Of a DNA stretch of 64,000 bases, positions 1 to 64,000 are shown piece after piece. How positions within the stretch are numbered: position 1 is the first letter of the stretch; the number at the start of each line of letters is the position of its first letter. This stretch comes from an uncultured Verrucomicrobiales bacterium (GTDB lineage: Bacteria > Verrucomicrobiota > Verrucomicrobiia > Verrucomicrobiales > Akkermansiaceae), in contig CALFVF010000018.1 in NCBI GenBank assembly GCA_937928735.1, positions 62,001 to 126,000 on the forward strand. Reading direction: 5' to 3'. Both the position numbers and the translations under genes were made by a program. A model generated the notes under the pieces. That model was not told the DNA's origin. It did no database searches and worked only from the letters and a program-made list of their open reading frames with translations.

Positions 1-318
1 ACTCTTGTCCTAGACACAGATCATCCTGATTACTTTAATAGAGTCACACTGTTTTATAAACAAGCGCCACACATCTGTAGAAAAGAAAATAATAAACTCC
101 AGACTCTGCATGTCCTACACCTCTTTGCTGCACAAGAAGACATCTCAAACGTCTTTCTCGAACAATGTCTAAAGTCTCGCTACATCTCAGTTCAAAAAAC
201 CGCACTGCAATTTTCTATCCACTCTGATAATTCTCTCACTAAGGCACTACAGAGCTACACGCCAAGTCCAGAAACACTCAGAGACTACAAACTCGCACTT
301 CGCGCACATTCTCAATAA
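1..318 (+). CDS. C-terminal end of an unknown protein (partial)
   Basis: An open frame runs from the first base to a TAA at 316-318, giving the last 105 residues of a protein that begins outside the window. The residues are mixed and soluble-looking, with no membrane segment, and end in RAHSQ. I recognise no family. It lies 146 bp upstream of argH on the same strand. That the frame is real is inferred from its uninterrupted length up to the edge and from normal-looking amino-acid composition. Confidence 0.6.
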   Translation, partial: TLVLDTDHPDYFNRVTLFYKQAPHICRKENNKLQTLHVLHLFAAQEDISNVFLEQCLKSRYISVQKTALQFSIHSDNSLTKALQSYTPSPETLRDYKLALRAHSQ

Positions 319-464
319 CCACCAAGTCTCCCATCATCTGATGATTCAGCTTCGCAGACCAATGAAACAAGTGCCTCATGCCACTTTTCTCCACAAAAAC
401 AGCCCGCTCTAAACTTTAAAAAAAGCGCTCGCAAATCCCCACTACAGCCTCTACATCTCAACGT

Positions 465-1820
465 ATGTGGAAAGGCAGATTTGCAAAAGCGACAGCAGAC
501 CTCGTTCAGGAATTCGGAGAATCTATTTCTTATGATTGGAGACTCTATAAACACGACATCTCAGGATCCATCGCCCATGCCAGAGCTCAGCTCAAAGAAG
601 GTATTCTTACAGAGAAGGAATTCGCAGAGATTGAAGACGGCCTCCGCGCTATCGAGAAAGATATCGATGCTGGTGACTTCCAGTTCTCCACTGAGCTTGA
701 AGACATCCACATGAATATCGAGTCTGAGCTGACTCGTCGCATAGGCCCCGCAGGAGCGAAGCTCCACACAGCTCGCTCACGCAATGATCAAGTCGCCACA
801 GACACACGCCTCTACTGCCGTGAGGAGATAGAGACAATCACAGGCCTTGTGCGCCAGCTTCAAATCTCTCTACTCACTCAGGCAGAAACCTACGCTGACG
901 CTATTATTCCTGGATACACACATCTCCAGCGCGGCCAGCCAGTGACTGTAGGACATCACCTCCTCGCTTATGTGGAGATGCTCAGCCGTGACACAGAGCG
1001 CCTGCTGGATGCAAAAAAAAGGGTCAATGTCTGCCCACTAGGCTCTGGTGCCCTAGCAGGCTCAACCATTAATCTCGACCGCCACCAAATCGCTAAAGAG
1101 CTAGGCTTTGAGCGAGTCACCACGAACTCTATGGATGCGATTTCTGATAGAGACTACATTCTTGAGCTTCTCTTTGACTTTGCCCTTATTGGCACCCATC
1201 TCTCGCGCCTCAGTGAAGACCTCATTCTCTGGTGCTCCAGTGAATTTGGCTTTGCCACTCTCAGCGACTCTCACACGACGGGCTCCTCTCTTATGCCACA
1301 GAAGAAGAATCCCGATGTCTGTGAAATCACTCGCGGTAAAACCGGCAGACTCTACGGTAATCTAGTCTCACTGCTCACAGCCGCCAAGGGGCTCCCACTC
1401 ACCTACAATCGAGATCTCCAAGAAGACAAAGAGCCATTATTTGACTCCATTGATACCCTAAAGCTCGCGCTCAAAGTCAACGCTGAGATGATTGCTGAGA
1501 TGACAGTGAATACTGAGACCTGTCTCAAGGCAGCGAGTGATCCTATGCTACTCGCCACAGACTTAGCGGACTACCTCGTAAAAAACTCCGTCCCCTTCCG
1601 CCAAGCTCATGACCTAGTGGGGCAGGCTGTCGCGCTCAGTATTCAGGAGAAGACACCTCTCGATCAACTCGACCTTTCTAAAATCTCAGAACACTACGGT
1701 GCAGACGCCAAAGATGTCTTCTCGCTACAGACAGCCCTCGCGGCACGCACAAACCCTGGTGCTCCTAATATTGAGAATATCAAAAGTGAAATCCAGCGCT
1801 GGAAAGATCAGCTCCTCTAG
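465..1820 (+). CDS. argH: argininosuccinate lyase
   Basis: Cleaves argininosuccinate to arginine and fumarate, the last step of arginine synthesis, in the cytoplasm. The 451 residues match the usual family length. The fumarase/aspartase-superfamily signature GSSLMPQKKNPD is at residues 273-284 and carries the catalytic serine loop. HTARSRNDQ is at 101-109 and THLQ with the conserved histidine at 152-155. The ATG at 465 opens directly on WKGRF, the normal N-terminus of this family. No other arginine gene is adjacent. It converges on pheS with a hairpin between the two. Confidence 0.96.
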   Translation: MWKGRFAKATADLVQEFGESISYDWRLYKHDISGSIAHARAQLKEGILTEKEFAEIEDGLRAIEKDIDAGDFQFSTELEDIHMNIESELTRRIGPAGAKLHTARSRNDQVATDTRLYCREEIETITGLVRQLQISLLTQAETYADAIIPGYTHLQRGQPVTVGHHLLAYVEMLSRDTERLLDAKKRVNVCPLGSGALAGSTINLDRHQIAKELGFERVTTNSMDAISDRDYILELLFDFALIGTHLSRLSEDLILWCSSEFGFATLSDSHTTGSSLMPQKKNPDVCEITRGKTGRLYGNLVSLLTAAKGLPLTYNRDLQEDKEPLFDSIDTLKLALKVNAEMIAEMTVNTETCLKAASDPMLLATDLADYLVKNSVPFRQAHDLVGQAVALSIQEKTPLDQLDLSKISEHYGADAKDVFSLQTALAARTNPGAPNIENIKSEIQRWKDQLL

Positions 1821-1850
1821 TCTCACCGATTACCATTCCTGTATTCTAGA

Positions 1851-1879
1851 AAGAAGAGACACTCCTCGTGTCTCTTCTC
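1851..1879 (-). terminator. hairpin between convergent argH and pheS
   Basis: An 11-bp perfect inverted repeat (AGAAGAGACAC, arms 1852-1862 and 1868-1878) with a 5-base loop sits between the stop codons of argH and pheS. Read on the minus strand it is followed by TTCTTTCT, a weak U-tract, so it most likely terminates pheS. On the plus strand no T-run follows. Confidence 0.55.
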
Positions 1880-1890
1880 TAAACAAGTTT

Positions 1891-2901
1891 CTAGCCAAAC
1901 TGGCTCAGGAAGCGAACGTCATTCTCGATCAGTAGGCGTATGTCCTTAATGCCCCACTGGATCATAGCGAGGCGGTCTAGTCCCATCCCAAAAGCGAAGC
2001 CTGTCATCGACTCAAACACTTGATCACCCCGTGAAGTCGAGACTGCCGAAAAGACTGCTGGGTCTACCATGCCACAGCCTGCTACCTCGATCCACTTGGG
2101 CTCCTCGCCCTTCGCCTGCAACTTCACATCAATCTCAAAGCTCGGCTCTGTGAATGGGAAGAAATGCGGGCGAAATCTTACCTCTGTTGAGTCACCAAAC
2201 ATGGCCTTAAGGAAGTACTCTAATGTTCCTTTGAGATCACCCAGTGTTACATTCTCATCCACATAGAGCCCCTCTAACTGATGGAAGACAGAGAGGTGTG
2301 TGGCATCGATCTCATCACGACGATAGGCAGAACCCGGGGCAATGATTCTCACAGGAGGCTTGGCGGCTTCCATGGTGCGGATCTGCACGGACGATGTGTG
2401 TGTTCTCAGTAGCTTCCCACTATCAAAGTAAAATGTGTCTTTCTCATTTCTCGCAGGGTGATCCTGCGGTGTATTGAGCGCATCGAAACAATGGAACTCT
2501 GTTTCTATCTCTGGCCCTTCAGCAAGGGCAAAGCCCATGCGCCTCAAGATAGAGACAGCTTTCTCCTTAATCTCGGTGAGTGGATGCAGCCCGCCTCTCG
2601 CTAGATCGCGTCCCTCTAGAGTCATATCGAGGCCTTCCACGGAAGCGGCATCTCGTGCAGCCTGCAGCTCAGTTCTCTTTTGCTCTAGTGAAGCCTGGAT
2701 GGCTTGGCGCACCTCATTGAGAGCTTGCCCCATAGCTGGCTTCTCCTCCTTGGGGAGATCCTTCATGCCTGCACTCGCAGTCGTCAGGCTGCCCTTCTTT
2801 CCTAGGAAGGTAATTCGCACCTCTTCTAGAGACCGTTCATCTTCAGCTCCAGCTATTGCTGCGAGTGCGTTGACTTGAATCGTATCGAGTTGCTGTTTCA
2901 T
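1891..2901 (-). CDS. pheS: phenylalanine--tRNA ligase alpha subunit
   Basis: Catalytic subunit of the alpha2-beta2 enzyme that charges tRNA-Phe. An N-terminal coiled-coil region (about residues 1-90) is followed by the class II catalytic core. Visible motifs are RTHTSSVQIR, GSAYRRDEIDATH (motif 2) and GMGLDRLAM (motif 3) near the end. The ATG at 2901 (MKQQLDTIQ) gives 336 residues, typical of PheS; an in-frame GTG at 2922 would add seven residues. Unusually, pheT is not adjacent but about 6.6 kb away on the same strand. Confidence 0.95.
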   Translation of the reverse strand: MKQQLDTIQVNALAAIAGAEDERSLEEVRITFLGKKGSLTTASAGMKDLPKEEKPAMGQALNEVRQAIQASLEQKRTELQAARDAASVEGLDMTLEGRDLARGGLHPLTEIKEKAVSILRRMGFALAEGPEIETEFHCFDALNTPQDHPARNEKDTFYFDSGKLLRTHTSSVQIRTMEAAKPPVRIIAPGSAYRRDEIDATHLSVFHQLEGLYVDENVTLGDLKGTLEYFLKAMFGDSTEVRFRPHFFPFTEPSFEIDVKLQAKGEEPKWIEVAGCGMVDPAVFSAVSTSRGDQVFESMTGFAFGMGLDRLAMIQWGIKDIRLLIENDVRFLSQFG

Positions 2902-3020
2902 AGAACTGCGGTTGAGTGACACAATTTTAAAAAAAAGTCCATTGCATTCTCTCTGAGAGACCTTCCTAGATTCAGGGGAAATACCAGAGTAACTCTGCTT
3001 TTGGACACAAACTCAGAGCA

Positions 3021-3055
3021 CAAAAAACGCTCGAAGAATTTTACCTTCAAGCGTT
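3021..3055 (-). terminator. rho-independent terminator of the Cys-rich lipoprotein gene
   Basis: Arms 3026-3036 and 3045-3055 pair over 11 bp with one G-T wobble around an 8-base loop. On the minus strand the hairpin is followed directly by a run of six T (complement of the A-run at 3022-3027). It lies about 40 bp downstream of the stop codon of the small gene 3097-3261, supporting that this gene is a real single-gene transcript. Confidence 0.8.
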
Positions 3056-3096
3056 CGTATAGTCATTGTTCCATGACTCATTGTTTCAAGCTAGAC

Positions 3097-3261
3097 TTAC
3101 TTGCCTGATTCAGTGTGACAATGCGAATCACATGAGCAGCTTTTGTCTGTAGCGCATTTCTTGTTCTTGTGGCACTTATCAGCACAGTGTGAAGACACTG
3201 TTGCACAACTTGAAAGAGCAAGAACAGAAACAGAACTGAGTAGAATAAATAATAATTTCAT
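3097..3261 (-). CDS. small Cys/His-rich lipoprotein, 54 residues
   Basis: This ATG-to-TAA frame encodes a hydrophobic signal (residues 1-15) and a lipobox, LSSC, with the lipidated Cys at 19. A short polar tail follows with six more cysteines (26, 30, 36, 42, 44, 48) and four histidines (25, 31, 47, 49). The spacing suggests metal binding or a disulfide-rich knot; this is inference, and I recognise no named family. The frame has its own rho-independent terminator about 40 bp downstream. It is predicted to be membrane-anchored facing the periplasm. Similar tiny Cys-rich lipoproteins are often missed by gene callers. Confidence 0.75.
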   Translation of the reverse strand: MKLLFILLSSVSVLALSSCATVSSHCADKCHKNKKCATDKSCSCDSHCHTESGK

Positions 3262-3375
3262 AGGTATTTATGGGATTGAGATGAAAAACTAGCTTAGCTT
3301 TTTTAGAAATCAAGCCTTTGCCCGTAGGTTTTCATCAAGCTTCATTCCATATATTTTAGAACTACCTCCAGTAAC

Positions 3376-3407
3376 TTATACCAGTTAGTTTTTTGAGTTG
3401 GTATTAC
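3376..3407. repeat. 32-bp copy of a dispersed repeat end
   Basis: These 32 bases recur exactly at 13704-13735, where they form the right end of a longer inverted-repeat element. The repeat carries a short palindrome, ATACCA...TGGTAT, around a T-run. Flanking bases differ on both sides at the two sites. Here only the end is present, between the kinase stop codon and the start of the small lipoprotein gene. Confidence 0.7.
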
Positions 3408-3516
3408 CCAATGGGGCCTGCATCTACAGATGAGTGGCTACGATAGTATCTCCTTAAAGATTCGGCGAATTCTATCAGATTCTTTTTAAGACCTTCTAAG
3501 ACACGATTTTTCGGGG

Positions 3517-4593
3517 CTACTTAAGCACAAAAATAGATAAGCAGACACAGAGTATCACAATACCAATAGCGAGCCCTAACCACCACAAGCTTGCTGGTTG
3601 AGAGTTTTTCTCAAAACGCTTCTCTGTAGACCTCGCTGAGTCAGGAGCCTCTCCTTCTCGCTGAACTCCCGTAGGTATCGATTCCCCAGCACCTACGACA
3701 GTGGGGTATTGATAAGAATCCGGCGTCAATAGCTGAGTCACTGCTCTTTGCTGAGCTTTAGCCCTATCCTTTCTGGACTCTTCTGTTGTGAAAACCTCAG
3801 CGATCGCCTCTCGCATCTCCTCCGCTCCACGGTAGCGCTGCTGCATATCAGCATGAATAGCCCGCTCTATGACTGCATCGATCCTGGGATCCACATCCAC
3901 TAGACTCGAAACTGGTCGACATTGGTCTTTGTCTGGCAAGCGGCCTGTTAGAAGCTCATAAAAGATCACTCCAAGTGCGTAGATATCTGCTCTCTCGTCC
4001 ACTGCTTCTGGCTTTGCTAGCACTTCAGGAGCAACATAACCTGGTGATCCATAGATCTGGCCAGTTTCTATCTCTGCCATTGGCCTCGCCAAGCCAAAGT
4101 CCCCTATTTTTGGAATCGTCCCTGGGAGTAATAAAATATTAGCAGGCTTCAGATCTCGATGCAGCAGTCCAACTTTATGCGCATGCTCAATTCCCTCTAA
4201 AATATCCTGCATGAGCTTCGCGGCTGTACTCGACTCGATTGCCTTGCCGTGGGCCGAGTGATACAGAGTCTTTCCCTTAGAGTACTCCATAATGATATAG
4301 AGTAAGCCATTCTTGTGGCCAAAATCATAAATCGCTATGAGATTGGGATGATTGAGCTTCGCCATCATCTTCGCCTCTTCTTGGAAGCTTTCTCGAAACA
4401 CAGCATTATCTCCCATCACTCTGGGCAATACTTTGATCGCTACTGTGCGATTGAGAGAAAGCTGACGCGCCTTATACACTGCCCCCATACCACCCACAGC
4501 AATCAAGCTCTCCACCTCATAGCCATCTAACATGCAAGACAGGCTATAGATATTAGGGGCGTCAAAATCATCGGCTGGATTTTTCGTGGGCAT
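3517..4593 (-). CDS. membrane-anchored serine/threonine protein kinase
   Basis: A Hanks-type (PknB-like) kinase of 358 residues. Visible are the glycine loop GGMGAVY (34-40), ATP-anchoring lysine in VAIKVL (Lys54), the catalytic loop HRDLKPAN (145-152), DFG (165-167) and SPGYVAPE (183-190), so it should be active. After the kinase domain comes a polar linker (about 275-335), then one C-terminal membrane helix at 337-357 ending in a lysine. The kinase would face the cytoplasm with almost nothing outside and no sensor domain. No partner phosphatase or substrate gene is adjacent. Kinases of this type are plentiful in Verrucomicrobia and Planctomycetes. Confidence 0.93.
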   Translation of the reverse strand: MPTKNPADDFDAPNIYSLSCMLDGYEVESLIAVGGMGAVYKARQLSLNRTVAIKVLPRVMGDNAVFRESFQEEAKMMAKLNHPNLIAIYDFGHKNGLLYIIMEYSKGKTLYHSAHGKAIESSTAAKLMQDILEGIEHAHKVGLLHRDLKPANILLLPGTIPKIGDFGLARPMAEIETGQIYGSPGYVAPEVLAKPEAVDERADIYALGVIFYELLTGRLPDKDQCRPVSSLVDVDPRIDAVIERAIHADMQQRYRGAEEMREAIAEVFTTEESRKDRAKAQQRAVTQLLTPDSYQYPTVVGAGESIPTGVQREGEAPDSARSTEKRFEKNSQPASLWWLGLAIGIVILCVCLSIFVLK

Positions 4594-4677
4594 AACTATT
4601 ACAATGAAAGAGAACGGTGTATTTCAGGTTTGTGTATTACCAGTTTTTCCTACCTCCTTTGACAAGAAAAAACATTC

Positions 4678-5736
4678 TCAGACTCCCTCATCCTGAGAGA
4701 TTTCCGAAAAGATAATCAGTCCATTACTCGTCTCAATTGTACTCATCACGATCACCTGCTGGGTCGTCCCTATCAATCGACTCCCCTGATTGACGACAAT
4801 CATGACTCCATCCTCAGTGTAGCCCACGCCCTGATGCTCCTCTTTACCCTCCTTAACAATCTCAAGCTCCATACTCTGGCCAATCAATATCTCCTGCTTC
4901 ATGGCACGTGCGAGATCTGCCACATTGAGCACATCCACTCCTTGTATTCTCGCTAATTTAGCGACAGCTTCACTACTTGTTAGTAGCTTCGCCCCAGCTA
5001 CCGTAGCTGCTGCGAGTAGCTTAGCTGCACGCTCCTCCTCACTCGCCAAGCCATCAGAATCATGAATGGTTAATCGAATTTCTGAGGATTGCTTTAAATG
5101 ATCCAGACAGTCGATGCCACGCTGCCCCCTCGCCCTGATAGCCACTGAGTTCGAGCGCGCCATTTCTTCGATTTCTGTGAGAACAAATCTAGGAACAACG
5201 ACTGTTTTCTCAAGAAACCCAGTGGCCAAAAGCTCCTCTAGGCGACCATCTACAACAATATCCACATCCACTAACACAGGGCGTCCAGCAGGAGCATCCT
5301 GGCGAAAGCGAACATAGGGAATAATCAGAGCAAACTCATCTTTACTACCACGCAGAGCCAGTATGATCCCAAGAAACCCCAAGCTCGCAAAGAGAGCGAC
5401 ATTAAACCCCAGCACCACAGCCTCAGGTTGCCGAATCAAGTCATCAAATAAAATAATGATCAAATCCGGAATATTCACCAAACTCACCAACCAAGCACAA
5501 AACAACCCCACAAGTAGCCCAAATGTCGCGGTAGAAAACCCTCTCAGAGTAAACTGCTTCATTAAATTCTCCACCAGAATAAAAAAACTAGCCAGAAGCA
5601 TCCCGCACACAGCCCCCACCCACAAGTAATCACTCCCACCAGCATAAAATGCCACAGTCAAACCAGAGAGTAGACAAATCAATACATAAAGTGCCCTAGC
5701 TACATTAATCGAGGTGTTGGTTCTCGTCAGACCCAT
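4678..5736 (-). CDS. PIN-TRAM domain membrane protein (YacL-like)
   Basis: About 352 residues. Four hydrophobic segments occupy roughly the first 125 residues. A PIN-type nuclease domain follows, with acidic residues in LVDVDIVVDGRL and TEIEEMA and the later RGQRGIDCLDHL. The C-terminus is a TRAM-like RNA-binding domain (GQSMELEIVKEG to the end). This order is that of Bacillus YacL and its relatives, membrane-tethered putative ribonucleases of unclear substrate. I prefer the ATG at 5736; a TTG at 5745 is also in frame. It is divergent from the LolD-type ATPase gene, with about 94 bp between the starts. Confidence 0.88.
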   Translation of the reverse strand: MGLTRTNTSINVARALYVLICLLSGLTVAFYAGGSDYLWVGAVCGMLLASFFILVENLMKQFTLRGFSTATFGLLVGLFCAWLVSLVNIPDLIIILFDDLIRQPEAVVLGFNVALFASLGFLGIILALRGSKDEFALIIPYVRFRQDAPAGRPVLVDVDIVVDGRLEELLATGFLEKTVVVPRFVLTEIEEMARSNSVAIRARGQRGIDCLDHLKQSSEIRLTIHDSDGLASEEERAAKLLAAATVAGAKLLTSSEAVAKLARIQGVDVLNVADLARAMKQEILIGQSMELEIVKEGKEEHQGVGYTEDGVMIVVNQGSRLIGTTQQVIVMSTIETSNGLIIFSEISQDEGV

Positions 5737-5830
5737 AAGTTCCAAATATGTAACACCCCCATTCTCCCCTCACCAGAAGAAAGACACTTTCCACCTTGAA
5801 TCTCACAGCACTGAGAGTGAAGCTTTCGCC

Positions 5831-6493
5831 ATGAATCATCCTGCCATCACCGCGAAGAGTCTCCATCACAGCTACACTGTGGGAGAGAAGCGCGTCGAAG
5901 TTCTTCGAGGTATTGACCTCTGTATTGAGCAGGGTGAGCGCGTCTTTCTCTGTGGCCCTAGTGGTGCTGGTAAAACCACCCTTATGTACACCCTCGCAGG
6001 GCTCGAGCGCCCAGAGCGTGGTGAAGTGCATATCGAGGGGCAGAATCTCTTCGAGCTATCGCGCCGCAAACAAGCTGCTCTGCGAAATGCCCGCATGTCC
6101 TATATTTTTCAAAATTACTTCCTTCTCCCCGAACTCACTGCCCTCGAGAATGTCATGGTGCCAGCCCTGATTGGTGGTAAGGCCAAGCAAACAGACGCGC
6201 TAGAGTGCCTGGAGCGCGTAGGACTTGAGCACCGCGCGGAGCACCTACCCGCAGAGCTCTCTGGCGGTGAGCAGCAGCGAGTCGCCATCGCGCGCGCTCT
6301 CATTAACCGCCCAGCCATCGTCTTCGCCGATGAGCCGACTGGTAATCTCGATTCTGTTAATGGCTCTGCAGTCATGGACACCCTACTCGAACTCACCAAA
6401 CAGGATCAAACCACCCTAATTGTCGTCACTCATGACCAATCTCTCTCCTATCTAGGGGATCGCACACTCGTGATAAAGGACGGCGTCATTTAG
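5831..6493 (+). CDS. ABC transporter ATP-binding protein, LolD/MacB type
   Basis: A 220-residue nucleotide-binding subunit. It has Walker A GPSGAGKT (42-49), Q-loop [16 protein letters not shown], signature LSGGEQQ (143-149), Walker B VFADEPT (164-170) and H-loop THD near 200. GNLD after Walker B and the length fit the LolD/FtsE/MacB class, which extracts lipoproteins or drives periplasmic machines. No permease (LolC/E or MacB-like) is next to it, so the partner is unknown. The ATG at 5831 (MNHPAITAK) is preferred; an in-frame ATG at 5714 would overlap the divergent PIN-TRAM gene. The TAG stop (6491-6493) shares its G with the first base of a MITE. Confidence 0.9.
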
Positions 6494-6616
6494 GGCACCT
6501 CTGGAAACCTGCTTTTGGTAAAAAATGCCGCCAGATTATTTCAGATCAGGGTAAACACAATCCAGAGATAAAGCAATCTGGTGGTATTTTCAGAAATGAG
6601 GTTTTCAGAGGTGCCC
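6493..6616. mobile_element. MITE copy 1 (124 bp, non-autonomous)
   Basis: Terminal inverted repeats begin GGGCACCTCTG and end CAGAGGTGCCC. Internal inverted arms (TGCCGCCAGATT against AATCTGGTGGTA) let the whole unit fold into a long hairpin. TTTA flanks both ends (6489-6492 and 6617-6620), a probable target duplication. It is homologous along its length to 51993-52111. It contains no open frame. The short TIRs starting GGG and the A/T target recall IS5-superfamily elements, but no transposase in this window confirms that. Confidence 0.85.
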
Positions 6617-6657
6617 TTTAGCCTTGTCTCCCCACTAGATTCCCCCATTCTTTCTCC

Positions 6658-7452
6658 ATGAAACTAGGACTCATTGGCTGTGGAAAAATGGGCAGAGCCC
6701 TCCTCGAAGGCGCTCTCAAAGCAGGCCAAATAGCCGCACAGGACTGCATAGTGCATGATCGCTACAAGGCCGCACAAACCACCCTTGCCAGTGAACTAGG
6801 CACCCAGAGTGCCGATTCACCAAGTGACACAGTCGCGAATGCCGACATCGTGCTACTCTGCACAAAGCCCGCAGACATGCTCACCATGCTCGCAGGGATC
6901 CAGACCTCTAACCATCCACTCTTCCTCTCCATTGCCGCAGGACTCTCCACCACCCAGCTCGAATCTGCTCTCCCAGAGGGAGCGCGAGTGATTCGCTGCA
7001 TGCCAAATACCCCCGCCCTCATAGGCGAGGGCGCCTCCGCATTCTGCCGTGGCAGGCACGCCACAGAGAAAGACGCCGCTCTCGTACTCGAATTCATGCG
7101 TGCCACAGGTACTGCCTCTGAAGTCACCGAATCTCTCCTTGATGCCGTCACCGGACTCTCAGGCAGTGGCCCCGCCTACGTCTATACCTTTATAGAAGCC
7201 CTCACAGATGCAGGAGTCGCCGAAGGCCTCCCCAGAGACATCGCACTCCAACTCGCACTCCAGACTGTCCAAGGCTCCGCCAAAATGGTCGTCCAGACTG
7301 GCCTGCACCCTGCTGTTCTCAGAGACCAAGTCACCTCCCCAGGCGGCACCACTATTGAGGCACTCACCAGTCTCGAAGAAGACGGATTTCGCACAGCCAC
7401 CATCAATGCCGTCCGTAGAGCCGCTGAAAAATCAAGGACACTGGGAGCGTAA
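6658..7452 (+). CDS. proC: pyrroline-5-carboxylate reductase
   Basis: Reduces 1-pyrroline-5-carboxylate to proline with NAD(P)H, the last step of proline synthesis. The 264 residues match the family. The N-terminal Rossmann motif is GLIGCGKMG (4-12). RCMPNTPALIGEG lies in the middle, and the C-terminal domain carries LSGSGPAYVY and VTSPGGTTIEAL, the substrate-binding signature. The start codon follows 41 bp after the MITE end, so the element forms much of its upstream region and may influence its expression (inference). Confidence 0.96.
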   Translation: MKLGLIGCGKMGRALLEGALKAGQIAAQDCIVHDRYKAAQTTLASELGTQSADSPSDTVANADIVLLCTKPADMLTMLAGIQTSNHPLFLSIAAGLSTTQLESALPEGARVIRCMPNTPALIGEGASAFCRGRHATEKDAALVLEFMRATGTASEVTESLLDAVTGLSGSGPAYVYTFIEALTDAGVAEGLPRDIALQLALQTVQGSAKMVVQTGLHPAVLRDQVTSPGGTTIEALTSLEEDGFRTATINAVRRAAEKSRTLGA

Positions 7453-7534
7453 CTACTTACAACCCCTCAAAATACGGCAAAAAAGAGCGCTAAATGCATT
7501 TGCCTAATTTTCAAAGAACACTTACACTTACTTT

Positions 7535-7795
7535 ATGAACACATTTGCCTTTATTCAGGGACTTGGCGGTCAAGAGATGATTTTCATCTTTCTCATCGTC
7601 CTATTGCTCTTTGGCGCTAAGAAACTCCCCCAACTCGCCCGAGGAGTCGGAAAAAGCATGGGAGAATTCAAACGCGCACGCGAAGATTTTGAAAATGAAA
7701 TCGCCCGCGGAGAAGATGAAGCACGCACAGAAAGTGCCAAAGAGACCCCAGCTCAATCAAAAACTACCGAGGCATCCAAGGACGAGCACCACTAA
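7535..7795 (+). CDS. tatA: twin-arginine translocase subunit TatA/TatE
   Basis: An 86-residue protein with the family's layout. A short N-terminal membrane helix (about residues 13-28, IFIFLIVLLLFGAKKLP) with the FG hinge is followed by an amphipathic helix (PQLARGVGKSMGEFKRA), then a charged soluble tail. TatA oligomers form the pore for folded Tat substrates in the inner membrane. No tatB or tatC is adjacent. It follows proC by 82 bp and may be transcribed with it. Confidence 0.92.
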   Translation: MNTFAFIQGLGGQEMIFIFLIVLLLFGAKKLPQLARGVGKSMGEFKRAREDFENEIARGEDEARTESAKETPAQSKTTEASKDEHH

Positions 7796-7921
7796 GCCTG
7801 CCGGTGCACTCCCCCTCTTCATTCTCACGCCCTCCTCGTCTCCCCTCACAGCCTCTGTATAGACTATTCTCTCTCCAGAGCACCCCCCATTTATATATCT
7901 TAAAAGTCTCACACTCGTCTT

Positions 7922-8974
7922 TTGAGCACAGATACTAGGGGAAAGAAACATCATCAGCCAACCAAGCCGCGAACTTGGTTCATCTACGGTTTTCTACTCA
8001 TTGTCGCTTCACTGGCATACTTCTTTGCCACCCAAGCCGCAACCCCCGCCAAAAAGACACCCCTCTGGGAAACATCCGTCGACACAGAACCCGCGACTCA
8101 GGCAGCATCAGCTCACCAAACTTCCCCACCCCAGAAGCCTTACAGAGAATTCTCCAAGTACTCCTCCTTTGTCTTCTACAATCTAAAAAACTACCTTGAG
8201 CAGCCACCTCGCCGGCCTGGCCTAGCAAGCACTTCCAAAAGTGAAGCAGAAATCACACGCCTGCTCGAAGTCCTCAGGCAAGCCAACCCCGCAGTACTCA
8301 CTGTTTGTGAAATCGGCACCCTCGAAGATCTAACAGACCTTCAGCAGCGCCTGAAACAAATCGGAATCTGGTTACCCCACCTCCATTTAGCGGACGCCTC
8401 AGATCCACTACGCCACTCAGCGATTCTCTCCAGATTCCCCATAACAGCTCACCCCTATCATTCCCCAATCTATACTTTAGAAGGCCGAGAGAGAACCGTT
8501 CGCCGAGGTATTCTCGACGTCACTCTCTCACTACCAGGCCACCAAATTCGCCTGTTAGGTCTCCATCTAAAGTCAAAACGCCCCTCACCCCATGCCGATC
8601 ACAATCAAATTCGCAGACACGAGGCACGACTGGTTCGCCAACATATCGAATCCATTCTAGAATCTGACCCACAGACCGAACTCATTCTCTACGGTGACCT
8701 TAATGACAGCAAACAATCTCCGAGTGTCAAAGCCATCCGAGGCTCAAGCCGATCTAACAAACACCTCGAACCCATCACACTCGAAGCAAGTGATGGCAGC
8801 AAATGGACCCACTACTGGGCGCACGAAGACAGCTACTCACGCATCGACTTCATTCTAGCGAATCCAAATGCCAAAGCTCACATCTCTCTACCCACCCCCT
8901 CACTCCTCCCACTAAAAACTCAGGACAATGGCTCCGACCACAGAGCTCTCCATATCTTACTTGGACACGACTAG
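7922..8974 (+). CDS. endonuclease/exonuclease/phosphatase family protein
   Basis: About 350 residues with an N-terminal hydrophobic segment (about 20-40), an anchor or uncleaved signal, followed by a polar linker. The catalytic fold shows family landmarks in order: NLKNYL (Asn), VCEIG (metal-binding Glu), LHLKSKRPSP, YGDLND, RIDFILANP and the terminal GSDHRAL (Asp-His). It is probably an extracytoplasmic metal-dependent phosphodiesterase; the substrate cannot be told from sequence. The start is uncertain: the frame opens with TTG at 7922 and has no nearby ATG. Confidence 0.82.
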   Translation: MSTDTRGKKHHQPTKPRTWFIYGFLLIVASLAYFFATQAATPAKKTPLWETSVDTEPATQAASAHQTSPPQKPYREFSKYSSFVFYNLKNYLEQPPRRPGLASTSKSEAEITRLLEVLRQANPAVLTVCEIGTLEDLTDLQQRLKQIGIWLPHLHLADASDPLRHSAILSRFPITAHPYHSPIYTLEGRERTVRRGILDVTLSLPGHQIRLLGLHLKSKRPSPHADHNQIRRHEARLVRQHIESILESDPQTELILYGDLNDSKQSPSVKAIRGSSRSNKHLEPITLEASDGSKWTHYWAHEDSYSRIDFILANPNAKAHISLPTPSLLPLKTQDNGSDHRALHILLGHD

Positions 8975-9009
8975 TTGATCGCACCCTCTCTCCTCTTAGC
9001 AGAACAGAA

Positions 9010-9429
9010 CTAATCCCCCACCACACTAATCACGACCTGCCGTGTGTGCGCGGCGCGGCGGTGCTCGAAGAGAAAGATCCCCTGCCATGTTCCCAGAGTC
9101 ATATGCCCATGGAGTACAGGAACGACTTCACTGGTGCGCGTGAGCGCCATACGAATATGCGAGGGCATGTCATCTGGCCCTTCATAAGTGTGGATGAAAT
9201 ACGGTGTATCCTCTGGCACTAGATGATCAAAGAACGCCTCTAAATCCGTACGCGCAGAAGGATCCGCATTCTCCATAATCACTAGACTCGCACTGGTATG
9301 CTTCACAAAGACAGTCACTGTCCCATTCTGAATCCCCGAGTCAGCCACCGCCTTCTGCACGAGATCAGTCACCTCATAGGTGCCTTTCCCACTCGTGCTA
9401 TACTGAAACTCTGATACGTAAGCTGCCAT
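9010..9429 (-). CDS. YjbQ/UPF0047 family protein
   Basis: The 139 residues carry the family features: FVKHTSASLVIMENAD, an acidic stretch with DHLVPED, SHIRMALTRTSEVVPV and the terminal GTWQGIFLFEHR. The conserved His and Glu cluster is thought to form a metal site. Members show weak thiamin-phosphate synthase activity in some reports, but the physiological role is unclear. No thiamin genes are nearby. It lies downstream of pheT on the same strand with a 47-bp gap and could be cotranscribed with it. Confidence 0.9.
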   Translation of the reverse strand: MAAYVSEFQYSTSGKGTYEVTDLVQKAVADSGIQNGTVTVFVKHTSASLVIMENADPSARTDLEAFFDHLVPEDTPYFIHTYEGPDDMPSHIRMALTRTSEVVPVLHGHMTLGTWQGIFLFEHRRAAHTRQVVISVVGD

Positions 9430-9476
9430 GATGTTATCGAGTTAGTACTATCATCTCTAGGAAACAATCTCCCTCA

Positions 9477-11906
9477 TTAACGGAAGCTGACCTTCAAGGC
9501 TTTCTCCAAATGCGCCAGTAGCTTCTGGTGCGCGCTATCCACTTCCTTCGCCTTCAGGGTCTTATCCGCTGAGCGATAGGTAAAGCTATAGGCGACAGAC
9601 TTCTTATCCTTTGCCAGTTTCTCTCCAGTCGGATCTGTGAACACATCAAAGCAGTGGTAATCCACGAGTAGTGATTCATTGTGCTTAGTGATCGCCTTTT
9701 GAATATCCGCGTTCGATAGACTCAGAGGTGCCTCCATAGCAGCATCTCTGCTAGAACCTGGGAAACTCGGCAGAGCATCCACTTGCTTCATCTGCCCGCT
9801 GAGCTGCTGCAGCTTCTTCACATCCAGTTCGGCTACGTACACGGGGGCGTCGATATCAAGCTCACGGCAGCGTGTAGGAGAGAGCTGAGCGAGTACGCCG
9901 ATCGGCTTTCCATTAGCTAACACATCTCCTGCTAGAATGAAGCCTTCTCGATCACGCGGATGAATCTGAACCGCAGCATTCGGCACGAGGCTCGCCAACA
10001 CTGCCTTGAGATCATAGAGGTCTGCTAGTCTCGGTTCTTTATTCGCCCAGTTCAGTGGTGCTGTTTGTCCCGCCATGAGAAGTGCTAGAGATTCTGCCTC
10101 TAGGTCTTTGGCCTTACCGCCACCAGCATTGCGAAACTGCTTTCCAATTTCAAAGAACCTCAAGCCCTTCGCTCCCTGTCTCACATTTCTCGCCGCCACA
10201 GCAACAAGTCCTGGCACTAAACTTGGTCGCATCACAGAATGATCCTCAGAGAGAGGTAGTGCCACTTCGATCAGATCTCCCTCCATCAGTGGTCGCTGTG
10301 GCAGGGCGTCTTTCATCTGAGCGATCAGAGTGTCATTGGCCTGCTTCGCAATCAGCTTCATAGTTTGAGTTTCATAGAAACCCAGAGCTGCGAGCTGGCG
10401 CTTCAGAGCGAGCTGGTAGTCATAAGTCGCATCTTCTGAGCTCGCCTCCACGAATGTCCCGCGGAATGTCGGCTGCACCTTATCGAGTCCATGCACTCGA
10501 GCAATTTCTTCCACCAGATCGATGTGGCGCTCTAGATCCAGTCGATAACTTGGCACCTGCCAAATCTGGTTCTGATCTTTCTCCTTATGCTGTTGTTCAT
10601 CTTTCTCCAGCCCGAGCTTTGTCAGAATACCTTCTGCTTCTGATAGAGAAATATTTTCTCCCATCAATTGCTCTAGCTTTTTGACATCCAGCTCCACAGC
10701 CTTGGTCAGAACGGGAGCCTCTCCAGCCGTCAGAATATCAGAGGAAATCTCTCCTCCTGCTAGCTGGACAATCAAATTCGCGCAAAATGCCGCTGAGTCG
10801 AGCACTGCTTGAGCATCTGTACCACGCTCGAATCGATAAGATGAATCTGAGCTCAGAATTAACTGGCGAGAACTACGGCGAATCTCCGCCGGTGTGAAGT
10901 AAGCAGCCTCAAGAATCACATCCACAGTCTGCTCACTCACGCCACTCTGCTTTCCCCCCATGATACCCGCGAGAGCCAAGACAGTTCCTGACTCATCTGA
11001 GATCACAAGATCATCGGCACTCAGGGTGTATTCTTCCTCATCGAGAGCGACAAATGCTTCTTGCTCTCCCGCTAGACGAATTTCCAAATTCCCACTTACT
11101 TTCGCCGCGTCAAAGGCATGCAGCGGGTGCCCGAGTTCATGCAGCACATAGTTCGTCGCATCCACCACGCAGTTTTGTGGCTTTAGCCCAATGGCCTCTA
11201 ACTTTGTTTTCAGCCACGCTGGGCTCTCCACTACTTTGACTCCCGAAATCTTAATCGCCGAATACAGCGGGCAGCGCTCAGGCTGCTGCACCTGGATAAA
11301 GTCACCAGCTTCTGCTTTCTCCATCGCTGGAATCTCAATGGCCTTGCGTGCCTTTCCAGTCAGTGCTGCGAGCTCGCGAGCCATACCTCTGTGACTGAGG
11401 AGATCTGGGCGGTTTGGCGTCACCTCCACCTCGATAATCGTGTCAGAATCAAACATCTCCACAAGTGGCTTACCAATTTCCGCAGAAGCATCAAGAATCA
11501 TCAGACCATCTTCCTCATCGATAAAACCAATCTCACTGGCACCGCAGAGCATTCCCCGAGAAGCCACACCCCGTAGTTTACCTTCTTGAATCACAAAGCC
11601 ACCACCAAGATCTGCTCCCGGTAGCGCACAAGGCACCTTATCCCCCACCTTATAGTTCTTCGCCCCACAGACAATCTGGCGCAGAGATTCTTCTCCAGCA
11701 TCCACTTGGCAAACCTTAAGCTTCTCTGCATCTGGGTGCTGCACAGCCTCTTTAATCTGTGCGACAACAACCTTCTCACTAGGAACTCCCTTCGGCTCTA
11801 TACCCTCCACCTCGACACCCGCAAAGGTCAATAAATCATCGAGTTCTTCGATAGAATGATCTGAGAAATCCAAATGCTCTGAGAGCCAATTAAGTGATAC
11901 CTTCAT
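9477..11906 (-). CDS. pheT: phenylalanine--tRNA ligase beta subunit
   Basis: The large subunit of PheRS, about 809 residues from the ATG at 11906 (MKVSLNWLSEHL, the normal family start; an in-frame start at 11939 would add 11 residues). An N-terminal tRNA-binding domain (VAQIKEAVQHPDAEKLKVC region) is followed by the B3/B4 editing domain, the B5 domain, the catalytic-like core, and the C-terminal anticodon-binding FDX-ACB domain. It works with PheS, encoded at 1891-2901; the two are usually a pheST operon but here are split by nine genes. Confidence 0.95.
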   Translation of the reverse strand: MKVSLNWLSEHLDFSDHSIEELDDLLTFAGVEVEGIEPKGVPSEKVVVAQIKEAVQHPDAEKLKVCQVDAGEESLRQIVCGAKNYKVGDKVPCALPGADLGGGFVIQEGKLRGVASRGMLCGASEIGFIDEEDGLMILDASAEIGKPLVEMFDSDTIIEVEVTPNRPDLLSHRGMARELAALTGKARKAIEIPAMEKAEAGDFIQVQQPERCPLYSAIKISGVKVVESPAWLKTKLEAIGLKPQNCVVDATNYVLHELGHPLHAFDAAKVSGNLEIRLAGEQEAFVALDEEEYTLSADDLVISDESGTVLALAGIMGGKQSGVSEQTVDVILEAAYFTPAEIRRSSRQLILSSDSSYRFERGTDAQAVLDSAAFCANLIVQLAGGEISSDILTAGEAPVLTKAVELDVKKLEQLMGENISLSEAEGILTKLGLEKDEQQHKEKDQNQIWQVPSYRLDLERHIDLVEEIARVHGLDKVQPTFRGTFVEASSEDATYDYQLALKRQLAALGFYETQTMKLIAKQANDTLIAQMKDALPQRPLMEGDLIEVALPLSEDHSVMRPSLVPGLVAVAARNVRQGAKGLRFFEIGKQFRNAGGGKAKDLEAESLALLMAGQTAPLNWANKEPRLADLYDLKAVLASLVPNAAVQIHPRDREGFILAGDVLANGKPIGVLAQLSPTRCRELDIDAPVYVAELDVKKLQQLSGQMKQVDALPSFPGSSRDAAMEAPLSLSNADIQKAITKHNESLLVDYHCFDVFTDPTGEKLAKDKKSVAYSFTYRSADKTLKAKEVDSAHQKLLAHLEKALKVSFR

Positions 11907-12050
11907 GATGAAAATGTACGAGATTATAAATACTCCCACCGAGCGACGAACTCGCCACTAGTGCGCGCAAAGTGTGCTCACCTACACCCCCCCATTGTCA
12001 AGACTCCCCTTCCATTCTCACAGGGAAAAATCGATCCTCTCCCATAAAAC

Positions 12051-12076
12051 AAAATGAGGTGCTAAAAAGCACCCCA
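12051..12076 (-). terminator. terminator downstream of amt
   Basis: GGTGCT (12058-12063) pairs with AGCACC (12068-12073) around an AAAA loop. On the minus strand the hairpin is followed by a T-rich stretch (TCATTTTGTTTTA). It lies just beyond the amt stop codon. The stem is short, so strength is uncertain. Confidence 0.6.
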
Positions 12077-12106
12077 TTGATCACAATATTCAGAGACCTT
12101 ACGGAC

Positions 12107-13456
12107 TTAGCTCTCCGTATTGTAAGCTTCTTCTCCGTGTTCTTTCAAATCCAGACCCGCATCCTCCACGTCCTCGCTCACACGAATCCCACCGCAGAGC
12201 ACCTTGGCCAAAACAATGGCAATCACAGAGACAATACCTGACCAGACAACAGTCACAATCACACTCTTAAGCTGAATGCCAAACTGCCCGATGCCGCCCT
12301 CTACACCCGCACTCTCGCGAATGAAAACACCTGTCAGCAACGCTCCGACAATACCGCCCATACCATGCACCCCAAAGACATCTAAGCTATCATCATACTT
12401 CAGCTTATTCTTCACCTTCGTCGCAAAAATAAAGCAGACCACAGAAGAGATAGCCCCTATGATCATCGCCCCCGCGATCGTAGAAGTCCCCGCTGCCGGA
12501 GTAATCGCCACAAGTCCCGCTACAGCACCCGTCGCCACGCCGACAGCTGTCGGCTTCTTATGAATCATCATCTCTAACACCATCCAGACAACCACCGCCA
12601 CACCAGCGGCAATTTGAGTCGTCAGCATAGCCATTCCCGCAGAAGTGTCCGCCGCACAGGCAGAGCCTGCATTAAAGCCAAACCAGCCCACCCAGAGCAG
12701 AGCCGCTCCGAGTAAAACAAAAGGCACATTATGTGGCACAAGACTCGGCCCCGGGAAACCCTTGCGCTTACCCACCGCAATACAGGCGACAAGACCCGCG
12801 ATACCCGCATTAATATGCACCACATTGCCACCTGCAAAATCAATCGCCTCCCATGCATGGAACAAACCACCACCCCAGGCCATATGCCACATCGGCAAAT
12901 AAGAAAGTACAGTCCAAACAATGGTAAACACCAGCATCGCTGAGAACTTCATCCTCTCAGCAAACGCCCCCACAATCAGTGCTGGAGAAATAATAATAAA
13001 AGTCATCTGGAAGGTCACAAACACACTCTCAGGAATCGTCCCAGCCAGCAGCGCATCATCCTTCTCGATATGACCAAGCAGCACCTTAGCACTATCCCAG
13101 CCAAAGGTACCCCCACCCAGAGAATCCCCAGACGCCACAGCATACCCGAAGCCCACCCAAAGAATCGTCATGATACCACACATCGCAAAACACTGCACCA
13201 TAACACTGAGCACATTCTTCGAGCGCACCAGACCACCGTAGAAAAAGATCAAACCCGGAATACACATCAGCAGCACCAAAACAGTGGAAGTCAGCATCCA
13301 GGCCGTATCTCCCGAATCAAGGCTAGCAACCTCTTCCACCACTACTGCGGACTCTTCCGCCAGACCCACGCACGCCAGAGCCAGAAAGCTCCCCATCGTC
13401 AGTATCATTCTATAAAACAGATTCATAACGTCCCGATTTGTAAGAATCATATTCAT
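12107..13456 (-). CDS. amt: ammonium transporter
   Basis: A 449-residue Amt/MEP/Rh channel conducting ammonium across the inner membrane. An N-terminal signal-like segment (FYRMILTMGSFLALACVGL) precedes a short periplasmic stretch and eleven predicted membrane segments. Landmarks are DTAWMLTSTVLVLLMCIPG, FAGGNVVHINAGIAGL, and DVFGVHGMGGIVGALLTG with the pore histidine. The final 30 residues are a charged cytoplasmic tail. The start is at 13456 or the in-frame ATG at 13426. No glnK/glnB regulator gene is adjacent, unlike many amt loci. Confidence 0.95.
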   Translation of the reverse strand: MNMILTNRDVMNLFYRMILTMGSFLALACVGLAEESAVVVEEVASLDSGDTAWMLTSTVLVLLMCIPGLIFFYGGLVRSKNVLSVMVQCFAMCGIMTILWVGFGYAVASGDSLGGGTFGWDSAKVLLGHIEKDDALLAGTIPESVFVTFQMTFIIISPALIVGAFAERMKFSAMLVFTIVWTVLSYLPMWHMAWGGGLFHAWEAIDFAGGNVVHINAGIAGLVACIAVGKRKGFPGPSLVPHNVPFVLLGAALLWVGWFGFNAGSACAADTSAGMAMLTTQIAAGVAVVVWMVLEMMIHKKPTAVGVATGAVAGLVAITPAAGTSTIAGAMIIGAISSVVCFIFATKVKNKLKYDDSLDVFGVHGMGGIVGALLTGVFIRESAGVEGGIGQFGIQLKSVIVTVVWSGIVSVIAIVLAKVLCGGIRVSEDVEDAGLDLKEHGEEAYNTES

Positions 13457-13574
13457 ATTTTCAATGAAAATTATTTATAGTCGATGCTCATTTCTAGGCG
13501 TAAGACTCATTTCAGCCTATTTTTACGATTCCCCTTAAGATCGCTTCTCTTAATCAAAACTCTCCCCTGGTCTT

Positions 13575-13732
13575 ATACCAATGAGGAAAACTGCCTGGTA
13601 GAAAGTGCGAAGAGATTTGGTGGGAGATCAAGGCGAAACCCATCGGTGATGCGAGCATCTCCGATGAGTGACAACGATGGCATCTCGTCAAAGATCTAGC
13701 GAATTATACCAGTTAGTTTTTTGAGTTGGTAT
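13575..13732. repeat. 158-bp inverted-repeat element
   Basis: Left arm (13575-13600) and right arm (13707-13732) form an imperfect 26-bp terminal inverted repeat matching at 19 positions (ATACCAA, AAAACT and CTGGTA blocks). Inside, 13641-13666 is a strong hairpin, CATCGG-T-GATGC with its complement. The right end and three more bases recur exactly at 3376-3407. There is no open frame of note. It lies in the 328-bp gap between amt and the TPR lipoprotein gene and is otherwise the only structure I see there. It is probably a MITE-like or solo-end remnant. Confidence 0.6.
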
Positions 13733-13784
13733 TACACCACGAAGATGTATTGCCCCATTGAGCTCATTTGTTATCTAACTACTT

Positions 13785-15329
13785 ATGAAACACTCATTCT
13801 ACAAAGTGGCATCACGCTTATTGCTCAGTTGTATAGCAGGCATAACATTACTAGAGTTAGCCTCATGTCGCAGAATCACTGAGAGCCTTCAAGAATTGCA
13901 AGCAGAGATCGAAGCCGAAATTGACGCTGAAATTCAAGCAGAACTTCAAAACATGCTCCCAGCTAACTCTGTCGAAGACCTTCTAGCTACAATTGACACT
14001 GTTCTGGATGAACCATCAGACCCGATCAGCCCAGAGTTTGCTATCACTGATATCGAACCAATACGCACAGCTTGTAAGAACGCTCTAAAATCAGGCCAAT
14101 ACACTATACTCGAAAAAGAACTCGACCAATTAGTTCATCACCCCGCTTTTTCTCAAGATGGGTATCACATATACACAAAAGTCATGGCAGGCCTTACTGT
14201 CGCTGAAAACGTGCAAGGGTGGCTAGAACACTCTGACTCCACACACGCAAGAGCGATCCATATTCGACGAGAAGTCAACATGGCATGGGACGCTAGAGGC
14301 TCAGGCTACGCCTCTAAGGTCACTGAAGAAGGCTGGCAAAAGTTCACTGAGCATTTAGCAAATGCGCGCACGAGCCTAATCAATATCTTAGATGAAGACC
14401 CAGATAATTCGGCTGCGCTATACTTTGGCACAAGTGTCATTCTAGGCCAAGGGTGGTCTGAGAAAGACTGGCGGAGTTATATGGAGCACACACAGCAGAA
14501 TCGCGTGCTCGACCCAATGGTTCCTTATAAATTAACTTCTTATCTAACATCACGCTGGCATGGGTCCACCCAAGATATGGCTAACTTCTTCAAAGAAGAC
14601 CTAAATACATGGCCTGATGGCGCGGGTAAATTCCGCGCTATGCTCTATGGACTCGACAAAGAAATTGATACTTATGGTCAACAAGAGGTTCTTAAAAAAC
14701 CAAAGACTCGAAAGATCTTTTCAAAAATGATTGCTCGTTACAGAGCGGCTTGGCCAGAGGGTACAGACATAACATGGAGAGTAGTTGCGCTCTACCTCGA
14801 TGCAGAGCTCTATCAAGAAGCACTAGAGTTCTGTGATATCTACCTAAAGAAAAACCCAGAGAACTTGACACTCTACCACTCACGAGGCACCGCCCTCAGA
14901 AAACTAGACCGAAAAGAAGAAGCACTAGAAAACTATCTCGAAGCTCACAAACTCAATCCTACTTCAACCCTCTTTAATTACCATATTTCTTGGTACTATG
15001 GTCGAGTGAAGCAATTTCAACAAGCCGAACCCTACGCACTACAAGCTCTTAAAGGTTACTCTTCGAAGTCTAAATTTTATAGAGAAAAATGCCTAGGTTA
15101 TGTTGCACATGCTGCTTTTGAGAGAAGTGAGTACCAGAGGGTCATTGAACTAAGTCGCGAAGCGATCAGTCTCTACGACGATCATGCTTCTACATGGCAC
15201 CTCTACGCAGCTGCCCATTACCACACAGGTGACACGGTAGAAGCCAAAAAAGCATGGAAAACCACCATCAAATTAGATAAGAAGTACATTCAGTTTTTAA
15301 AACAGCATTACCCTGACTGGAACAAATAA
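13785..15329 (+). CDS. TPR-repeat lipoprotein
   Basis: 514 residues. A signal peptide with lipobox LASC puts the lipidated cysteine at 28. An acidic, heptad-like helix (QELQAEIEAEIDAEIQAEL) follows. A central region ends in degenerate tetratricopeptide repeats (about 335-500), seen in segments such as NPENLTLYHSRGTALRKLDR and DDHASTWHLYAAAHYHTGD. It is predicted to be an envelope scaffold for protein-protein contacts; partner unknown. It sits between amt and the RND operon, convergent with the latter across 23 bp. Confidence 0.8.
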   Translation: MKHSFYKVASRLLLSCIAGITLLELASCRRITESLQELQAEIEAEIDAEIQAELQNMLPANSVEDLLATIDTVLDEPSDPISPEFAITDIEPIRTACKNALKSGQYTILEKELDQLVHHPAFSQDGYHIYTKVMAGLTVAENVQGWLEHSDSTHARAIHIRREVNMAWDARGSGYASKVTEEGWQKFTEHLANARTSLINILDEDPDNSAALYFGTSVILGQGWSEKDWRSYMEHTQQNRVLDPMVPYKLTSYLTSRWHGSTQDMANFFKEDLNTWPDGAGKFRAMLYGLDKEIDTYGQQEVLKKPKTRKIFSKMIARYRAAWPEGTDITWRVVALYLDAELYQEALEFCDIYLKKNPENLTLYHSRGTALRKLDRKEEALENYLEAHKLNPTSTLFNYHISWYYGRVKQFQQAEPYALQALKGYSSKSKFYREKCLGYVAHAAFERSEYQRVIELSREAISLYDDHASTWHLYAAAHYHTGDTVEAKKAWKTTIKLDKKYIQFLKQHYPDWNK

Positions 15330-15352
15330 TATCTTAAGTTAACACTCTTCAC

Positions 15353-18300
15353 CTAACTTTCTGCCACCACTTTCTTCCCTCTACCTCGAACGAGATAGTA
15401 AAACAAGGGTGCAAAGAATAGTCCAAAGAAAGTCACGGCTAACATTCCAAAGAACACGACGGTTCCTAGGGCTTGGCGCATTTCGGCTCCGGGGCCTGTC
15501 GCCAGTACGAGTGGGATCACTCCGAGCACAAAGGAGAATGCTGTCATGATGATCGGGCGTAGGCGAAGCTTCGCAGCTTCTAGAGCAGCCTCCTTCGAGC
15601 TGAGGCCTTCGTTCTGTAGCTGATTGGCGAATTCTACAATCAAGATCGCATTCTTACTGGCTAAGGCCACTAGTACAACAAGCCCGATCTGAGTAAGGAC
15701 ATTATTATCTAAACCTCGTAGATGTACTCCCCAGATAGCACCAGCAAGACAGAGAGGAACTGTGAGAACAATGGCTAAGGGAAGCTTCCAGCTCTCATAC
15801 TGTGCGCTGAGCACAAGAAACACGAGCAGTATCGCGAAGCAGAAGATAAGCATCGGAGAGCTCGAGACATTAGTTTCCTGATAGGCCATTTCTGTCCATT
15901 CATAGTCAATGCCCGGAGGCAGTACCTGCTGAGCCAGCTCTTCCATTCGCTCTAACACCTGTCCTGTACTAATCCCTGGTGCAGGTGTGCCCAGCAAATC
16001 TGCTGTAGAAAACAAATTATGTCGAACTACTCGGTCTGGCCCTGTGCTCTGAGCAAGCTCAACAAAAGAGCCCAAGGGCACCATCTCGCCATCTGTATTT
16101 CGCACCTTTAGTCCTGCGATATCACTTGTCTCATCACGGAATGCACTATCGGCTTGTGCTGTGACTCGGAACGTTCTCCCATAGAGATTTAATTCATTCA
16201 CGAAGGTTGACCCTAGGTAGGTCTCCAATGTCGCAAAGGCTTCATTAAGCGGCACTCCTAGAGTCACTGCCTTATCTCTATCTATATCTGCATACACCTG
16301 TGGTGAGGCTGCTGTGTAGGGAGTGAAGGCTTGTGCTACCATAGGGTCTGCCATCGCCGCAAAAGCGAGATTCCAAGTCGCCTGCTCGAGTGCCTGATAC
16401 CCTAACTGCCCTCTGTCCTGAATCTCCATTTTAAAGCCACCACCCACACCGAGTCCACGCACTGGTGGAGGTGGCAGTACGACAGAAAAGGCATCAATAC
16501 TCCTTGTGGCCTGCCTTAGCTGATCCATCAGGCCCTGCTTGCTCTTCTCAGCCTCTCTCCTATTTTCAAAGGGATCAAACACTGGGAATATCACATAGGA
16601 GTTCGTCGCATTAGAGAATGTGGCACCATTAAATCCAGCAAAGCCGACAGCTCCACGCACACCATCAATTGTGAGAATCTCCTCGATCAACTCCTGCACA
16701 GCCTCATCGGTGCGCTCCAGTGAGGCCCCTGTGGGTAGCTGCCCAGCCACGATCGCATAGCCTTGGTCTTGCTCAGGGATAAACCCCAGTGGCACCTGCT
16801 GAAAGCCCCTCCACGCTAGCACACCAAGCCCCGCATAGAGAATCAGCATGATAAAGCTTAGCTTCAGCACACGCGCAACCAGCCAACCATACACCCCTGT
16901 CACCCACTCAAAGAAGCGGTTAAACACCTTAAAAAACCAGCCAAAACAAACGCGAATCAAGCGTGACAAGATATCCGTACTCGTCCCCTTTTTTCTTAAA
17001 AGAATCACGCCAAGCGCAGGACTTAGTGTTAGAGAGACTAAAGTCGATATCACAGTGGATACAGACAGTGTGATTGCAAACTGCTGGTAGAACTGACCTG
17101 ATATCCCATCAATGAGCACGGTTGGCACAAACACCGCTAAGAGCACAAGAGTGGTCGCCACTAGAGCGCCACTCACCTCTTTCATCGAGACACGCGCCGC
17201 TTCTCGGCGACTTAGACCACGGGCTAAGTTACGCTCGATATTTTCTACCACTACAATTGCATCATCCACGACAATACCAATCGCAAGCACTAGACCAAAG
17301 AGAGTGAGATTATTCACCGAGTAGCCCAGCACTAACATCACACTAAAGGTGCCGATCAAAGACACAGGAATCGCCAGCACAGGAATGATCGCAGCCCGCC
17401 AGGACTGCAAGAAAACCAACATGACAAGTACCACAAGTATAATCGCCTGCACCAGTGTCTCAAAGACTGCCTCGATAGAGGCATCGATAAATCGAGTCGG
17501 ATCATAGACGATATCATAGGTCATCCCTTCGGGAAACTCTTCGGCGAGTTCTGCCATAGTCGCTCTCACTTCTGCCGCAGTCGCTAGAGCATTACTCCCT
17601 GGCCGCTGGAACAGTGGAATAGCAAGAGTGCGTGTATCATTCAGATACGTATTCACATTATAATCCAGTGCTCCTAGCTCGATACGGCCTATGTCGCGCA
17701 AGTACACGCGCTGGCCAGTGTCGCCGCGTTTCACAATAATATTCTCGAACTCTTCTGTACTTTCTAGGCGCCCCTGAGTCGTGACATTGAGCTGGAAGGC
17801 AGCACCATTCTCTACGGGAGTTTGACCTATCACCCCAGCGGCGACTTGCTGGTTCTGTGCCCTTAGAGCGGCAACGACATCAGAAGATGTTAGATCATAA
17901 AATGCGAGGCGATCAGGATCTAGCCAAACTCGCATGCTATATTCCCGACCACCAAATAGCCTCACATCCCCGAGGCCATCAATACGTTTGAGAGGGTCTC
18001 GCACATTAAGCAAGGCGTAGTTAGAAATGTGTAGCATATCTAGTGACTCATTCTCACTAAACATCTGCACGACCATTAATAAATCAGGAGACGCCTTCTC
18101 CACGGTCACTCCGATACGCCGCACAGTCTCAGGCAGGCGCGCCTCAGCTACCGAGAGGCGGTTCTGAACAAGTACTTGCGCGGTGTCTAAGTCTGTCCCT
18201 AGCTCAAAGGCGATGGTGAGCTGATACGCACCATCTGTGGTACTCTGGGAGTTCATATAGAGCATTCCCTCCACACCATTCACCTCCTGCTCGATGGGAG

Positions 18301-18496
18301 CTCCCACAGTATTAGAAATAATATCTGGTGTCGCGCCCGGGTAGGCCGTTCTCACCACCACAGTGGGTGGCGCGACTTCAGGAAACTGGGAAACAGGCAG
18401 TGCAAAATAAGAAATCGCCCCTATCAGAACAATCACTAAGGAAATCACTGCCGCAAAGCGTGGCCGATCAATAAAGAAATAAGAAAACTGTTTCAT
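15353..18496 (-). CDS. RND multidrug efflux pump, inner membrane subunit
   Basis: 1047 residues from the ATG at 18496 (a GTG one codon earlier is possible), the normal AcrB/MexB (HAE-1) length. It opens MKQFSYFFIDRPRFAAVISL, with twelve membrane segments in two halves and two large periplasmic loops. The proton-relay aspartate pair is in GIVVDDAIVVVENIER. Near the end, ASKNAILIVEFANQL is the matching second-half signature. It exports hydrophobic compounds using the proton gradient. The pump is the third structural gene of an operon with the adaptor (19-bp gap) and outer membrane factor. Confidence 0.96.
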   Translation of the reverse strand: MKQFSYFFIDRPRFAAVISLVIVLIGAISYFALPVSQFPEVAPPTVVVRTAYPGATPDIISNTVGAPIEQEVNGVEGMLYMNSQSTTDGAYQLTIAFELGTDLDTAQVLVQNRLSVAEARLPETVRRIGVTVEKASPDLLMVVQMFSENESLDMLHISNYALLNVRDPLKRIDGLGDVRLFGGREYSMRVWLDPDRLAFYDLTSSDVVAALRAQNQQVAAGVIGQTPVENGAAFQLNVTTQGRLESTEEFENIIVKRGDTGQRVYLRDIGRIELGALDYNVNTYLNDTRTLAIPLFQRPGSNALATAAEVRATMAELAEEFPEGMTYDIVYDPTRFIDASIEAVFETLVQAIILVVLVMLVFLQSWRAAIIPVLAIPVSLIGTFSVMLVLGYSVNNLTLFGLVLAIGIVVDDAIVVVENIERNLARGLSRREAARVSMKEVSGALVATTLVLLAVFVPTVLIDGISGQFYQQFAITLSVSTVISTLVSLTLSPALGVILLRKKGTSTDILSRLIRVCFGWFFKVFNRFFEWVTGVYGWLVARVLKLSFIMLILYAGLGVLAWRGFQQVPLGFIPEQDQGYAIVAGQLPTGASLERTDEAVQELIEEILTIDGVRGAVGFAGFNGATFSNATNSYVIFPVFDPFENRREAEKSKQGLMDQLRQATRSIDAFSVVLPPPPVRGLGVGGGFKMEIQDRGQLGYQALEQATWNLAFAAMADPMVAQAFTPYTAASPQVYADIDRDKAVTLGVPLNEAFATLETYLGSTFVNELNLYGRTFRVTAQADSAFRDETSDIAGLKVRNTDGEMVPLGSFVELAQSTGPDRVVRHNLFSTADLLGTPAPGISTGQVLERMEELAQQVLPPGIDYEWTEMAYQETNVSSSPMLIFCFAILLVFLVLSAQYESWKLPLAIVLTVPLCLAGAIWGVHLRGLDNNVLTQIGLVVLVALASKNAILIVEFANQLQNEGLSSKEAALEAAKLRLRPIIMTAFSFVLGVIPLVLATGPGAEMRQALGTVVFFGMLAVTFFGLFFAPLFYYLVRGRGKKVVAES

Positions 18497-18515
18497 CACA
18501 TATGTAAGTTTACTC

Positions 18516-19661
18516 TCAGTGCGCAGACTCCTCCTGCTCAGGGATCGACTCTGCTGAAGTCGGCTCTACTGAAATCGACTCTGCTGAAACTGGTTCTACT
18601 GGAAATCCCGGCCGAATCATCTGTACCGCACTCACAGCAATTCTCTCCTCTGCCACCAGACCAGAGAGAACAATACGCTCTCCCTTGATTAATTCACCTA
18701 CCTCTAAGTAGCGCTTCTCAGGCATCCCCTCAATGCCAATCACCCAAGCGTATCGGCGCTGCTGCTCAAAGCCAAGAGCTGTCTCAGGCACAACTAACTT
18801 CTGCCCTCTAACATCCACTGGTAAAATCACCCGGCCAAAGACACCTGGCTGAAGATCACCATCTTCATTGGCCACTAGCACCCTCATCATCAATGTCGCT
18901 GATGAGCGACTCAGAGTATTATCTCGAAACACTAGCTCTCCCGAATAGCTCTTCTCATCAGGCATTTGGATCTCTACCGTGTCGATTTCTTCTGGGAGTG
19001 CCGAGGCCTGGCGCTCATCCACCTCAAACTCAAAATAAAGAGGGCTCTGAGGAACAATTGTCGTGAGCACAGGTGCAGTACTCGTGCCACCAGAAGCATA
19101 GTTCCCCACCGTGACTTCACGGCGCCCTATCTTCCCCGAAATAGGGGCTGTCACCTCTGTGTAAGAACGCTCTAACTCTGCCTCTCTGAGCATCGCCTCT
19201 GCAAAGGCATAGTCCGCCTTTGTCCGAGCTAACTCAGCTTTACGAGAATCAAACTCTTCCTGCGAGATGCTTCGACTCTGCAATAATCTATCCGCACGCT
19301 CTTCATTGAGAGTCGCTAGAGACAGAGCCGCTTCTGCCTGCCCGATTCGAGCCCTCGCGGCACTCACAGCAGCATCAAATAGCGCGGGATCTAGAGTCAC
19401 TAAGAGATCCCCTGCTTCTACTTGCTGCCCTTCTCTATAATGAATCTCAGCAATAAAACCACTCACACGAGCACGGACTTCCGCGCGCTCTACAGGGGCA
19501 AATCGGCCACTGTAGGCACGAGTTATCTCTAAGTCTAATCGCTTAGGATTCTCCACCTTCACTGGCATCGGTGGAGGGGCTTCACCCATTTGCCCGGGCT
19601 CTGGCTGCGGTTTACAGCTATGAAGAAAGATAGCTAAACTAATCAGTAAGATAGATTTCAT
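18516..19661 (-). CDS. RND efflux periplasmic adaptor (membrane fusion lipoprotein)
   Basis: 381 residues. Signal peptide with lipobox LHSC (Cys16). The usual order follows: beta-barrel/lipoyl start (RAYSGRFAPVERAEVRARVSG split around the hairpin), GQQVEAGDLLVTLDP lipoyl half, an alpha-hairpin (ARIGQAEAALSLATLNEERAD), TAPISGKIGRREVTVGNY second half, then beta-barrel and membrane-proximal domains. It bridges the pump and outer membrane factor. The last 30 residues are an odd acidic tail built of imperfect repeats (SAESI, PTSAES), absent from typical AcrA. Confidence 0.94.
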   Translation of the reverse strand: MKSILLISLAIFLHSCKPQPEPGQMGEAPPPMPVKVENPKRLDLEITRAYSGRFAPVERAEVRARVSGFIAEIHYREGQQVEAGDLLVTLDPALFDAAVSAARARIGQAEAALSLATLNEERADRLLQSRSISQEEFDSRKAELARTKADYAFAEAMLREAELERSYTEVTAPISGKIGRREVTVGNYASGGTSTAPVLTTIVPQSPLYFEFEVDERQASALPEEIDTVEIQMPDEKSYSGELVFRDNTLSRSSATLMMRVLVANEDGDLQPGVFGRVILPVDVRGQKLVVPETALGFEQQRRYAWVIGIEGMPEKRYLEVGELIKGERIVLSGLVAEERIAVSAVQMIRPGFPVEPVSAESISVEPTSAESIPEQEESAH

Positions 19662-19682
19662 AATATTTGATAAGATAAATAA

Positions 19683-21083
19683 TTAACGGGTAAAGCCCCC
19701 TCCGAGAGCTCGGATAAGCTGGACAGTTTGTGCGTGGAGCTCAGAGCGAGCTTGTAGGTGCACTCTCTGTGCTAACAGGCGCTCACGGTCTGCATCGATC
19801 ACGGCAAGATAGTCACCACGGCCTTCTTCGTACTGGATTTTCGCTAAGCGCAGCGTTTCACTATAGGCCTGTAGCGCTATTTCACGCTGACTGATCTCTT
19901 GTTTTAATAGCCGCACAGAAGACAGCGCAGATTCCACCTCCCCTAGTGCCGATAAGGTCACTTGCTGGAAGCGCGCCAAATCCGACTGCTGACGCGCTCT
20001 CACCTGCCTCAGATTTTTTTTCACCCTACCACCCGCAAATAGCGGCGCCTCTATACTCGGGCCAATGCTGAATGTTCGACTAGAAGAATCAAGAAAGAGA
20101 GCATCACTCAGCGAAAAGAGTCCACCATTCGCCGTCAAGCTAAGTCTTGGATAAGGTGCCGTTTTCGCCACGCCTAAGCGGGCGGAGCTCGCCTCTAGCT
20201 GAGCATACGCAGCACCTATATCAGCTCTACGAACTAACAAATTCGCAGGGACTCCCACAGGGACATGTGGCACACGCCTCGGAGCCGAATGGTTCCTCGG
20301 GATAGAAAACCCAGAAGCAGGCTTCCCCAGCAATACCGCAATCGCCACCTCTAACTCCACCCGCTGACGATCAATACCAATCACATCTGACTTCGCTGCG
20401 GCCAGTATGCTTTTAGCACGACTAACATCCAGAGCCGCTCCCACTCCCCCAGCAAGACGGTTTTCCCCCAGACGAAGTGCTTCCTCACGCGAACTCACCA
20501 CATCACTGAGTAGCGCCCTCTCCGCATCGAGAAAACGAAGCGCAAAATACTGCTGCGCAAGCTGAACCTGAAGTGCAGTTTGAGTATCTGCTAGAAGTAA
20601 GCGATTCACCTCCACATCAGCCTCTCCCGCACGAATCAATGCACGAACCCGCCCCCACAGATCCACCTCATAGCCAAGCTGCGCAGTAACTGTGTAATTT
20701 GTACTTGGATTAAGAGTTAGAGGGAATCGGTTACTCTCTGAATCTCTATTTCTAGTCACACTCCCTGAAGCATCAATTCGCGGTAATAAATCAGCCCGTG
20801 TTACTCCCAGAGCTCCCAGTGATGCATCATAATTCGCAAGAGCGATCTTAAGGTCTGTATTCGTAGCTAACAGATCCCGCTGTAGAGCATTTAGCTTCGC
20901 ATCACCAAATTCTCTCCACCATTCTTTCGCCACACTCCCTGCATATTGCTTTTGGTAACGATAGCGCTGTGGCAGCTCGACACCAAGATCGGGTGTAGAG
21001 ACCTTACTAACAAAATGACAGCCAGAGAGAAGTAAAGTGAGAACAACAGTACAGAAGAGATAAAAACTATGGTAGTGTTTCAT
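19683..21083 (-). CDS. RND efflux outer membrane lipoprotein (TolC/OprM/NodT type)
   Basis: About 466 residues from the ATG at 21083 (MKHYHSFYLF), which directly gives a signal peptide and lipobox LLSGC. Longer in-frame starts upstream would overlap the regulator gene. Two outer-membrane-efflux repeats are visible: WWREFGDAKLNALQRDLL, AQLGYEVDLWGRVRALIRAGEA, and the second-half QYEEGRGDYLAVIDADRE with the C-terminal RALGGGF. Conserved GYEVDLWGR is typical of NodT/OprM factors. It forms the exit duct for the adjacent RND pump. A regulator-type palindrome sits 28 bp upstream. Confidence 0.93.
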   Translation of the reverse strand: MKHYHSFYLFCTVVLTLLLSGCHFVSKVSTPDLGVELPQRYRYQKQYAGSVAKEWWREFGDAKLNALQRDLLATNTDLKIALANYDASLGALGVTRADLLPRIDASGSVTRNRDSESNRFPLTLNPSTNYTVTAQLGYEVDLWGRVRALIRAGEADVEVNRLLLADTQTALQVQLAQQYFALRFLDAERALLSDVVSSREEALRLGENRLAGGVGAALDVSRAKSILAAAKSDVIGIDRQRVELEVAIAVLLGKPASGFSIPRNHSAPRRVPHVPVGVPANLLVRRADIGAAYAQLEASSARLGVAKTAPYPRLSLTANGGLFSLSDALFLDSSSRTFSIGPSIEAPLFAGGRVKKNLRQVRARQQSDLARFQQVTLSALGEVESALSSVRLLKQEISQREIALQAYSETLRLAKIQYEEGRGDYLAVIDADRERLLAQRVHLQARSELHAQTVQLIRALGGGFTR

Positions 21084-21110
21084 ACTATAGAGAACCCAAG
21101 AATTTACAAT

Positions 21111-21126
21111 TAGACCAGTCGGTTTA
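21111..21126. promoter_or_regulatory. operator-like palindrome upstream of the efflux operon
   Basis: TAGACC-AGTC-GGTTTA is an interrupted palindrome between the end of the TetR gene and the start of the outer membrane factor gene. Its first ten bases are identical to those of the site at 21798-21813. The pattern fits the TAGACC-N4-GGTCTA half-site arrangement I recall for NemR-like TetR repressors. The likely role is repression of the efflux operon by the adjacent regulator (inference). Confidence 0.65.
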
Positions 21127-21175
21127 TATCGAATCGTTTTCATTCGCTCATATGTCTCATTCGCAATTAAGCCCT

Positions 21176-21784
21176 TTAACGAGAGGAAGGCACTAACGAC
21201 ACCATGAAGTGCTGCTTCAAGTGAGCAAAAGCCACCTCTATAGGACGAGCCTGGCGGAGAGTCATCGCATGCTGCACAGCCCCATACCAATAATTCATTA
21301 AATAGAGTGATTCTTCCTCCACATCCACATCCTGCGCCAGATGCCCATCTGCGACCGCCTGACTCAAGATCACCTCATAGATATCTTGCCAAGTCCTCAG
21401 TCCCGCCTCCATCACACGCCGCATCACATCACTGGAGCCACTCACCTCAGCAGTGAGTTTTAATAGTAAACACGGGCACTCACAGCCATTTCGTACAAAC
21501 TCGTTCATCTTCACTTCCCAAAAACCAAAAATTCTCTCAATCGCATTAGAACCATAGGCAGGATCCGCAAATCCATCTCGACGCGCCTTCGTGTCCTCAT
21601 CGATATAGTACTTCATCATCCTAGCACCAAAGTCTTCTTTTGACTTAAAATGATGATAAAACGACCCCTTAGGCACACCCACTGTTTTCAAAATTTCATT
21701 CAAACCAACCGCATGAAAGCTCTTTGATAGCATGAGCTCCTCTGCGGCCTCGATAATCTTTATTGCTGTGGGATTCTCTTCCAT
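21176..21784 (-). CDS. TetR family transcriptional regulator
   Basis: 202 residues. The N-terminal helix-turn-helix is typical (IKIIEAAEELMLSKSFHAVG, then EILKTVGVPKGSFYHHFKSK). A ligand-binding domain follows with two Cys in NGCECPCLLL (residues near 101-105), which could sense electrophiles or thiol-reactive compounds as NemR does (inference). It is the first gene of the minus-strand RND cluster, with similar palindromes upstream of itself and of the pump operon, so autoregulation plus operon control is likely. Confidence 0.93.
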   Translation of the reverse strand: MEENPTAIKIIEAAEELMLSKSFHAVGLNEILKTVGVPKGSFYHHFKSKEDFGARMMKYYIDEDTKARRDGFADPAYGSNAIERIFGFWEVKMNEFVRNGCECPCLLLKLTAEVSGSSDVMRRVMEAGLRTWQDIYEVILSQAVADGHLAQDVDVEEESLYLMNYWYGAVQHAMTLRQARPIEVAFAHLKQHFMVSLVPSSR

Positions 21785-21797
21785 TGACCACAGAGAG

Positions 21798-21813
21798 TAG
21801 ACCAGTCAGTCTA
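21798..21813. promoter_or_regulatory. operator-like palindrome upstream of the tetR-type gene
   Basis: TAGACC-AGTC-AGTCTA, 13 bp upstream of the regulator's start codon. It shares the half-site TAGACCAGTC with 21111-21126 and is likewise an imperfect inverted repeat. Its position would block the regulator's own promoter, so it is a candidate autoregulatory operator. Confidence 0.65.
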
Positions 21814-21993
21814 ATCTTCAAGAAATTTTTGGAGAAAATTTAAATTACGACTTTCATGACAACACCCAGGCTCCAGCCTATTGAGTAAAACTCCCCTACA
21901 CAAAAGCGCACTATATGAAATATTCGTCTTTTTAGAAATGCAAAGTGCGTCTATGGTTAGTCATACTATCAAGCATATTACACCTTTAAGTTT

Positions 21994-23166
21994 ATGAAAT
22001 ACTCTCACTTTCTTCTCCCTCTATTCATGAGCTCACTCTGCTCTGCCAGAACCTGGACAAACACAGAGGGTAAAGCTCTTGAGGGAGACATTGTTTCGGC
22101 GACAGAGAGTCATGTCGAAATTGCATTCGCCAAACAAAACAAAAACTTCACGATTCCTATTTCCTCACTCATCCAAGAAGACAGAGAATTCATAGCCCAG
22201 TGGAAAGAAACCCAACACTTCGATCTCCTCTTTGAAAAAGAATGGCCCGCTCATGTAAAAGCTCCACCCTTGGAAATCAAAACTATTAGTGAAGGCCCCG
22301 AGGGCTACATCTATCAAAGTAATCACTACGAATTCATATCAGATGCTAAGCTAACTAAAGTCCCAGTAGCTAAATTTGCCGCACTCTTCGAGGCTTCTCG
22401 CCAGTACCTCCAGGAGCTCCCTCTGGGTAACAGCTTAGCCAGCAAGACAGACGTGAAGCACAAGATATATCTCTTTGAGCACAAAGAAAACTTCGTGAAA
22501 GCTGGCGGCTCGCCTCAATTTGCTGGTGTTTTTTACAGCGCTAGGAATGGCGAACCCAGTAAGATTCTCGTCCCATTTGAAAGTATTGGCCTCAGGAAAA
22601 CCTCAGCGGGATATCGCTATGACTTCGGTTCATCTAACAAAACACTCTCCCACGAGATCTGTCACCAAATCACGGATCGAGAATTTTACCAAGCCGGGAA
22701 TCGTGGCTGGTACACAGAGGGACTGGCCGAATACCTCGCAGTGACCCCATACAATGGTTCTACTTTCACAGTCGCTAAGGTCAGAAACGAACTCAAAAAC
22801 TACGTCACCGGCTTTAGTAACAGAGTGCGTAGAGGACGCAATATCGGCGAGTCCTTTGAGATGCCAGACCTTGAGACTTATATGAATATGGGTTACGATG
22901 AGTTTACTGGCGAAAACATTCGACTCAACTACGGAGTCGCAGCGCTGCTATTCACCTATTTCGCTCATTTTGAAGGTGATAAAGAAGCAACGAACCTCAA
23001 AAACTACCTCAAAGCCATCAAATCTGGCACCAAGGCGACAGAAGCCCACCCTATTCTCTTTGGGCATAAGACATATCAAGAAGTTCAAGAAGACTTTGCC
23101 AAAGCATGGCGATCCCGTGGCGTGCGCATTCGCTTCACTCAATCTGGATCTGAATCTGATTTTTAA
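21994..23166 (+). CDS. secreted SHD1-like/gluzincin-type metallopeptidase
   Basis: 390 residues with a signal peptide (about 1-18, ending SLCSA). Residues about 20-70 (TWTNTEGKALEGDIVSA to SSLIQEDREFI) look like an SHD1-type domain common in Planctomycetes and Verrucomicrobia exported proteins. The C-terminal half has a zinc-peptidase motif HEICH (220-224) followed by GWYTEGLAEYLA, whose glutamate at 242 or 246 would be the third ligand. This resembles peptidase-MA/DUF1570-like proteins. The substrate is unknown. It is flanked by the efflux regulator and the convergent epsI gene. Confidence 0.8.
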   Translation: MKYSHFLLPLFMSSLCSARTWTNTEGKALEGDIVSATESHVEIAFAKQNKNFTIPISSLIQEDREFIAQWKETQHFDLLFEKEWPAHVKAPPLEIKTISEGPEGYIYQSNHYEFISDAKLTKVPVAKFAALFEASRQYLQELPLGNSLASKTDVKHKIYLFEHKENFVKAGGSPQFAGVFYSARNGEPSKILVPFESIGLRKTSAGYRYDFGSSNKTLSHEICHQITDREFYQAGNRGWYTEGLAEYLAVTPYNGSTFTVAKVRNELKNYVTGFSNRVRRGRNIGESFEMPDLETYMNMGYDEFTGENIRLNYGVAALLFTYFAHFEGDKEATNLKNYLKAIKSGTKATEAHPILFGHKTYQEVQEDFAKAWRSRGVRIRFTQSGSESDF

Positions 23167-23186
23167 GGATTCTTTTTAACAGCAGC

Positions 23187-23945
23187 CTAGAGAGGCAGGA
23201 ACCCATGTTTGATACGGCCTAGATTCACACTTTCTTCAATGAGTTTTGTCATCATCTCAGAGAGGATTCTATCTGCTTCCTCTTCGGTGATAGTACCAAT
23301 ATTAGGAAACGGCTGATCCCCAAAAGGTAAACTCATTGAGATAAATGCCCAGCGCTGGTCATAGCCTCCGAGCAGGCGATCTTTAATGTCAATGGCAGTC
23401 CGATCGATATGGTTTTGAGTCATTGCAGCATGCCCGACAAAGACATAGTACGTCACTGAGTCTAGCTCATAACTCGCCTCTTTCTCTCCTTCGAGAGTTT
23501 GGCCAAGGCTGATTTTTTGCTTCGAGCTAAGTCGCTTGATGGGCACTTTCACATCAAGTTCAGGCAAGGGTAAGAAGATATCCCTGCTGGTCATATTAAA
23601 ATGCCCCTGAGCTGGCAAGCAGCGCTCTGGTCGGTGAATACTATTGTTCACATCATGCCCCGAAAACACCACAGAGAGGTGAACTCGCTGGTTATTAGGC
23701 ACAAGACTATAGTGGTCTCGAGGATCACCGAGTCGCCAGTAGTCCATCTTACGAAATAAGGTGTCTTTTGAGAGTGTATTTTTTTCTTTGAGGCCTGCTT
23801 GGCGAGCAGTCCCTTTCCATCCATTTAAGCGCTTAGGTAGTTCCGTGGAAATGGCGGACTCTTTTAAATGACCCTGGCCAGGTAAAAAAAACGTCACACT
23901 CAGAAGGCCCGTTAAAATCAGTGGGAGTAATAAAAAATGATTCAT
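23187..23945 (-). CDS. EpsI-family exosortase-associated protein
   Basis: 252 residues. One N-terminal hydrophobic segment (1-22) precedes a periplasmic domain. The EpsI hallmark H-x-P-E-x-C is present as HRPERC (104-109), followed by LPAQG. EpsI proteins accompany exosortases in exopolysaccharide or protein-sorting loci; their exact reaction is not settled. Its ATG overlaps the exosortase stop codon by 4 bp (23942-23945), so the two are translationally coupled. Confidence 0.88.
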   Translation of the reverse strand: MNHFLLLPLILTGLLSVTFFLPGQGHLKESAISTELPKRLNGWKGTARQAGLKEKNTLSKDTLFRKMDYWRLGDPRDHYSLVPNNQRVHLSVVFSGHDVNNSIHRPERCLPAQGHFNMTSRDIFLPLPELDVKVPIKRLSSKQKISLGQTLEGEKEASYELDSVTYYVFVGHAAMTQNHIDRTAIDIKDRLLGGYDQRWAFISMSLPFGDQPFPNIGTITEEEADRILSEMMTKLIEESVNLGRIKHGFLPL

Positions 23946-24925
23946 CGAGCAACTCGCTTGGTTACGGTTTTCTTACGAGTCTTCCTTAGTAGAAACGCAA
24001 AGGGAGAGGTCTTGGATTCCAGCACGCTATGCAGCAGCATCAAGAGGCACAAACTCACGGGGAAGAATAAAAACAATCCCGACCAGTCGTGCCATGTGCC
24101 TGTCGCAAAATCTGTATCCACATAGCCTGCCATCGCACATATACTGCCGATTCGCAGAGAGTTCGCGAGTACTGCAATAGGAATGGCGGCTACCACCAGC
24201 AGTCCTTTTTTCCAAATTACCATCTTTGCGAGGTAGGCGTAGGCTCCTGCAATCATCAGCAATGCCATCAGCGAGCGTATGCCACTGCAGCCACCAGCCA
24301 CGCTGAGATTCTCCCACGATCCATCTGCGGCGGAAATCTCAGTCCCTTTCACCACAGTCTGCACCCCAATGAGTGAGGCCACATCCTGCGCTAGGGCCGT
24401 CGAAATATGCTGGAGCCCCACTGTCGCCTGCTGAAACGAGGGCAGCGGAATCGCTAGCCAAAAGAAAAACAGCGGAAATGCCGTAGCCACCGCCACACGC
24501 AGTCCCCACAAATAACAGACACATCCAGAGAGCAGAACAGGTAATGCAGCCATCGAAATACGCGGCTGAATCGTCCGGTACGCGATCATAAAACCCACAC
24601 ACCCCAGCAAAATGACAATGAGTCCAATCACTCGGCCTCCATGACCACTCGATGTAGTCTCTGAGGCGCAAAAGACCTTAAGAATCTCCACACGCTTTAG
24701 AAATAACATCCCTGCAATGAGAAATGGAAAGAGAATGCCATGCTCCATGTCTGTCTCTTTATTCCAAGCATCGAGCGCCCACTCCATTGTCGAGCGATTA
24801 TATTGGATACCGCGAGACACCTCAAAGAACCCAAAGAAATAAACAATCACGCCCAATGAAACAAGCAACCCGATACGGGAAGACATTTCTTTTGGCCAGA
24901 AAGATTGTTGGGTGAAATCGTTCAT
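23942..24925 (-). CDS. exosortase/archaeosortase family protein
   Basis: A polytopic membrane transpeptidase of about 327 residues from the ATG at 24925; the frame stays open to 25018. The catalytic triad is visible: Cys213 in GGCSGIRSLMALL, Arg258 in LANSLRIG, and His279 in TWHDWSGLFLFF. Exosortases cleave PEP-CTERM-type tails of exported proteins and are coupled to glycan export. No protein in this window ends in a recognisable PEP-CTERM tail, so its substrates lie elsewhere. Downstream is the EpsI gene; upstream, divergent, is prs. The exact Xrt subtype is not assigned. Confidence 0.9.
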   Translation of the reverse strand: MNDFTQQSFWPKEMSSRIGLLVSLGVIVYFFGFFEVSRGIQYNRSTMEWALDAWNKETDMEHGILFPFLIAGMLFLKRVEILKVFCASETTSSGHGGRVIGLIVILLGCVGFMIAYRTIQPRISMAALPVLLSGCVCYLWGLRVAVATAFPLFFFWLAIPLPSFQQATVGLQHISTALAQDVASLIGVQTVVKGTEISAADGSWENLSVAGGCSGIRSLMALLMIAGAYAYLAKMVIWKKGLLVVAAIPIAVLANSLRIGSICAMAGYVDTDFATGTWHDWSGLFLFFPVSLCLLMLLHSVLESKTSPFAFLLRKTRKKTVTKRVAR

Positions 24926-25032
24926 TGGTGACTCGGCGAATAGCTGGGTGAATGGCTTGGTGAATGGTTCGATGAATTCAACAGTCTTAAGGGTTGAATG
25001 ATAATGGCATTCTGTCAAGAATCGCTCGTCAC

Positions 25033-25962
25033 ATGAAAATCATTGCAGGCACAGCACACACAGACCTCGCCCGATCCGTCGCCAAGTCACTGAAGACAGA
25101 GCTTGTTAACGCCGAAGTTTCCGCGTTTCCAGATGGAGAAACTTTCGTTCAAATTAAAGACAATGTCCGAGGCGAAGACGTCTTTATCATCCAGCCGAGC
25201 TGTCCGCCGACGAACCACAATATCATGGAACTCTTGATTATTGTAGACGCACTACGCCGAGCAAGTGCGGAGCGCATCACCGCTGTGATCCCATTCTTTG
25301 GCTACGCCAGACAAGATAGAAAAGACCGCCCAAGAGTCCCGATCACCGCTAAATTAGTGGCCAATCTACTCTCTGCCTCAGGAGTAAATCGCGTGCTCAC
25401 CATCGATCTTCACGCCGCCCAGATCCAGGGTTTCTTCGACATCCCAGTGGATCATCTCTATGCGCGGCCAGAGGTCATTAAGCACCTCCGAGTCAGACTG
25501 GCTGACGAACTCGAGAACCTCGTCATCGTCTCTCCCGATGTCGGTGGCGTGAAAAACGCACGCGCCATCGCCTACGCGCTTGGTGTGGACTTCGCCATTG
25601 TCGCAAAACACAGAGTTAGTGCTACCAAGGTGGAAGCGACAAATATCGTAGGAGTCGTGAAGGACAAACACTGTCTCATTGTCGATGACATGACAGAAAC
25701 TGGCGGCACACTCTGTGCAGCAGCCACCATGCTCCAGGAACATGGTGCCAAGAAAATCTACGCCGGTGTGACCCACGCCATTCTCAATGACTTAGCGAGA
25801 GAGAGAATCCAAAACTCAAACATTGAAGCCCTCTTCTGCACAGACACCACTCCCCAAGCCTACGGCCCAAAGGTTGAAACGATCTCCGTTGCCAATATGA
25901 TCGGAGAGGCCATGCACCGCATCCACCACGGTGAAAGCGTCACTTCTTTATTTGACATTTAA
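25033..25962 (+). CDS. prs: ribose-phosphate pyrophosphokinase
   Basis: Makes PRPP from ribose 5-phosphate and ATP, feeding purine, pyrimidine, histidine and tryptophan synthesis. 309 residues from the ATG at 25033 (MKIIAGTAH), the family start; an in-frame ATG at 24994 would overlap the exosortase frame's possible extension. Motifs: FPDGETFVQI, GYARQDRKDRPR, DLHAAQIQGFFDIP and the PRPP loop VDDMTETGGTL. It heads a run of plus-strand genes, prs-rplY-pth-rpsF-ssb. Confidence 0.95.
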   Translation: MKIIAGTAHTDLARSVAKSLKTELVNAEVSAFPDGETFVQIKDNVRGEDVFIIQPSCPPTNHNIMELLIIVDALRRASAERITAVIPFFGYARQDRKDRPRVPITAKLVANLLSASGVNRVLTIDLHAAQIQGFFDIPVDHLYARPEVIKHLRVRLADELENLVIVSPDVGGVKNARAIAYALGVDFAIVAKHRVSATKVEATNIVGVVKDKHCLIVDDMTETGGTLCAAATMLQEHGAKKIYAGVTHAILNDLARERIQNSNIEALFCTDTTPQAYGPKVETISVANMIGEAMHRIHHGESVTSLFDI

Positions 25963-26115
25963 GGATAAAGAAGATACGCCCACCACTCCACGACTTGTGA
26001 GGAACTCTCATTCTACCAGCCAACTCACAAAAAGCAAGTCACCCAGGACTCGTCAAATCAAGTAACTTTTGGCGCCATCCACAACCACACTACTACAGTA
26101 TTACAATATCACGTC

Positions 26116-26715
26116 ATGGCTAAGACGCACTCACTAACAGCAGAAACACGCCAGCGCACAGGCACTGGTGCACTCAATGCAATGCGCCGAGAAGGCTTCA
26201 TCCCTTCTGTCGTCTACGGAAATTCCGATGAGAATAAGAATATCAAAGTCAATGCCAAGGCATTCGGCGATATGCTCAAGGAAGCTCCTTCCTCAAACAT
26301 TTTGATCGATCTGGACATCGAAGGCAAAAAGCAGCTCGCTTTTATCCAAGACATCCAGCATCACACACTCTCCAACACCATTCTTCACGCTGATTTCTTA
26401 GCAGTTAATGAAGACACTGTCATCACTGCGCGCCTCCCAATGGAGCTCAAAGGTGAGGCAGAAGGTGTTAAAATTGGTGGTCTCCTCGAACAGACTATCT
26501 ACAGCATCCAGGTCAAATGCGCGGCTAAGGATCTACCAGAATCTATTACCGCTGACGTGACACCTCTCCAAGTGGGTGAAGCGCTCAAGGTCGGTGATGT
26601 GAACTTCCCTGCGGGAGTCACTCCTATTCTACAAGCTGGTGTCTTGATTGCCGTAGTTGCGAAAACACGTGCGGCTCAATCTGCGGCCTCTGGTGGAGAA
26701 GAAGCCGGCGCATAA
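26116..26715 (+). CDS. rplY: 50S ribosomal protein L25/general stress protein Ctc
   Basis: 199 residues in two domains. The N-terminal 5S-rRNA-binding L25 domain (residues about 1-95: RTGTGALNAMRREGFIPSVVYG, QDIQHHTLSNTILHADFLAV) is joined to a C-terminal TL5/CTC beta domain (about 100-185) and an alanine/glutamate-rich end. This is the long bL25 form, as in Bacillus Ctc, not the short E. coli form. It is followed by pth, a very common pairing across bacteria. Confidence 0.95.
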   Translation: MAKTHSLTAETRQRTGTGALNAMRREGFIPSVVYGNSDENKNIKVNAKAFGDMLKEAPSSNILIDLDIEGKKQLAFIQDIQHHTLSNTILHADFLAVNEDTVITARLPMELKGEAEGVKIGGLLEQTIYSIQVKCAAKDLPESITADVTPLQVGEALKVGDVNFPAGVTPILQAGVLIAVVAKTRAAQSAASGGEEAGA

Positions 26716-26744
26716 TAATCACCTCCTTAAACATGATTTCAAAC

Positions 26745-26791
26745 CATGCCGTGTGAGCCCACTCGAACTCTCGATACGCACGCACGGCATG
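26745..26791 (+). other. inverted repeat between rplY and pth
   Basis: CATGCCGTG (26745-26753) is perfectly complementary to CACGGCATG (26783-26791), giving a 9-bp stem with a 29-base loop that ends 19 bp before the pth start codon. No T-run follows, so it does not look like a terminator. It may be an mRNA processing or translation-control structure in the rplY-pth transcript (inference). Confidence 0.5.
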
Positions 26792-26810
26792 ACTGCCGCC
26801 ACACTCACTC

Positions 26811-27374
26811 ATGGCTCTCAAACTTGTCATAGGACTAGGTAATCCGGGCCAAAAGTATGACGGCACCCGCCACAATGTAGGCTTTGTTGTTCTCGACAAA
26901 CTAGCGGCTGAAGCCAGCGCAGACTTTGCTAAACACCTCCGCTGGAGAGCTTTGGTCTGCAAACACCCTTCAGCCCTACTGCTAAAGCCACAAACATTTA
27001 TGAATGACAGCGGCATCTCAGCTAGCGCTGCGCTGAACTTCTACAAATGGGATCCCGCAGAGGTGCTCGTCGTTTATGATGACACATCCCTGCCCCTAGG
27101 AGCGCTCAAGTTCCGCATGTCAGGGTCCGCAGGAGGACACAATGGAATCAAATCACTCATAAATCACTTTGGCAGTTCTCAATTCCCACGATTAAAAATA
27201 GGAATTGGAGGGCCAAAACCAGGTGAAATGGTGGGTCATGTTTTAGGAAAGTTTAAACCAGATGAGCGTGAAGATGTGGAAAACACGCTCGACACAGCAG
27301 CCAAAGCTGTGCAGCTTGCCCTCAGCCAAGGAGTTGAGGCAGCAGCTAATATCCACAACGTAAAAACAAATTAA
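26811..27374 (+). CDS. pth: peptidyl-tRNA hydrolase
   Basis: 187 residues, the usual size. Releases tRNA from peptidyl-tRNA that drops off ribosomes. Visible are GLGNPGQKYDGTRHNVGF with the catalytic histidine, LLKPQTFMNDSG, VVYDDTSLPLG with the conserved aspartate, and GSAGGHNGIKSLINHFG. It is followed 12 bp later by rpsF, suggesting cotranscription. Confidence 0.96.
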   Translation: MALKLVIGLGNPGQKYDGTRHNVGFVVLDKLAAEASADFAKHLRWRALVCKHPSALLLKPQTFMNDSGISASAALNFYKWDPAEVLVVYDDTSLPLGALKFRMSGSAGGHNGIKSLINHFGSSQFPRLKIGIGGPKPGEMVGHVLGKFKPDEREDVENTLDTAAKAVQLALSQGVEAAANIHNVKTN

Positions 27375-27386
27375 TATCCAAATCTC

Positions 27387-27674
27387 ATGAGCAGAAAATA
27401 CGAAGGCTTAATTGTTATCGATACAAAAGGTAAAGAAGCATCTGTTGACGACTTAGTCAGCACAATCGGCAAGCAAATCGAAGGCGCAGGAGGAAAACTC
27501 GATGAAGTCATTAACATCGGACGCAAAACATTCGCCTACAATGCACGCCAAATCGAAGCAGGTCACTACGTGAACTACATCTTTGAGGCTGCACCAGAAG
27601 CCATCAATGGCATTAAAGACATTCTTCGCCTCAATGAAGACGTCTACTTGCAGAATTACACACGCCTAGCCTAA
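27387..27674 (+). CDS. rpsF: 30S ribosomal protein S6
   Basis: 95 residues, the small alpha/beta protein that pairs with S18 on the 30S platform. Family features are the N-terminal YEGLIVIDT strand and GHYVNYIFEAAPEAINGIKDILRLNEDVYLQNYTRL. It follows pth by 12 bp and is ended by a strong terminator. In many bacteria rpsF is followed by ssb and rpsR; here ssb follows after the terminator and no rpsR is seen. Confidence 0.94.
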   Translation: MSRKYEGLIVIDTKGKEASVDDLVSTIGKQIEGAGGKLDEVINIGRKTFAYNARQIEAGHYVNYIFEAAPEAINGIKDILRLNEDVYLQNYTRLA

Positions 27675-27758
27675 GCTCAGCTTTGGCTCGACCCACGTTG
27701 TGACCTAATGGCTTTTTGAGCGCTTTATGATTGCATAAAGGCACTATATCTCATCTTC

Positions 27759-27797
27759 AAACTAGAAATGGAGTCCCCTCTGTTTCTAGTTTTTTTG
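27759..27797 (+). terminator. rho-independent terminator after rpsF
   Basis: AAACTAGAAA (27759-27768) pairs perfectly with TTTCTAGTTT (27783-27792) around a 14-base loop, and the T-run continues to 27796. It lies 84 bp after the rpsF stop codon and 60 bp before ssb, so ssb probably has its own promoter or depends on read-through. Confidence 0.82.
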
Positions 27798-27857
27798 TGT
27801 CTCAAAAATCACTTTCCTCTTTTCTAGAGCCCATTTCTGCATAACATCCTCTTCACC

Positions 27858-28355
27858 ATGGCAAGCGTTAACAAAGTAATTCTAATCGGAAATCTCACTC
27901 GTGACCCTGAAGTTCGCTACACGCCCAAAGGGACTGCTGTTGGCGACATCGCCCTGGCCTGTAATCGCGTTCGCACCGATGACAGTGGCAACCGTATTGA
28001 GGAGGTCACCTACATCGACGTGACACTCTGGGGACGCCAGGCTGAGCTTGCCCAACAATATTTATCCAAAGGTCGCCCGATCTACCTCGAAGGTCGCCTG
28101 CAGATGGACACATGGCAGGATAAAACAACTGGCCAAAACCGCAGCAAACTCAAAGTCGTTGCAGAAAACATGCAATTCCTCGGCAGTGGTCAGCAAAATG
28201 GCGGTGGTGCTCCTCAGCAAAATAGCGCTCCAGCACGCCAATCCTACAATAATGCGCCACAGCAACACGCTGCTCCACCTCAGCAAGCATCTCCTCCTAT
28301 CGGCGGGTCACCAGCACCTGCCTTTGAAGACGAGGATGATGACATTCCATTTTAG
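27858..28355 (+). CDS. ssb: single-stranded DNA-binding protein
   Basis: 165 residues. An N-terminal OB fold (about 1-110: NKVILIGNLTRDPEVRYTPKG, TYIDVTLWGRQAELAQQYL, KGRPIYLEGRLQ) is followed by a Gln/Pro/Ala-rich linker and the acidic tip EDDDIPF, the docking tail for replication and repair partners. Essential for replication, recombination and repair. The ATG at 27858 gives the standard MASVNKVILIGNL start. Confidence 0.96.
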   Translation: MASVNKVILIGNLTRDPEVRYTPKGTAVGDIALACNRVRTDDSGNRIEEVTYIDVTLWGRQAELAQQYLSKGRPIYLEGRLQMDTWQDKTTGQNRSKLKVVAENMQFLGSGQQNGGGAPQQNSAPARQSYNNAPQQHAAPPQQASPPIGGSPAPAFEDEDDDIPF

Positions 28356-28384
28356 GCCCGCCTCTCTGGCTCACTACCTCCCTT

Positions 28385-28414
28385 TCCTCCCCCATTTTCT
28401 CCTCCCCCATTTTC
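28385..28414. repeat. 15-bp tandem duplication
   Basis: TCCTCCCCCATTTTC occurs twice head to tail in the 176-bp gap after ssb. It is a pyrimidine-rich duplication of the sort made by slippage; no function is evident. Confidence 0.7.
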
Positions 28415-28531
28415 TCGATTTATTCCTAGTGTAGTTCCTGACTTGACTGAGTAGATTCTACTTCTTCCATGATAAAGAGAAGAGAACTGCACAGGGCTTA
28501 CCCTCACTACGGATCACTCCGCAGGTGACGA

Positions 28532-29137
28532 TTATTTCTCAATTTTTTTGTCCGCTTTTACTTTCTCTAAAGAGAAACCTGCCGCTTTTATCAAGTTCTT
28601 CACACTATCTGCATCGAGAGAAACAAAATCGACATATCGAGGGTATTTAAGTTCCATCGTCGCGATATTATCGTCGAAGTCGATATTGATGATTGTTGAA
28701 TAAATAACCCTCCCTTTGACATCGAGGAATTGAACCCCAAATTGTGGTTCAGACATATAAGACACGGGAGTGTAATAGCCATTAGGGAAAAGAATCTGAG
28801 CCCACTCAGCAATCACTTTTCTATCTCCAATGCCGGGAATTGCCTTTGAAATAGTGTAGTACCTACCTTCTTGGTAAGTGTGTGACTCAAAGAACGCGCC
28901 TTTGGGAGACTCTTTGAATGGATCTAGTGCATCCAGAGGCTTCCCAGCTATACGATAAATAAGAAACGAAGCAGCTTGAGTCACAACACGCCGCATTTCA
29001 TCACGATACGTCTGTTCAATTTGAAGAAGCTCTCCCATGAACTTTGGGCTAGGGCGAGTGAAATCGACTTCCTCATCGGCTACAGCTGGAATGCAGAGTG
29101 TTGGTAGCACGATAACTATCCAACACTTCCGCAACAT
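28532..29137 (-). CDS. exported protein of unknown function
   Basis: About 201 residues from the ATG at 29137 (a GTG at 29149 is in frame). The N-terminus is a signal peptide (WIVIVLPTLCIPAVADE). The mature part is mixed alpha/beta with no recognised motif; the C-terminus is lysine-rich. It lies 17 bp (or 5 bp from the GTG) behind the 29155-30486 gene on the same strand and is probably cotranscribed. I cannot name a function. Confidence 0.65.
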   Translation of the reverse strand: MLRKCWIVIVLPTLCIPAVADEEVDFTRPSPKFMGELLQIEQTYRDEMRRVVTQAASFLIYRIAGKPLDALDPFKESPKGAFFESHTYQEGRYYTISKAIPGIGDRKVIAEWAQILFPNGYYTPVSYMSEPQFGVQFLDVKGRVIYSTIINIDFDDNIATMELKYPRYVDFVSLDADSVKNLIKAAGFSLEKVKADKKIEK

Positions 29138-29154
29138 TCTAGCAAGCACCCTGT

Positions 29155-30486
29155 CTATTCGACAGGTCGGTTGACTCTGGATTTGGAGACGATGAGCTGT
29201 GCTAGCTCCTGATCTCGCTGAGGGTATTTTTGCAGGAGTCGCTGACCTTCTTCATATGGGAACTGGAATTCGAGCCAATCATCTGTCAAAGTACAGATAA
29301 TTAGTGTCGGTGCACTAGTGCCACTCTTGGTTCCCTCTGCGAGAACGAAGTCGCGGTACCTCTGATACTTTACTCCTGTGAGGAGTGCTGAGTGTTTCTC
29401 TAGTATCTCTTCGTCTGTGATGGCTTTCACCTCACAGCGGTATTTGATGCGCTCGCTCTCTGTCTTGGCTTCTAAATCCTCTTCTGAGTCTTTTGACTTT
29501 GAGGATGGGTCTGTCGAGAATCCTTGCTTCTTCGCTCTGAGTGGCTGCTTAGAAGCTGGTTCATCTTTCGCTGCGATTTTTGTCGAGCCTACAGCACTTG
29601 GTAGACTTGATGGTAGTGACATTCTGGGTTTTCTGGGAATCGCAGGGGCTGGAGATGGGACAGGTAACTCCGTTTTTAAATTCTGTAAGACAGGGACTCC
29701 TTGATCCGCAGTTTCAGGCGTTGCTGCTTGAGCCGGAGTTTTTACAGTAGGCGCTATCGATGTGACTTCTTTGAGCTTAAAAGCAGGCTTTTCTGCTGCT
29801 TCTCTCTTCGCTGGCTCTGACTTTAAACTCTGCTTTTGTGTGACATCAGAGGTAATGGTGGATGCCTGCTTGTTGGCCTCCATTGGGCGGTTGCGCTCGT
29901 CCTCTGCGGGTTGGGCTGGCTGGGCTGGCTGGGCTGGCACTCTATCACTCGCTTTGCGTATAACACTCTGCTCTACTGGTACATTCAGTGGCTGGTTGCG
30001 CTCGTCAATTGACATAGCTCGTGCAGCTGCTCCGTGCTGTGCCATTGTCAGAGATACTGGCTTGGGCTGCGCTGAAGCTGCAATTTTAGGCTGTGCTGGA
30101 AATGGCACAACATGGGTCTGCATGCTGCTGCCCTCAGAGCGATTGGTGAGAGGCATCGTTCTGGGGGATACCTCGTTTGTTGAACTTGCCGATGGTGCAC
30201 TGGTGGGTGCTGTGGTGTTCGACTTTGAGGAGGTCTCTTTGTTTTCTGTTTTTGGCTGACTCGGTGCGGTTTCGCTGAGCGCTATTTCCCCTTTGAGCAT
30301 GAGATACGCTGCAATAGCTTCGTCTCTAGCTTCCCAGCCTTCAAGAGATCCATCGGGATCTAGTAGGTGGTTCAGGGTGGCATTTCTTAGCTCTCCTGAT
30401 TCGATTCTCTTTAGGGTAGATTCCCATTCTGAACACAATAGACGTTCAATGGCTTGTAGGAATTTTTTTGAATTTTGGGTGACCAT
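29155..30486 (-). CDS. unknown protein with long disordered middle
   Basis: 443 residues. An N-terminal helical region (about 1-75: FLQAIERLLCSEWESTLKRI, DEAIAAYLMLKGE) is followed by a long low-complexity stretch rich in Ala, Pro, Ser, Lys and Gln (about 78-335), with a PAQ triplet run and two copies of an ERN-x-P motif. A folded C-terminal domain of about 100 residues follows (RYRDFVLAEG, TLIICTLTDDWLEFQFPYEEG). No signal peptide or membrane helix. No family recognised; it may be a scaffold or pilus/secretion accessory (speculative). Confidence 0.65.
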   Translation of the reverse strand: MVTQNSKKFLQAIERLLCSEWESTLKRIESGELRNATLNHLLDPDGSLEGWEARDEAIAAYLMLKGEIALSETAPSQPKTENKETSSKSNTTAPTSAPSASSTNEVSPRTMPLTNRSEGSSMQTHVVPFPAQPKIAASAQPKPVSLTMAQHGAAARAMSIDERNQPLNVPVEQSVIRKASDRVPAQPAQPAQPAEDERNRPMEANKQASTITSDVTQKQSLKSEPAKREAAEKPAFKLKEVTSIAPTVKTPAQAATPETADQGVPVLQNLKTELPVPSPAPAIPRKPRMSLPSSLPSAVGSTKIAAKDEPASKQPLRAKKQGFSTDPSSKSKDSEEDLEAKTESERIKYRCEVKAITDEEILEKHSALLTGVKYQRYRDFVLAEGTKSGTSAPTLIICTLTDDWLEFQFPYEEGQRLLQKYPQRDQELAQLIVSKSRVNRPVE

Positions 30487-30591
30487 GTCCTCTGAAACTT
30501 GGGTTTTTTTATTAATGAATTCTAAGTATAGCTCTAATTGGGGGATTTGGGAAAGGTTATTTATTTAAAATTTTCATACTATTCGTCTGAC

Positions 30592-31602
30592 CTAAAGAAC
30601 CTTATGTATTCTCCAAGTGAGTGTTTCCCCTGCATGCATGGGTACGACTTTCTGTCCGAAACCTTCGTATGATTCTGGCACTACAAAGTCTGCTTTCTCA
30701 AGCACAATTGTTTTTTTGCGAGGGGTGATATTGTAGAGTCTTTGCGCATTCTGCGAGGTGAATGCTTGAAGGTTATCCAATGCTGCGTGCTTGTCAAATA
30801 GCTGTGCAAGGCGTGGCAATAGCAGCGGGGCGGTGAATACTCCTGCCGCACATCCACAACATTCTTTTTGGCTCACGGGGTGTGGGGCTGAGTCACTCCC
30901 TAGCATAAGTTTCGGATGGGCTGCTAATGCGGCCGCTAGGAGCGCTTCTCTGTCTTCTGGGCGCTTTGCTATAGGTTTACAGAATAAGTGAGGGTTTAGC
31001 ATGCCTCCTGCGACATCATCAAGCGTGATGACTAAGTGCTGTAGTGTGACTGTGGCACGTAAGTTTTCGTGCTGTTCTAGCATTTCCAGGGCATCTGCGG
31101 TGGTGATGTGCTCCATGGTGATTTGGAGCTTAGGGAACTTACGAGCTAGGTAGTCATACATTCCTAGAAATTCTTTTTCCCTGTCCATGACAAAGCCGTC
31201 ACTCTCTCCGTGGACAAAGAGTGGTATGCCCATTTCCTCCATGAGTTTGAAGGTCGGCTCTACGGCATCCATTGCCTTAACTCCTGCTTCACTATTTGTC
31301 GTAGCTCCTGCTGGATAGAGCTTTATGCCCAGTGTATGCTCGCGAGCTTCTGCGAGCTCTTGCTCACTGTACTGGCGAAAGAATAGCGCCATGTATGGCT
31401 CAAACTCTGCACCTTTGAGAGCGGCTGTGATTCTCTCTCGATAGGCTAGTAGACGCTCAAGATGATCTACGGGTGGCACGAGATTGGGCATGATTAAGCC
31501 TCCCGCAAAGCTCTCGCCACTGAGAGGGGCGACGAGCTGGAGCATCTCTTCATCACGAAAATGAAGATGCATATCTAGGGGGGACTGTAGAGAAATCGTC
31601 AT
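30592..31602 (-). CDS. pyrC: dihydroorotase
   Basis: Cyclises carbamoyl aspartate to dihydroorotate in pyrimidine synthesis. 336 residues of the short (E. coli PyrC-like) class. Metal ligands are in DMHLHFRD near the N-terminus, VHGESD, the TMEHITT stretch and SDSAPH near the C-terminus. The lysine of [16 protein letters not shown] is the carbamylated bridge. It follows the DUF5069 gene by 3 bp and purC further upstream, forming a minus-strand nucleotide-synthesis group. Confidence 0.93.
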
Positions 31603-31605
31603 ATC

Positions 31606-32043
31606 TTAGAGGGCTGGTAGTGCCTCGTGCCCTTCTTCGGCAACCATAAATTGGAAAAAGGTCATAATATCGCTTCTCTCTGCAAGGCCCGATTCGGCTT
31701 TGCGCTCTCCAAGAAGTGCGGAAAAGTCATCTTGAAAACCAAAGTTTCGCATATAGCTATTCCACCATTTCACTGTGGTCTCTGAGGGTTGATTCCCTTC
31801 TTTCCAGGCCCATTCTATCACTTCCTGATCGCTAGAGCCTGACTTTACTTGTTGTGCTAACTCTGTGTATTCGACCTCTAGTAACTCACAACACCATAAG
31901 TCCATGGCGATACCCATGTTCGCATGGTAATCACTCGGCAGGAGCCCATTTTGGTGCAAGCGAATCTTATCGCACATTCTCTGGAAATAATACATTCCCT
32001 CTATCTGATCGTAGGGGCTGCATGGAAACTGTGTCGCGCTCAT
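31606..32043 (-). CDS. DUF5069-like protein
   Basis: 145 residues, soluble, rich in Trp, Met, Glu and Asp. The opening SPYDQIEGMYYFQRMCDKIR and LPSDYHANMG resemble DUF5069, a family of unknown function common in Verrucomicrobia. The placement between purC and pyrC suggests cotranscription but does not reveal a role. Confidence 0.7.
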   Translation of the reverse strand: MSATQFPCSPYDQIEGMYYFQRMCDKIRLHQNGLLPSDYHANMGIAMDLWCCELLEVEYTELAQQVKSGSSDQEVIEWAWKEGNQPSETTVKWWNSYMRNFGFQDDFSALLGERKAESGLAERSDIMTFFQFMVAEEGHEALPAL

Positions 32044-32094
32044 GATGTTATCGGTCTACTGTGTTCTCAAATTTGCTCTTTCAAAATATCACAG

Positions 32095-32802
32095 CTAAAC
32101 GTGCTTGTTAATGCGCTCAAGTACTTCAGCGTAACTTTCCATAACTCCTCCTAGATCTTGGCGAAAGCGGTCTTTATCCATCTTCTTTCCTGTTTCTAGA
32201 TCCCAGAGACGGCAGGTATCTGGACTCACCTCATCCGCTAGTACAATCTCTCCTGTGTCACGCGTGCGGCCAAATTCGATTTTAAAGTCCACGAGCTTCA
32301 TGCCGCATTGCTGAAAGAACTCGATTAAGACATCATTCACGACGAGGGCTTTCTCCTTGAGCTCGGCGGATTCTTCCTCAGTGGCTAGTCCCATTTCACG
32401 AGCATAGTCTGCGTTAATTAGAGGGTCTCCGAGTGCATCACTCTTGTAGGAGAATTCCACGATCGGCTGCTGAAAGCAAATTCCTTCCTCCACTCCCACT
32501 CGCTTACAGAAAGAACCTGCTGCGATATTGCGCACAATCACCTCCACCTGGAGGATGTCCACAATTTTCACATTCAGATTAATCTCATCCACATCACTCA
32601 CTAGGTGAGTCTTCACTCCCTTGGCTTCTAGCATATTGTAAATCGCTAGGGTGATTGCTTTATTTAACTTACCTTTATTATCAAATTCTGCTTTCTTCTC
32701 TGCATTAAAGGCTGTGGCTTCATCCTTATATTCCATACGGAGAACATTGGGATCATCAGTAGTATAGAGACGTTTGGCCTTCCCTTCGTAGAGTGGTTGC
32801 AT
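32095..32802 (-). CDS. purC: phosphoribosylaminoimidazole-succinocarboxamide synthase
   Basis: SAICAR synthetase of purine synthesis, joining CAIR and aspartate with ATP. 235 residues from the ATG at 32802 (MQPLYEGKAKRLY, the family start; a TTG at 32838 is in frame). Signature motifs: EGKAKRLY, KDEATAFNAEKK, EVIVRNIAAGSF, KLVDFKIEFGR and DEVSPDTCRLWD. It follows the 32851-33921 gene closely and precedes the DUF5069 and pyrC genes. Confidence 0.96.
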   Translation of the reverse strand: MQPLYEGKAKRLYTTDDPNVLRMEYKDEATAFNAEKKAEFDNKGKLNKAITLAIYNMLEAKGVKTHLVSDVDEINLNVKIVDILQVEVIVRNIAAGSFCKRVGVEEGICFQQPIVEFSYKSDALGDPLINADYAREMGLATEEESAELKEKALVVNDVLIEFFQQCGMKLVDFKIEFGRTRDTGEIVLADEVSPDTCRLWDLETGKKMDKDRFRQDLGGVMESYAEVLERINKHV

Positions 32803-32850
32803 GCCTTCTGTCCTATTCTCTCCGAGGCCTATGGTCAAGCCTACTTCGCC

Positions 32851-33921
32851 TTACTGGGCAGCTCTCAAAATCTCATGGATACGCCTCTGTATCATCACTT
32901 CCATATCGAGCCCCGCTTTGACCCAACCATAGCAATACACACGTTCTATATGGAATTGCTTAAGCCTGTGACTCTCCTCTAGACTCTCTAAGCGCACAAT
33001 GAATCTAGCCTTTGCGCCTCCTTTAAGAAACTGCTCTAAAGCATAGTAAGTAGGGTCACCATGCTTCACATAGCCATAGATCTGTGCGTCCGCTAGATCT
33101 GGAGATGTAATCAAATAGGATCGATAGCGCGTGTCATCACCAAACACCCCATTATAGTATGACACTGGCTCCACAAAGACTCTGGCATACTCACACTCTC
33201 CCCCATTTCTAAGTAACTCCTCCAGAGGAACAGAACAAGCCCGACTATACGCCTCAAAGTCAATAAATCTCCCTGCCTGTGTATTCACCACCGGGGCCAA
33301 TCGCCTGCTTCCATTCTTGAACTGCACAGCCATTCTTGTGTACTGCACTCCATTGGAGCTCACCGAATTACCAGTATGGACGGTATACTCTTTCTCATGG
33401 ACTCTTTGCTTTTGTTCAAAAAAGGCCTTCATGGCCTCACCGTGCTCTGAGGGACGCACAATATAGCTGAGTCGCTCCTCGTGAGAAGTGGCACTCAGAA
33501 AGCCCTCTACAAGTTCTTTTAGATTCTTCTTAATGTGCGCGTAGTGTGCTCGCTCGCTCTCTTCCTCGACAAGGCCAATGACAATACCCCCTGCCTCGAG
33601 ACGTGGCGCCACTTCACTGGATGGTACTTGTGCTTCTTTCTCTGGCCGCTCTGCGGGACCTTGCCCCTGCGAGAGCACCATCCACACGAGACCTAACACA
33701 AATAAAGCACCACATAGAATACCCCATAGAATCCCTTTTTTTAACACCCCATCCTCACCTCCGACCTCTCTCCGCTCCCCCTCATTGCCTTCACTATTCC
33801 AGTCTCGCTCCGCCCTGCTTAGCTCTGACTCTTCTAGCCCTTCATTCTCTTTACGCTTCCATGCCTCTGCTCCGGCACCAAAAGCACGCCGAAAAGATTT
33901 CTGTTTTGAATCTTCATCCAC
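32851..33921 (-). CDS. single-pass membrane protein of unknown function
   Basis: 356 residues. A charged cytoplasmic N-terminus of about 60 residues precedes one membrane helix (about 63-84, ILWGILCGALFVLGLVWMVL), then an extracytoplasmic domain of about 270 residues with no recognised motif. The start is a GTG at 33921; the next upstream in-frame codon set contains a stop and no ATG is near, so this is the only plausible start. It lies upstream of purC, and is divergent from the glycosyltransferase gene. Possibly regulated with purC, but no functional link is visible. Confidence 0.7.
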   Translation of the reverse strand: MDEDSKQKSFRRAFGAGAEAWKRKENEGLEESELSRAERDWNSEGNEGERREVGGEDGVLKKGILWGILCGALFVLGLVWMVLSQGQGPAERPEKEAQVPSSEVAPRLEAGGIVIGLVEEESERAHYAHIKKNLKELVEGFLSATSHEERLSYIVRPSEHGEAMKAFFEQKQRVHEKEYTVHTGNSVSSNGVQYTRMAVQFKNGSRRLAPVVNTQAGRFIDFEAYSRACSVPLEELLRNGGECEYARVFVEPVSYYNGVFGDDTRYRSYLITSPDLADAQIYGYVKHGDPTYYALEQFLKGGAKARFIVRLESLEESHRLKQFHIERVYCYGWVKAGLDMEVMIQRRIHEILRAAQ

Positions 33922-33995
33922 AAAGCCATGCTACTCGAGAATGGGTGAAAAAAACAAGGCTTTACTCCCCTCAGCCCTCGCTTCATTGCTTAGAT

Positions 33996-35072
33996 ATGCG
34001 CGACCACGCCAAGTTAGCCCAATTCGCCAACTTAGAAGTGATTCTGGGAAACTCCAACAAGCGATTCTCGGGTGTCACCTCCACCATGCTACAAGCCTTC
34101 CCCCATCAGCAAAAGCATATGCCCATAGCCATCATGGGTGAGCATAATGTCCCAGATTCCTACCCCACAATCAACTTTTCTAACACCCTTCGTCTCTGCA
34201 AAACCCCACTGCCGTCAGGAAAGCTTCGCCTATTCCATGCACGACGCAATGACGAAATGCTCCAAGCACTTGCGCTGAGAGCCCTTGGAGCCAAACTGCG
34301 CATCCTCTTTACTTCGACCGCCCAGCGCCATCACAGCACCTTCACCCGAATGCTCATGGCAAAAATGGATGGTATCATCACCACCTGCGCCGCTGCCAAT
34401 TCCTATCTAAATACCCCCGCAGACGTCATCATTCCCCATGGCATAGACACAGAGCGCTACAAACCAGTGACTCATAAAGAAGAAGCCTGGGCAAAGCTAG
34501 GACTCCCCGGACGCTACGGTATAGGCATCTTTGGCCGTATTCGTGCTCAAAAAGGACATGATATCCTTATTGAGGCGATTCTCCCTCTCCTTAGCACCCA
34601 AAAAGACGCCACCCTTGTCTTCATCGGTGAGACGAAAGCCTCGGATCAAACTTTTCTCGAGAATCTACTCACTAAAATGACTGAGGCTGGCCACCGAGAG
34701 CGTATCCAGGTTCTCGGTAAGCAACCTTTCTCACGAATTCCCGAACTCATGGCCTCCATGTCACTGGTCTGCGCCCTTAGTCGCAATGAAGGCTATGGCC
34801 TCACTGTTCCCGAGGCCATGGCCTGCGGCACAGCAGTGCTCGCCAGTAAAGAAGGTGCCTGGGAAGACATAATTGAAGAAGGCATTCAGGGAGTCACCGT
34901 TCCCACAGCAGACATCCCAGCCACTCGCAGCGCTCTTGAGCATTTTCTAAAAGAACCAAACACAATGCTCACCATGGGGGAACAAGGAGTAAAAAGAATA
35001 CAAAGCCACTTCACGATCCAACAAGAAGCGCGCGCTCTCTGCGAATTCTATCAATCCATCCAGCAGACATAA
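33996..35072 (+). CDS. glycosyltransferase family 4 protein
   Basis: About 358 residues from the ATG at 33996 (MRDHAKLAQFANLEVILG). The frame is open further upstream but that part is antisense to the neighbouring gene, so I chose this start. The C-terminal GT-B donor domain shows GRIRAQKGHDIL and the E-x7-E motif in NEGYGLTVPEAMACGT. It transfers a sugar from an activated donor, probably in lipopolysaccharide or exopolysaccharide synthesis; acceptor unknown. NSNKRFSGVTSTM near the N-terminus resembles LPS-core-type GT4 enzymes (recollection). Confidence 0.88.
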   Translation: MRDHAKLAQFANLEVILGNSNKRFSGVTSTMLQAFPHQQKHMPIAIMGEHNVPDSYPTINFSNTLRLCKTPLPSGKLRLFHARRNDEMLQALALRALGAKLRILFTSTAQRHHSTFTRMLMAKMDGIITTCAAANSYLNTPADVIIPHGIDTERYKPVTHKEEAWAKLGLPGRYGIGIFGRIRAQKGHDILIEAILPLLSTQKDATLVFIGETKASDQTFLENLLTKMTEAGHRERIQVLGKQPFSRIPELMASMSLVCALSRNEGYGLTVPEAMACGTAVLASKEGAWEDIIEEGIQGVTVPTADIPATRSALEHFLKEPNTMLTMGEQGVKRIQSHFTIQQEARALCEFYQSIQQT

Positions 35073-35128
35073 AAAATGCGCCACATAATGACAAACCCCT
35101 CATGGAGTCGGTAAAACTATGCGGCGCA
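35071..35128 (-). terminator. terminator of the TonB-dependent receptor gene
   Basis: Arms 35077-35087 and 35118-35128 pair over 11 bp with one wobble around a 30-base loop. On the minus strand six T follow (complement of A-run 35071-35076). It lies 30 bp past the receptor's stop codon, in the gap between two convergent genes. Confidence 0.72.
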
Positions 35129-35157
35129 CAACTATGGCAACAAAGCAAAAGTAGCAC

Positions 35158-37020
35158 TTAGAACTCTAGAGTCGCTCCAAAGAAGGCTGCTGTCCCAGCT
35201 CCGGGAATAGCAGTTCCAAAGTCCGCCACAACAAAGTCTTCATCAAACAGATTCTCTATCCGAGCATTGAGAGTGAGGTATTCATTCACCTTATAATCCC
35301 CATAAACTCTCGCAATAAAGTGAGCGTCTGTTTCACCAGCAAAGCGTCCCGTACTCTGAGAGCGCATTCCTGCTCCAAGCGTCCACTGGTCAGTCTGATA
35401 AAATACATCTAACTTCACTTGATTCCGTGGAAAGCTCTGCGGCAGATCAGTTTTGAGTAAATAGTCCCAAATCACACTGTAGCCAAGTCTCCCCTCCAAA
35501 AAATTCCCTCGAAACGCTGTAGAAAACCCAGCGACTTCGGATACACCAGACACGTTAAAATTCTGTGAAGTCGAAGCAAAGGTAACAGGGTCAAAGTTAA
35601 AATCAGTCGCTATCGCATCATCCAAACGATGATAATAACCCGATAGCTCCAGTGTGTGATTTTCACTGAAATCTATCTCAAGTCCACCTTCCCAAGACTT
35701 AAATGTCGAAGGATTCAAGCCAGGGCTGGCAAGTTGTGTCCCAAAGGCAGTCACAAAACTCTCTGTCTGCAGTGGTGTGGGCGTCACAAAAGTATCTGAG
35801 TAACGAACTCGTGCTGAAAGAAACGAATTCAGCTGTGCCTTCGCCCCTAGATGAAATCCCGTATCATCCGTAAATGCAGTGTTATCCTCGTAGCGCACTC
35901 CTCCTTCTAGAAAGATATGATCAGTGAGGTGATGCTGGTAGTTTGCATAAATTGAATTTTCTCGAAACGTTGTATTTTGAGAAAAACCTCCACTAGAAGT
36001 TCTCCGATCAAAGTTCGAATACTGTCCACCTAGAAACAATGTACTGTCATCTGTAATATCGTAAGAAGTATCAAACCCTATAGTGGTCACTCGACTCAGC
36101 GCACTGAAGTCACCAAAGAAGCCACTACTCGTATTAAAGAACTCTTCCTCGACTCTTCCTGCATGAATTTTCACATCCCAAAAAGGATTCACGGCGAATT
36201 CTAGTGAACCAGTTAATTGAACAGCATCTGTATCAAACTCTTCACTTCCAAATGAATTAGCAGCATCAGGGTCAACATCTAGCTCACTATTTTGCGTTCT
36301 AATAGAAACCTTCAACTCAGCGTCATCATGAATGCGATAAGCAAAGTTTCCAAAAAATGTTTCATTCTCAAAATCTTGTTCTGGTTCTACGGAGTTCTGA
36401 TCATTCTCCGTAACACGTCGAGCAACACCTAAGTGGTAGCGAAGGTTCCCCAGAGAGCCAGTTGTGGAAATTTCTGAGAGATACGAATCAAAGGATCCCA
36501 CTTCTCCATGTAATCTGAGGCCGAACTCACCATCACCAAAATCATTCTGTAAATAGACCACACCGCCAGCCGCTGAGTTACCAAAGTTCGTCGCCTGGCC
36601 ACCTTTGAGAATCTCTACAGAGCTATAGCCAAAGGTATTTGTATTGGCTAAAAAGTTTCCCAGCGCAAAGGAAGTACCCGAGAGCTGTACACCATCAATA
36701 GAAACACTATTAAACGCTGTCGTCAGACCATTGATAGCCACACTCCCTGTCGCGCCTTCTTGTCCAGCACTCGAGAAGCTAAATACACCTGGTTGACTGT
36801 CGAGAACATCGCGCAATAAATAGCGCTGCGAGCGCTCTATTTCTTCACGATCAATACGCTCTACATCCGAGGTCGTATCTTCAGGATCAGAGCTAAGACG
36901 TGTCGCTGAGACAATCGTCAACTCAAGTTCGTCTTCAGGCTCATGCCCATACACTGTCGTCGCACTTAGCAAGGACAGTCCAGCTAGGGAAGCTCTCTGC
37001 AGAGCTTTCTGTGTTATCAT
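35158..37020 (-). CDS. TonB-dependent outer membrane receptor, probable cobalamin/corrinoid transporter
   Basis: 620 residues. Signal peptide (about 1-25), TonB-box-like ELTIVSATR, then a plug domain (about 50-155, with LLRDVLDSQPGVFSF and GVYSVEILKGG-type segments) and a 22-stranded barrel ending in an aromatic C-terminus (FFGATLEF). The length matches BtuB. The strongest evidence for the substrate is a cobalamin riboswitch directly upstream, so vitamin B12 or a precursor is the likely cargo. No btuC/D/F genes are adjacent. Confidence 0.9.
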   Translation of the reverse strand: MITQKALQRASLAGLSLLSATTVYGHEPEDELELTIVSATRLSSDPEDTTSDVERIDREEIERSQRYLLRDVLDSQPGVFSFSSAGQEGATGSVAINGLTTAFNSVSIDGVQLSGTSFALGNFLANTNTFGYSSVEILKGGQATNFGNSAAGGVVYLQNDFGDGEFGLRLHGEVGSFDSYLSEISTTGSLGNLRYHLGVARRVTENDQNSVEPEQDFENETFFGNFAYRIHDDAELKVSIRTQNSELDVDPDAANSFGSEEFDTDAVQLTGSLEFAVNPFWDVKIHAGRVEEEFFNTSSGFFGDFSALSRVTTIGFDTSYDITDDSTLFLGGQYSNFDRRTSSGGFSQNTTFRENSIYANYQHHLTDHIFLEGGVRYEDNTAFTDDTGFHLGAKAQLNSFLSARVRYSDTFVTPTPLQTESFVTAFGTQLASPGLNPSTFKSWEGGLEIDFSENHTLELSGYYHRLDDAIATDFNFDPVTFASTSQNFNVSGVSEVAGFSTAFRGNFLEGRLGYSVIWDYLLKTDLPQSFPRNQVKLDVFYQTDQWTLGAGMRSQSTGRFAGETDAHFIARVYGDYKVNEYLTLNARIENLFDEDFVVADFGTAIPGAGTAAFFGATLEF

Positions 37021-37072
37021 TCTTCTCTAATTCTATGTATTTCTGAAATCCGCAGAAATTTATGTACATTCC

Positions 37073-37195
37073 GTTAGGCTGGCGATCTGGCTCCTCTCAG
37101 ACTTTTATACGCCCGAAGAGATACAGTGGCGGGACCGCTCCGGAGTTACACCGGATTCCCCATCTATTTCCTGCCCGTGCCACGGGCTTCCTAAC
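37073..37195 (-). promoter_or_regulatory. cobalamin riboswitch
   Basis: On the minus strand the closing stem GTTAGG (37190-37195) pairs with CCTAAC (37073-37078), enclosing 123 nt. Inside are the conserved GGGAATCCGGTG and CCGGAGCGGTCCCGCC segments, followed by ACTGTA and a purine-rich B12-box-like GGAGCCAGATCGCC. These are hallmarks of the cobalamin riboswitch. It lies about 50 bp upstream of the receptor gene. Binding of cobalamin would shut off the receptor. Confidence 0.9.
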
Positions 37196-37316
37196 TTCAC
37201 CCCAGCGTGAGCTAGAGCACGCGCAGACTGCCCTTGAGAAATTCAAGAAGCAATACTTTTCACTTCTTTCGTTGATTTTGCACGAGTAAAGAGAGCCATA
37301 AGTACTCAGAGAGCTT

Positions 37317-38915
37317 TTAATTTTCGAGTAAGCTCTCAAAGGCATCTTCTAGTTGCTGCTCACGAGATGGTTGAATTTCAAGAAATCCGCCGCGTTGTCT
37401 TGAGCCTGAGCTAGGAGATATTTGGCTGGGTCGTGCAGAGACTTGCTGCCCAAAGTCATCTTTGGGTGCAGACACGCTTCCAGAGAGATTCACTGTAATC
37501 CATAAGTAGCCGTCTCCTCCATTTCTTGTGACATGTAGAGCATTTTTTTTCTCAAAATAACCTTCCTTGTCTTCACTAATTCCCATCCGCAGTTTTCCTT
37601 GAAGCTCTCCATTCGCGGCGACCTCAATATCACCTCTGAGCAGAAACTCATTATGAGTCGCCATACTAATTTCTGAGAGCTTCATGACAGACTGGTCGTA
37701 CACAAATCTCGCTTGGGACTCATCTTTAAACTCATAGCCCTGGAGTTCAGAATCTTCGAGAATTTGACCCAGTCTCACTAAGAATGGCCACTTCGACATT
37801 CTTAGACCTTCTCCAATAAGTAGCACCTCTAATGAGAGTGTCTTTATATCAGTAGGAGACAATACAGCTTTCCCTTCACTTGCCTGGAATGGCCCATGCA
37901 AGTACTTCCCTAAGTGTGAGCCAAGTAGATTCTCCAAGGGATATGAGCTCGCCGTTACTTTTAGTTCGTTTTTCACACTATAGTCATTACTAACAGACCC
38001 CTTTATTTCTAACCATTCGTTATAATCATCCTTACTCTGGAGCCGAAGGTTCAACTCCGCACCTTGACCTGACTCTTTGATGAAACCTGAGCCAACATTG
38101 AGCTTCCCCCACTGCAGCAGTTCTAATGCCCCGCCCTCTACATCCACAGAAACACCTTTATCGGTACGCAGCCTCACACTACTATCTCTTAAAAAGACAC
38201 CACTCTCACCAAACTGGCAGTCCAGCTCAACGGCATCAAATATCCCCCCTTCAAACTCAAAAGGAACGTCTCCTTCTCCGACTGGGCGCTGGCCTTCACG
38301 AAGTTTTAATATCGCCTTCTGAGCTTCAAAATCTTCGAGCCGCCACGTTCCTCCAAAAAAACCTAGCGGATGGGTCTTCACGTAGACATCTCGTAATTCT
38401 AAGCTCTCCATGAAACTCCTATCCCACTGAAGCTCCACTTTTTTCACCGACACTTTCTGAGGTGTGACCCCAAGGGTTCCAATCTCTGCCTTTGCTCCAG
38501 AAGTCGCCAATATGGCTTCCGCGACTTTCGTGTTAAATTTCGAGCTATTCCGATACGCCAGTAGAAAAGCAACGACAAGCGCCATCACAAAGAGTGAAAC
38601 CACTGTCCCAAGCACGACGAGGGCCTTGCGTTTTTTTGATCGCTGATCCGCCTCTTTTTTAGGCTGTTTACTGCGCCGTTTGCGTTTTTTTACACGTATC
38701 ACTTGTGTTCCATCAGCACGCTCCACCACTTGGGCTCCTGCTGGTAAAATAGCAGCATTCTCACTCTCTGTAGAGCCTTCGCTACTAGGCTGGCGCTTGA
38801 GTCGGCGCAGCACCTCATCTGTGTCTGTTTGTTCTATATCGCTCAAGGAAGAAGATGCGAGTGAGGGTTGATAAATATTTGTAGAATTTGGATAACACAA
38901 AAGAGCATAGTCCAC
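37317..38915 (-). CDS. AsmA-like inner membrane/periplasmic protein
   Basis: 532 residues. A disordered, lysine/arginine-rich cytoplasmic N-terminus (1-97) is followed by one membrane helix (about 98-120). The remainder is a long beta-rich periplasmic domain (GGGTWRLEDFE-type, VSVKKVELQWDRS, LYITVNLSGSVSAPKDDFG-like C-terminal signature) resembling AsmA/DUF3971 proteins. It starts with GTG at 38915 (no nearby ATG). It is transcribed just downstream of the secretin gene (47-bp gap) and may act with it, though AsmA relatives usually move lipids. Function is inferred. Confidence 0.65.
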   Translation of the reverse strand: MDYALLCYPNSTNIYQPSLASSSLSDIEQTDTDEVLRRLKRQPSSEGSTESENAAILPAGAQVVERADGTQVIRVKKRKRRSKQPKKEADQRSKKRKALVVLGTVVSLFVMALVVAFLLAYRNSSKFNTKVAEAILATSGAKAEIGTLGVTPQKVSVKKVELQWDRSFMESLELRDVYVKTHPLGFFGGTWRLEDFEAQKAILKLREGQRPVGEGDVPFEFEGGIFDAVELDCQFGESGVFLRDSSVRLRTDKGVSVDVEGGALELLQWGKLNVGSGFIKESGQGAELNLRLQSKDDYNEWLEIKGSVSNDYSVKNELKVTASSYPLENLLGSHLGKYLHGPFQASEGKAVLSPTDIKTLSLEVLLIGEGLRMSKWPFLVRLGQILEDSELQGYEFKDESQARFVYDQSVMKLSEISMATHNEFLLRGDIEVAANGELQGKLRMGISEDKEGYFEKKNALHVTRNGGDGYLWITVNLSGSVSAPKDDFGQQVSARPSQISPSSGSRQRGGFLEIQPSREQQLEDAFESLLEN

Positions 38916-38962
38916 TCTCTATCTCACTAATAATCTCACTAATAATCTCTGTAGTACTCGCT

Positions 38963-41344
38963 CTATGGATTAATTTTCGCTCCTGTAGGATCAACCAATT
39001 CTGCTTTGACAAAGATCACGAGAGCTCGAGTCTCTGGCACCTTCCCTGTTCTTTGAAAAAACCGTCCCACTACCGGCAAGCTACCAAGAACCGGCACCTT
39101 GTCTTCTACCAAAGTGGATGTCTGGCGCATCAATCCACCAATAGCAATGGTGGATCCATCATAGATAGTGACTGCGGTATTCGTACCAATACTACTAAAG
39201 ACAGGCATCAAAATAGCGTTCTCTGTAATTGTATCTATCCCACCGACTCCATTGTCTCCTCGAATCGGTGAACCATAGTTCACAAAGCCATCAAACTCAC
39301 TAATTTGGGGATTCACTCTCAAACTGATATGCTTCTTATCAGCCGAAACCGTAGGCTCCACCTCCATGCGCACTCCGAGATTGCGCGTCGCAAAGGAAGT
39401 TGGCGTAGCTGGCACAACTGGTGTGGTAGACTGGCCAAAGTTTGAGCCTACACTATTGGGCAGCTCGGGCGGTTCGTATTCCTCAGGATAAGGGAATTCA
39501 CGAGCTGAGAGCACCACGGCAGTCTCCCCTGAACGTGTCACAACAGAGGGCTGCCAGATGGTATCATCTGCTGTTTTTTGACTTAAACCAGAGAGCACAG
39601 CTTGGACTGTCGCGTCATTAATCTCATCGTTCAAACCTAAGATACTAGGTGCACGCTGCTCCCCAAAGGAGGCTTCTCGCGCTAACAGTGATGTATTAAT
39701 CACTGCATCAATAGGATCTCCTCCATTGATACCTGTCCCAGTTCTCAAGCCAGATGTCAAAGGAGCTCCTGCAGCTCCCGCTATCTGTGGTGGAGGTGTC
39801 CCATTGCCCACTGTTCCTCCAATGACGCGCGTCCCTCCTCCTGGAGCTGGAGTCAATAACCAATCAAATCCGATTTCCTCTAAATCTGACTGTCTCACAT
39901 CAATCACTGTCATCTTCACAACAACAGAAATATCCTCTACAGAAGTGAGACTATCCACGAGCTGTTCGAGCACATCGAGATTGTCCGCGGTGTTGGTCAT
40001 CGTCACCGTGTTCGAGGCCGAAATATAGTTCACCCTCGCTCCATCCGGGAATGTTACTCCGTGTTGCTCTAGGTATTCTTGGGGACTTAGGCGTGAGAGA
40101 CGAATTCCTGAGTCTTCACTCTGGAGCTGAAATGGGTCTCCTCCACCACTGTCACCATCCTTCGCCACATCAAGTAAGAAGCTCGGAGGTACTTTAAAGC
40201 TACGAGTGATGAGATCACTTCCAAATGTGCCGACAGGGCGGATCTCAACGGCGTATTCACCCGCTCTCCATGAAAGCCCCGCTTGGTCGGCAATGTAGCC
40301 AACCACCCCCTCAAAAGGAATGTTACTTAGCTTTAAGTTAAAACTGCGCGCTCGCAGTAACTGGCCTTCATCGGATGAAGGGTCACCGAGATCCATTATG
40401 ACATTCAGACCCTTTTTATTCGGATCATTCTCTAGAGTATCATACTCACGGCTCCATCCTTCTAGGAGTCCTCCTACCTCATCGAGTGTGACCTGCTCAA
40501 GATCCACTACAGGAATGATGATGCGCTTCATCTTCTGGCGGATTTCTTCTTCACGACTAAGAACAAGTCCCTCCTGGAAGCGCCCTGTTGCTGATCCATT
40601 TAAGCTCTCAGCCTTCGGGAGGACTGCCAGCTCCCAAGATTGATCCACCTCCATGAGGGCGCGGGCTCGCGCCTCATCATAGGCTGCGTTATAATACTGG
40701 GACTTGAGTCTATGGATTTGCTCCATACCACGCCGAGCTGCGACATTGTAGGAGTCTAGACGTAAGACTTCTTCGTATTCGACAAGCGCCTTATCATAGA
40801 CAGCGAGCTCCATGTATCCCTCAGCTCTACGCAGCCCCTTTGCGACCTTATCAATCGCCTGAGTATGCGCTAGACTAGCTGCTGGATTATTGCGAATCGG
40901 ATCATCCAGCCTCGCCAGCATCGTCTTCGCTCCGATATGCCCCTCAGCAACTTCTGGCGCCAAGACAGCTTTGAGAATCTGGCGTGCTTCCTCACCCTTA
41001 CCCACACGCATATAGTTACGGGCAAGTTCTGTAGCAGCATTCCCGTAGCGTTCTGCAATCGCGTCTCGATAAGTACCGACAGAAGGTGCTCGCGATAGGA
41101 GCGCGAGAGCGGACTGATAGCTCTCGTGTGCCGCCGCAAAATCGCCCATATTGTACTCACTGTCCGCCTTCTTCACGAGTTCACTCGCCAAGAGAGCATT
41201 CTCTGAGCGGCGTGCCACTTCATCCATCTCCAAGCTCTTGGCAGATTGAGAATAAGCCTCGCAAAGCATCAAGCTACTCACAACTGCTGTGATAGCCACT
41301 CTGAGCCACTGTCCTTTTTGAACGTCTACGCGAAATGTTTCCAT
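38963..41344 (-). CDS. TPR-containing secretin-type outer membrane protein (Amuc_1098-like)
   Basis: 793 residues. Signal peptide (about 15-33), TPR-like N-terminal repeats (about 55-220: YNMGDFAAAHESYQSALALL, YDKALVEYEEVLRLD), secretin N-domains, and a C-terminal secretin domain with VPVLGSLPVVGRFFQ, the family signature. A Gly/Pro-rich insert lies around residues 500-540. The architecture resembles Akkermansia Amuc_1098, a PilQ-like protein of its type IV pilus operon. The other pilus genes are not here; only the AsmA-like gene is linked. It would form an outer membrane ring for pilus or protein export. Confidence 0.85.
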   Translation of the reverse strand: METFRVDVQKGQWLRVAITAVVSSLMLCEAYSQSAKSLEMDEVARRSENALLASELVKKADSEYNMGDFAAAHESYQSALALLSRAPSVGTYRDAIAERYGNAATELARNYMRVGKGEEARQILKAVLAPEVAEGHIGAKTMLARLDDPIRNNPAASLAHTQAIDKVAKGLRRAEGYMELAVYDKALVEYEEVLRLDSYNVAARRGMEQIHRLKSQYYNAAYDEARARALMEVDQSWELAVLPKAESLNGSATGRFQEGLVLSREEEIRQKMKRIIIPVVDLEQVTLDEVGGLLEGWSREYDTLENDPNKKGLNVIMDLGDPSSDEGQLLRARSFNLKLSNIPFEGVVGYIADQAGLSWRAGEYAVEIRPVGTFGSDLITRSFKVPPSFLLDVAKDGDSGGGDPFQLQSEDSGIRLSRLSPQEYLEQHGVTFPDGARVNYISASNTVTMTNTADNLDVLEQLVDSLTSVEDISVVVKMTVIDVRQSDLEEIGFDWLLTPAPGGGTRVIGGTVGNGTPPPQIAGAAGAPLTSGLRTGTGINGGDPIDAVINTSLLAREASFGEQRAPSILGLNDEINDATVQAVLSGLSQKTADDTIWQPSVVTRSGETAVVLSAREFPYPEEYEPPELPNSVGSNFGQSTTPVVPATPTSFATRNLGVRMEVEPTVSADKKHISLRVNPQISEFDGFVNYGSPIRGDNGVGGIDTITENAILMPVFSSIGTNTAVTIYDGSTIAIGGLMRQTSTLVEDKVPVLGSLPVVGRFFQRTGKVPETRALVIFVKAELVDPTGAKINP

Positions 41345-41496
41345 GAAAATGTTTGTGGCTTATACACATATCCCAGTAGCAGAGTAAGCGCAAAATCAGG
41401 AAAATTCCCGAAATCACCCGATTTCACAACCCGCCATCAAGAAACTGCCACCTTGATCCACTCAACAGCTCACGAAAACCTTAGAAGAACTCGCAC

Positions 41497-43491
41497 CTAA
41501 AATAGCTCGTCATTGGGCTTCCCGCGCTCCATCACATCCTTCGAGGCTCTCACCACGCGATCAATCGCATGCTTCGACACAATGTTCCCATTGGCCGCAC
41601 GTCCTTTCACCGCGATATCAGAGAAATAAAACGGCCTCGCTAAGTTCTTTAGTCTCAATGCTGCCTTGAGGTGCACCATCACGACATTCTGATCACTCTC
41701 CTTCAGAGAATCATGTACCGCAAAATACAAAATACGGGAGCCCTTCGTCCCCTTAGTTAAATCATACTCCTTATCGCGAGTCACCCCACCGATCTGGAAG
41801 CGCTTCCCATAAATCGCACCATCCCGCCCGTCTCGGTAAATCATCGAATACACCTTCGACTCATCTTTACGAAAGACAGCGATATGAGTCGGCCGCTTGC
41901 CCACAAATGCCTTCTCTGCGACTTTGCTGACCTTCAGAGTCCCATCCACCGAGAAGACCACAATGTCATCCATTGTCGAACACTTCTCAAGCGCCTCTTC
42001 TTTTTTTAGAGAATAACCCGCAAAGCCATTCTTTCGGTCAATAAAGAGCGTCTCATTGGCAATCACCACCTGAGTTCTATCCACCTTCTCAAAGGTCGCG
42101 AGTTCCGTCCTTCTCTCCTTACCCGCACCGTATTTCTTCTTCAGAGACTCAAAATAGCGAATCGTATAGCGCGTGAGATTTCGTAGATTCTTCTCCACCT
42201 CATCGATATCGTTCTCTAGCCCCTTAATCAAGTCCTCCGCCTTAAAGCTATCGTACTTCGAGATCCTCTTAATGCGTATTTCCGTGAGCTTGGTGATATC
42301 CTCCTCAGTCACCTCACGATGCAAGCGTTTTTTGAAGGGCTTCAACCCCTTATCAATGGCTGCAATCACTGCCTCCCAAGTCTCACACTCCTCAATATCT
42401 CGGTAAATTCGATTCTCAATAAAGATACGCTCCAGAGAGCTAAAGTGCCATTTTTCACGTAACTCCCCTAGGCGAATTTGCAGCTCTAGCTCCAGCAGAT
42501 CCTTCGTCTGGAAGGCACTCTGCTTGAGAATCTCACTCACCCCCATGAACTTCGGCTTACCCTCAATAATCACGCAAGCATTCGGCGAAATACTGACCTC
42601 ACAGTCCGTAAAGGCGTAGAGAGCATCTCGCACGATCTCAGGGTCTGATCCCACCGGCAAGTGCACTAGAATATCCGCCTCAGCCGCCGTATTATCCTCG
42701 ATTTTTGAAATCTTAATCTTCGCCTTTTCATTGGCATTCACCACACTGTCCATCAGGGTACCCGTCGTCACCCCATAGGGCACCTCTGAGAGCCTAAGAA
42801 GACGCTTATTGACTACCTCGACTTTCGCACGCACACGAAGCTTACCACCACGCAGACCATCCCTGTAGTCCGAAGCATCCATCACACCACCAGTGATGAA
42901 ATCTGGTATAATCACCACAGGTTGCTTCCTCAGAGCAGCGATAGCGGCATCAATGAGTTCTATGAAATTATGCGGCAGCATCTTGCAGGCCAGCCCCACA
43001 GCAATGCCCTCCACCCCCTGAGCAAGCAGCAGAGGAAACTTCATAGGGAGAGCCACAGGTTCCTTATTGCGGCCATCATAGCTCGGCGTCCAATCAGTAG
43101 TCTTAGGGTTAAAGGACACCTCCTTGGCAAAGGGAGTTAAGCGCGCCTCAATGTAGCGCGAAGCCGCAGCACGGTCACCCGTCAGCACATTGCCCCAGTT
43201 CCCCTGAGTATCGATCAGTAGATCCTTCTGACCCAGCCCCACCATCGCATCTGCAATCGCCTGATCACCATGCGGGTGGTACTTCATCGTATTGCCGACC
43301 ACATTAGCCACCTTATTGTAGCGACCATCATCGAGCTCATTCATCGAGTGCAGAATACGCCTTTGCACAGGCTTCAGCCCATCTCCCACATGCGGCACCG
43401 CACGCTCTAGAATCACGTAACTCGCATAATCCAGAAAGTAATCGGAATACATGTCCCGCAAAGTCACCTCAATGCTCTCATTTTCACTCAT
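41497..43491 (-). CDS. DNA topoisomerase IV/gyrase subunit A
   Basis: About 664 residues from the ATG at 43491 (MSENESIEVT). The breakage-rejoining domain is intact: MYSDYFLDYASYVILERAVP, GLKPVQRRILHSM, YHPHGDQAIADAM and the catalytic tyrosine in AASRYIEARL (Tyr113). The DNA-binding C-terminal beta-propeller is short, so the protein is smaller than E. coli ParC (752) or GyrA (875). That favours a ParC-type subunit. A matching GyrB/ParE-type subunit lies at 63041 onward, 20 kb away. Confidence 0.9.
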   Translation of the reverse strand: MSENESIEVTLRDMYSDYFLDYASYVILERAVPHVGDGLKPVQRRILHSMNELDDGRYNKVANVVGNTMKYHPHGDQAIADAMVGLGQKDLLIDTQGNWGNVLTGDRAAASRYIEARLTPFAKEVSFNPKTTDWTPSYDGRNKEPVALPMKFPLLLAQGVEGIAVGLACKMLPHNFIELIDAAIAALRKQPVVIIPDFITGGVMDASDYRDGLRGGKLRVRAKVEVVNKRLLRLSEVPYGVTTGTLMDSVVNANEKAKIKISKIEDNTAAEADILVHLPVGSDPEIVRDALYAFTDCEVSISPNACVIIEGKPKFMGVSEILKQSAFQTKDLLELELQIRLGELREKWHFSSLERIFIENRIYRDIEECETWEAVIAAIDKGLKPFKKRLHREVTEEDITKLTEIRIKRISKYDSFKAEDLIKGLENDIDEVEKNLRNLTRYTIRYFESLKKKYGAGKERRTELATFEKVDRTQVVIANETLFIDRKNGFAGYSLKKEEALEKCSTMDDIVVFSVDGTLKVSKVAEKAFVGKRPTHIAVFRKDESKVYSMIYRDGRDGAIYGKRFQIGGVTRDKEYDLTKGTKGSRILYFAVHDSLKESDQNVVMVHLKAALRLKNLARPFYFSDIAVKGRAANGNIVSKHAIDRVVRASKDVMERGKPNDELF

Positions 43492-43940
43492 AACGCTAAT
43501 GTCCACAAAAGGACCACCACTAATTAAGCAAACTTAACTAATGAATCAATAGAATTTCACGCAAAGCCCGGCCACAGCTCAGCGATCCACCCTCGCACAA
43601 AAGTCACTCCAGTATCTATTTCGCCGCCAAAATACAACACAAACATAGAACACCTCTATTAGAGACATATCACAATAGAGAAACACCTTCTTTTTTCATA
43701 AAAAAACTTGCCAGACCCTACACAGCTGATATCAACCCTAACACAACTCACCCATTTAGGCTTATGTTGGTTTTTATTATTAAATGATTATAGCTCCCCC
43801 GCGCTGAACTCGTTGTTCCGTGTATGCTAATGTTTTGATCTTTCACGAGATTCACTCTGCTCTCGAAGCGCAGACTCGTGCCCTCTACTCCCCAGAAACA
43901 CTGCTCCGAAGGTAGCAGCGATTCCTTCCTATCTCTATCC
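43492..43940. other. 449-bp non-coding gap
   Basis: AT-rich DNA between the divergent topoisomerase gene and the 43941 gene. I see no open frame with a convincing start, RNA gene or strong inverted repeat. The frame of the 43941 gene is open from an ATG at 43878, so its start may lie in this stretch. Promoters for both flanking genes must lie here but I cannot place them. Confidence 0.6.
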
Positions 43941-44885
43941 ATGAAACTGGAACAAGCGAAAGAGATCATGGCTTGCCTACCGCAAGGCCGCACACTCTTT
44001 CATTATTCAAAAGACGATTACGCATTCTGGCTACTCAAACAATGGAGCCAGAATGAACAAGATATTCACAATTTAAAATCAAGTCGCGCAAGAAAATTGT
44101 TAGACAAACCAATTATAAAACAATGCATCGCTCAATACGGCCAAGGGTGCGTCACCTCAGACTCCCTCCCTGAGAGGCAGTACCTAAGAAATACTCACAC
44201 TTACCGACTCACTCTAGATACTTGGGGTGATAATCTAGACTACTGGCGAATGAACCAAGTCACACGAAAGGGAGTCAGCCTCGTTTTACAACTTAACCTC
44301 AATCAAACACATAAAATGAAACTGGATCAATGTTACCAAGAAAGCGAACATGATCCATTTGATAACTGGGGGCACCCCGCCCGTAATGGTGCATTTCCCA
44401 CCTTAAGTTGGTGCCGTCTCGATCTAGATTTTCAGACAGGAGAAGCCTTAATAGAAGAAATCCAAACTGACCTCATCCGCGACACTCTCTACGCTCACCA
44501 ACGAGCAAAGAAAGCGCATAAAGAAAATAAATCCACATTCCAATTTGGCAGATTCCTATTCCACACAAACAAATTTCTTCATTTCTGGAATGAGGAGTTC
44601 TCTCACCATGAGAAAATATGGCACGAAGCCACATTAACAGCCGCCTTAAAATTCATCTCCCAAGAACTAGGTATCCATACTATTTATTATCATACACATG
44701 AATCAGGCATCTTCTTAAAACGCCTAGAAGGTGCCCACCCTCCACGCTCACTCTACACCTCATTACCAAAAAAATTCTGCTTCGAATTCACTCGAGACGT
44801 TCCTGAGTTTTTAGCCAGAGAGAAGCACTGGAGAAGAACCGAACGCAGAGCCAACGCCTTACAGTTTTTTAGAATGCAGGCCTAA
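43941..44885 (+). CDS. unknown protein paired with RtcB, with EIQTD/W-H-E motifs
   Basis: 314 residues from ATG 43941 (frame open from 43878). No signal peptide or membrane segment; rich in His, Lys, Trp and Phe. The N-terminus has LFHYSKDDYAFWLL (19-32). The core has LIEEIQTDLIRD (160-171), then KIWHEATLTAALKF (225-238) and IYYHTHESGIFLKRL (248-262). I recall a similar EIQSD-W-x-E/LALK pattern in the polyvalent phage/plasmid proteins, where function is unknown. It sits 14 bp before an RtcB-type ligase gene. It reads AT-richer than its neighbours. A function cannot be named; co-transcription with RtcB suggests RNA repair or processing. Confidence 0.75.
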   Translation: MKLEQAKEIMACLPQGRTLFHYSKDDYAFWLLKQWSQNEQDIHNLKSSRARKLLDKPIIKQCIAQYGQGCVTSDSLPERQYLRNTHTYRLTLDTWGDNLDYWRMNQVTRKGVSLVLQLNLNQTHKMKLDQCYQESEHDPFDNWGHPARNGAFPTLSWCRLDLDFQTGEALIEEIQTDLIRDTLYAHQRAKKAHKENKSTFQFGRFLFHTNKFLHFWNEEFSHHEKIWHEATLTAALKFISQELGIHTIYYHTHESGIFLKRLEGAHPPRSLYTSLPKKFCFEFTRDVPEFLAREKHWRRTERRANALQFFRMQA

Positions 44886-44899
44886 CCAACTCACACCTA

Positions 44900-46465
44900 A
44901 TGAAGATATTCACAAAAGAGGATCTCATCCAAGAAGGCTACACAACAAGCCACCCTCTAGAGCTAATGCTCGCAGAGACCATCAAACTACAACAAAGAGG
45001 AATCAAAGATCACCGCTACATCATCAAACAGCTAAAGCGGCGCTTCGGGAAGACACCACCAAACATAGCACTCCGAAAAAACCCTCTCCCTCTGAGAGAA
45101 GCGATCACTATCCGCAGCAAAAACACAGAAGAAGTTGAGAATCTCACTAAAGTCCGCCAGCAGCTCCATGAGCTACTGCGCATCCCTGTTGTCAAAGACG
45201 CAGCCATTATGCCTGACACCTGCCCTACTAGTAAAGAGCTGGCGACGCTCACTGTCGGCGGTATTATTGCCACAGATAGAGCTATTATTCCTTCTGCTCA
45301 TAGTTCTGATATTTGCTGCTCAATGCACGCGAGTTTTTTCTATAGCGAAAAAACACCCTCACAGCAGCTCGACGCCCTCGAAAAAATCACTCGCTTCGGC
45401 CCGGGTGGGCGCCCACGCGAGCAATGGATTGATCACCCTGTTTTGCACGAAGACATCTGGTCTAACGTATTTCTCAAAGGATTACGAGACAAGGCCAGCA
45501 TGCACCTAGCAGACCAAGGTGATGGTAACCACTTCGCCTCTATTGGGAAGTTATCTCTTAGTGATGCACAGCGTACGACCCTCAAAAATGCTGGCTACGA
45601 GTCTTTGGTACAGTCTCTAGATAGCACCTCCTCTGAGATCTATGTCTTGGTAACCCACCACGGCTCCCGTAGCTTAGGCGCACATGTCTATAAACGCGGC
45701 CAAGTAGCAGCTGAGAAACAAACCGCAAAAATAGCAGAAGACATTCCTAGAGCTGCCGCATGGTTAGATACAGATAGCGATGAGGGTCAACAATACTGGG
45801 AGGCACTTCAATACATTCGGCGTTGGACAAAAGCCAACCATGAACTCATCCACTCACGTTTCCTCAAATCCATCCAGAGCACAGAGCTCTATTCTCTTGG
45901 CAATGAACATAACTTCGTGTGGAAAAAAGACCAATACTACTATCACGCCAAAGGTGCCACCCCAGCCTGGAAAGATTCAGAAAGCAAGCCCCTCCTTGGA
46001 CTCATCCCTCTCAATATGGCTGAGCCGATTCTACTCGTACTAGGTCGTGATAATCAAGACTACCTCTCGTTTGCTCCACATGGTGCTGGTCGCAATATCT
46101 CACGAACCAAACTCCTGCGGAAATTTAGTCATAAATCTGGTAGAATCGACAGCGACTCGATTCAAAACACCATTCAAGAGCACACAAAAGATATTGATGT
46201 TCGATGGTATTCAGGAAAACCAGATCTAACAGAGACACCTATTGCCTATAAATTCGCAAAAGAAGTTCGAGCGCAAATCGAATCTTTTGACCTCGCAACG
46301 ATCGTGGCAGAAATACACCCCCTTGGATGCATCATGGCAGGCAGACAGAAATCATGGAAAGAACTCCGCGCTGAAACCTTGAGCCCTAAACAAAAAAGAC
46401 AAATTCAGCACCGCTCTGAGCGGAGAACAAACAGGCAAAACCTCCGTCAGCACACAGAAATTTAA
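44900..46465 (+). CDS. RtcB-type RNA ligase, divergent and extended
   Basis: 521 residues, against about 400 for E. coli RtcB. Metal- and GTP-site motifs are recognisable in order: SSDICCSM (135-142, with Asp137 and Cys140), GDGNHF (207-212), HHGSR (253-257), EHNF (336-339), HAKGATP (349-355, probable guanylylated His region) and HGAGR (394-398). So the ligase chemistry, joining 3'-phosphate or cyclic-phosphate to 5'-OH RNA ends, is likely kept. N-terminal 50 residues are helical and basic; the C-terminal 40 residues are very basic (Lys/Arg/Gln). No archease or PrfH gene is adjacent; the partner is the unknown gene just upstream. Confidence 0.87.
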   Translation: MKIFTKEDLIQEGYTTSHPLELMLAETIKLQQRGIKDHRYIIKQLKRRFGKTPPNIALRKNPLPLREAITIRSKNTEEVENLTKVRQQLHELLRIPVVKDAAIMPDTCPTSKELATLTVGGIIATDRAIIPSAHSSDICCSMHASFFYSEKTPSQQLDALEKITRFGPGGRPREQWIDHPVLHEDIWSNVFLKGLRDKASMHLADQGDGNHFASIGKLSLSDAQRTTLKNAGYESLVQSLDSTSSEIYVLVTHHGSRSLGAHVYKRGQVAAEKQTAKIAEDIPRAAAWLDTDSDEGQQYWEALQYIRRWTKANHELIHSRFLKSIQSTELYSLGNEHNFVWKKDQYYYHAKGATPAWKDSESKPLLGLIPLNMAEPILLVLGRDNQDYLSFAPHGAGRNISRTKLLRKFSHKSGRIDSDSIQNTIQEHTKDIDVRWYSGKPDLTETPIAYKFAKEVRAQIESFDLATIVAEIHPLGCIMAGRQKSWKELRAETLSPKQKRQIQHRSERRTNRQNLRQHTEI

Positions 46466-46479
46466 GCCTCCCTGGGCAT

Positions 46480-47568
46480 TCATTTTCTAACAAGTAATAA
46501 CCCAGTCTCTATGTGATCCGTGTAGGGGAATTGGTCAAAGAGGGCGAAGCGCTTCACTTCGTGTGTGTCTTTGAGTACTGTGAGATTCTCTAGCAGTGTG
46601 TGGGGATTACAGCTAATATAGAGAATGGTGTCATACGCTTGCACGATCTTTGTGGTTTTCTCATCCATACCTGCTCGCGGTGGATCCACGAGTACTGTGC
46701 GGCAGTCATAGCTCTCTAGGTCTACTTCTGCATTCTCTAGGCGGCGGAAGGTTCTTTCCCCTCTAAGCGCTTGGGTGAGTTCCTCGGCTGATAGGCGTAG
46801 AACCTTCACATTCTGTGCCTGATTCTGCGCAATATTGATCTGGGCGGACTGCACAGAGCTCTTGGATACTTCTGTCGCCAGCACATTGTGAAAATGAGGC
46901 GCTAGAGCGATGGAGAAATTACCATTGCCACAATAGAGTTCTAACAAGTCCCCACTACTACCCTCTGTACAATCATAGGCCCAGTCGAGCATCTTCTGAG
47001 CCACGATTCCATTGGGCTGGGTGAAGCTATTTTCGACTTGCTGATAGATGAGTTCACGACCTCGAAGCTGGAATCTCTCGGTGACATAGTCCCGCTCGAT
47101 CACGATCTTTTGCTTCCGAGCACGGCCAACGATATGACAACTATGACCTGCTTCCTCTAACTCTCTACGCAGGACTTCTATGGCCGCTATCCACGCTTCA
47201 TCGAGTTTTCTGTGATAGAGCAGTGACACCACTAGCTCACCAGAGAGAGAGGAGAGGAAGTCGACTTGGAACAAGCGCCGCCTGAGCTCTGGTTGCACCT
47301 TAATTCGACCTAACAACTCCGGCATAAGCTCATTGATGCAGCGCGCTGCCGCTGGAAGCTCATGGACATGATAGCGCTCCTTTGTCTGCTGATCATACAT
47401 CACGTAGTTGAGATCATCCCCTTCATGCCAGACGCGGAATTCTGCACGCATGCGGTAGTGGATAGGCTCTGAGGTGTAGACTTCCATCTCTGGCATCTCG
47501 ATTCCCTCAAACAATGATTTCAGTGTTTGCTCTTTCTCCTCTAGCTGTTGCTGATAATTCGCAGTCAT
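46480..47568 (-). CDS. trmA: tRNA (uracil-54-C5)-methyltransferase
   Basis: Methylates U54 in the T-loop of tRNAs using SAM. 362 residues, close to E. coli TrmA (366). Motifs: [16 protein letters not shown] at the N-terminus, SAM-binding [27 protein letters not shown], catalytic Cys320 in [13 protein letters not shown] and base Glu354 in HIETGLL. The N-terminal resemblance to gammaproteobacterial TrmA is strong; this class is rare in Verrucomicrobia as far as I recall. It converges on RtcB with 14 bp between stop codons. Confidence 0.94.
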
Positions 47569-47654
47569 GATCGCTCGCCCTCGCTATGATTTAGCTCATC
47601 CTCGGGTCTCTCTATTCGCGCGAAGCTAGGCTGAGCGTCTGGGAGAAGAAAGCA

Positions 47655-47694
47655 CAAAAAAAGACCCCACGGCTCTTCCCGCGAGGTCTTTTTT
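47655..47694 (-). terminator. terminator after the 47.7 kb TPR gene, bidirectional
   Basis: Arms 47660-47672 and 47679-47691 form a 13-bp stem with a few wobble pairs and a 6-base loop. A-run on the left and T-run on the right give U-tracts on either strand. It lies between the stop codon of the TPR gene and the start of trmA, so it separates these two minus-strand genes. Confidence 0.78.
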
Positions 47695-47726
47695 AGAAAA
47701 TAGCGGATAAATATCTCCTATCACAT

Positions 47727-49139
47727 TTAGCCCCCATAGGCAGCTTCGACCTTCTGGGCGACATCGCGATATCCGTAGTCTACCTCGTAAATCTCCTTAA
47801 AGCTCTCTAGTGCGGCTTCATTCTGACCTAGCTTAGAGAGGATAAGTCCTTTCTCATAGAGTGCGTCTTTCTTGATCGCATCCATCTGATGTAAGTCTGC
47901 GAGGGCATCATCGATCTGACTCACTGCAATATCTAGCATGCCTTTGGCATCAAAAGAACGCGCCAGCAGCAGTAGTACACTGGTGCGAATCGCTGGATTC
48001 TTCTTCGCTTGCTGAAGATTAGGAATCGCCGCATCAAAGTCATTGTTATTGAAGTGCGCCAGTCCTAGCTCGTAGCGTGCTTTTGGATCTGTCGGGTTCT
48101 GCTCCACGCGCTCTGTGGCGATCGCTAGGGCTTCTGCGACACCTGCTGATTTCAGCTCGGTGATTTGTTGCTGGAGCTCTGGATTTCCTGGGTCTGCGGC
48201 TAACTGCGCCTCAAGTCCTTTGATTTCTTCATCTGTGGCACGCTGTTTGAGTTCGATGGATTTCGTCTGTAGTGTGACGTCATTATTGCTGAGCTGGTAG
48301 CCCCAGTTGTAGAAGACGTAGGCGTCTGACCAGTACTCTAACTGCTCGTAGATATTGCCGATTTCTTTGACCACTTTAAGGTCATTTTGATCCTCACGGT
48401 ACTTCTCCATGAGCCCTTCGAGGCGCTCTTTGTACTGGTCGCGGGTCATTGCGCGCTTCTCGCTCTTTTCCATTTCTTCGGACTCCGCCTTGTCTTTCTT
48501 GATATCATCAAAGGATGAGTCCTCAGAGAGATTCTGCGCTTTCATGGACGCTCTAGCTGTGGCGTCTTTTGAGAGCTTGGCTGCGGACATGTCTGTGGGA
48601 TTATGCTTGAGAATGTCTGAATACACTTCCGCTGCTGTTGCGGGGTCATCTTGGCTCATGTAGAATTCACCCAGCTTGTGGAGTAAGGCTGCGTTTTCTG
48701 GAGATCCCTTTCTGACTGTCTCTAGAGCAAAAGCTGCGGTTTTGAGCATCCCGGCTTTCAGCGCTGCTTCGTGTAGGCAGTCATTGGCGTCATCATTGTA
48801 TGGTTCTTTTGCGAGAGCTTTCTCTATTTCGACCATCGCATTAATCGGATCTTTCTTGATCAGACCCTCCGTCTTACTTTTTGAAAACCCACCTCCTAGG
48901 AAACTAGTCACTGCGTTTCCTTTCTTTTTCGCTCCAGAGGTCGCCTCCACTGCGGCTCGGCGCGCCACTTTCCGGCTATCCACAAAGCCTGGCACATCAT
49001 TGAGTACAGCCGCACAGAGACTGATCGTGTAGTTGTAGTTCTTCATCTCATACGCACTGAGAGCACGTAGCCAGAGAGCTTTAATGGATGCAGGGAGTTC
49101 TTTTTCGGTAATTTCAGTCGTCGTGGTAGTATCGCTCAT
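47727..49139 (-). CDS. TPR-repeat cytoplasmic protein
   Basis: About 470 residues from the ATG at 49139 (MSDTTTTTEITEKELP; the open frame extends to 49241). No signal peptide. Several tetratricopeptide repeats span about 40-230 and 310-470 (e.g. AALLHKLGEFYMSQDDPATAAEVY, ARYELGLAHFNNNDFDAAIPNLQ). A charged coiled-coil-like linker (about 195-285) separates them. A helix-rich scaffold whose partners are not evident. The upstream gene is rpoN on the other strand, divergent. Confidence 0.78.
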   Translation of the reverse strand: MSDTTTTTEITEKELPASIKALWLRALSAYEMKNYNYTISLCAAVLNDVPGFVDSRKVARRAAVEATSGAKKKGNAVTSFLGGGFSKSKTEGLIKKDPINAMVEIEKALAKEPYNDDANDCLHEAALKAGMLKTAAFALETVRKGSPENAALLHKLGEFYMSQDDPATAAEVYSDILKHNPTDMSAAKLSKDATARASMKAQNLSEDSSFDDIKKDKAESEEMEKSEKRAMTRDQYKERLEGLMEKYREDQNDLKVVKEIGNIYEQLEYWSDAYVFYNWGYQLSNNDVTLQTKSIELKQRATDEEIKGLEAQLAADPGNPELQQQITELKSAGVAEALAIATERVEQNPTDPKARYELGLAHFNNNDFDAAIPNLQQAKKNPAIRTSVLLLLARSFDAKGMLDIAVSQIDDALADLHQMDAIKKDALYEKGLILSKLGQNEAALESFKEIYEVDYGYRDVAQKVEAAYGG

Positions 49140-49421
49140 ACAGATTCGAGTTAAAGAGGTTGGAAATCCTTTCCCAAAAACAAATATCCAGTTTTTAGGG
49201 ATAAGACTTAACATGCCGAATTCAGACGCCATGGCAAGCAAACGTGACTCAAATTTTCTTCTCCTTGCCTGAGCTCTCTTTTTTCCACCTCAACAAGTAT
49301 TCTCATTCTTCCTAAAAATCCTCTACAGATGAGATGTTTCTCCCTTCTGCGTTTAATTCTATTATGGCACAATATCTGCTTCACTATTTGGTTTGATTCT
49401 GTCACTCTGCGGCCTCTACTC

Positions 49422-50819
49422 ATGCCCGAAGTCAGCTTTGACCAAAATCTATCACAGCAGCAAGTTCTCTCGCCTCAGATGCGTCAGAGTCTTGATATTT
49501 TGCAGGCAAATTCACTTGAGCTAAGTCAGCTCTTGCAGCAGGCAATTGAGACCAATCCCGTTTTGGAACTCACTGCGGATGAAACCAGCCTAGAGTCTAA
49601 TAGCCCTGAGGAGGCAGAGCATGACATGGAGACTCTCTCCGAACTCGATGATGACTGGCGAGAGCTCCAGATACTGGAGAGACAAAACAACTCTGTCTCC
49701 GCAGAAAGCGAGGCCAATCGAGATCACTACTATAACTCGATTGTCGGCTCCCTAACACTACAACAGCACCTGCTGAACCAAGTCAGTGAGTCTGCCGCAC
49801 CTCCACAAGTCAAAATAGCCGCTCAAGAGCTCATCGGCGAGCTCGATGATCGAGGTTTCTACAATGACACCCTAGAGAGTATTGCGATTCGCTCCGAATC
49901 TGACCTCAGAACTCTAGAGTCTGCCAAGGCTCTACTCCAAAACTGCACCCCACATGGTGTCGGCGCAGCGAGCCTAGAGGAGTCTCTACTCATCCAACTC
50001 CACCACCTCGGGCACCACTCAGGCATTGTTGTGCGAATGGTAGAGAATCATCTCGGCGATCTCGCGCGCCGCAAAATCCCTGAAATCAGCCGCTCTCTGG
50101 GAGTCCCTATTGAGGCGACCAATAAAGCGGCAGAACTGATTTCTAAACTCACCCCCGATCCAGGTGCTCAGTTTGACCCCACCTCTAACCCTCATATCAC
50201 CCCAGATATCTATATTTCTCTCAATAGTGAGGGTAATCTCACCACCTCGCTGAGTGGCCAGCATATTCCTGAGGTCTCCATCAATGCGACTTACAAAGAA
50301 CTCATGGCTTCCTCCAAAGACTCGACCACTCGTCACTATTTACGAGACCGCATCCGTGATGGGAAGACTCTAATACGCTCCATCTCCCAGCGCCAAGAGA
50401 CACTCCTCGCGATCGCTGACGAACTCATCGAGAAACAAACTGAATTTTTTCACAAAGGCTTTAAGGCACTCAAACCTCTCACTATGAATGACCTCGCAGT
50501 AAATATCGGTGTTCACCCAGCGACTATTTCTCGAGCCGTCAACGCGAAGTACATGCAGTGCCCGCAGGGACTCATTGAACTCAGACTGCTCTTCACGAGC
50601 GGCTACCAGGCTTCTGATGGCGGCCAGATTGCCAACACAGGGGTGAAAGAAACCATCCAGCAACTTATCGCGGAGGAAAACACCGCAAAACCTCTCAGTG
50701 ATTCCGCTATGGAGAAACTCCTCAAGGAGCAAGGCATCGCCATTGCGCGCAGAACCATCGCGAAATATCGTGAGCAACTAGGCATCTTACCGAGTAACCT
50801 CAGAAAACGTTTCTCGTGA
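49422..50819 (+). CDS. rpoN: RNA polymerase sigma-54 factor
   Basis: About 465 residues from the ATG at 49422 (MPEVSFDQNLSQQQVLSP). Region I is Gln/Leu-rich (QQQVLSPQMRQSLDIL, SLELSQLLQQAIETNPVLEL). The acidic region II is followed by the core-binding region III and the DNA-binding end, with HTH-like LAVNIGVHPATISRAVNAKY and RpoN box ARRTIAKYRE (442-451). It directs polymerase to -24/-12 promoters and needs bacterial enhancer-binding ATPases. Upstream in-frame ATG at 49329 would add 31 residues. Confidence 0.95.
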   Translation: MPEVSFDQNLSQQQVLSPQMRQSLDILQANSLELSQLLQQAIETNPVLELTADETSLESNSPEEAEHDMETLSELDDDWRELQILERQNNSVSAESEANRDHYYNSIVGSLTLQQHLLNQVSESAAPPQVKIAAQELIGELDDRGFYNDTLESIAIRSESDLRTLESAKALLQNCTPHGVGAASLEESLLIQLHHLGHHSGIVVRMVENHLGDLARRKIPEISRSLGVPIEATNKAAELISKLTPDPGAQFDPTSNPHITPDIYISLNSEGNLTTSLSGQHIPEVSINATYKELMASSKDSTTRHYLRDRIRDGKTLIRSISQRQETLLAIADELIEKQTEFFHKGFKALKPLTMNDLAVNIGVHPATISRAVNAKYMQCPQGLIELRLLFTSGYQASDGGQIANTGVKETIQQLIAEENTAKPLSDSAMEKLLKEQGIAIARRTIAKYREQLGILPSNLRKRFS

Positions 50820-51253
50820 ATCCCTACCAAAGCCCAAACACCTCCCAACAAAGCCCCCTAAGAACCCCTTACCTACTGCGCAAAGCCCACCTTCTCGCCT
50901 TGGTGAGTATTTGTCTTCTACTCGTCCTCATGTACTTTCGTGTCGGTTTTATCGAATGGCAGATTGTCTTACTATGGATCTCGCTTGGCACCATCTCCTA
51001 CTGTTTCCCAAAACTATTTGCCGCACTGACTGCTTGCATGTCGCTGTTCTTTATTATTCTGGGAGCCAACATTTTCTTAGAAACCAATCTCCATCTCGAT
51101 GTCCAGTCTCACCGGGTCATCATCATCTTGCTTGTTCTCCACCACGTCCTGCTGGCGATGATCGCCATTTTCAATAGCATCGCCACTTACGCCTCATGGA
51201 AAGGCATTCTTCAGCCGCCATCGTGGAACTACCTTCTGAAAAAAAGACATTAA
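50816..51253 (+). CDS. small polytopic membrane protein, unknown
   Basis: 145 residues beginning with GTG at 50816, which overlaps the rpoN TGA stop by 4 bp (GTGA), so translational coupling to rpoN is likely. About four hydrophobic helices (about 27-43, 48-65, 70-88, 100-125). N-terminal NPYQSPNTSQQSPL resembles the polar start of many Planctomycete/Verrucomicrobia membrane proteins. No functional motif recognised. Confidence 0.65.
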   Translation: MNPYQSPNTSQQSPLRTPYLLRKAHLLALVSICLLLVLMYFRVGFIEWQIVLLWISLGTISYCFPKLFAALTACMSLFFIILGANIFLETNLHLDVQSHRVIIILLVLHHVLLAMIAIFNSIATYASWKGILQPPSWNYLLKKRH

Positions 51254-51321
51254 GAAGTCGCAAGTAGATATTAGCCTAACATAAAACTTGGATGAGGACC
51301 ATTTCTAACAAAATTTGTACT

Positions 51322-51918
51322 TTACCACTTCCAGCCGCGAGGATCTTTAGGCTGAAAGATCTCTGCGGGGATAAAGATAAACTCAGAGTCATTGGCCTTT
51401 GCGGGAGCGAGCTGGAATTTAGCAATTTTCTTTTCTGAGCGCCCATTGGCTAACACAGAGACTTCGGCAAGGACAGTGATCTCGCCGTCCTTTTCGGGAT
51501 ACACCTCTAGCTCACCCGGAAACTGGAAGGAAGCATAGGACTTCTCTGGTTCTTTCTTGTAGTGTTCAAATTCGACTGGCTTGCCTAACCATTGTGTCGG
51601 GAACCACTCCTCGCGCTTTGTGAGACTAGTCAGTACCTTCGCGCGGTGCACAGTCATACTCTCATGCACTCCTGGTTTCCCCTCTGCCTGGATTCTCCAG
51701 AGAAATGGCCCATCTACCTTACCGACACCCGCGAAGTAAATCATTGCGGAGAATGAGGCCCCTCCCTTTCCTCCATTCGGTTTCACAGAGCTCGACACTG
51801 CCGCCCCATTGATCCCCACAGAGCTTGCACCTTGATACGTGTCACCCCTAGTAATCACATGCCCACAGCTCGCGAGTAGGCAGCTTAACATCAGACCAGC
51901 AGATAGAGAATATTTCAT
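51322..51918 (-). CDS. lipoprotein of unknown function
   Basis: About 198 residues from the ATG at 51918 (MKYSLSAGLML; a further ATG at 51933 is in frame). Signal peptide with lipobox LLASC; the mature part starts GHVITRG and is probably a beta-rich domain (VLAEVSVLANGRSEKKIAKFQL). No recognised motif. It is convergent with the 50816 gene and has the second MITE just upstream. Confidence 0.68.
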   Translation of the reverse strand: MKYSLSAGLMLSCLLASCGHVITRGDTYQGASSVGINGAAVSSSVKPNGGKGGASFSAMIYFAGVGKVDGPFLWRIQAEGKPGVHESMTVHRAKVLTSLTKREEWFPTQWLGKPVEFEHYKKEPEKSYASFQFPGELEVYPEKDGEITVLAEVSVLANGRSEKKIAKFQLAPAKANDSEFIFIPAEIFQPKDPRGWKW

Positions 51919-51992
51919 AGTTTCATTATTCATTAAAGGTGAATGCCACCACGATGACCAAGTTTTTTATTTCATCTGCCATCACTTATTTA

Positions 51993-52111
51993 GGGCACCT
52001 CCGGTAACCTGCTTTCGATAAAAAATGCCTTCAGATTGTTTCCACTCAAGGCAAACACAGAGATGGAGAAATCTGATGGTATTTTCAGAAATGAGATCAT
52101 CGGAGGTGCCC
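51993..52111. mobile_element. MITE copy 2 (119 bp, non-autonomous)
   Basis: Ends GGGCACCTCCG and CGGAGGTGCCC; TTTA flanks both ends (51989-51992 and 52112-52115). It aligns with 6493-6616 over the full length. Where it differs in the arms, the changes are paired (T to C left, A to G right; C to T left, G to A right), keeping the hairpin. No open frame. It lies between the lipoprotein gene and the DinG-like helicase gene. Confidence 0.85.
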
Positions 52112-52236
52112 TTTAGACAAGAAAACTCACCACTTAGTCACACAAAGTCGCCGCGACCCATAGAATGCACCACAGAGCCACACCACAGAACCTCACGACA
52201 CCCTCGAATCTGCCTCGCCTGATTTTCTCATTATTG

Positions 52237-54240
52237 CTATTGCTTCACGATCTTCACGGGAGCTGGTGGTAGAGCCTTCAGAAAAGTTTTCCCATAGGGC
52301 TTAGTCACTACTCTATTATCTAGAATCACCACGACCCCAGAGTCTTTCTGAGAGCGAATCAAACGCCCCACCCCTTGGCGTAGCTTCAGCACAGCCTCTG
52401 GTACCGAGTACTCCATAAAGGGATTCCCGCCCTCCGCCTCTATCGCCTCTAGCTTCGAGGCCACTAGCGGGTGATCAGGCACCGCAAAGGGTAAACGCGT
52501 CACCACGACATTGGAGAGCGACTCCCCCGGCACATCCACCCCCGCCCAGAAGCTATCTAGACCAAAGAGCACACTGTGCACATCCTCGCGAAACTCCTCC
52601 ACCATCTTGTGGCGCGGCATGCCACTACCCTGCACAAAGAGTCTCCAGCCCTGTTCTTCAAAAAACTCCTCCATCCCCTCTGCCACATCACGCATCGTCC
52701 TGTAGCTGGTGAATAGCACAAAGGCCTTTCCCTCCGTGTACTTCACCACGCGCCCGATCCAGTGAATCAGAGCTTCCACATAACCATCTGACCCCGGATT
52801 AGGCATCGCCTGCATGACATAGACCTTCATCTGCGCGGCGTAGTCAAATGGACTGCCTATCTTTAGGGCACGGCAGCGCTCAGCCCCGATACGATTTCTA
52901 AAGTAACTCAGATCCTCTTCTCCAGCTCCTAGTGTCGCACTGGTCAAGACACAAGTCCGCCCCTCCCCAAACATAAAATCACGCAGCCTATCTGCGATAT
53001 TAATGGGAGCAGAATGCAGACTGAGTAAAGTCCCATCCTGTCCACCTTTCTGAGCCCAGTACACACTCTCTTCATCTTCTTGATTGAGAAATAAATTCAG
53101 AGAACCATGTGTTTCGCGCAGCCTGCGCGCACCATCCATCAATTCTGCACGCACAGGGGAGTCTTTCTCCAGAGCTTCCGCTGAGCGCTCCACAGCAGTC
53201 CAGAGCTCTCGCAGAGGCTGCGCGAGAGTATTCTCCACAAAGTCTGGCTCACGCACGCGGCACTCCTTTCCCCATTCCCCGAATTCCGCCTGCTCCGCCA
53301 CCTCATCAAAAAACTCATCCACACGATCCATCATCTCTGCTGCCACCTCGATTCCCTTGGCATTGCGCAGAGTCTTCAGCAGCCCTTTTTTGGTGCGCAC
53401 ATTATAAAGACGCTGCACATCAAACTTCAACCCAGCCTGACTGATCCGCACTCCTAGCTGAGTCGCCGCCACCTGCTCAAGTGTGTGCGCCTCATCAAAG
53501 ATCACAAAGTCATTGGGATAAATATACCCATTAGAGCCCTCACCCTCCACCTCCTCAGAAGCGGCTAAGAGCGCAAAGAACAAAGTGTGATTCACCACCA
53601 CCACTTGCGCCTTATCCACAAGCTTGCGCACCTTCTGATAGAAACAATTTCCACGCGTCCCACAATAGCGCTGCGTACACACATGGGGCTCACTACAAAC
53701 CTGAGACCAGACTTTAGGCGAAGGCTGGAAATCCAGATCACTTAGTGTCCCATCCACCGTACCCTCTGCCCAGTCCGCAATTGCCTCGAGCTCCTCCACC
53801 TCACTACTCGTAAAGAGATCTTTCTTCTGATCCTGGGCTCTACGCAGACGCGCCGGGCAGAGATAATTCCCCCGCCCCTTCATAAGAATGGCATCGAAGT
53901 CCTGACCGACCAGCTTCTTCACCAGAGGAATGTCTTTGCCCATCAGCTGCTCTTGGAGGTTAATCGTATGTGTGGAAATAATCGCCTTCCTCCCCTTCTC
54001 CAGCGCATGCTGAATCGCCGGGATCATATAGGCGAGTGACTTACCCACACCAGTCCCCGCCTCCACCACAAGGACGGACTTCTGCTCAAGCGCGCGCGCC
54101 ACAGCCACAGCCATCTCCTGCTGCTCCGCACGGTATTCGAAGTCAGGAGACTTCGAGAGAACCCCAGAAGTCGAAAACACCCCCTCGATCTCATTCTCTA
54201 GTGCATCTCCCGCACCATAACCTGGCTCCACGCTAATCAT
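52237..54240 (-). CDS. DinG/XPD-type ATP-dependent DNA helicase
   Basis: 667 residues. Walker A AGTGVGKS (61-68), DEAH (239-242), an iron-sulfur cluster region with Cys128, Cys188, Cys193 and Cys199, and helicase motifs near the C-terminus (VVTRLPFAVPDHPLVASKLEAIE split; GVGRLIRSQKDSGVVVILD). Such SF2 FeS helicases unwind DNA 5' to 3' and act in repair (DinG, YoaA). No repair gene is adjacent. The start ATG 54240 gives a normal length. Confidence 0.93.
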   Translation of the reverse strand: MISVEPGYGAGDALENEIEGVFSTSGVLSKSPDFEYRAEQQEMAVAVARALEQKSVLVVEAGTGVGKSLAYMIPAIQHALEKGRKAIISTHTINLQEQLMGKDIPLVKKLVGQDFDAILMKGRGNYLCPARLRRAQDQKKDLFTSSEVEELEAIADWAEGTVDGTLSDLDFQPSPKVWSQVCSEPHVCTQRYCGTRGNCFYQKVRKLVDKAQVVVVNHTLFFALLAASEEVEGEGSNGYIYPNDFVIFDEAHTLEQVAATQLGVRISQAGLKFDVQRLYNVRTKKGLLKTLRNAKGIEVAAEMMDRVDEFFDEVAEQAEFGEWGKECRVREPDFVENTLAQPLRELWTAVERSAEALEKDSPVRAELMDGARRLRETHGSLNLFLNQEDEESVYWAQKGGQDGTLLSLHSAPINIADRLRDFMFGEGRTCVLTSATLGAGEEDLSYFRNRIGAERCRALKIGSPFDYAAQMKVYVMQAMPNPGSDGYVEALIHWIGRVVKYTEGKAFVLFTSYRTMRDVAEGMEEFFEEQGWRLFVQGSGMPRHKMVEEFREDVHSVLFGLDSFWAGVDVPGESLSNVVVTRLPFAVPDHPLVASKLEAIEAEGGNPFMEYSVPEAVLKLRQGVGRLIRSQKDSGVVVILDNRVVTKPYGKTFLKALPPAPVKIVKQ

Positions 54241-54558
54241 CCTCCCCCCGTGTAAAGAAGAACCCCACGAGGAGCAACCCTCAAAAGGGAGAGTGATTTT
54301 CTGGAGGGCTGAGAAAACACTTCATTTTTCCACTGACTAACTTGCAAGGTAACGACACTCTATGTCTTGGACAATTTGCTTGAGCACGCGAATTGCTTTA
54401 AGAACTTCGCTATAGATGCACTCTTTAAATTCGGTTCTAAGATGTCTTTTCTTTCGTTTCGTATTTATCCGTTTTTCGGTGTTTTACTCGCCAAGAAACA
54501 GCCAGATAGTTCAATACACTCTTAACTCCGTTCCCAGAGGTCGAATCTAACAAAAATA
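54241..54558. other. 318-bp gap with a short open frame remnant
   Basis: Between the helicase and the AT-rich unknown cluster. On the minus strand a stretch ending in a TAG at 54337-54339 reads about 50 codons (LRTEFKECIYSEV, KAIRVLKQIVQDIECRY) and looks coding-like, but there is no ATG/GTG/TTG start ahead of it in frame (only a GTG deep inside). It could be a decayed gene. I see no RNA gene, repeat or strong hairpin. Confidence 0.4.
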
Positions 54559-55608
54559 TCATTTCCACTGTTTGAATTTAAAGAAACAAACAAAAAAAAT
54601 TACAAAAAAAGCTGCAACAGCTACCCGTAAATAATTATCCTTATTAGTTTTTCCCCCACGCACGTCCTGCTTAAGATTCTTTATAGACTCATCACCAAAA
54701 ACTTGCTTGTGTTCATAATTTTGAGAATCAACCTCTTTTTGATATCTATCCGCTCGTAAAACTTTAGTTTGATCAACATACGATCTGTAATTTATCTTTA
54801 TATCTTTGACCAAAAATCCTGTCACATTTTCAAAATTTTCTATCTCGGAATCTGTATTTTTTAGCTCTTCATGAGCTTTCATTGAAATAAACTGTATAGG
54901 ATCATTAAGCATTTTTTCTAAATAATATTTCCTGCCAACTAGAGCTTTCAAATACTCATTTTCTGCTTCGCTATTGTCCGAATTATAATCATCATTCCAG
55001 CTTTTTAATATATTCCTTAAAGCGACCAAACGATATATAGGGTTTGGAGAGCTATAAAAAAGCATCCAGTCACCTTGCTTGGGGTCAATTACAGGTCTAC
55101 CTGTACCAGCGAAGACACCTAAAACATGCGCATGCAATATGTCTTCAGTCACAAGGTTAGCATCTTTCACCCTAGTTTGAGTATATTCGTAAAAAACATT
55201 TCTTTCATCAAGTTCGCTAACAAAAGAAAAAGCCGTCGTTTTTAAATAAACTGCTGTACTAATTATGTTTATATTCTGCAAAGGAAATTCATCTATACCT
55301 AATAATCTTTCCACATTATGACTAAAAGCATTATTATAAAGTTGTTCTAAAAAAACATTTAAAGATTCATCTGACTGAATCTCTAAATGTTGAGAAAACT
55401 CTGGTCTTTGAGACTTTTCCCAAAGAACATTTGAAAGATGAATCAGTTCCTTCGTTGTTGGATTCTCTCTGGTCCCTAATTCTTTTTGAACAAAAAATTC
55501 TAATCGATTTTCAAAAGTAAGATCATTTTCGTTTTCGACAAAAAAATCATCTGCAACTAACTTTGATGCCAATAAGGCTATCATAAAAAATAATATCAAT
55601 AACTTCAT
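54559..55608 (-). CDS. secreted/membrane protein of unknown function
   Basis: 349 residues. Signal peptide (about 1-19, LLILFFMIALLASKLVADD), a helix-rich domain (repeats such as SPNPIYRLVALRNILKSW recall HEAT-like helices), and a C-terminal membrane helix (about 326-343) with a short Lys/Trp end, so the bulk faces the periplasm. It is markedly AT-rich. It lies 3 bp behind the 55612 gene, so a cotranscribed cluster is likely. Function not recognised. Confidence 0.75.
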   Translation of the reverse strand: MKLLILFFMIALLASKLVADDFFVENENDLTFENRLEFFVQKELGTRENPTTKELIHLSNVLWEKSQRPEFSQHLEIQSDESLNVFLEQLYNNAFSHNVERLLGIDEFPLQNINIISTAVYLKTTAFSFVSELDERNVFYEYTQTRVKDANLVTEDILHAHVLGVFAGTGRPVIDPKQGDWMLFYSSPNPIYRLVALRNILKSWNDDYNSDNSEAENEYLKALVGRKYYLEKMLNDPIQFISMKAHEELKNTDSEIENFENVTGFLVKDIKINYRSYVDQTKVLRADRYQKEVDSQNYEHKQVFGDESIKNLKQDVRGGKTNKDNYLRVAVAAFFVIFFVCFFKFKQWK

Positions 55609-55611
55609 AAA

Positions 55612-56157
55612 TTAACGTGGTCTTCTACTTTTAAACATAAGGTAAGTGTTTACGTACTGTGGTAGACCTCTGGACTGCCTTAAACCAGGATTCGGACCAA
55701 CGGTTAAAACTCCTGAAGGTCGCTTATAAGCAACCCCTACAGATATTGATCCATCTAAAGCTAGTAATTCTGCGCTTCTCGCTGTCACTATGGGATTCGT
55801 TGTTCCGTCCAACGAATTTCGAACACCTGAATTAACTGCACTTACCTTAAACCTAGGAACACCTCCTCCGCCATTATCATCAATTTGAGTAGCAGTAAAT
55901 ATAATGTCGTCAGAAAATATATTTCTTGCAATACCAACAAGTTGACTTCGTTCGTTCTTCCTAGCTTGATAGTTGGTAGAGAGTCCACCCATCGCACTAG
56001 TAGCTCCTTCAGGAACTACACCACCTTTCAGCGTAAAATTTCCATTAGTTTGCGATATATATGCCCCATCTGGACCAGCTAGAGGACTACCTTCTCCAAC
56101 AGTTCTATCATCAGATGGGGGGGCGTAAAATGCGTCCTCTCGAAACGAGTCGCCCAT
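55612..56157 (-). CDS. unknown protein of the 54.5-58.3 kb cluster
   Basis: 181 residues from ATG 56157, preceded by GAGG 7 bases before it. No signal peptide of its own. Gly/Asn/Ser-rich, with FTLKGGVVPEGATSAMGG and a C-terminal ISVGVAYKRPSGVLTVGPNPG. The start lies inside the end of the 56111 gene, a 47-bp overlap in another frame that contains a run of seven C. A frameshift in that run could join the two frames, so a single longer protein is a possible alternative. Confidence 0.6.
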   Translation of the reverse strand: MGDSFREDAFYAPPSDDRTVGEGSPLAGPDGAYISQTNGNFTLKGGVVPEGATSAMGGLSTNYQARKNERSQLVGIARNIFSDDIIFTATQIDDNGGGGVPRFKVSAVNSGVRNSLDGTTNPIVTARSAELLALDGSISVGVAYKRPSGVLTVGPNPGLRQSRGLPQYVNTYLMFKSRRPR

Positions 56158-58294
56158 GGCAACGCCTCGTCATTCTATATGGAGGAAATAATGAATTTTT
56201 AACATCAAAACATTGATTTCCATTTATAATTACATCTTGTGCTCTATTAGCTTGCACAACAGCATTAATACCTCTTGTCTCAGAAAAACTATCCAAAGTA
56301 CTCATAGTTGTATTAGACTCAATCATGGAAATAATTCTATAAGTATGATCTTGATTAGTCCAATCTGCCACGTAGTTTTTAGTATTATTCTCCTCAATAT
56401 AACCTCTCGCTGCATGAAAATAGCTTTTAGCCCCTAGTTCCTTAACAACAACAAGCTTTATTCGACTAAGCTCTAGGCCATCTTCGTTCTCATCCATGCC
56501 TTCGGGTCTCCACTTGAGAACTAAATCACCTTCAATTTGTGGATTGTTCGCGGCGAAGTCCATGCGTGAGAGATCAGCCCGAACGTATAGTTTCTGGGGT
56601 AGTTTGTCGGTTAATGCTTCTAGCTTGAAGGGCCTCGCTGGGGACATATGAATGCGGTTACGACACTCGCGAGTTTCATAGAACAGGAGTCCAAAAATCG
56701 CTGGATGGTCAAACCAGACTTCTCCATTGCGTATTCTTAACCCATCTCTTATCGTAATCTCCTGGGCATCATCATCTTCGCTCACTCCCTGCGGTTTATC
56801 AGGGCTACTATCTTCCCTGTCCCAAAGACCATTGGAGATGTCATCGTTGACAAAGAGGTATTCGTTGGCTTTTTCTTTCTGCTCTTCTGTCGTATTAGGC
56901 TCTGTAGCTAGATCCACGAGACGTAGATCTCTATTATCGATTTCACCGTCATTATCGATATCCATGAGAATACGTGTGTTGAGTTGCCGTACATCTAGTC
57001 GATTACTTTCGCCATCGACTAGGGGTAGATCAAATACATGTGAAGGGGATTTCACCGCCCTCGGTGGGATACGCAGCTTAACGATAGAATAGGTGGTACT
57101 AAAAATGGTGTTACTGCCCTCAGGTATTTGTGTTTGAGTTTGTAAAAACGTACCTATGGCAGGTGCATCTGAGGGGGCGTCTCTGGAAAGACGCAGTTCA
57201 GAGATACTTTTGAATGATCTAATACCTCCTCTGTCACTAGTATTAAGAGAGGAGTAGAATGCGGAGATGGCTGAAGGCACCCAAACACTTCCTCGTTGAA
57301 TGTACCATTCCGCACTATTAGCGAGCTCTTGAACTGTTGCTTCTATATAGGCTTGAGTGTGTGGCCCACGTTCTTCTCTGGAGTTCCCAAAGCTACTTTC
57401 AAGTCCATACCTCACTGTGCCTGTATGTCCTTCTTCTCTACAAGCTTCTATAGCATGATCCCTTATGGGATTAAGGCATGCATAAGATCTTGCAGTCATA
57501 CGTGCGGTTTTGAGCTCATAGTCCAAAAATATGCGCTCACGCCCTGTACTACCATCTTCATCAGGCACTTCATTCTCTTCAAAGTCAGGAAATGGACTAT
57601 CCTCCGGCGGGAAATTGTTTCCACCTCCCTCTGTATTCTCATCACCACCTGTGCCTCCTCCCGGTGGTTGTGGGGGCGCTCCAAAGCTGCTGAAATCGGG
57701 AACTCCATTTCCATCCAGATCGGCATCAAACTGGAAGGCGAAAGTGGACTTAAGCTGGCCGATATTCACGGGGCCGAAGTTCTGCTCTACAGGGGTGTCT
57801 GGATTCCATGGGTAAGATTGTCCAGTCTCCCATGGGATACCATTGATCTGAGCTTGATAGTCTAGAAAACCGGGTAATCTAAGATTTAATGAATCATAAA
57901 ATGGCAGCGCCATGGCCTTGAGCTGGCCGAGATTGAGTACAGCTTTCTGCTGCTCATACCAGAGGGCGTCTGGATTCTCTGGTATATCAGGTATGATATC
58001 ACTGAGCTGAAAACCAACTCCTCCGAAGGGTGCTAGCCGCGCGCTGAGCTCCGCATAGGCCTGTGTAGCCATCCACTTCGCCTGTCCGACATTGACCACT
58101 GCGTAATTTTCCTCTTGGGCATTCTCGTCTATCACTCCTCGTGTATTCCACCATGCTGGGGGAGAGGCATAGAGTAGTGTAGAGCTCAGTAGTATGGAGC
58201 AAAATGCTGTGGCTGAGGCGATCTGCCACCGTGCTTTGGGTACTTTGGGTAAATTCTGAGGTGTATTCTGCGGCGAGGTATGTGAAGGTAACAT
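56111..58294 (-). CDS. large secreted protein with N-x-G-Q-x-K repeats and calcium-binding-like loops
   Basis: 727 residues. Signal peptide (about 24-43). N-terminal third carries three copies of a motif: NVGQAK (68-73), NLGQLK (121-126), NIGQLK (177-182), each followed by a short helix. Repeats of this kind are common in surface proteins of Verrucomicrobia (recollection). A Gly/Glu-rich linker follows (about 205-250). Loops DADLDGNGVPD and DIDNDGEIDNRD are of the D-x-D-x-D-G calcium-binding type. The rest is a large unknown domain with several Cys. First gene of an AT-rich three-gene cluster. Confidence 0.78.
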   Translation of the reverse strand: MLPSHTSPQNTPQNLPKVPKARWQIASATAFCSILLSSTLLYASPPAWWNTRGVIDENAQEENYAVVNVGQAKWMATQAYAELSARLAPFGGVGFQLSDIIPDIPENPDALWYEQQKAVLNLGQLKAMALPFYDSLNLRLPGFLDYQAQINGIPWETGQSYPWNPDTPVEQNFGPVNIGQLKSTFAFQFDADLDGNGVPDFSSFGAPPQPPGGGTGGDENTEGGGNNFPPEDSPFPDFEENEVPDEDGSTGRERIFLDYELKTARMTARSYACLNPIRDHAIEACREEGHTGTVRYGLESSFGNSREERGPHTQAYIEATVQELANSAEWYIQRGSVWVPSAISAFYSSLNTSDRGGIRSFKSISELRLSRDAPSDAPAIGTFLQTQTQIPEGSNTIFSTTYSIVKLRIPPRAVKSPSHVFDLPLVDGESNRLDVRQLNTRILMDIDNDGEIDNRDLRLVDLATEPNTTEEQKEKANEYLFVNDDISNGLWDREDSSPDKPQGVSEDDDAQEITIRDGLRIRNGEVWFDHPAIFGLLFYETRECRNRIHMSPARPFKLEALTDKLPQKLYVRADLSRMDFAANNPQIEGDLVLKWRPEGMDENEDGLELSRIKLVVVKELGAKSYFHAARGYIEENNTKNYVADWTNQDHTYRIISMIESNTTMSTLDSFSETRGINAVVQANRAQDVIINGNQCFDVKNSLFPPYRMTRRCHGRLVSRGRILRPPI

Positions 58295-58327
58295 GTAAGC
58301 AGGTGAAGTAGTGATCTAAAGTCGAAT

Positions 58328-58391
58328 CTATACGTGTATTTTTAGAACGACATGATAACCAAATATCATAGATCACAAATACACGTTATAG
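58328..58391 (-). other. long inverted repeat upstream of the 56111 gene
   Basis: The left arm from 58328 (CTATA-CGTGTATTT) is complementary to the right arm ending 58391 (AAATACACGTTATAG), with one extra base. Inside is a perfect ATGATA...TATCAT stem. It lies 34 bp upstream of the secreted-protein start, so it could be a 5' leader structure or operator. No T-run follows, so it is not a simple terminator. The surrounding 269-bp gap is AT-rich and otherwise empty. Confidence 0.55.
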
Positions 58392-58563
58392 ATATAACTA
58401 ACATAGAAACAGAATAAATCCTTTAGCGTCAAATCTAAAGAAAATCTATATGGTTCTATTTCTATTTTCTTCTCAAAGACAAGCTACCACTCTGGGATCT
58501 TCTCTCTTCTGATATCCTTCTACAGTCTGTTAGCAATTTAACCAAAAAAAATCACACAACTTC

Positions 58564-59589
58564 TCACCCCTCTCCGAGTCCAAACATCCGCTTCACGGCA
58601 CGGCGTTTTAGAGCGAGTTCTTGCCACTCATTAGTCAGGCGAGATGCCTCGATCACTCCGCAGCCAGAGGGTACCATGATCTCTCTCCCTTGCCAATGCA
58701 GGCCACGAATCGCCACCACGGAGTGAAACACCCCCTCTTCTAACACGCCAAAGGGCGCGCCAAAGTAAGGCGGGCACTGCGCTCTCTCTCGCCAGTCATA
58801 GAGCTGCTGGAGAGTGGATTCACTTCTGGGCAATGGCCCGAGTGCTGGAGTGGGGTGGAGTTTTGCTATGAGCATCTCTAGTGAGTAGTCATTATACATA
58901 CCGACCTCGATGGGTGTATGGAAATGCACTAGACTGCCAAGGTGGAGCACCTCACGCTCTCCGCGCTTCACCATTCCGAGATCACTAAGCTTAGACACCA
59001 GAGTCTCGGCGACAAATTCGTGCTCACAGATTTCCTTCTCATCCCAGGCGAAGACCTCGGCATCCTCAGCACGTGCCGTTCCTGCCAGCGCCATCGTATG
59101 CAGTCGCCCTTTCCGCAATGAGAAGAGCACCTCAGGAGTTAATCCACAGAAACTCTCCTTCTCACTCACCCAGCCGTATGGGCAGAACTCTCTGGGTCGC
59201 CCGGCTAAATGACCCAATAGCTCAGTAAGTTCTCCCTGCTTCACCTGCCCGCGCTCTACAGCGACCGGTACGGACTTTTGTATTTTCCCATGCCGAATCG
59301 CGTTTAAGATCTCGCCAAACACAGCTGGGAACTCCCCGGGACTTAGTGTCTGCCAATCCATCTTTAGCTGCTGATTCGATTTACATTGATTTAGCCACGC
59401 CTCAGCTTCTTTACCCTTCAGCACAGTCGCTGGTATCTTCCATGGAGCTGGGTCACTCAGGGCAAAGTCATTCACATAAAAAGCCACGCCTGTGCTAGGA
59501 GCCTCTGGATGAGACTCGAAACCCCCGTGCCCCAGAATGAGATGACCATCATAGGACTGCATACACGCCATGGGCTCGAGTGACTTCAT
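58564..59589 (-). CDS. isochorismate synthase/chorismate-binding enzyme
   Basis: About 341 residues from ATG 59589 (MKSLEPMACMQS). The chorismate-binding fold is clear: GLTPEVLFSL, MALAGTAR, EKEICEHEFV with the conserved glutamate/histidine, LHPTPALGPLPR, FGAPFGV and GCGVIEASRLTNEW. The set fits isochorismate synthase (MenF/EntC), which makes isochorismate for menaquinone or a siderophore; other chorismate enzymes are not excluded. No men gene is adjacent. The open frame extends to 59631. Confidence 0.82.
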   Translation of the reverse strand: MKSLEPMACMQSYDGHLILGHGGFESHPEAPSTGVAFYVNDFALSDPAPWKIPATVLKGKEAEAWLNQCKSNQQLKMDWQTLSPGEFPAVFGEILNAIRHGKIQKSVPVAVERGQVKQGELTELLGHLAGRPREFCPYGWVSEKESFCGLTPEVLFSLRKGRLHTMALAGTARAEDAEVFAWDEKEICEHEFVAETLVSKLSDLGMVKRGEREVLHLGSLVHFHTPIEVGMYNDYSLEMLIAKLHPTPALGPLPRSESTLQQLYDWRERAQCPPYFGAPFGVLEEGVFHSVVAIRGLHWQGREIMVPSGCGVIEASRLTNEWQELALKRRAVKRMFGLGEG

Positions 59590-59767
59590 GGGCTGTAATC
59601 TCAGCCTTCTAGGGGGATTTGTCCAAATCAAAAACCTCCTAGAAGAAGAGAACGGCTGAATCTAGAGACGGCCAGAGAAGCTCCCAGAATGGAAATATGA
59701 AATTTGATATTGCAAAACCCATAATTCCTGACTAGCTTCCGCGCCCCGAACCTAAGAAGATTTTATT

Positions 59768-59923
59768 ATGTCTAAGCATTCATCACTCAAAGCAGCTGGC
59801 TCCGCAGGTGGAAAACGTTCTGTCATGAAGCGTTTCGAGCGCGTCAAAGCCATGAAAGAAAGCGGTACTTGGAAGGAAGGACAAAGTCCTATCGGCCTTC
59901 CAAAGACCAAAGTCGCTAAGTAA
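59768..59923 (+). CDS. small basic protein family
   Basis: 51 residues, ATG 59768 to TAA. Highly basic, with MKRFERVKAMKESGTWKEGQ and GLPKTK near the end. This matches what I recall of the small basic protein family restricted to Verrucomicrobia, Planctomycetes and Chlamydiae; its role is unknown, and nucleic-acid or ribosome binding is a guess from charge. It is followed by a strong terminator, so it is a stand-alone unit. Confidence 0.82.
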   Translation: MSKHSSLKAAGSAGGKRSVMKRFERVKAMKESGTWKEGQSPIGLPKTKVAK

Positions 59924-60002
59924 GCTTTTAACAGACTCTAAGCGAGCTTAGACTAAGCATTCTCGACAAGTGAGCCGATTCTCAAATCTGCTCACCAATG
60001 AC

Positions 60003-60041
60003 ACCCGTTTGGCGCCGTATCGGCTAGCAAGCGGGTTTTTT
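60003..60041 (+). terminator. terminator after the small basic protein gene
   Basis: ACCCGTTTG (60003-60011) pairs with CAAGCGGGT (60028-60036) with one wobble, around an inner GCCG-TAT-CGGC stem, and T-run 60036-60041 follows. It lies 80 bp past the gene's stop. A GTGAGC/GCTCAC hairpin lies just before it. Confidence 0.8.
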
Positions 60042-60141
60042 ATTCTTAGATTCTCACTCTCAGGTTTTAATCTTAGGCTCCTGAGGCACTTTCCAAAAAA
60101 GCTATTGAATCAACACTCCCCCTTATTTTAACCACCATCTC

Positions 60142-60156
60142 GCGTAGAATCTACGC
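60142..60156. promoter_or_regulatory. 15-bp palindrome before the pseudouridine synthase gene
   Basis: GCGTAGA-A-TCTACGC is a perfect 7-bp inverted repeat with a single centre base, 12 bp upstream of the ATG at 60168. It could be an operator or a small hairpin near the ribosome binding site. No known regulator is assignable. Confidence 0.45.
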
Positions 60157-60167
60157 CAAGACTTATT

Positions 60168-61070
60168 ATGGACTCAAATACAGAATCAGGCACAGAACAA
60201 GGAACACGCCTGAATAAATACTTAGCCTCTTGCGGTATGGGAGCGCGCAGAGCCTGCGATGAACTCATCCAGTCAGGCCAAGTCATTGTCAACGGCAAGG
60301 TCTGCCAAACTCCAGCAACCAGAGTCACGGAGGAAGATCACGTTAAGATCGACGGCCGCCGCGTACTCCCTAGAGACATCGCCGCCATTGTCCTCAATAA
60401 ACCCCGTGGCTACGTCTGCTCAAAAGAAGATGAGCACCAGCGCGAGACCATCTACAACTTACTCCCCCCTAAGCTGCGCCATCTTAATCACGTCGGCCGC
60501 CTCGACCGCGAGTCTGAGGGGATTATTATTCTCACTAACGACGGAGATTTCTCCCAAGAACTCAGCCACCCTAAGAAGAAGACGGAGAAAGAATACCTAG
60601 TTACGGTGAACCAGTCCTTTGATAATGAAGTGCTCGATCGCTTCCTCAAAGGTATCTACACGCCTGAGGGAAAAGCTGTCGCTAAGGCCACTCAAAGACT
60701 CTCTGCAAGGCGCTTCACCATCACACTAGAAACTGGTCTAAAGCGCCAGATTCGCATGATGTGCCGTGCCTGCCACCTACAAGTCACCAAACTAGTCCGT
60801 ATTCGTATAGGGACATTCACAGCGAGAGGTCTCGAACAAGGTCGCTACCGCCACCTGGACGAAGAAGATATTCTCGCCCTAAAGACAAATCCCGCCAAGA
60901 CCCAAGGGCGAACACTACCGAGCACTCGCCGCAAGCCAGCAGCTCGAAAAGGCACCAAAAAGAGAGCACAGACACAGCGGTCTAGTTCCAAGCACTCTTC
61001 CTCCTCAAAGAGCTCACAAGGACTGCGCTCAACTAAGCGCTCTCCCAAAAGCTACAAGAAGCGGCGCTAG
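60168..61070 (+). CDS. RsuA/RluB-family pseudouridine synthase
   Basis: 300 residues. An N-terminal S4 RNA-binding domain (TRLNKYLASCGMGARRACDEL) precedes the synthase domain with catalytic aspartate in NHVGRLDRESEG, then LTNDGDFSQELSHPK and LKRQIRMMCRACHLQVTKLVRIRIG. It isomerises uridine in rRNA (RluB modifies 23S, RsuA 16S); the exact site is not assigned. The last 70 residues are a Lys/Arg/Ser-rich tail, an RNA-binding extension not seen in E. coli RluB to this extent. Confidence 0.92.
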   Translation: MDSNTESGTEQGTRLNKYLASCGMGARRACDELIQSGQVIVNGKVCQTPATRVTEEDHVKIDGRRVLPRDIAAIVLNKPRGYVCSKEDEHQRETIYNLLPPKLRHLNHVGRLDRESEGIIILTNDGDFSQELSHPKKKTEKEYLVTVNQSFDNEVLDRFLKGIYTPEGKAVAKATQRLSARRFTITLETGLKRQIRMMCRACHLQVTKLVRIRIGTFTARGLEQGRYRHLDEEDILALKTNPAKTQGRTLPSTRRKPAARKGTKKRAQTQRSSSKHSSSSKSSQGLRSTKRSPKSYKKRR

Positions 61071-61200
61071 CCATTTGCAGCAGAGCAGATGTGACTCTCA
61101 GCATCACTCACGGCTAAGCTCTTTGTTATTAAAAATCTAACATAAAGCTTCGCAAGGCCCCACAACCGATAGATTAACCCATCTAACAAATTTCATTCTT

Positions 61201-62520
61201 ATGCGTGACCTCAAATCCACCGCACAGTCTATTGCTAAAGTTCTCATAGATGCTGGCTACACGACGTACTTCGCTGGTGGCTGTGTCAGAGACCGCCTGC
61301 GGGATCAACAACCAAAAGACTATGACATCGCCACCTCTGCCACACCAGAGCAAGTCAAAACCCTCTTCCCAAAGGCTGACTCTATCGGCGCGCACTTCGG
61401 GGTGATGCTGGTGAAGCGCAATGGTCACCACTTTGAAATCGCCACCTTCCGTAATGACGGCAGCTATGAGGATCACCGCCGCCCAAGCTCTGTGACCTAC
61501 TCAACTCCCAAAGAAGATGCAATGAGGCGGGACTTCACCGTCAACGGACTCTTTGAGCACCCCATAAGCTCAGAAATTATCGACTACATAGAAGGCCAAT
61601 CAGATCTAACAAATCGATCTCTCCGCGCTATTGGCGACCCTAATGAGCGATTTGCAGAAGATGCCCTGCGTCTCATGCGCGCGATCCGCTTCGCCTGTGT
61701 ACTAGATTTTAAAATAGAGCCCAAGACATGTGCCGCCATACGCAGCAATGCCACTAAGCTTCAGCACATCAGTATCGAGCGCACACGCGATGAGTTCAAT
61801 AAAATACTGCTCTCCCCACACAGAGCCAGAGGGCTTCAGCTACTTGTCGATACAGATCTCATTAAGGTCTTTTTACCGGAGGTGTTAGATCTTATAGGTT
61901 GTGAGCAGCCTCCTCAATGGCACCCAGAGGGAGATGTCTATGAGCATACCAAAATCATGCTAGGCATGCTCAAACAGGACGCTTCCCTCCCACTGGTTCT
62001 TAGTGTGCTTTTCCATGATATTGGAAAGCCCGCGACCTACACATATTGTGAGAAAGAAGACCGTATCCGCTTTAACGGCCATGATGCTGTAGGAGCTGAA
62101 ATGGCCAGATCCATTCTCACTCGAATGCGCTACCCAAACCAGACCATTGAGGCCGTAGAGGCTATGGTGGCCAATCACATGAACTTCATGCATGTGCGCC
62201 AGATGCGTACCGCAAAGGTGAAGCGCTTTCTGGCCAGACCTCATATCGAGGATGAAATGGAGCTTCACCGTGTCGACTGTGCCAGTAGTAATGGCATCAC
62301 AGAAAACTATGATTTTCTCCAAGAAAAAGCCGCGAAGTTCCAGCACGAGCCCATCATTCCCCCACCCTTAATCAAAGGAGCTGACCTGATTCAGCTAGGC
62401 TACGCTCCTGGCCCTGAGTTTAAACAAATTCTCACTGCCGTACAAACCGAGCAGCTAGAAGGCAGACTCGTGGATTCTCAACAGGCACTCCACTGGGTGA
62501 AGCAGAATTTCACAATCTAA
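61201..62520 (+). CDS. CCA tRNA nucleotidyltransferase with HD domain
   Basis: 439 residues. The nucleotidyltransferase head is clear: GGCVRD (26-31), DYDIATSATPEQV with catalytic aspartates (40, 42), RRDFTVNGLF. A C-terminal HD phosphohydrolase segment LFHDIGKPATYTY follows, then HDAVGAEMA. It adds or repairs the 3'-CCA of tRNAs; some relatives are poly(A) polymerases, and the two cannot be fully separated by eye. The HD domain suggests CCA-adding with phosphohydrolase activity. Confidence 0.9.
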   Translation: MRDLKSTAQSIAKVLIDAGYTTYFAGGCVRDRLRDQQPKDYDIATSATPEQVKTLFPKADSIGAHFGVMLVKRNGHHFEIATFRNDGSYEDHRRPSSVTYSTPKEDAMRRDFTVNGLFEHPISSEIIDYIEGQSDLTNRSLRAIGDPNERFAEDALRLMRAIRFACVLDFKIEPKTCAAIRSNATKLQHISIERTRDEFNKILLSPHRARGLQLLVDTDLIKVFLPEVLDLIGCEQPPQWHPEGDVYEHTKIMLGMLKQDASLPLVLSVLFHDIGKPATYTYCEKEDRIRFNGHDAVGAEMARSILTRMRYPNQTIEAVEAMVANHMNFMHVRQMRTAKVKRFLARPHIEDEMELHRVDCASSNGITENYDFLQEKAAKFQHEPIIPPPLIKGADLIQLGYAPGPEFKQILTAVQTEQLEGRLVDSQQALHWVKQNFTI

Positions 62521-62602
62521 CAATAATTTTCCGACAGTCCATTCAGTGGTTTAACAAGAGAAAACAGATTGCTCTATGTGACTCTATTTTTATCTTTGAG
62601 AT

Positions 62603-63010
62603 ATGCCTTTCTCACACCCAAAGCTTATCACCCTCAGCTCTAGGAAATATACATACACTTTCATCTCAAATTTGAAAAAACACCCGCCCAACACATTAAG
62701 CAAAGACATTTGGCAAGAAATCGAAATGATTTTCTGGAGACAAAAACTAACTTGTCTGCCCACTGGATCTGCCATTGACGGACTTATCCCACACGAGATC
62801 GAATCAACTAAACGTGGTATAGAGATTCACGGAGAGATTTGGTTTCTTACAGGAGGAAAAGGAGCACCGAATTCACGATATAATCTGAACTTATATCTTT
62901 GTCGTCCACGATTTTCATCAATCGAAAGTCTAACTACTAAGAAACTAAACAGCTCTACTATAACAGAATCATATATTGAGAATGGCCTACTCAACATCAC
63001 TATTCGTTAA
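62603..63010 (+). CDS. protein of unknown function
   Basis: 135 residues, AT-rich coding. No signal peptide or membrane segment. Ser/Thr/Asn/Ile-rich with LSKDIWQEIEMIFWRQKL and GIEIHGEIWFLTGGKG. No motif recognised. It follows the CCA enzyme by 82 bp and converges on the topoisomerase B-subunit gene. Its composition unlike its neighbours suggests recent acquisition (inference). Confidence 0.6.
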   Translation: MPFSHPKLITLSSRKYTYTFISNLKKHPPNTLSKDIWQEIEMIFWRQKLTCLPTGSAIDGLIPHEIESTKRGIEIHGEIWFLTGGKGAPNSRYNLNLYLCRPRFSSIESLTTKKLNSSTITESYIENGLLNITIR

Positions 63011-63040
63011 TATAAAGCTGAATAGAACAAGGAGGCCACC

Positions 63041-64000
63041 TTATACCTCAGCTGTATCGACATCTTCACGCAGATTATCAATGATATAGCCTTGGCGATC
63101 TGGCGTATTCTTTCCCATGTAGAAGGTAAGCATCTCTCGAATGCCACTACCTTCTTCAATAATCACGGGGTCAAGGCGCATGTCCTCGCCGATCATAAAC
63201 TTAAATTCATCAGGTGAGATTTCACCCAGTCCCTTAAATCGAGTAATCTCTGCGGCCTTCCCGCATTCTTTGAGAGCGGCTTCACGCTCTTCGTCATCAT
63301 AGCAGTAGAAGGTCTTCTTCTTATTTCTCACTCGAAACAGTGGAGTCTGTAGAATAAATAGATGACCGTTACGAATCAGCTCCGGGAAGAACTGTAAGAA
63401 GAAGGTAAGTAGCAGCAGACGAATGTGCATGCCATCCACGTCGGCATCTGTGGCGATGACGACATTCTGATAACGTAGTCCCTCGAGACCATCTTCGATA
63501 TTGAGAGCATGCTGGAGTAGATTAAACTCCTCGTTCTCATAGACGACTTTACGCTTCATCCCGTAGGAGTTGAGAGGTTTTCCACGTAGGGAAAAGACAG
63601 CCTGAGTCTCTACATCACGACTCTTGGTGATCGAGCCACTCGCAGAATCACCCTCTGTGATAAAGACTGTCGTCTCTGCACGGCGCTTGTGCTTCGTGTC
63701 TAAGTGCGCGCGGCAGTCACGGAGCTTTTTATTATGCACCTTCGCCTTACGAGCCCGCTCGCGAGCGAGCTTCTGAACACCTTTGAGATCCTTGCGCTCG
63801 CGCTCCGCTTGGAGGATGCGCTTCTGAATCGCTTCTGCGACATCTTTGTGCTTATGGAGATAATTATCTAACTGATCTTTGAGGAAATTAAGAATAAAGG
63901 TACGCACGGTTTCCCCATCGGGCGACACAGTGGCACTACCGAGCTTGGTCTTAGTCTGGCTCTCAAACACTGGCTCCTCAATACGCACAACAATTGCTGC
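63041..64000 (-). CDS. DNA topoisomerase IV/gyrase subunit B (C-terminal part)
   Basis: The frame runs from the TGA-type stop end at 63041 to the window edge, so the N-terminal ATPase domain lies outside. Visible are the transducer-end motif [15 protein letters not shown] glutamate and [34 protein letters not shown] with the metal-binding aspartates, and the conserved [14 protein letters not shown] with the end [16 protein letters not shown]. It lacks an E. coli GyrB-type insert, fitting ParE. Its A-subunit partner is at 41497-43491. Confidence 0.92.

Follow-up and report, generated by a model that had tools for sequence, protein, structure and literature searches.

A predicted GNAT-fold protein family recurrently encoded beside RtcB RNA ligases in at least three bacterial phyla

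What does a gene of no recognised family do directly ahead of an RNA ligase gene? The question is raised by two plus-strand genes in a 64,000-nucleotide stretch of a contig from an uncultured Verrucomicrobiales bacterium (hereafter the window). The first gene, here called UP, spans positions 43941–44885 and encodes a 314-residue protein with a predicted GNAT-like fold, an N-terminal helical addition and the motif E172-E173-x-Q175-x-D177; the second (44900–46465) encodes a 521-residue accessory RtcB RNA ligase of a phage-like type. The 14-nt gap between them (44886–44899, plus strand) is consistent with co-transcription. Comparison of homologues placed the UP start at ATG 43941, which is conserved family-wide, and not at GTG 43878. 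The first-pass annotation had described two genes 14 bp apart in an otherwise core region, and so they were found: secretin, DNA topoisomerase subunit A, TrmA-type tRNA methyltransferase and sigma-54 genes, distributed over both strands, flank the pair. The methyltransferase gene (46480–47568, minus strand) is convergent to RtcB at a distance of 14 bp. PrfH is not encoded beside the window RtcB, whose neighbours are UP and this methyltransferase; RtcA, Rsr and RtcR are likewise missing alongside the pair, slipin and HNH genes are absent at the locus, and the 64-kb window contains no tRNA genes. The 35 tRNA genes of the window genome are scattered and form no array.

The downstream protein is, from its sequence, an RNA ligase with certainty. 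It matches the Pfam profile PF01139 at 124.7 bits (cut-off 27; E 7.6e-36) and phrog_1075 over its full length (residues 6–490; E 6.1e-81), and all five motifs listed at first pass were located, with DICC at position 137, GDGNHF at 207, HHGSR at 253, EHNF at 336 and HGAGR at 394. Canonical bacterial RtcB measures about 400 residues, against which the earlier figure of some 110 additional residues is right; the basic ends noted at the same time are borne out by the C-terminal 45 residues, with 27% K/R vs 9% D/E. The score against the NCBIfam equivalog TIGR03073 (release_rtcB) was 56.3 bits, below the cut-off of 271.8. Since a different contig of the host encodes a second RtcB, of canonical type (345 bits), the window RtcB is regarded as an accessory copy. 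Full-length orthologues, 51–56% identical, occur in many verrucomicrobial genomes. The copy of one genus-mate (G011, contig C8, 48674–50111) lies in pieces with stop codons, which suggests that window-type RtcB may be dispensable. Hsp20-type genes stand immediately 3' of window-type RtcB in genus-mates (L045, L046, L047), and a family of about 250 residues lacking a Pfam match recurs beside the verrucomicrobial genes (L034:8279-9040 and L043:4059-5513, both on the minus strand).

The upstream protein had been called uncharacterised and neither archease nor PrfH, and both statements held. UP and its homologues gave no significant match in Pfam, NCBIfam, PHROGs, PADLOC or PDB sequences; UP had no match to the archease profile, having none in Pfam at all, and nothing in Pfam, NCBIfam or PHROGs linked it to PrfH. 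Weak NCBIfam and PHROG matches, each contributed by only one or two of 72 family members, and scattered, sub-threshold PADLOC matches were dismissed as noise. The family, for which the libraries searched contain no profile, appears undescribed. It is nonetheless well defined, the start and the invariant residues being conserved in 72 homologues: the invariant motif E172-E173-x-Q175-x-D177 is accompanied by a bulky W/L at 178 and a nearly invariant R180, and further invariant residues include Y22, Y27, Q106, H145, W157, R159, D161, W227, K260 and Y272.

The AlphaFold model of UP (pLDDT 92.1, pTM 0.92) predicts a GNAT-like fold. When it was aligned with structures by VIA-align, the matches listed were all GNAT proteins (Z 8.4–9.9, 105–148 residues aligned), and the GNAT-like part comprised residues 85–314. 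In Foldseek against the PDB, no solved structure outside the GNATs ranked high and the best match was weak (E 0.12), a figure that tempers the fold assignment. GNAT acetyltransferases share this overall fold with UP, at Z up to 9.9, but carry the acetyl-CoA motif A (Q/RxxGxG/A) after strand 4, whereas UP has QxDWxxR, with no glycines, at this place and matches no Pfam acetyltransferase profile. With motif A replaced, UP is therefore described as GNAT-like by fold and not filed as an acetyltransferase; a GNAT fold by itself establishes no function.

A resemblance to a domain of phage and plasmid polyvalent proteins had also been proposed, and it stood in part. Foldseek against viral models ranked phage large polyvalent-type proteins at the top, among them an unnamed 1008-residue protein (E 2.5e-4) and a named large polyvalent protein (E 1.4e-3), and proteins with EIQSDWH are frequent among viral contigs. 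The phage EIQSDWH domain (PMC5512222) shares with UP the E-E-I-Q-S/T-D motif and the R and W-x-E positions in the same order, and it may share the fold: AlphaFold models of both match GNATs, although the model of the phage region is weaker (pLDDT 80.8, Z 7.5). Unlike UP, the domain resides in long injected-type proteins. Alignment of the two families with hhalign (E 8e-6) covered only the motif that had been used for choosing the sequences. As the flanks did not rise above shuffled controls, homology is not claimed on profiles; the resemblance in fold and motif is plausible, and beyond the motif sequence homology is unproven. UP itself gave no match in single-sequence scans of viral and genome contigs, in an alignment-based scan of viral contigs or in phage and plasmid records.

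An alignment-based scan of GTDB genomes recovered 203 UP relatives in Proteobacteria, Desulfobacterota, Planctomycetes and Verrucomicrobia, and gene neighbourhoods were taken from the best 80 of the 203. Of these 80 loci, 44 had RtcB no more than 6 kb from UP, 41 of them with both genes on the same strand, and in 33 the same-strand RtcB was less than 400 bp away; by chance about 0.36 loci would be expected (Poisson p ~1e-74). Nearly all UP-linked RtcBs in these loci keep the main motifs, the exceptions being two truncated open frames (L123, L158) and two single-motif variants (L106, L150). Because the GTDB list was ranked with the best matches first, linkage was tested again in 369 gammaproteobacterial genomes, an even sample of the class without ranking by similarity. 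Thirteen of them carried 14 UP loci, ten with RtcB within 1.5 kb and one more with an adjacent slipin gene. In the RtcB tree, three subfamilies pair with UP, namely the phage-like type of the window and other Verrucomicrobia, an RtcB2 type, after which PrfH always comes, and an RtcB1-like type. The gene orders RtcB-UP, UP-RtcB, RtcB-PrfH-UP and slipin-UP-RtcB were all seen, and the linkage has thus been kept through rearrangement. The recurrent pairing across phyla for which the first-pass annotation had proposed to look is therefore present, in at least three phyla and not in the window lineage alone, and the association of UP with RtcB is well supported.

Other genes recur around UP in the same best 80 of 203 loci: slipin in 13, HNH in eight, PrfH in six, RtcR and an RbfA-like gene in five each, and RlaP and CCA-transferase in four each, with tRNA genes in 20 and a small basic protein of about 80 residues in 16. 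These identities were confirmed with Pfam, except for the CCA-transferase, named from sequence, and the small protein. The latter carries the PRNPFASHPLMRSGG motif, lacks a Pfam match and is usually encoded directly 3' of UP (L093, L099, L104, L108, L110, L117 and ten more loci). The RbfA-like gene lies just upstream of RtcB-UP in L108, L109, L133, L149 and L151, and a similar gene precedes RtcB in the verrucomicrobial locus L039.

Closer to the window the linkage thins out. UP occurs in seven of 58 relatives of the window genome and adjoins RtcB only in the window genome and one genus-mate; in most of the family it does not adjoin RtcB, and beside the closest UP homologues among the best 80 of 203 (L087 and L088, 55–56% identical) no RtcB is found nearby. 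Window-type RtcB is present in all seven UP-carrying relatives vs 22 of the 51 others (Fisher p 0.005), a comparison that is uncorrected for phylogeny and carries little weight. Window-type RtcBs are common in the order, where their usual neighbours are slipin, HNH, a RimJ/L-like GNAT and tRNA genes; such clusters in Akkermansiaceae relatives (L034, L035, L038, L042, L053), L034 including a nine-gene tRNA array, resemble the TrcR regulon of Anabaena, which includes the trn tRNA operon. Haloferula rosea has RtcB, GNAT, HNH and tRNA-His in this order, and UP lies on the opposite strand 0.8 kb further on. Elsewhere UP follows tRNA arrays of eight (L033) and 12 genes (L057), and a slipin gene lies directly upstream of it in L294 and L295, the latter being the L057 array locus. 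Among 35 genomes in which UP does not adjoin RtcB, RtcB was present elsewhere in 26 and was not found in nine, several of which are incomplete MAGs. In Alphaproteobacteria UP is commonly flanked by rsmB and guaA and lies apart from repair genes; in L096, L097, L100, L112, L114 and L145 rsmB is close by and guaA usually follows UP immediately, and in several genomes of this type no RtcB was found.

How much of this is new was judged against known systems. RtcB–PrfH mends 16S rRNA after cleavage by colicin E3 (PMC9223846), and the RtcB2–PrfH ribosome repair module (PMC9223846, PMC6514570) resembles the UP loci in joining an accessory RtcB to a translation-rescue gene, six loci reading RtcB-PrfH-UP; the difference is that the window has UP where PrfH would stand. 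The accessory genes named for RFH–RtcB in the available text of PMC6514570 are a TPR protein, a Pol-beta nucleotidyltransferase, a ZnR protein and a charged helical protein, none GNAT-like by that description, unlike UP; the survey by Burroughs and Aravind (2016) lies outside this comparison. In Anabaena PCC 7120, according to the available text of PMC10272220, TrcR co-represses rtcB, slipin, HNH and a 26-gene tRNA operon, with GNATs in the same regulon, and releases them under translational stress. In verrucomicrobial relatives RtcB is likewise grouped with genes for GNAT, HNH, slipin and tRNAs, whereas the window genome lacks a tRNA array and its locus has neither slipin nor HNH; that text makes no mention of UP. 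Nor is UP mentioned in the available text on the rtcBA and rsr-yrlBA-rtcBA operons, where cleaved tRNA is sensed by RtcR (PMC7790460). These operons share RtcB repair with the UP loci, five of which have RtcR nearby, but differ from the window pair, which has no RtcA, Rsr or RtcR alongside. RtcB repair loci with slipin, tRNA genes, PrfH, RlaP and RtcR are thus already known, and only UP appears undescribed. The idea of an undescribed RNA repair module consequently survives for UP, new and recurrent by RtcB, and not for the locus, whose kind is familiar; UP is also no obligate part of a two-gene module, since it occurs without adjacent RtcB and since no RtcB was found in nine of the 35 genomes above.

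Given that UP recurs with RtcB–PrfH, RtcR, slipin, HNH and tRNA parts, the simplest reading, and one we consider somewhat probable, makes the GNAT-fold protein UP a hitherto undescribed accessory to RNA repair built around RtcB, with damaged tRNA or ribosomes as its targets. Stress or attack would cut tRNA or rRNA, leaving 2',3'-cyclic-phosphate and 5'-OH ends, which the accessory RtcB would re-join, while UP would bind or modify the damaged tRNA or 30S ribosome and thereby allow its repair or reuse. Lacking the canonical acetyl-CoA motif, UP probably draws on some unusual donor, for which aminoacyl-tRNA is a candidate, or works mainly through binding. The target, the cooperation with RtcB and the chemistry are what we infer from these associations. 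Counting against the accessory reading are the restriction of adjacency in the window's family to this genome and one genus-mate, the nine UP genomes in which no RtcB was found and the alphaproteobacterial rsmB-UP-guaA sites. The first of these, together with the lack of a nearby RtcB at L087 and L088, would also suit a chance neighbourhood of unrelated genes, which is scarcely credible and already contradicted, given that adjacency recurs, in varying gene order, across three phyla or more. That UP is tightly linked, on the same strand, to three RtcB subfamilies could instead point to a direct cofactor or activator of RtcB, a substitute for archease that aids guanylylation or metal loading, and archease–RtcB operons (PMC3973293, in its available text) offer a precedent; we regard this as rather unlikely, because UP occurs in genomes where RtcB was not found and by slipin or tRNA arrays without RtcB (L057, L294, L295), and most window-type RtcBs have no UP nearby.

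The alphaproteobacterial clusters, along with RbfA-like and CCA neighbours, would fit a housekeeping enzyme that modifies ribosomes or tRNA and shares with RtcB merely a translation theme. Such a role is quite improbable for a gene as sporadic as UP (12 of 384 genomes of the window host's class; 13 of 369 Gammaproteobacteria) and linked to RtcB far beyond expectation. GNAT-fold toxins acting on aminoacyl-tRNA exist, and the related-looking phage domain aligns with the toxins AtaT and KacT among GNATs (Z 6–7), so that UP might itself do damage, as a toxin-like GNAT or RNase, and RtcB undo it, the two forming a toxin–antidote pair. This is very improbable: UP lacks the canonical acetyl-CoA motif, accompanies the repair or rescue genes PrfH, RlaP, CCA-transferase and RtcR, including in RtcR-type repair loci, and is kept alone by housekeeping genes in Alphaproteobacteria. 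A bolder form of the repair-accessory reading, distinctly unlikely, would make UP a new CoA-independent class of GNAT-fold enzymes, for instance an aminoacyl-tRNA- or RNA-end-dependent transferase, that serves as a general partner of 3'-5' RNA repair for tRNA and ribosomes, its phage polyvalent relative countering host defences that cut RNA.

RtcB repair loci shield translation from RNA-cutting toxins and antibiotics, and their accessory parts are poorly known. With members in at least 200 genomes, some of them culturable hosts and hence experimentally accessible, such as Pseudoteredinibacter isoporae and Hahella ganghwensis with linked loci and Roseibacillus persicicus with an unlinked one, and with links to RtcB, PrfH, slipin, RtcR and tRNA arrays, the UP family is a candidate for a step still missing from accounts of bacterial RNA repair and may connect host repair with a phage effector domain that is as yet unexplained. 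In the mending of damaged translation machinery it probably plays a part that has been overlooked.
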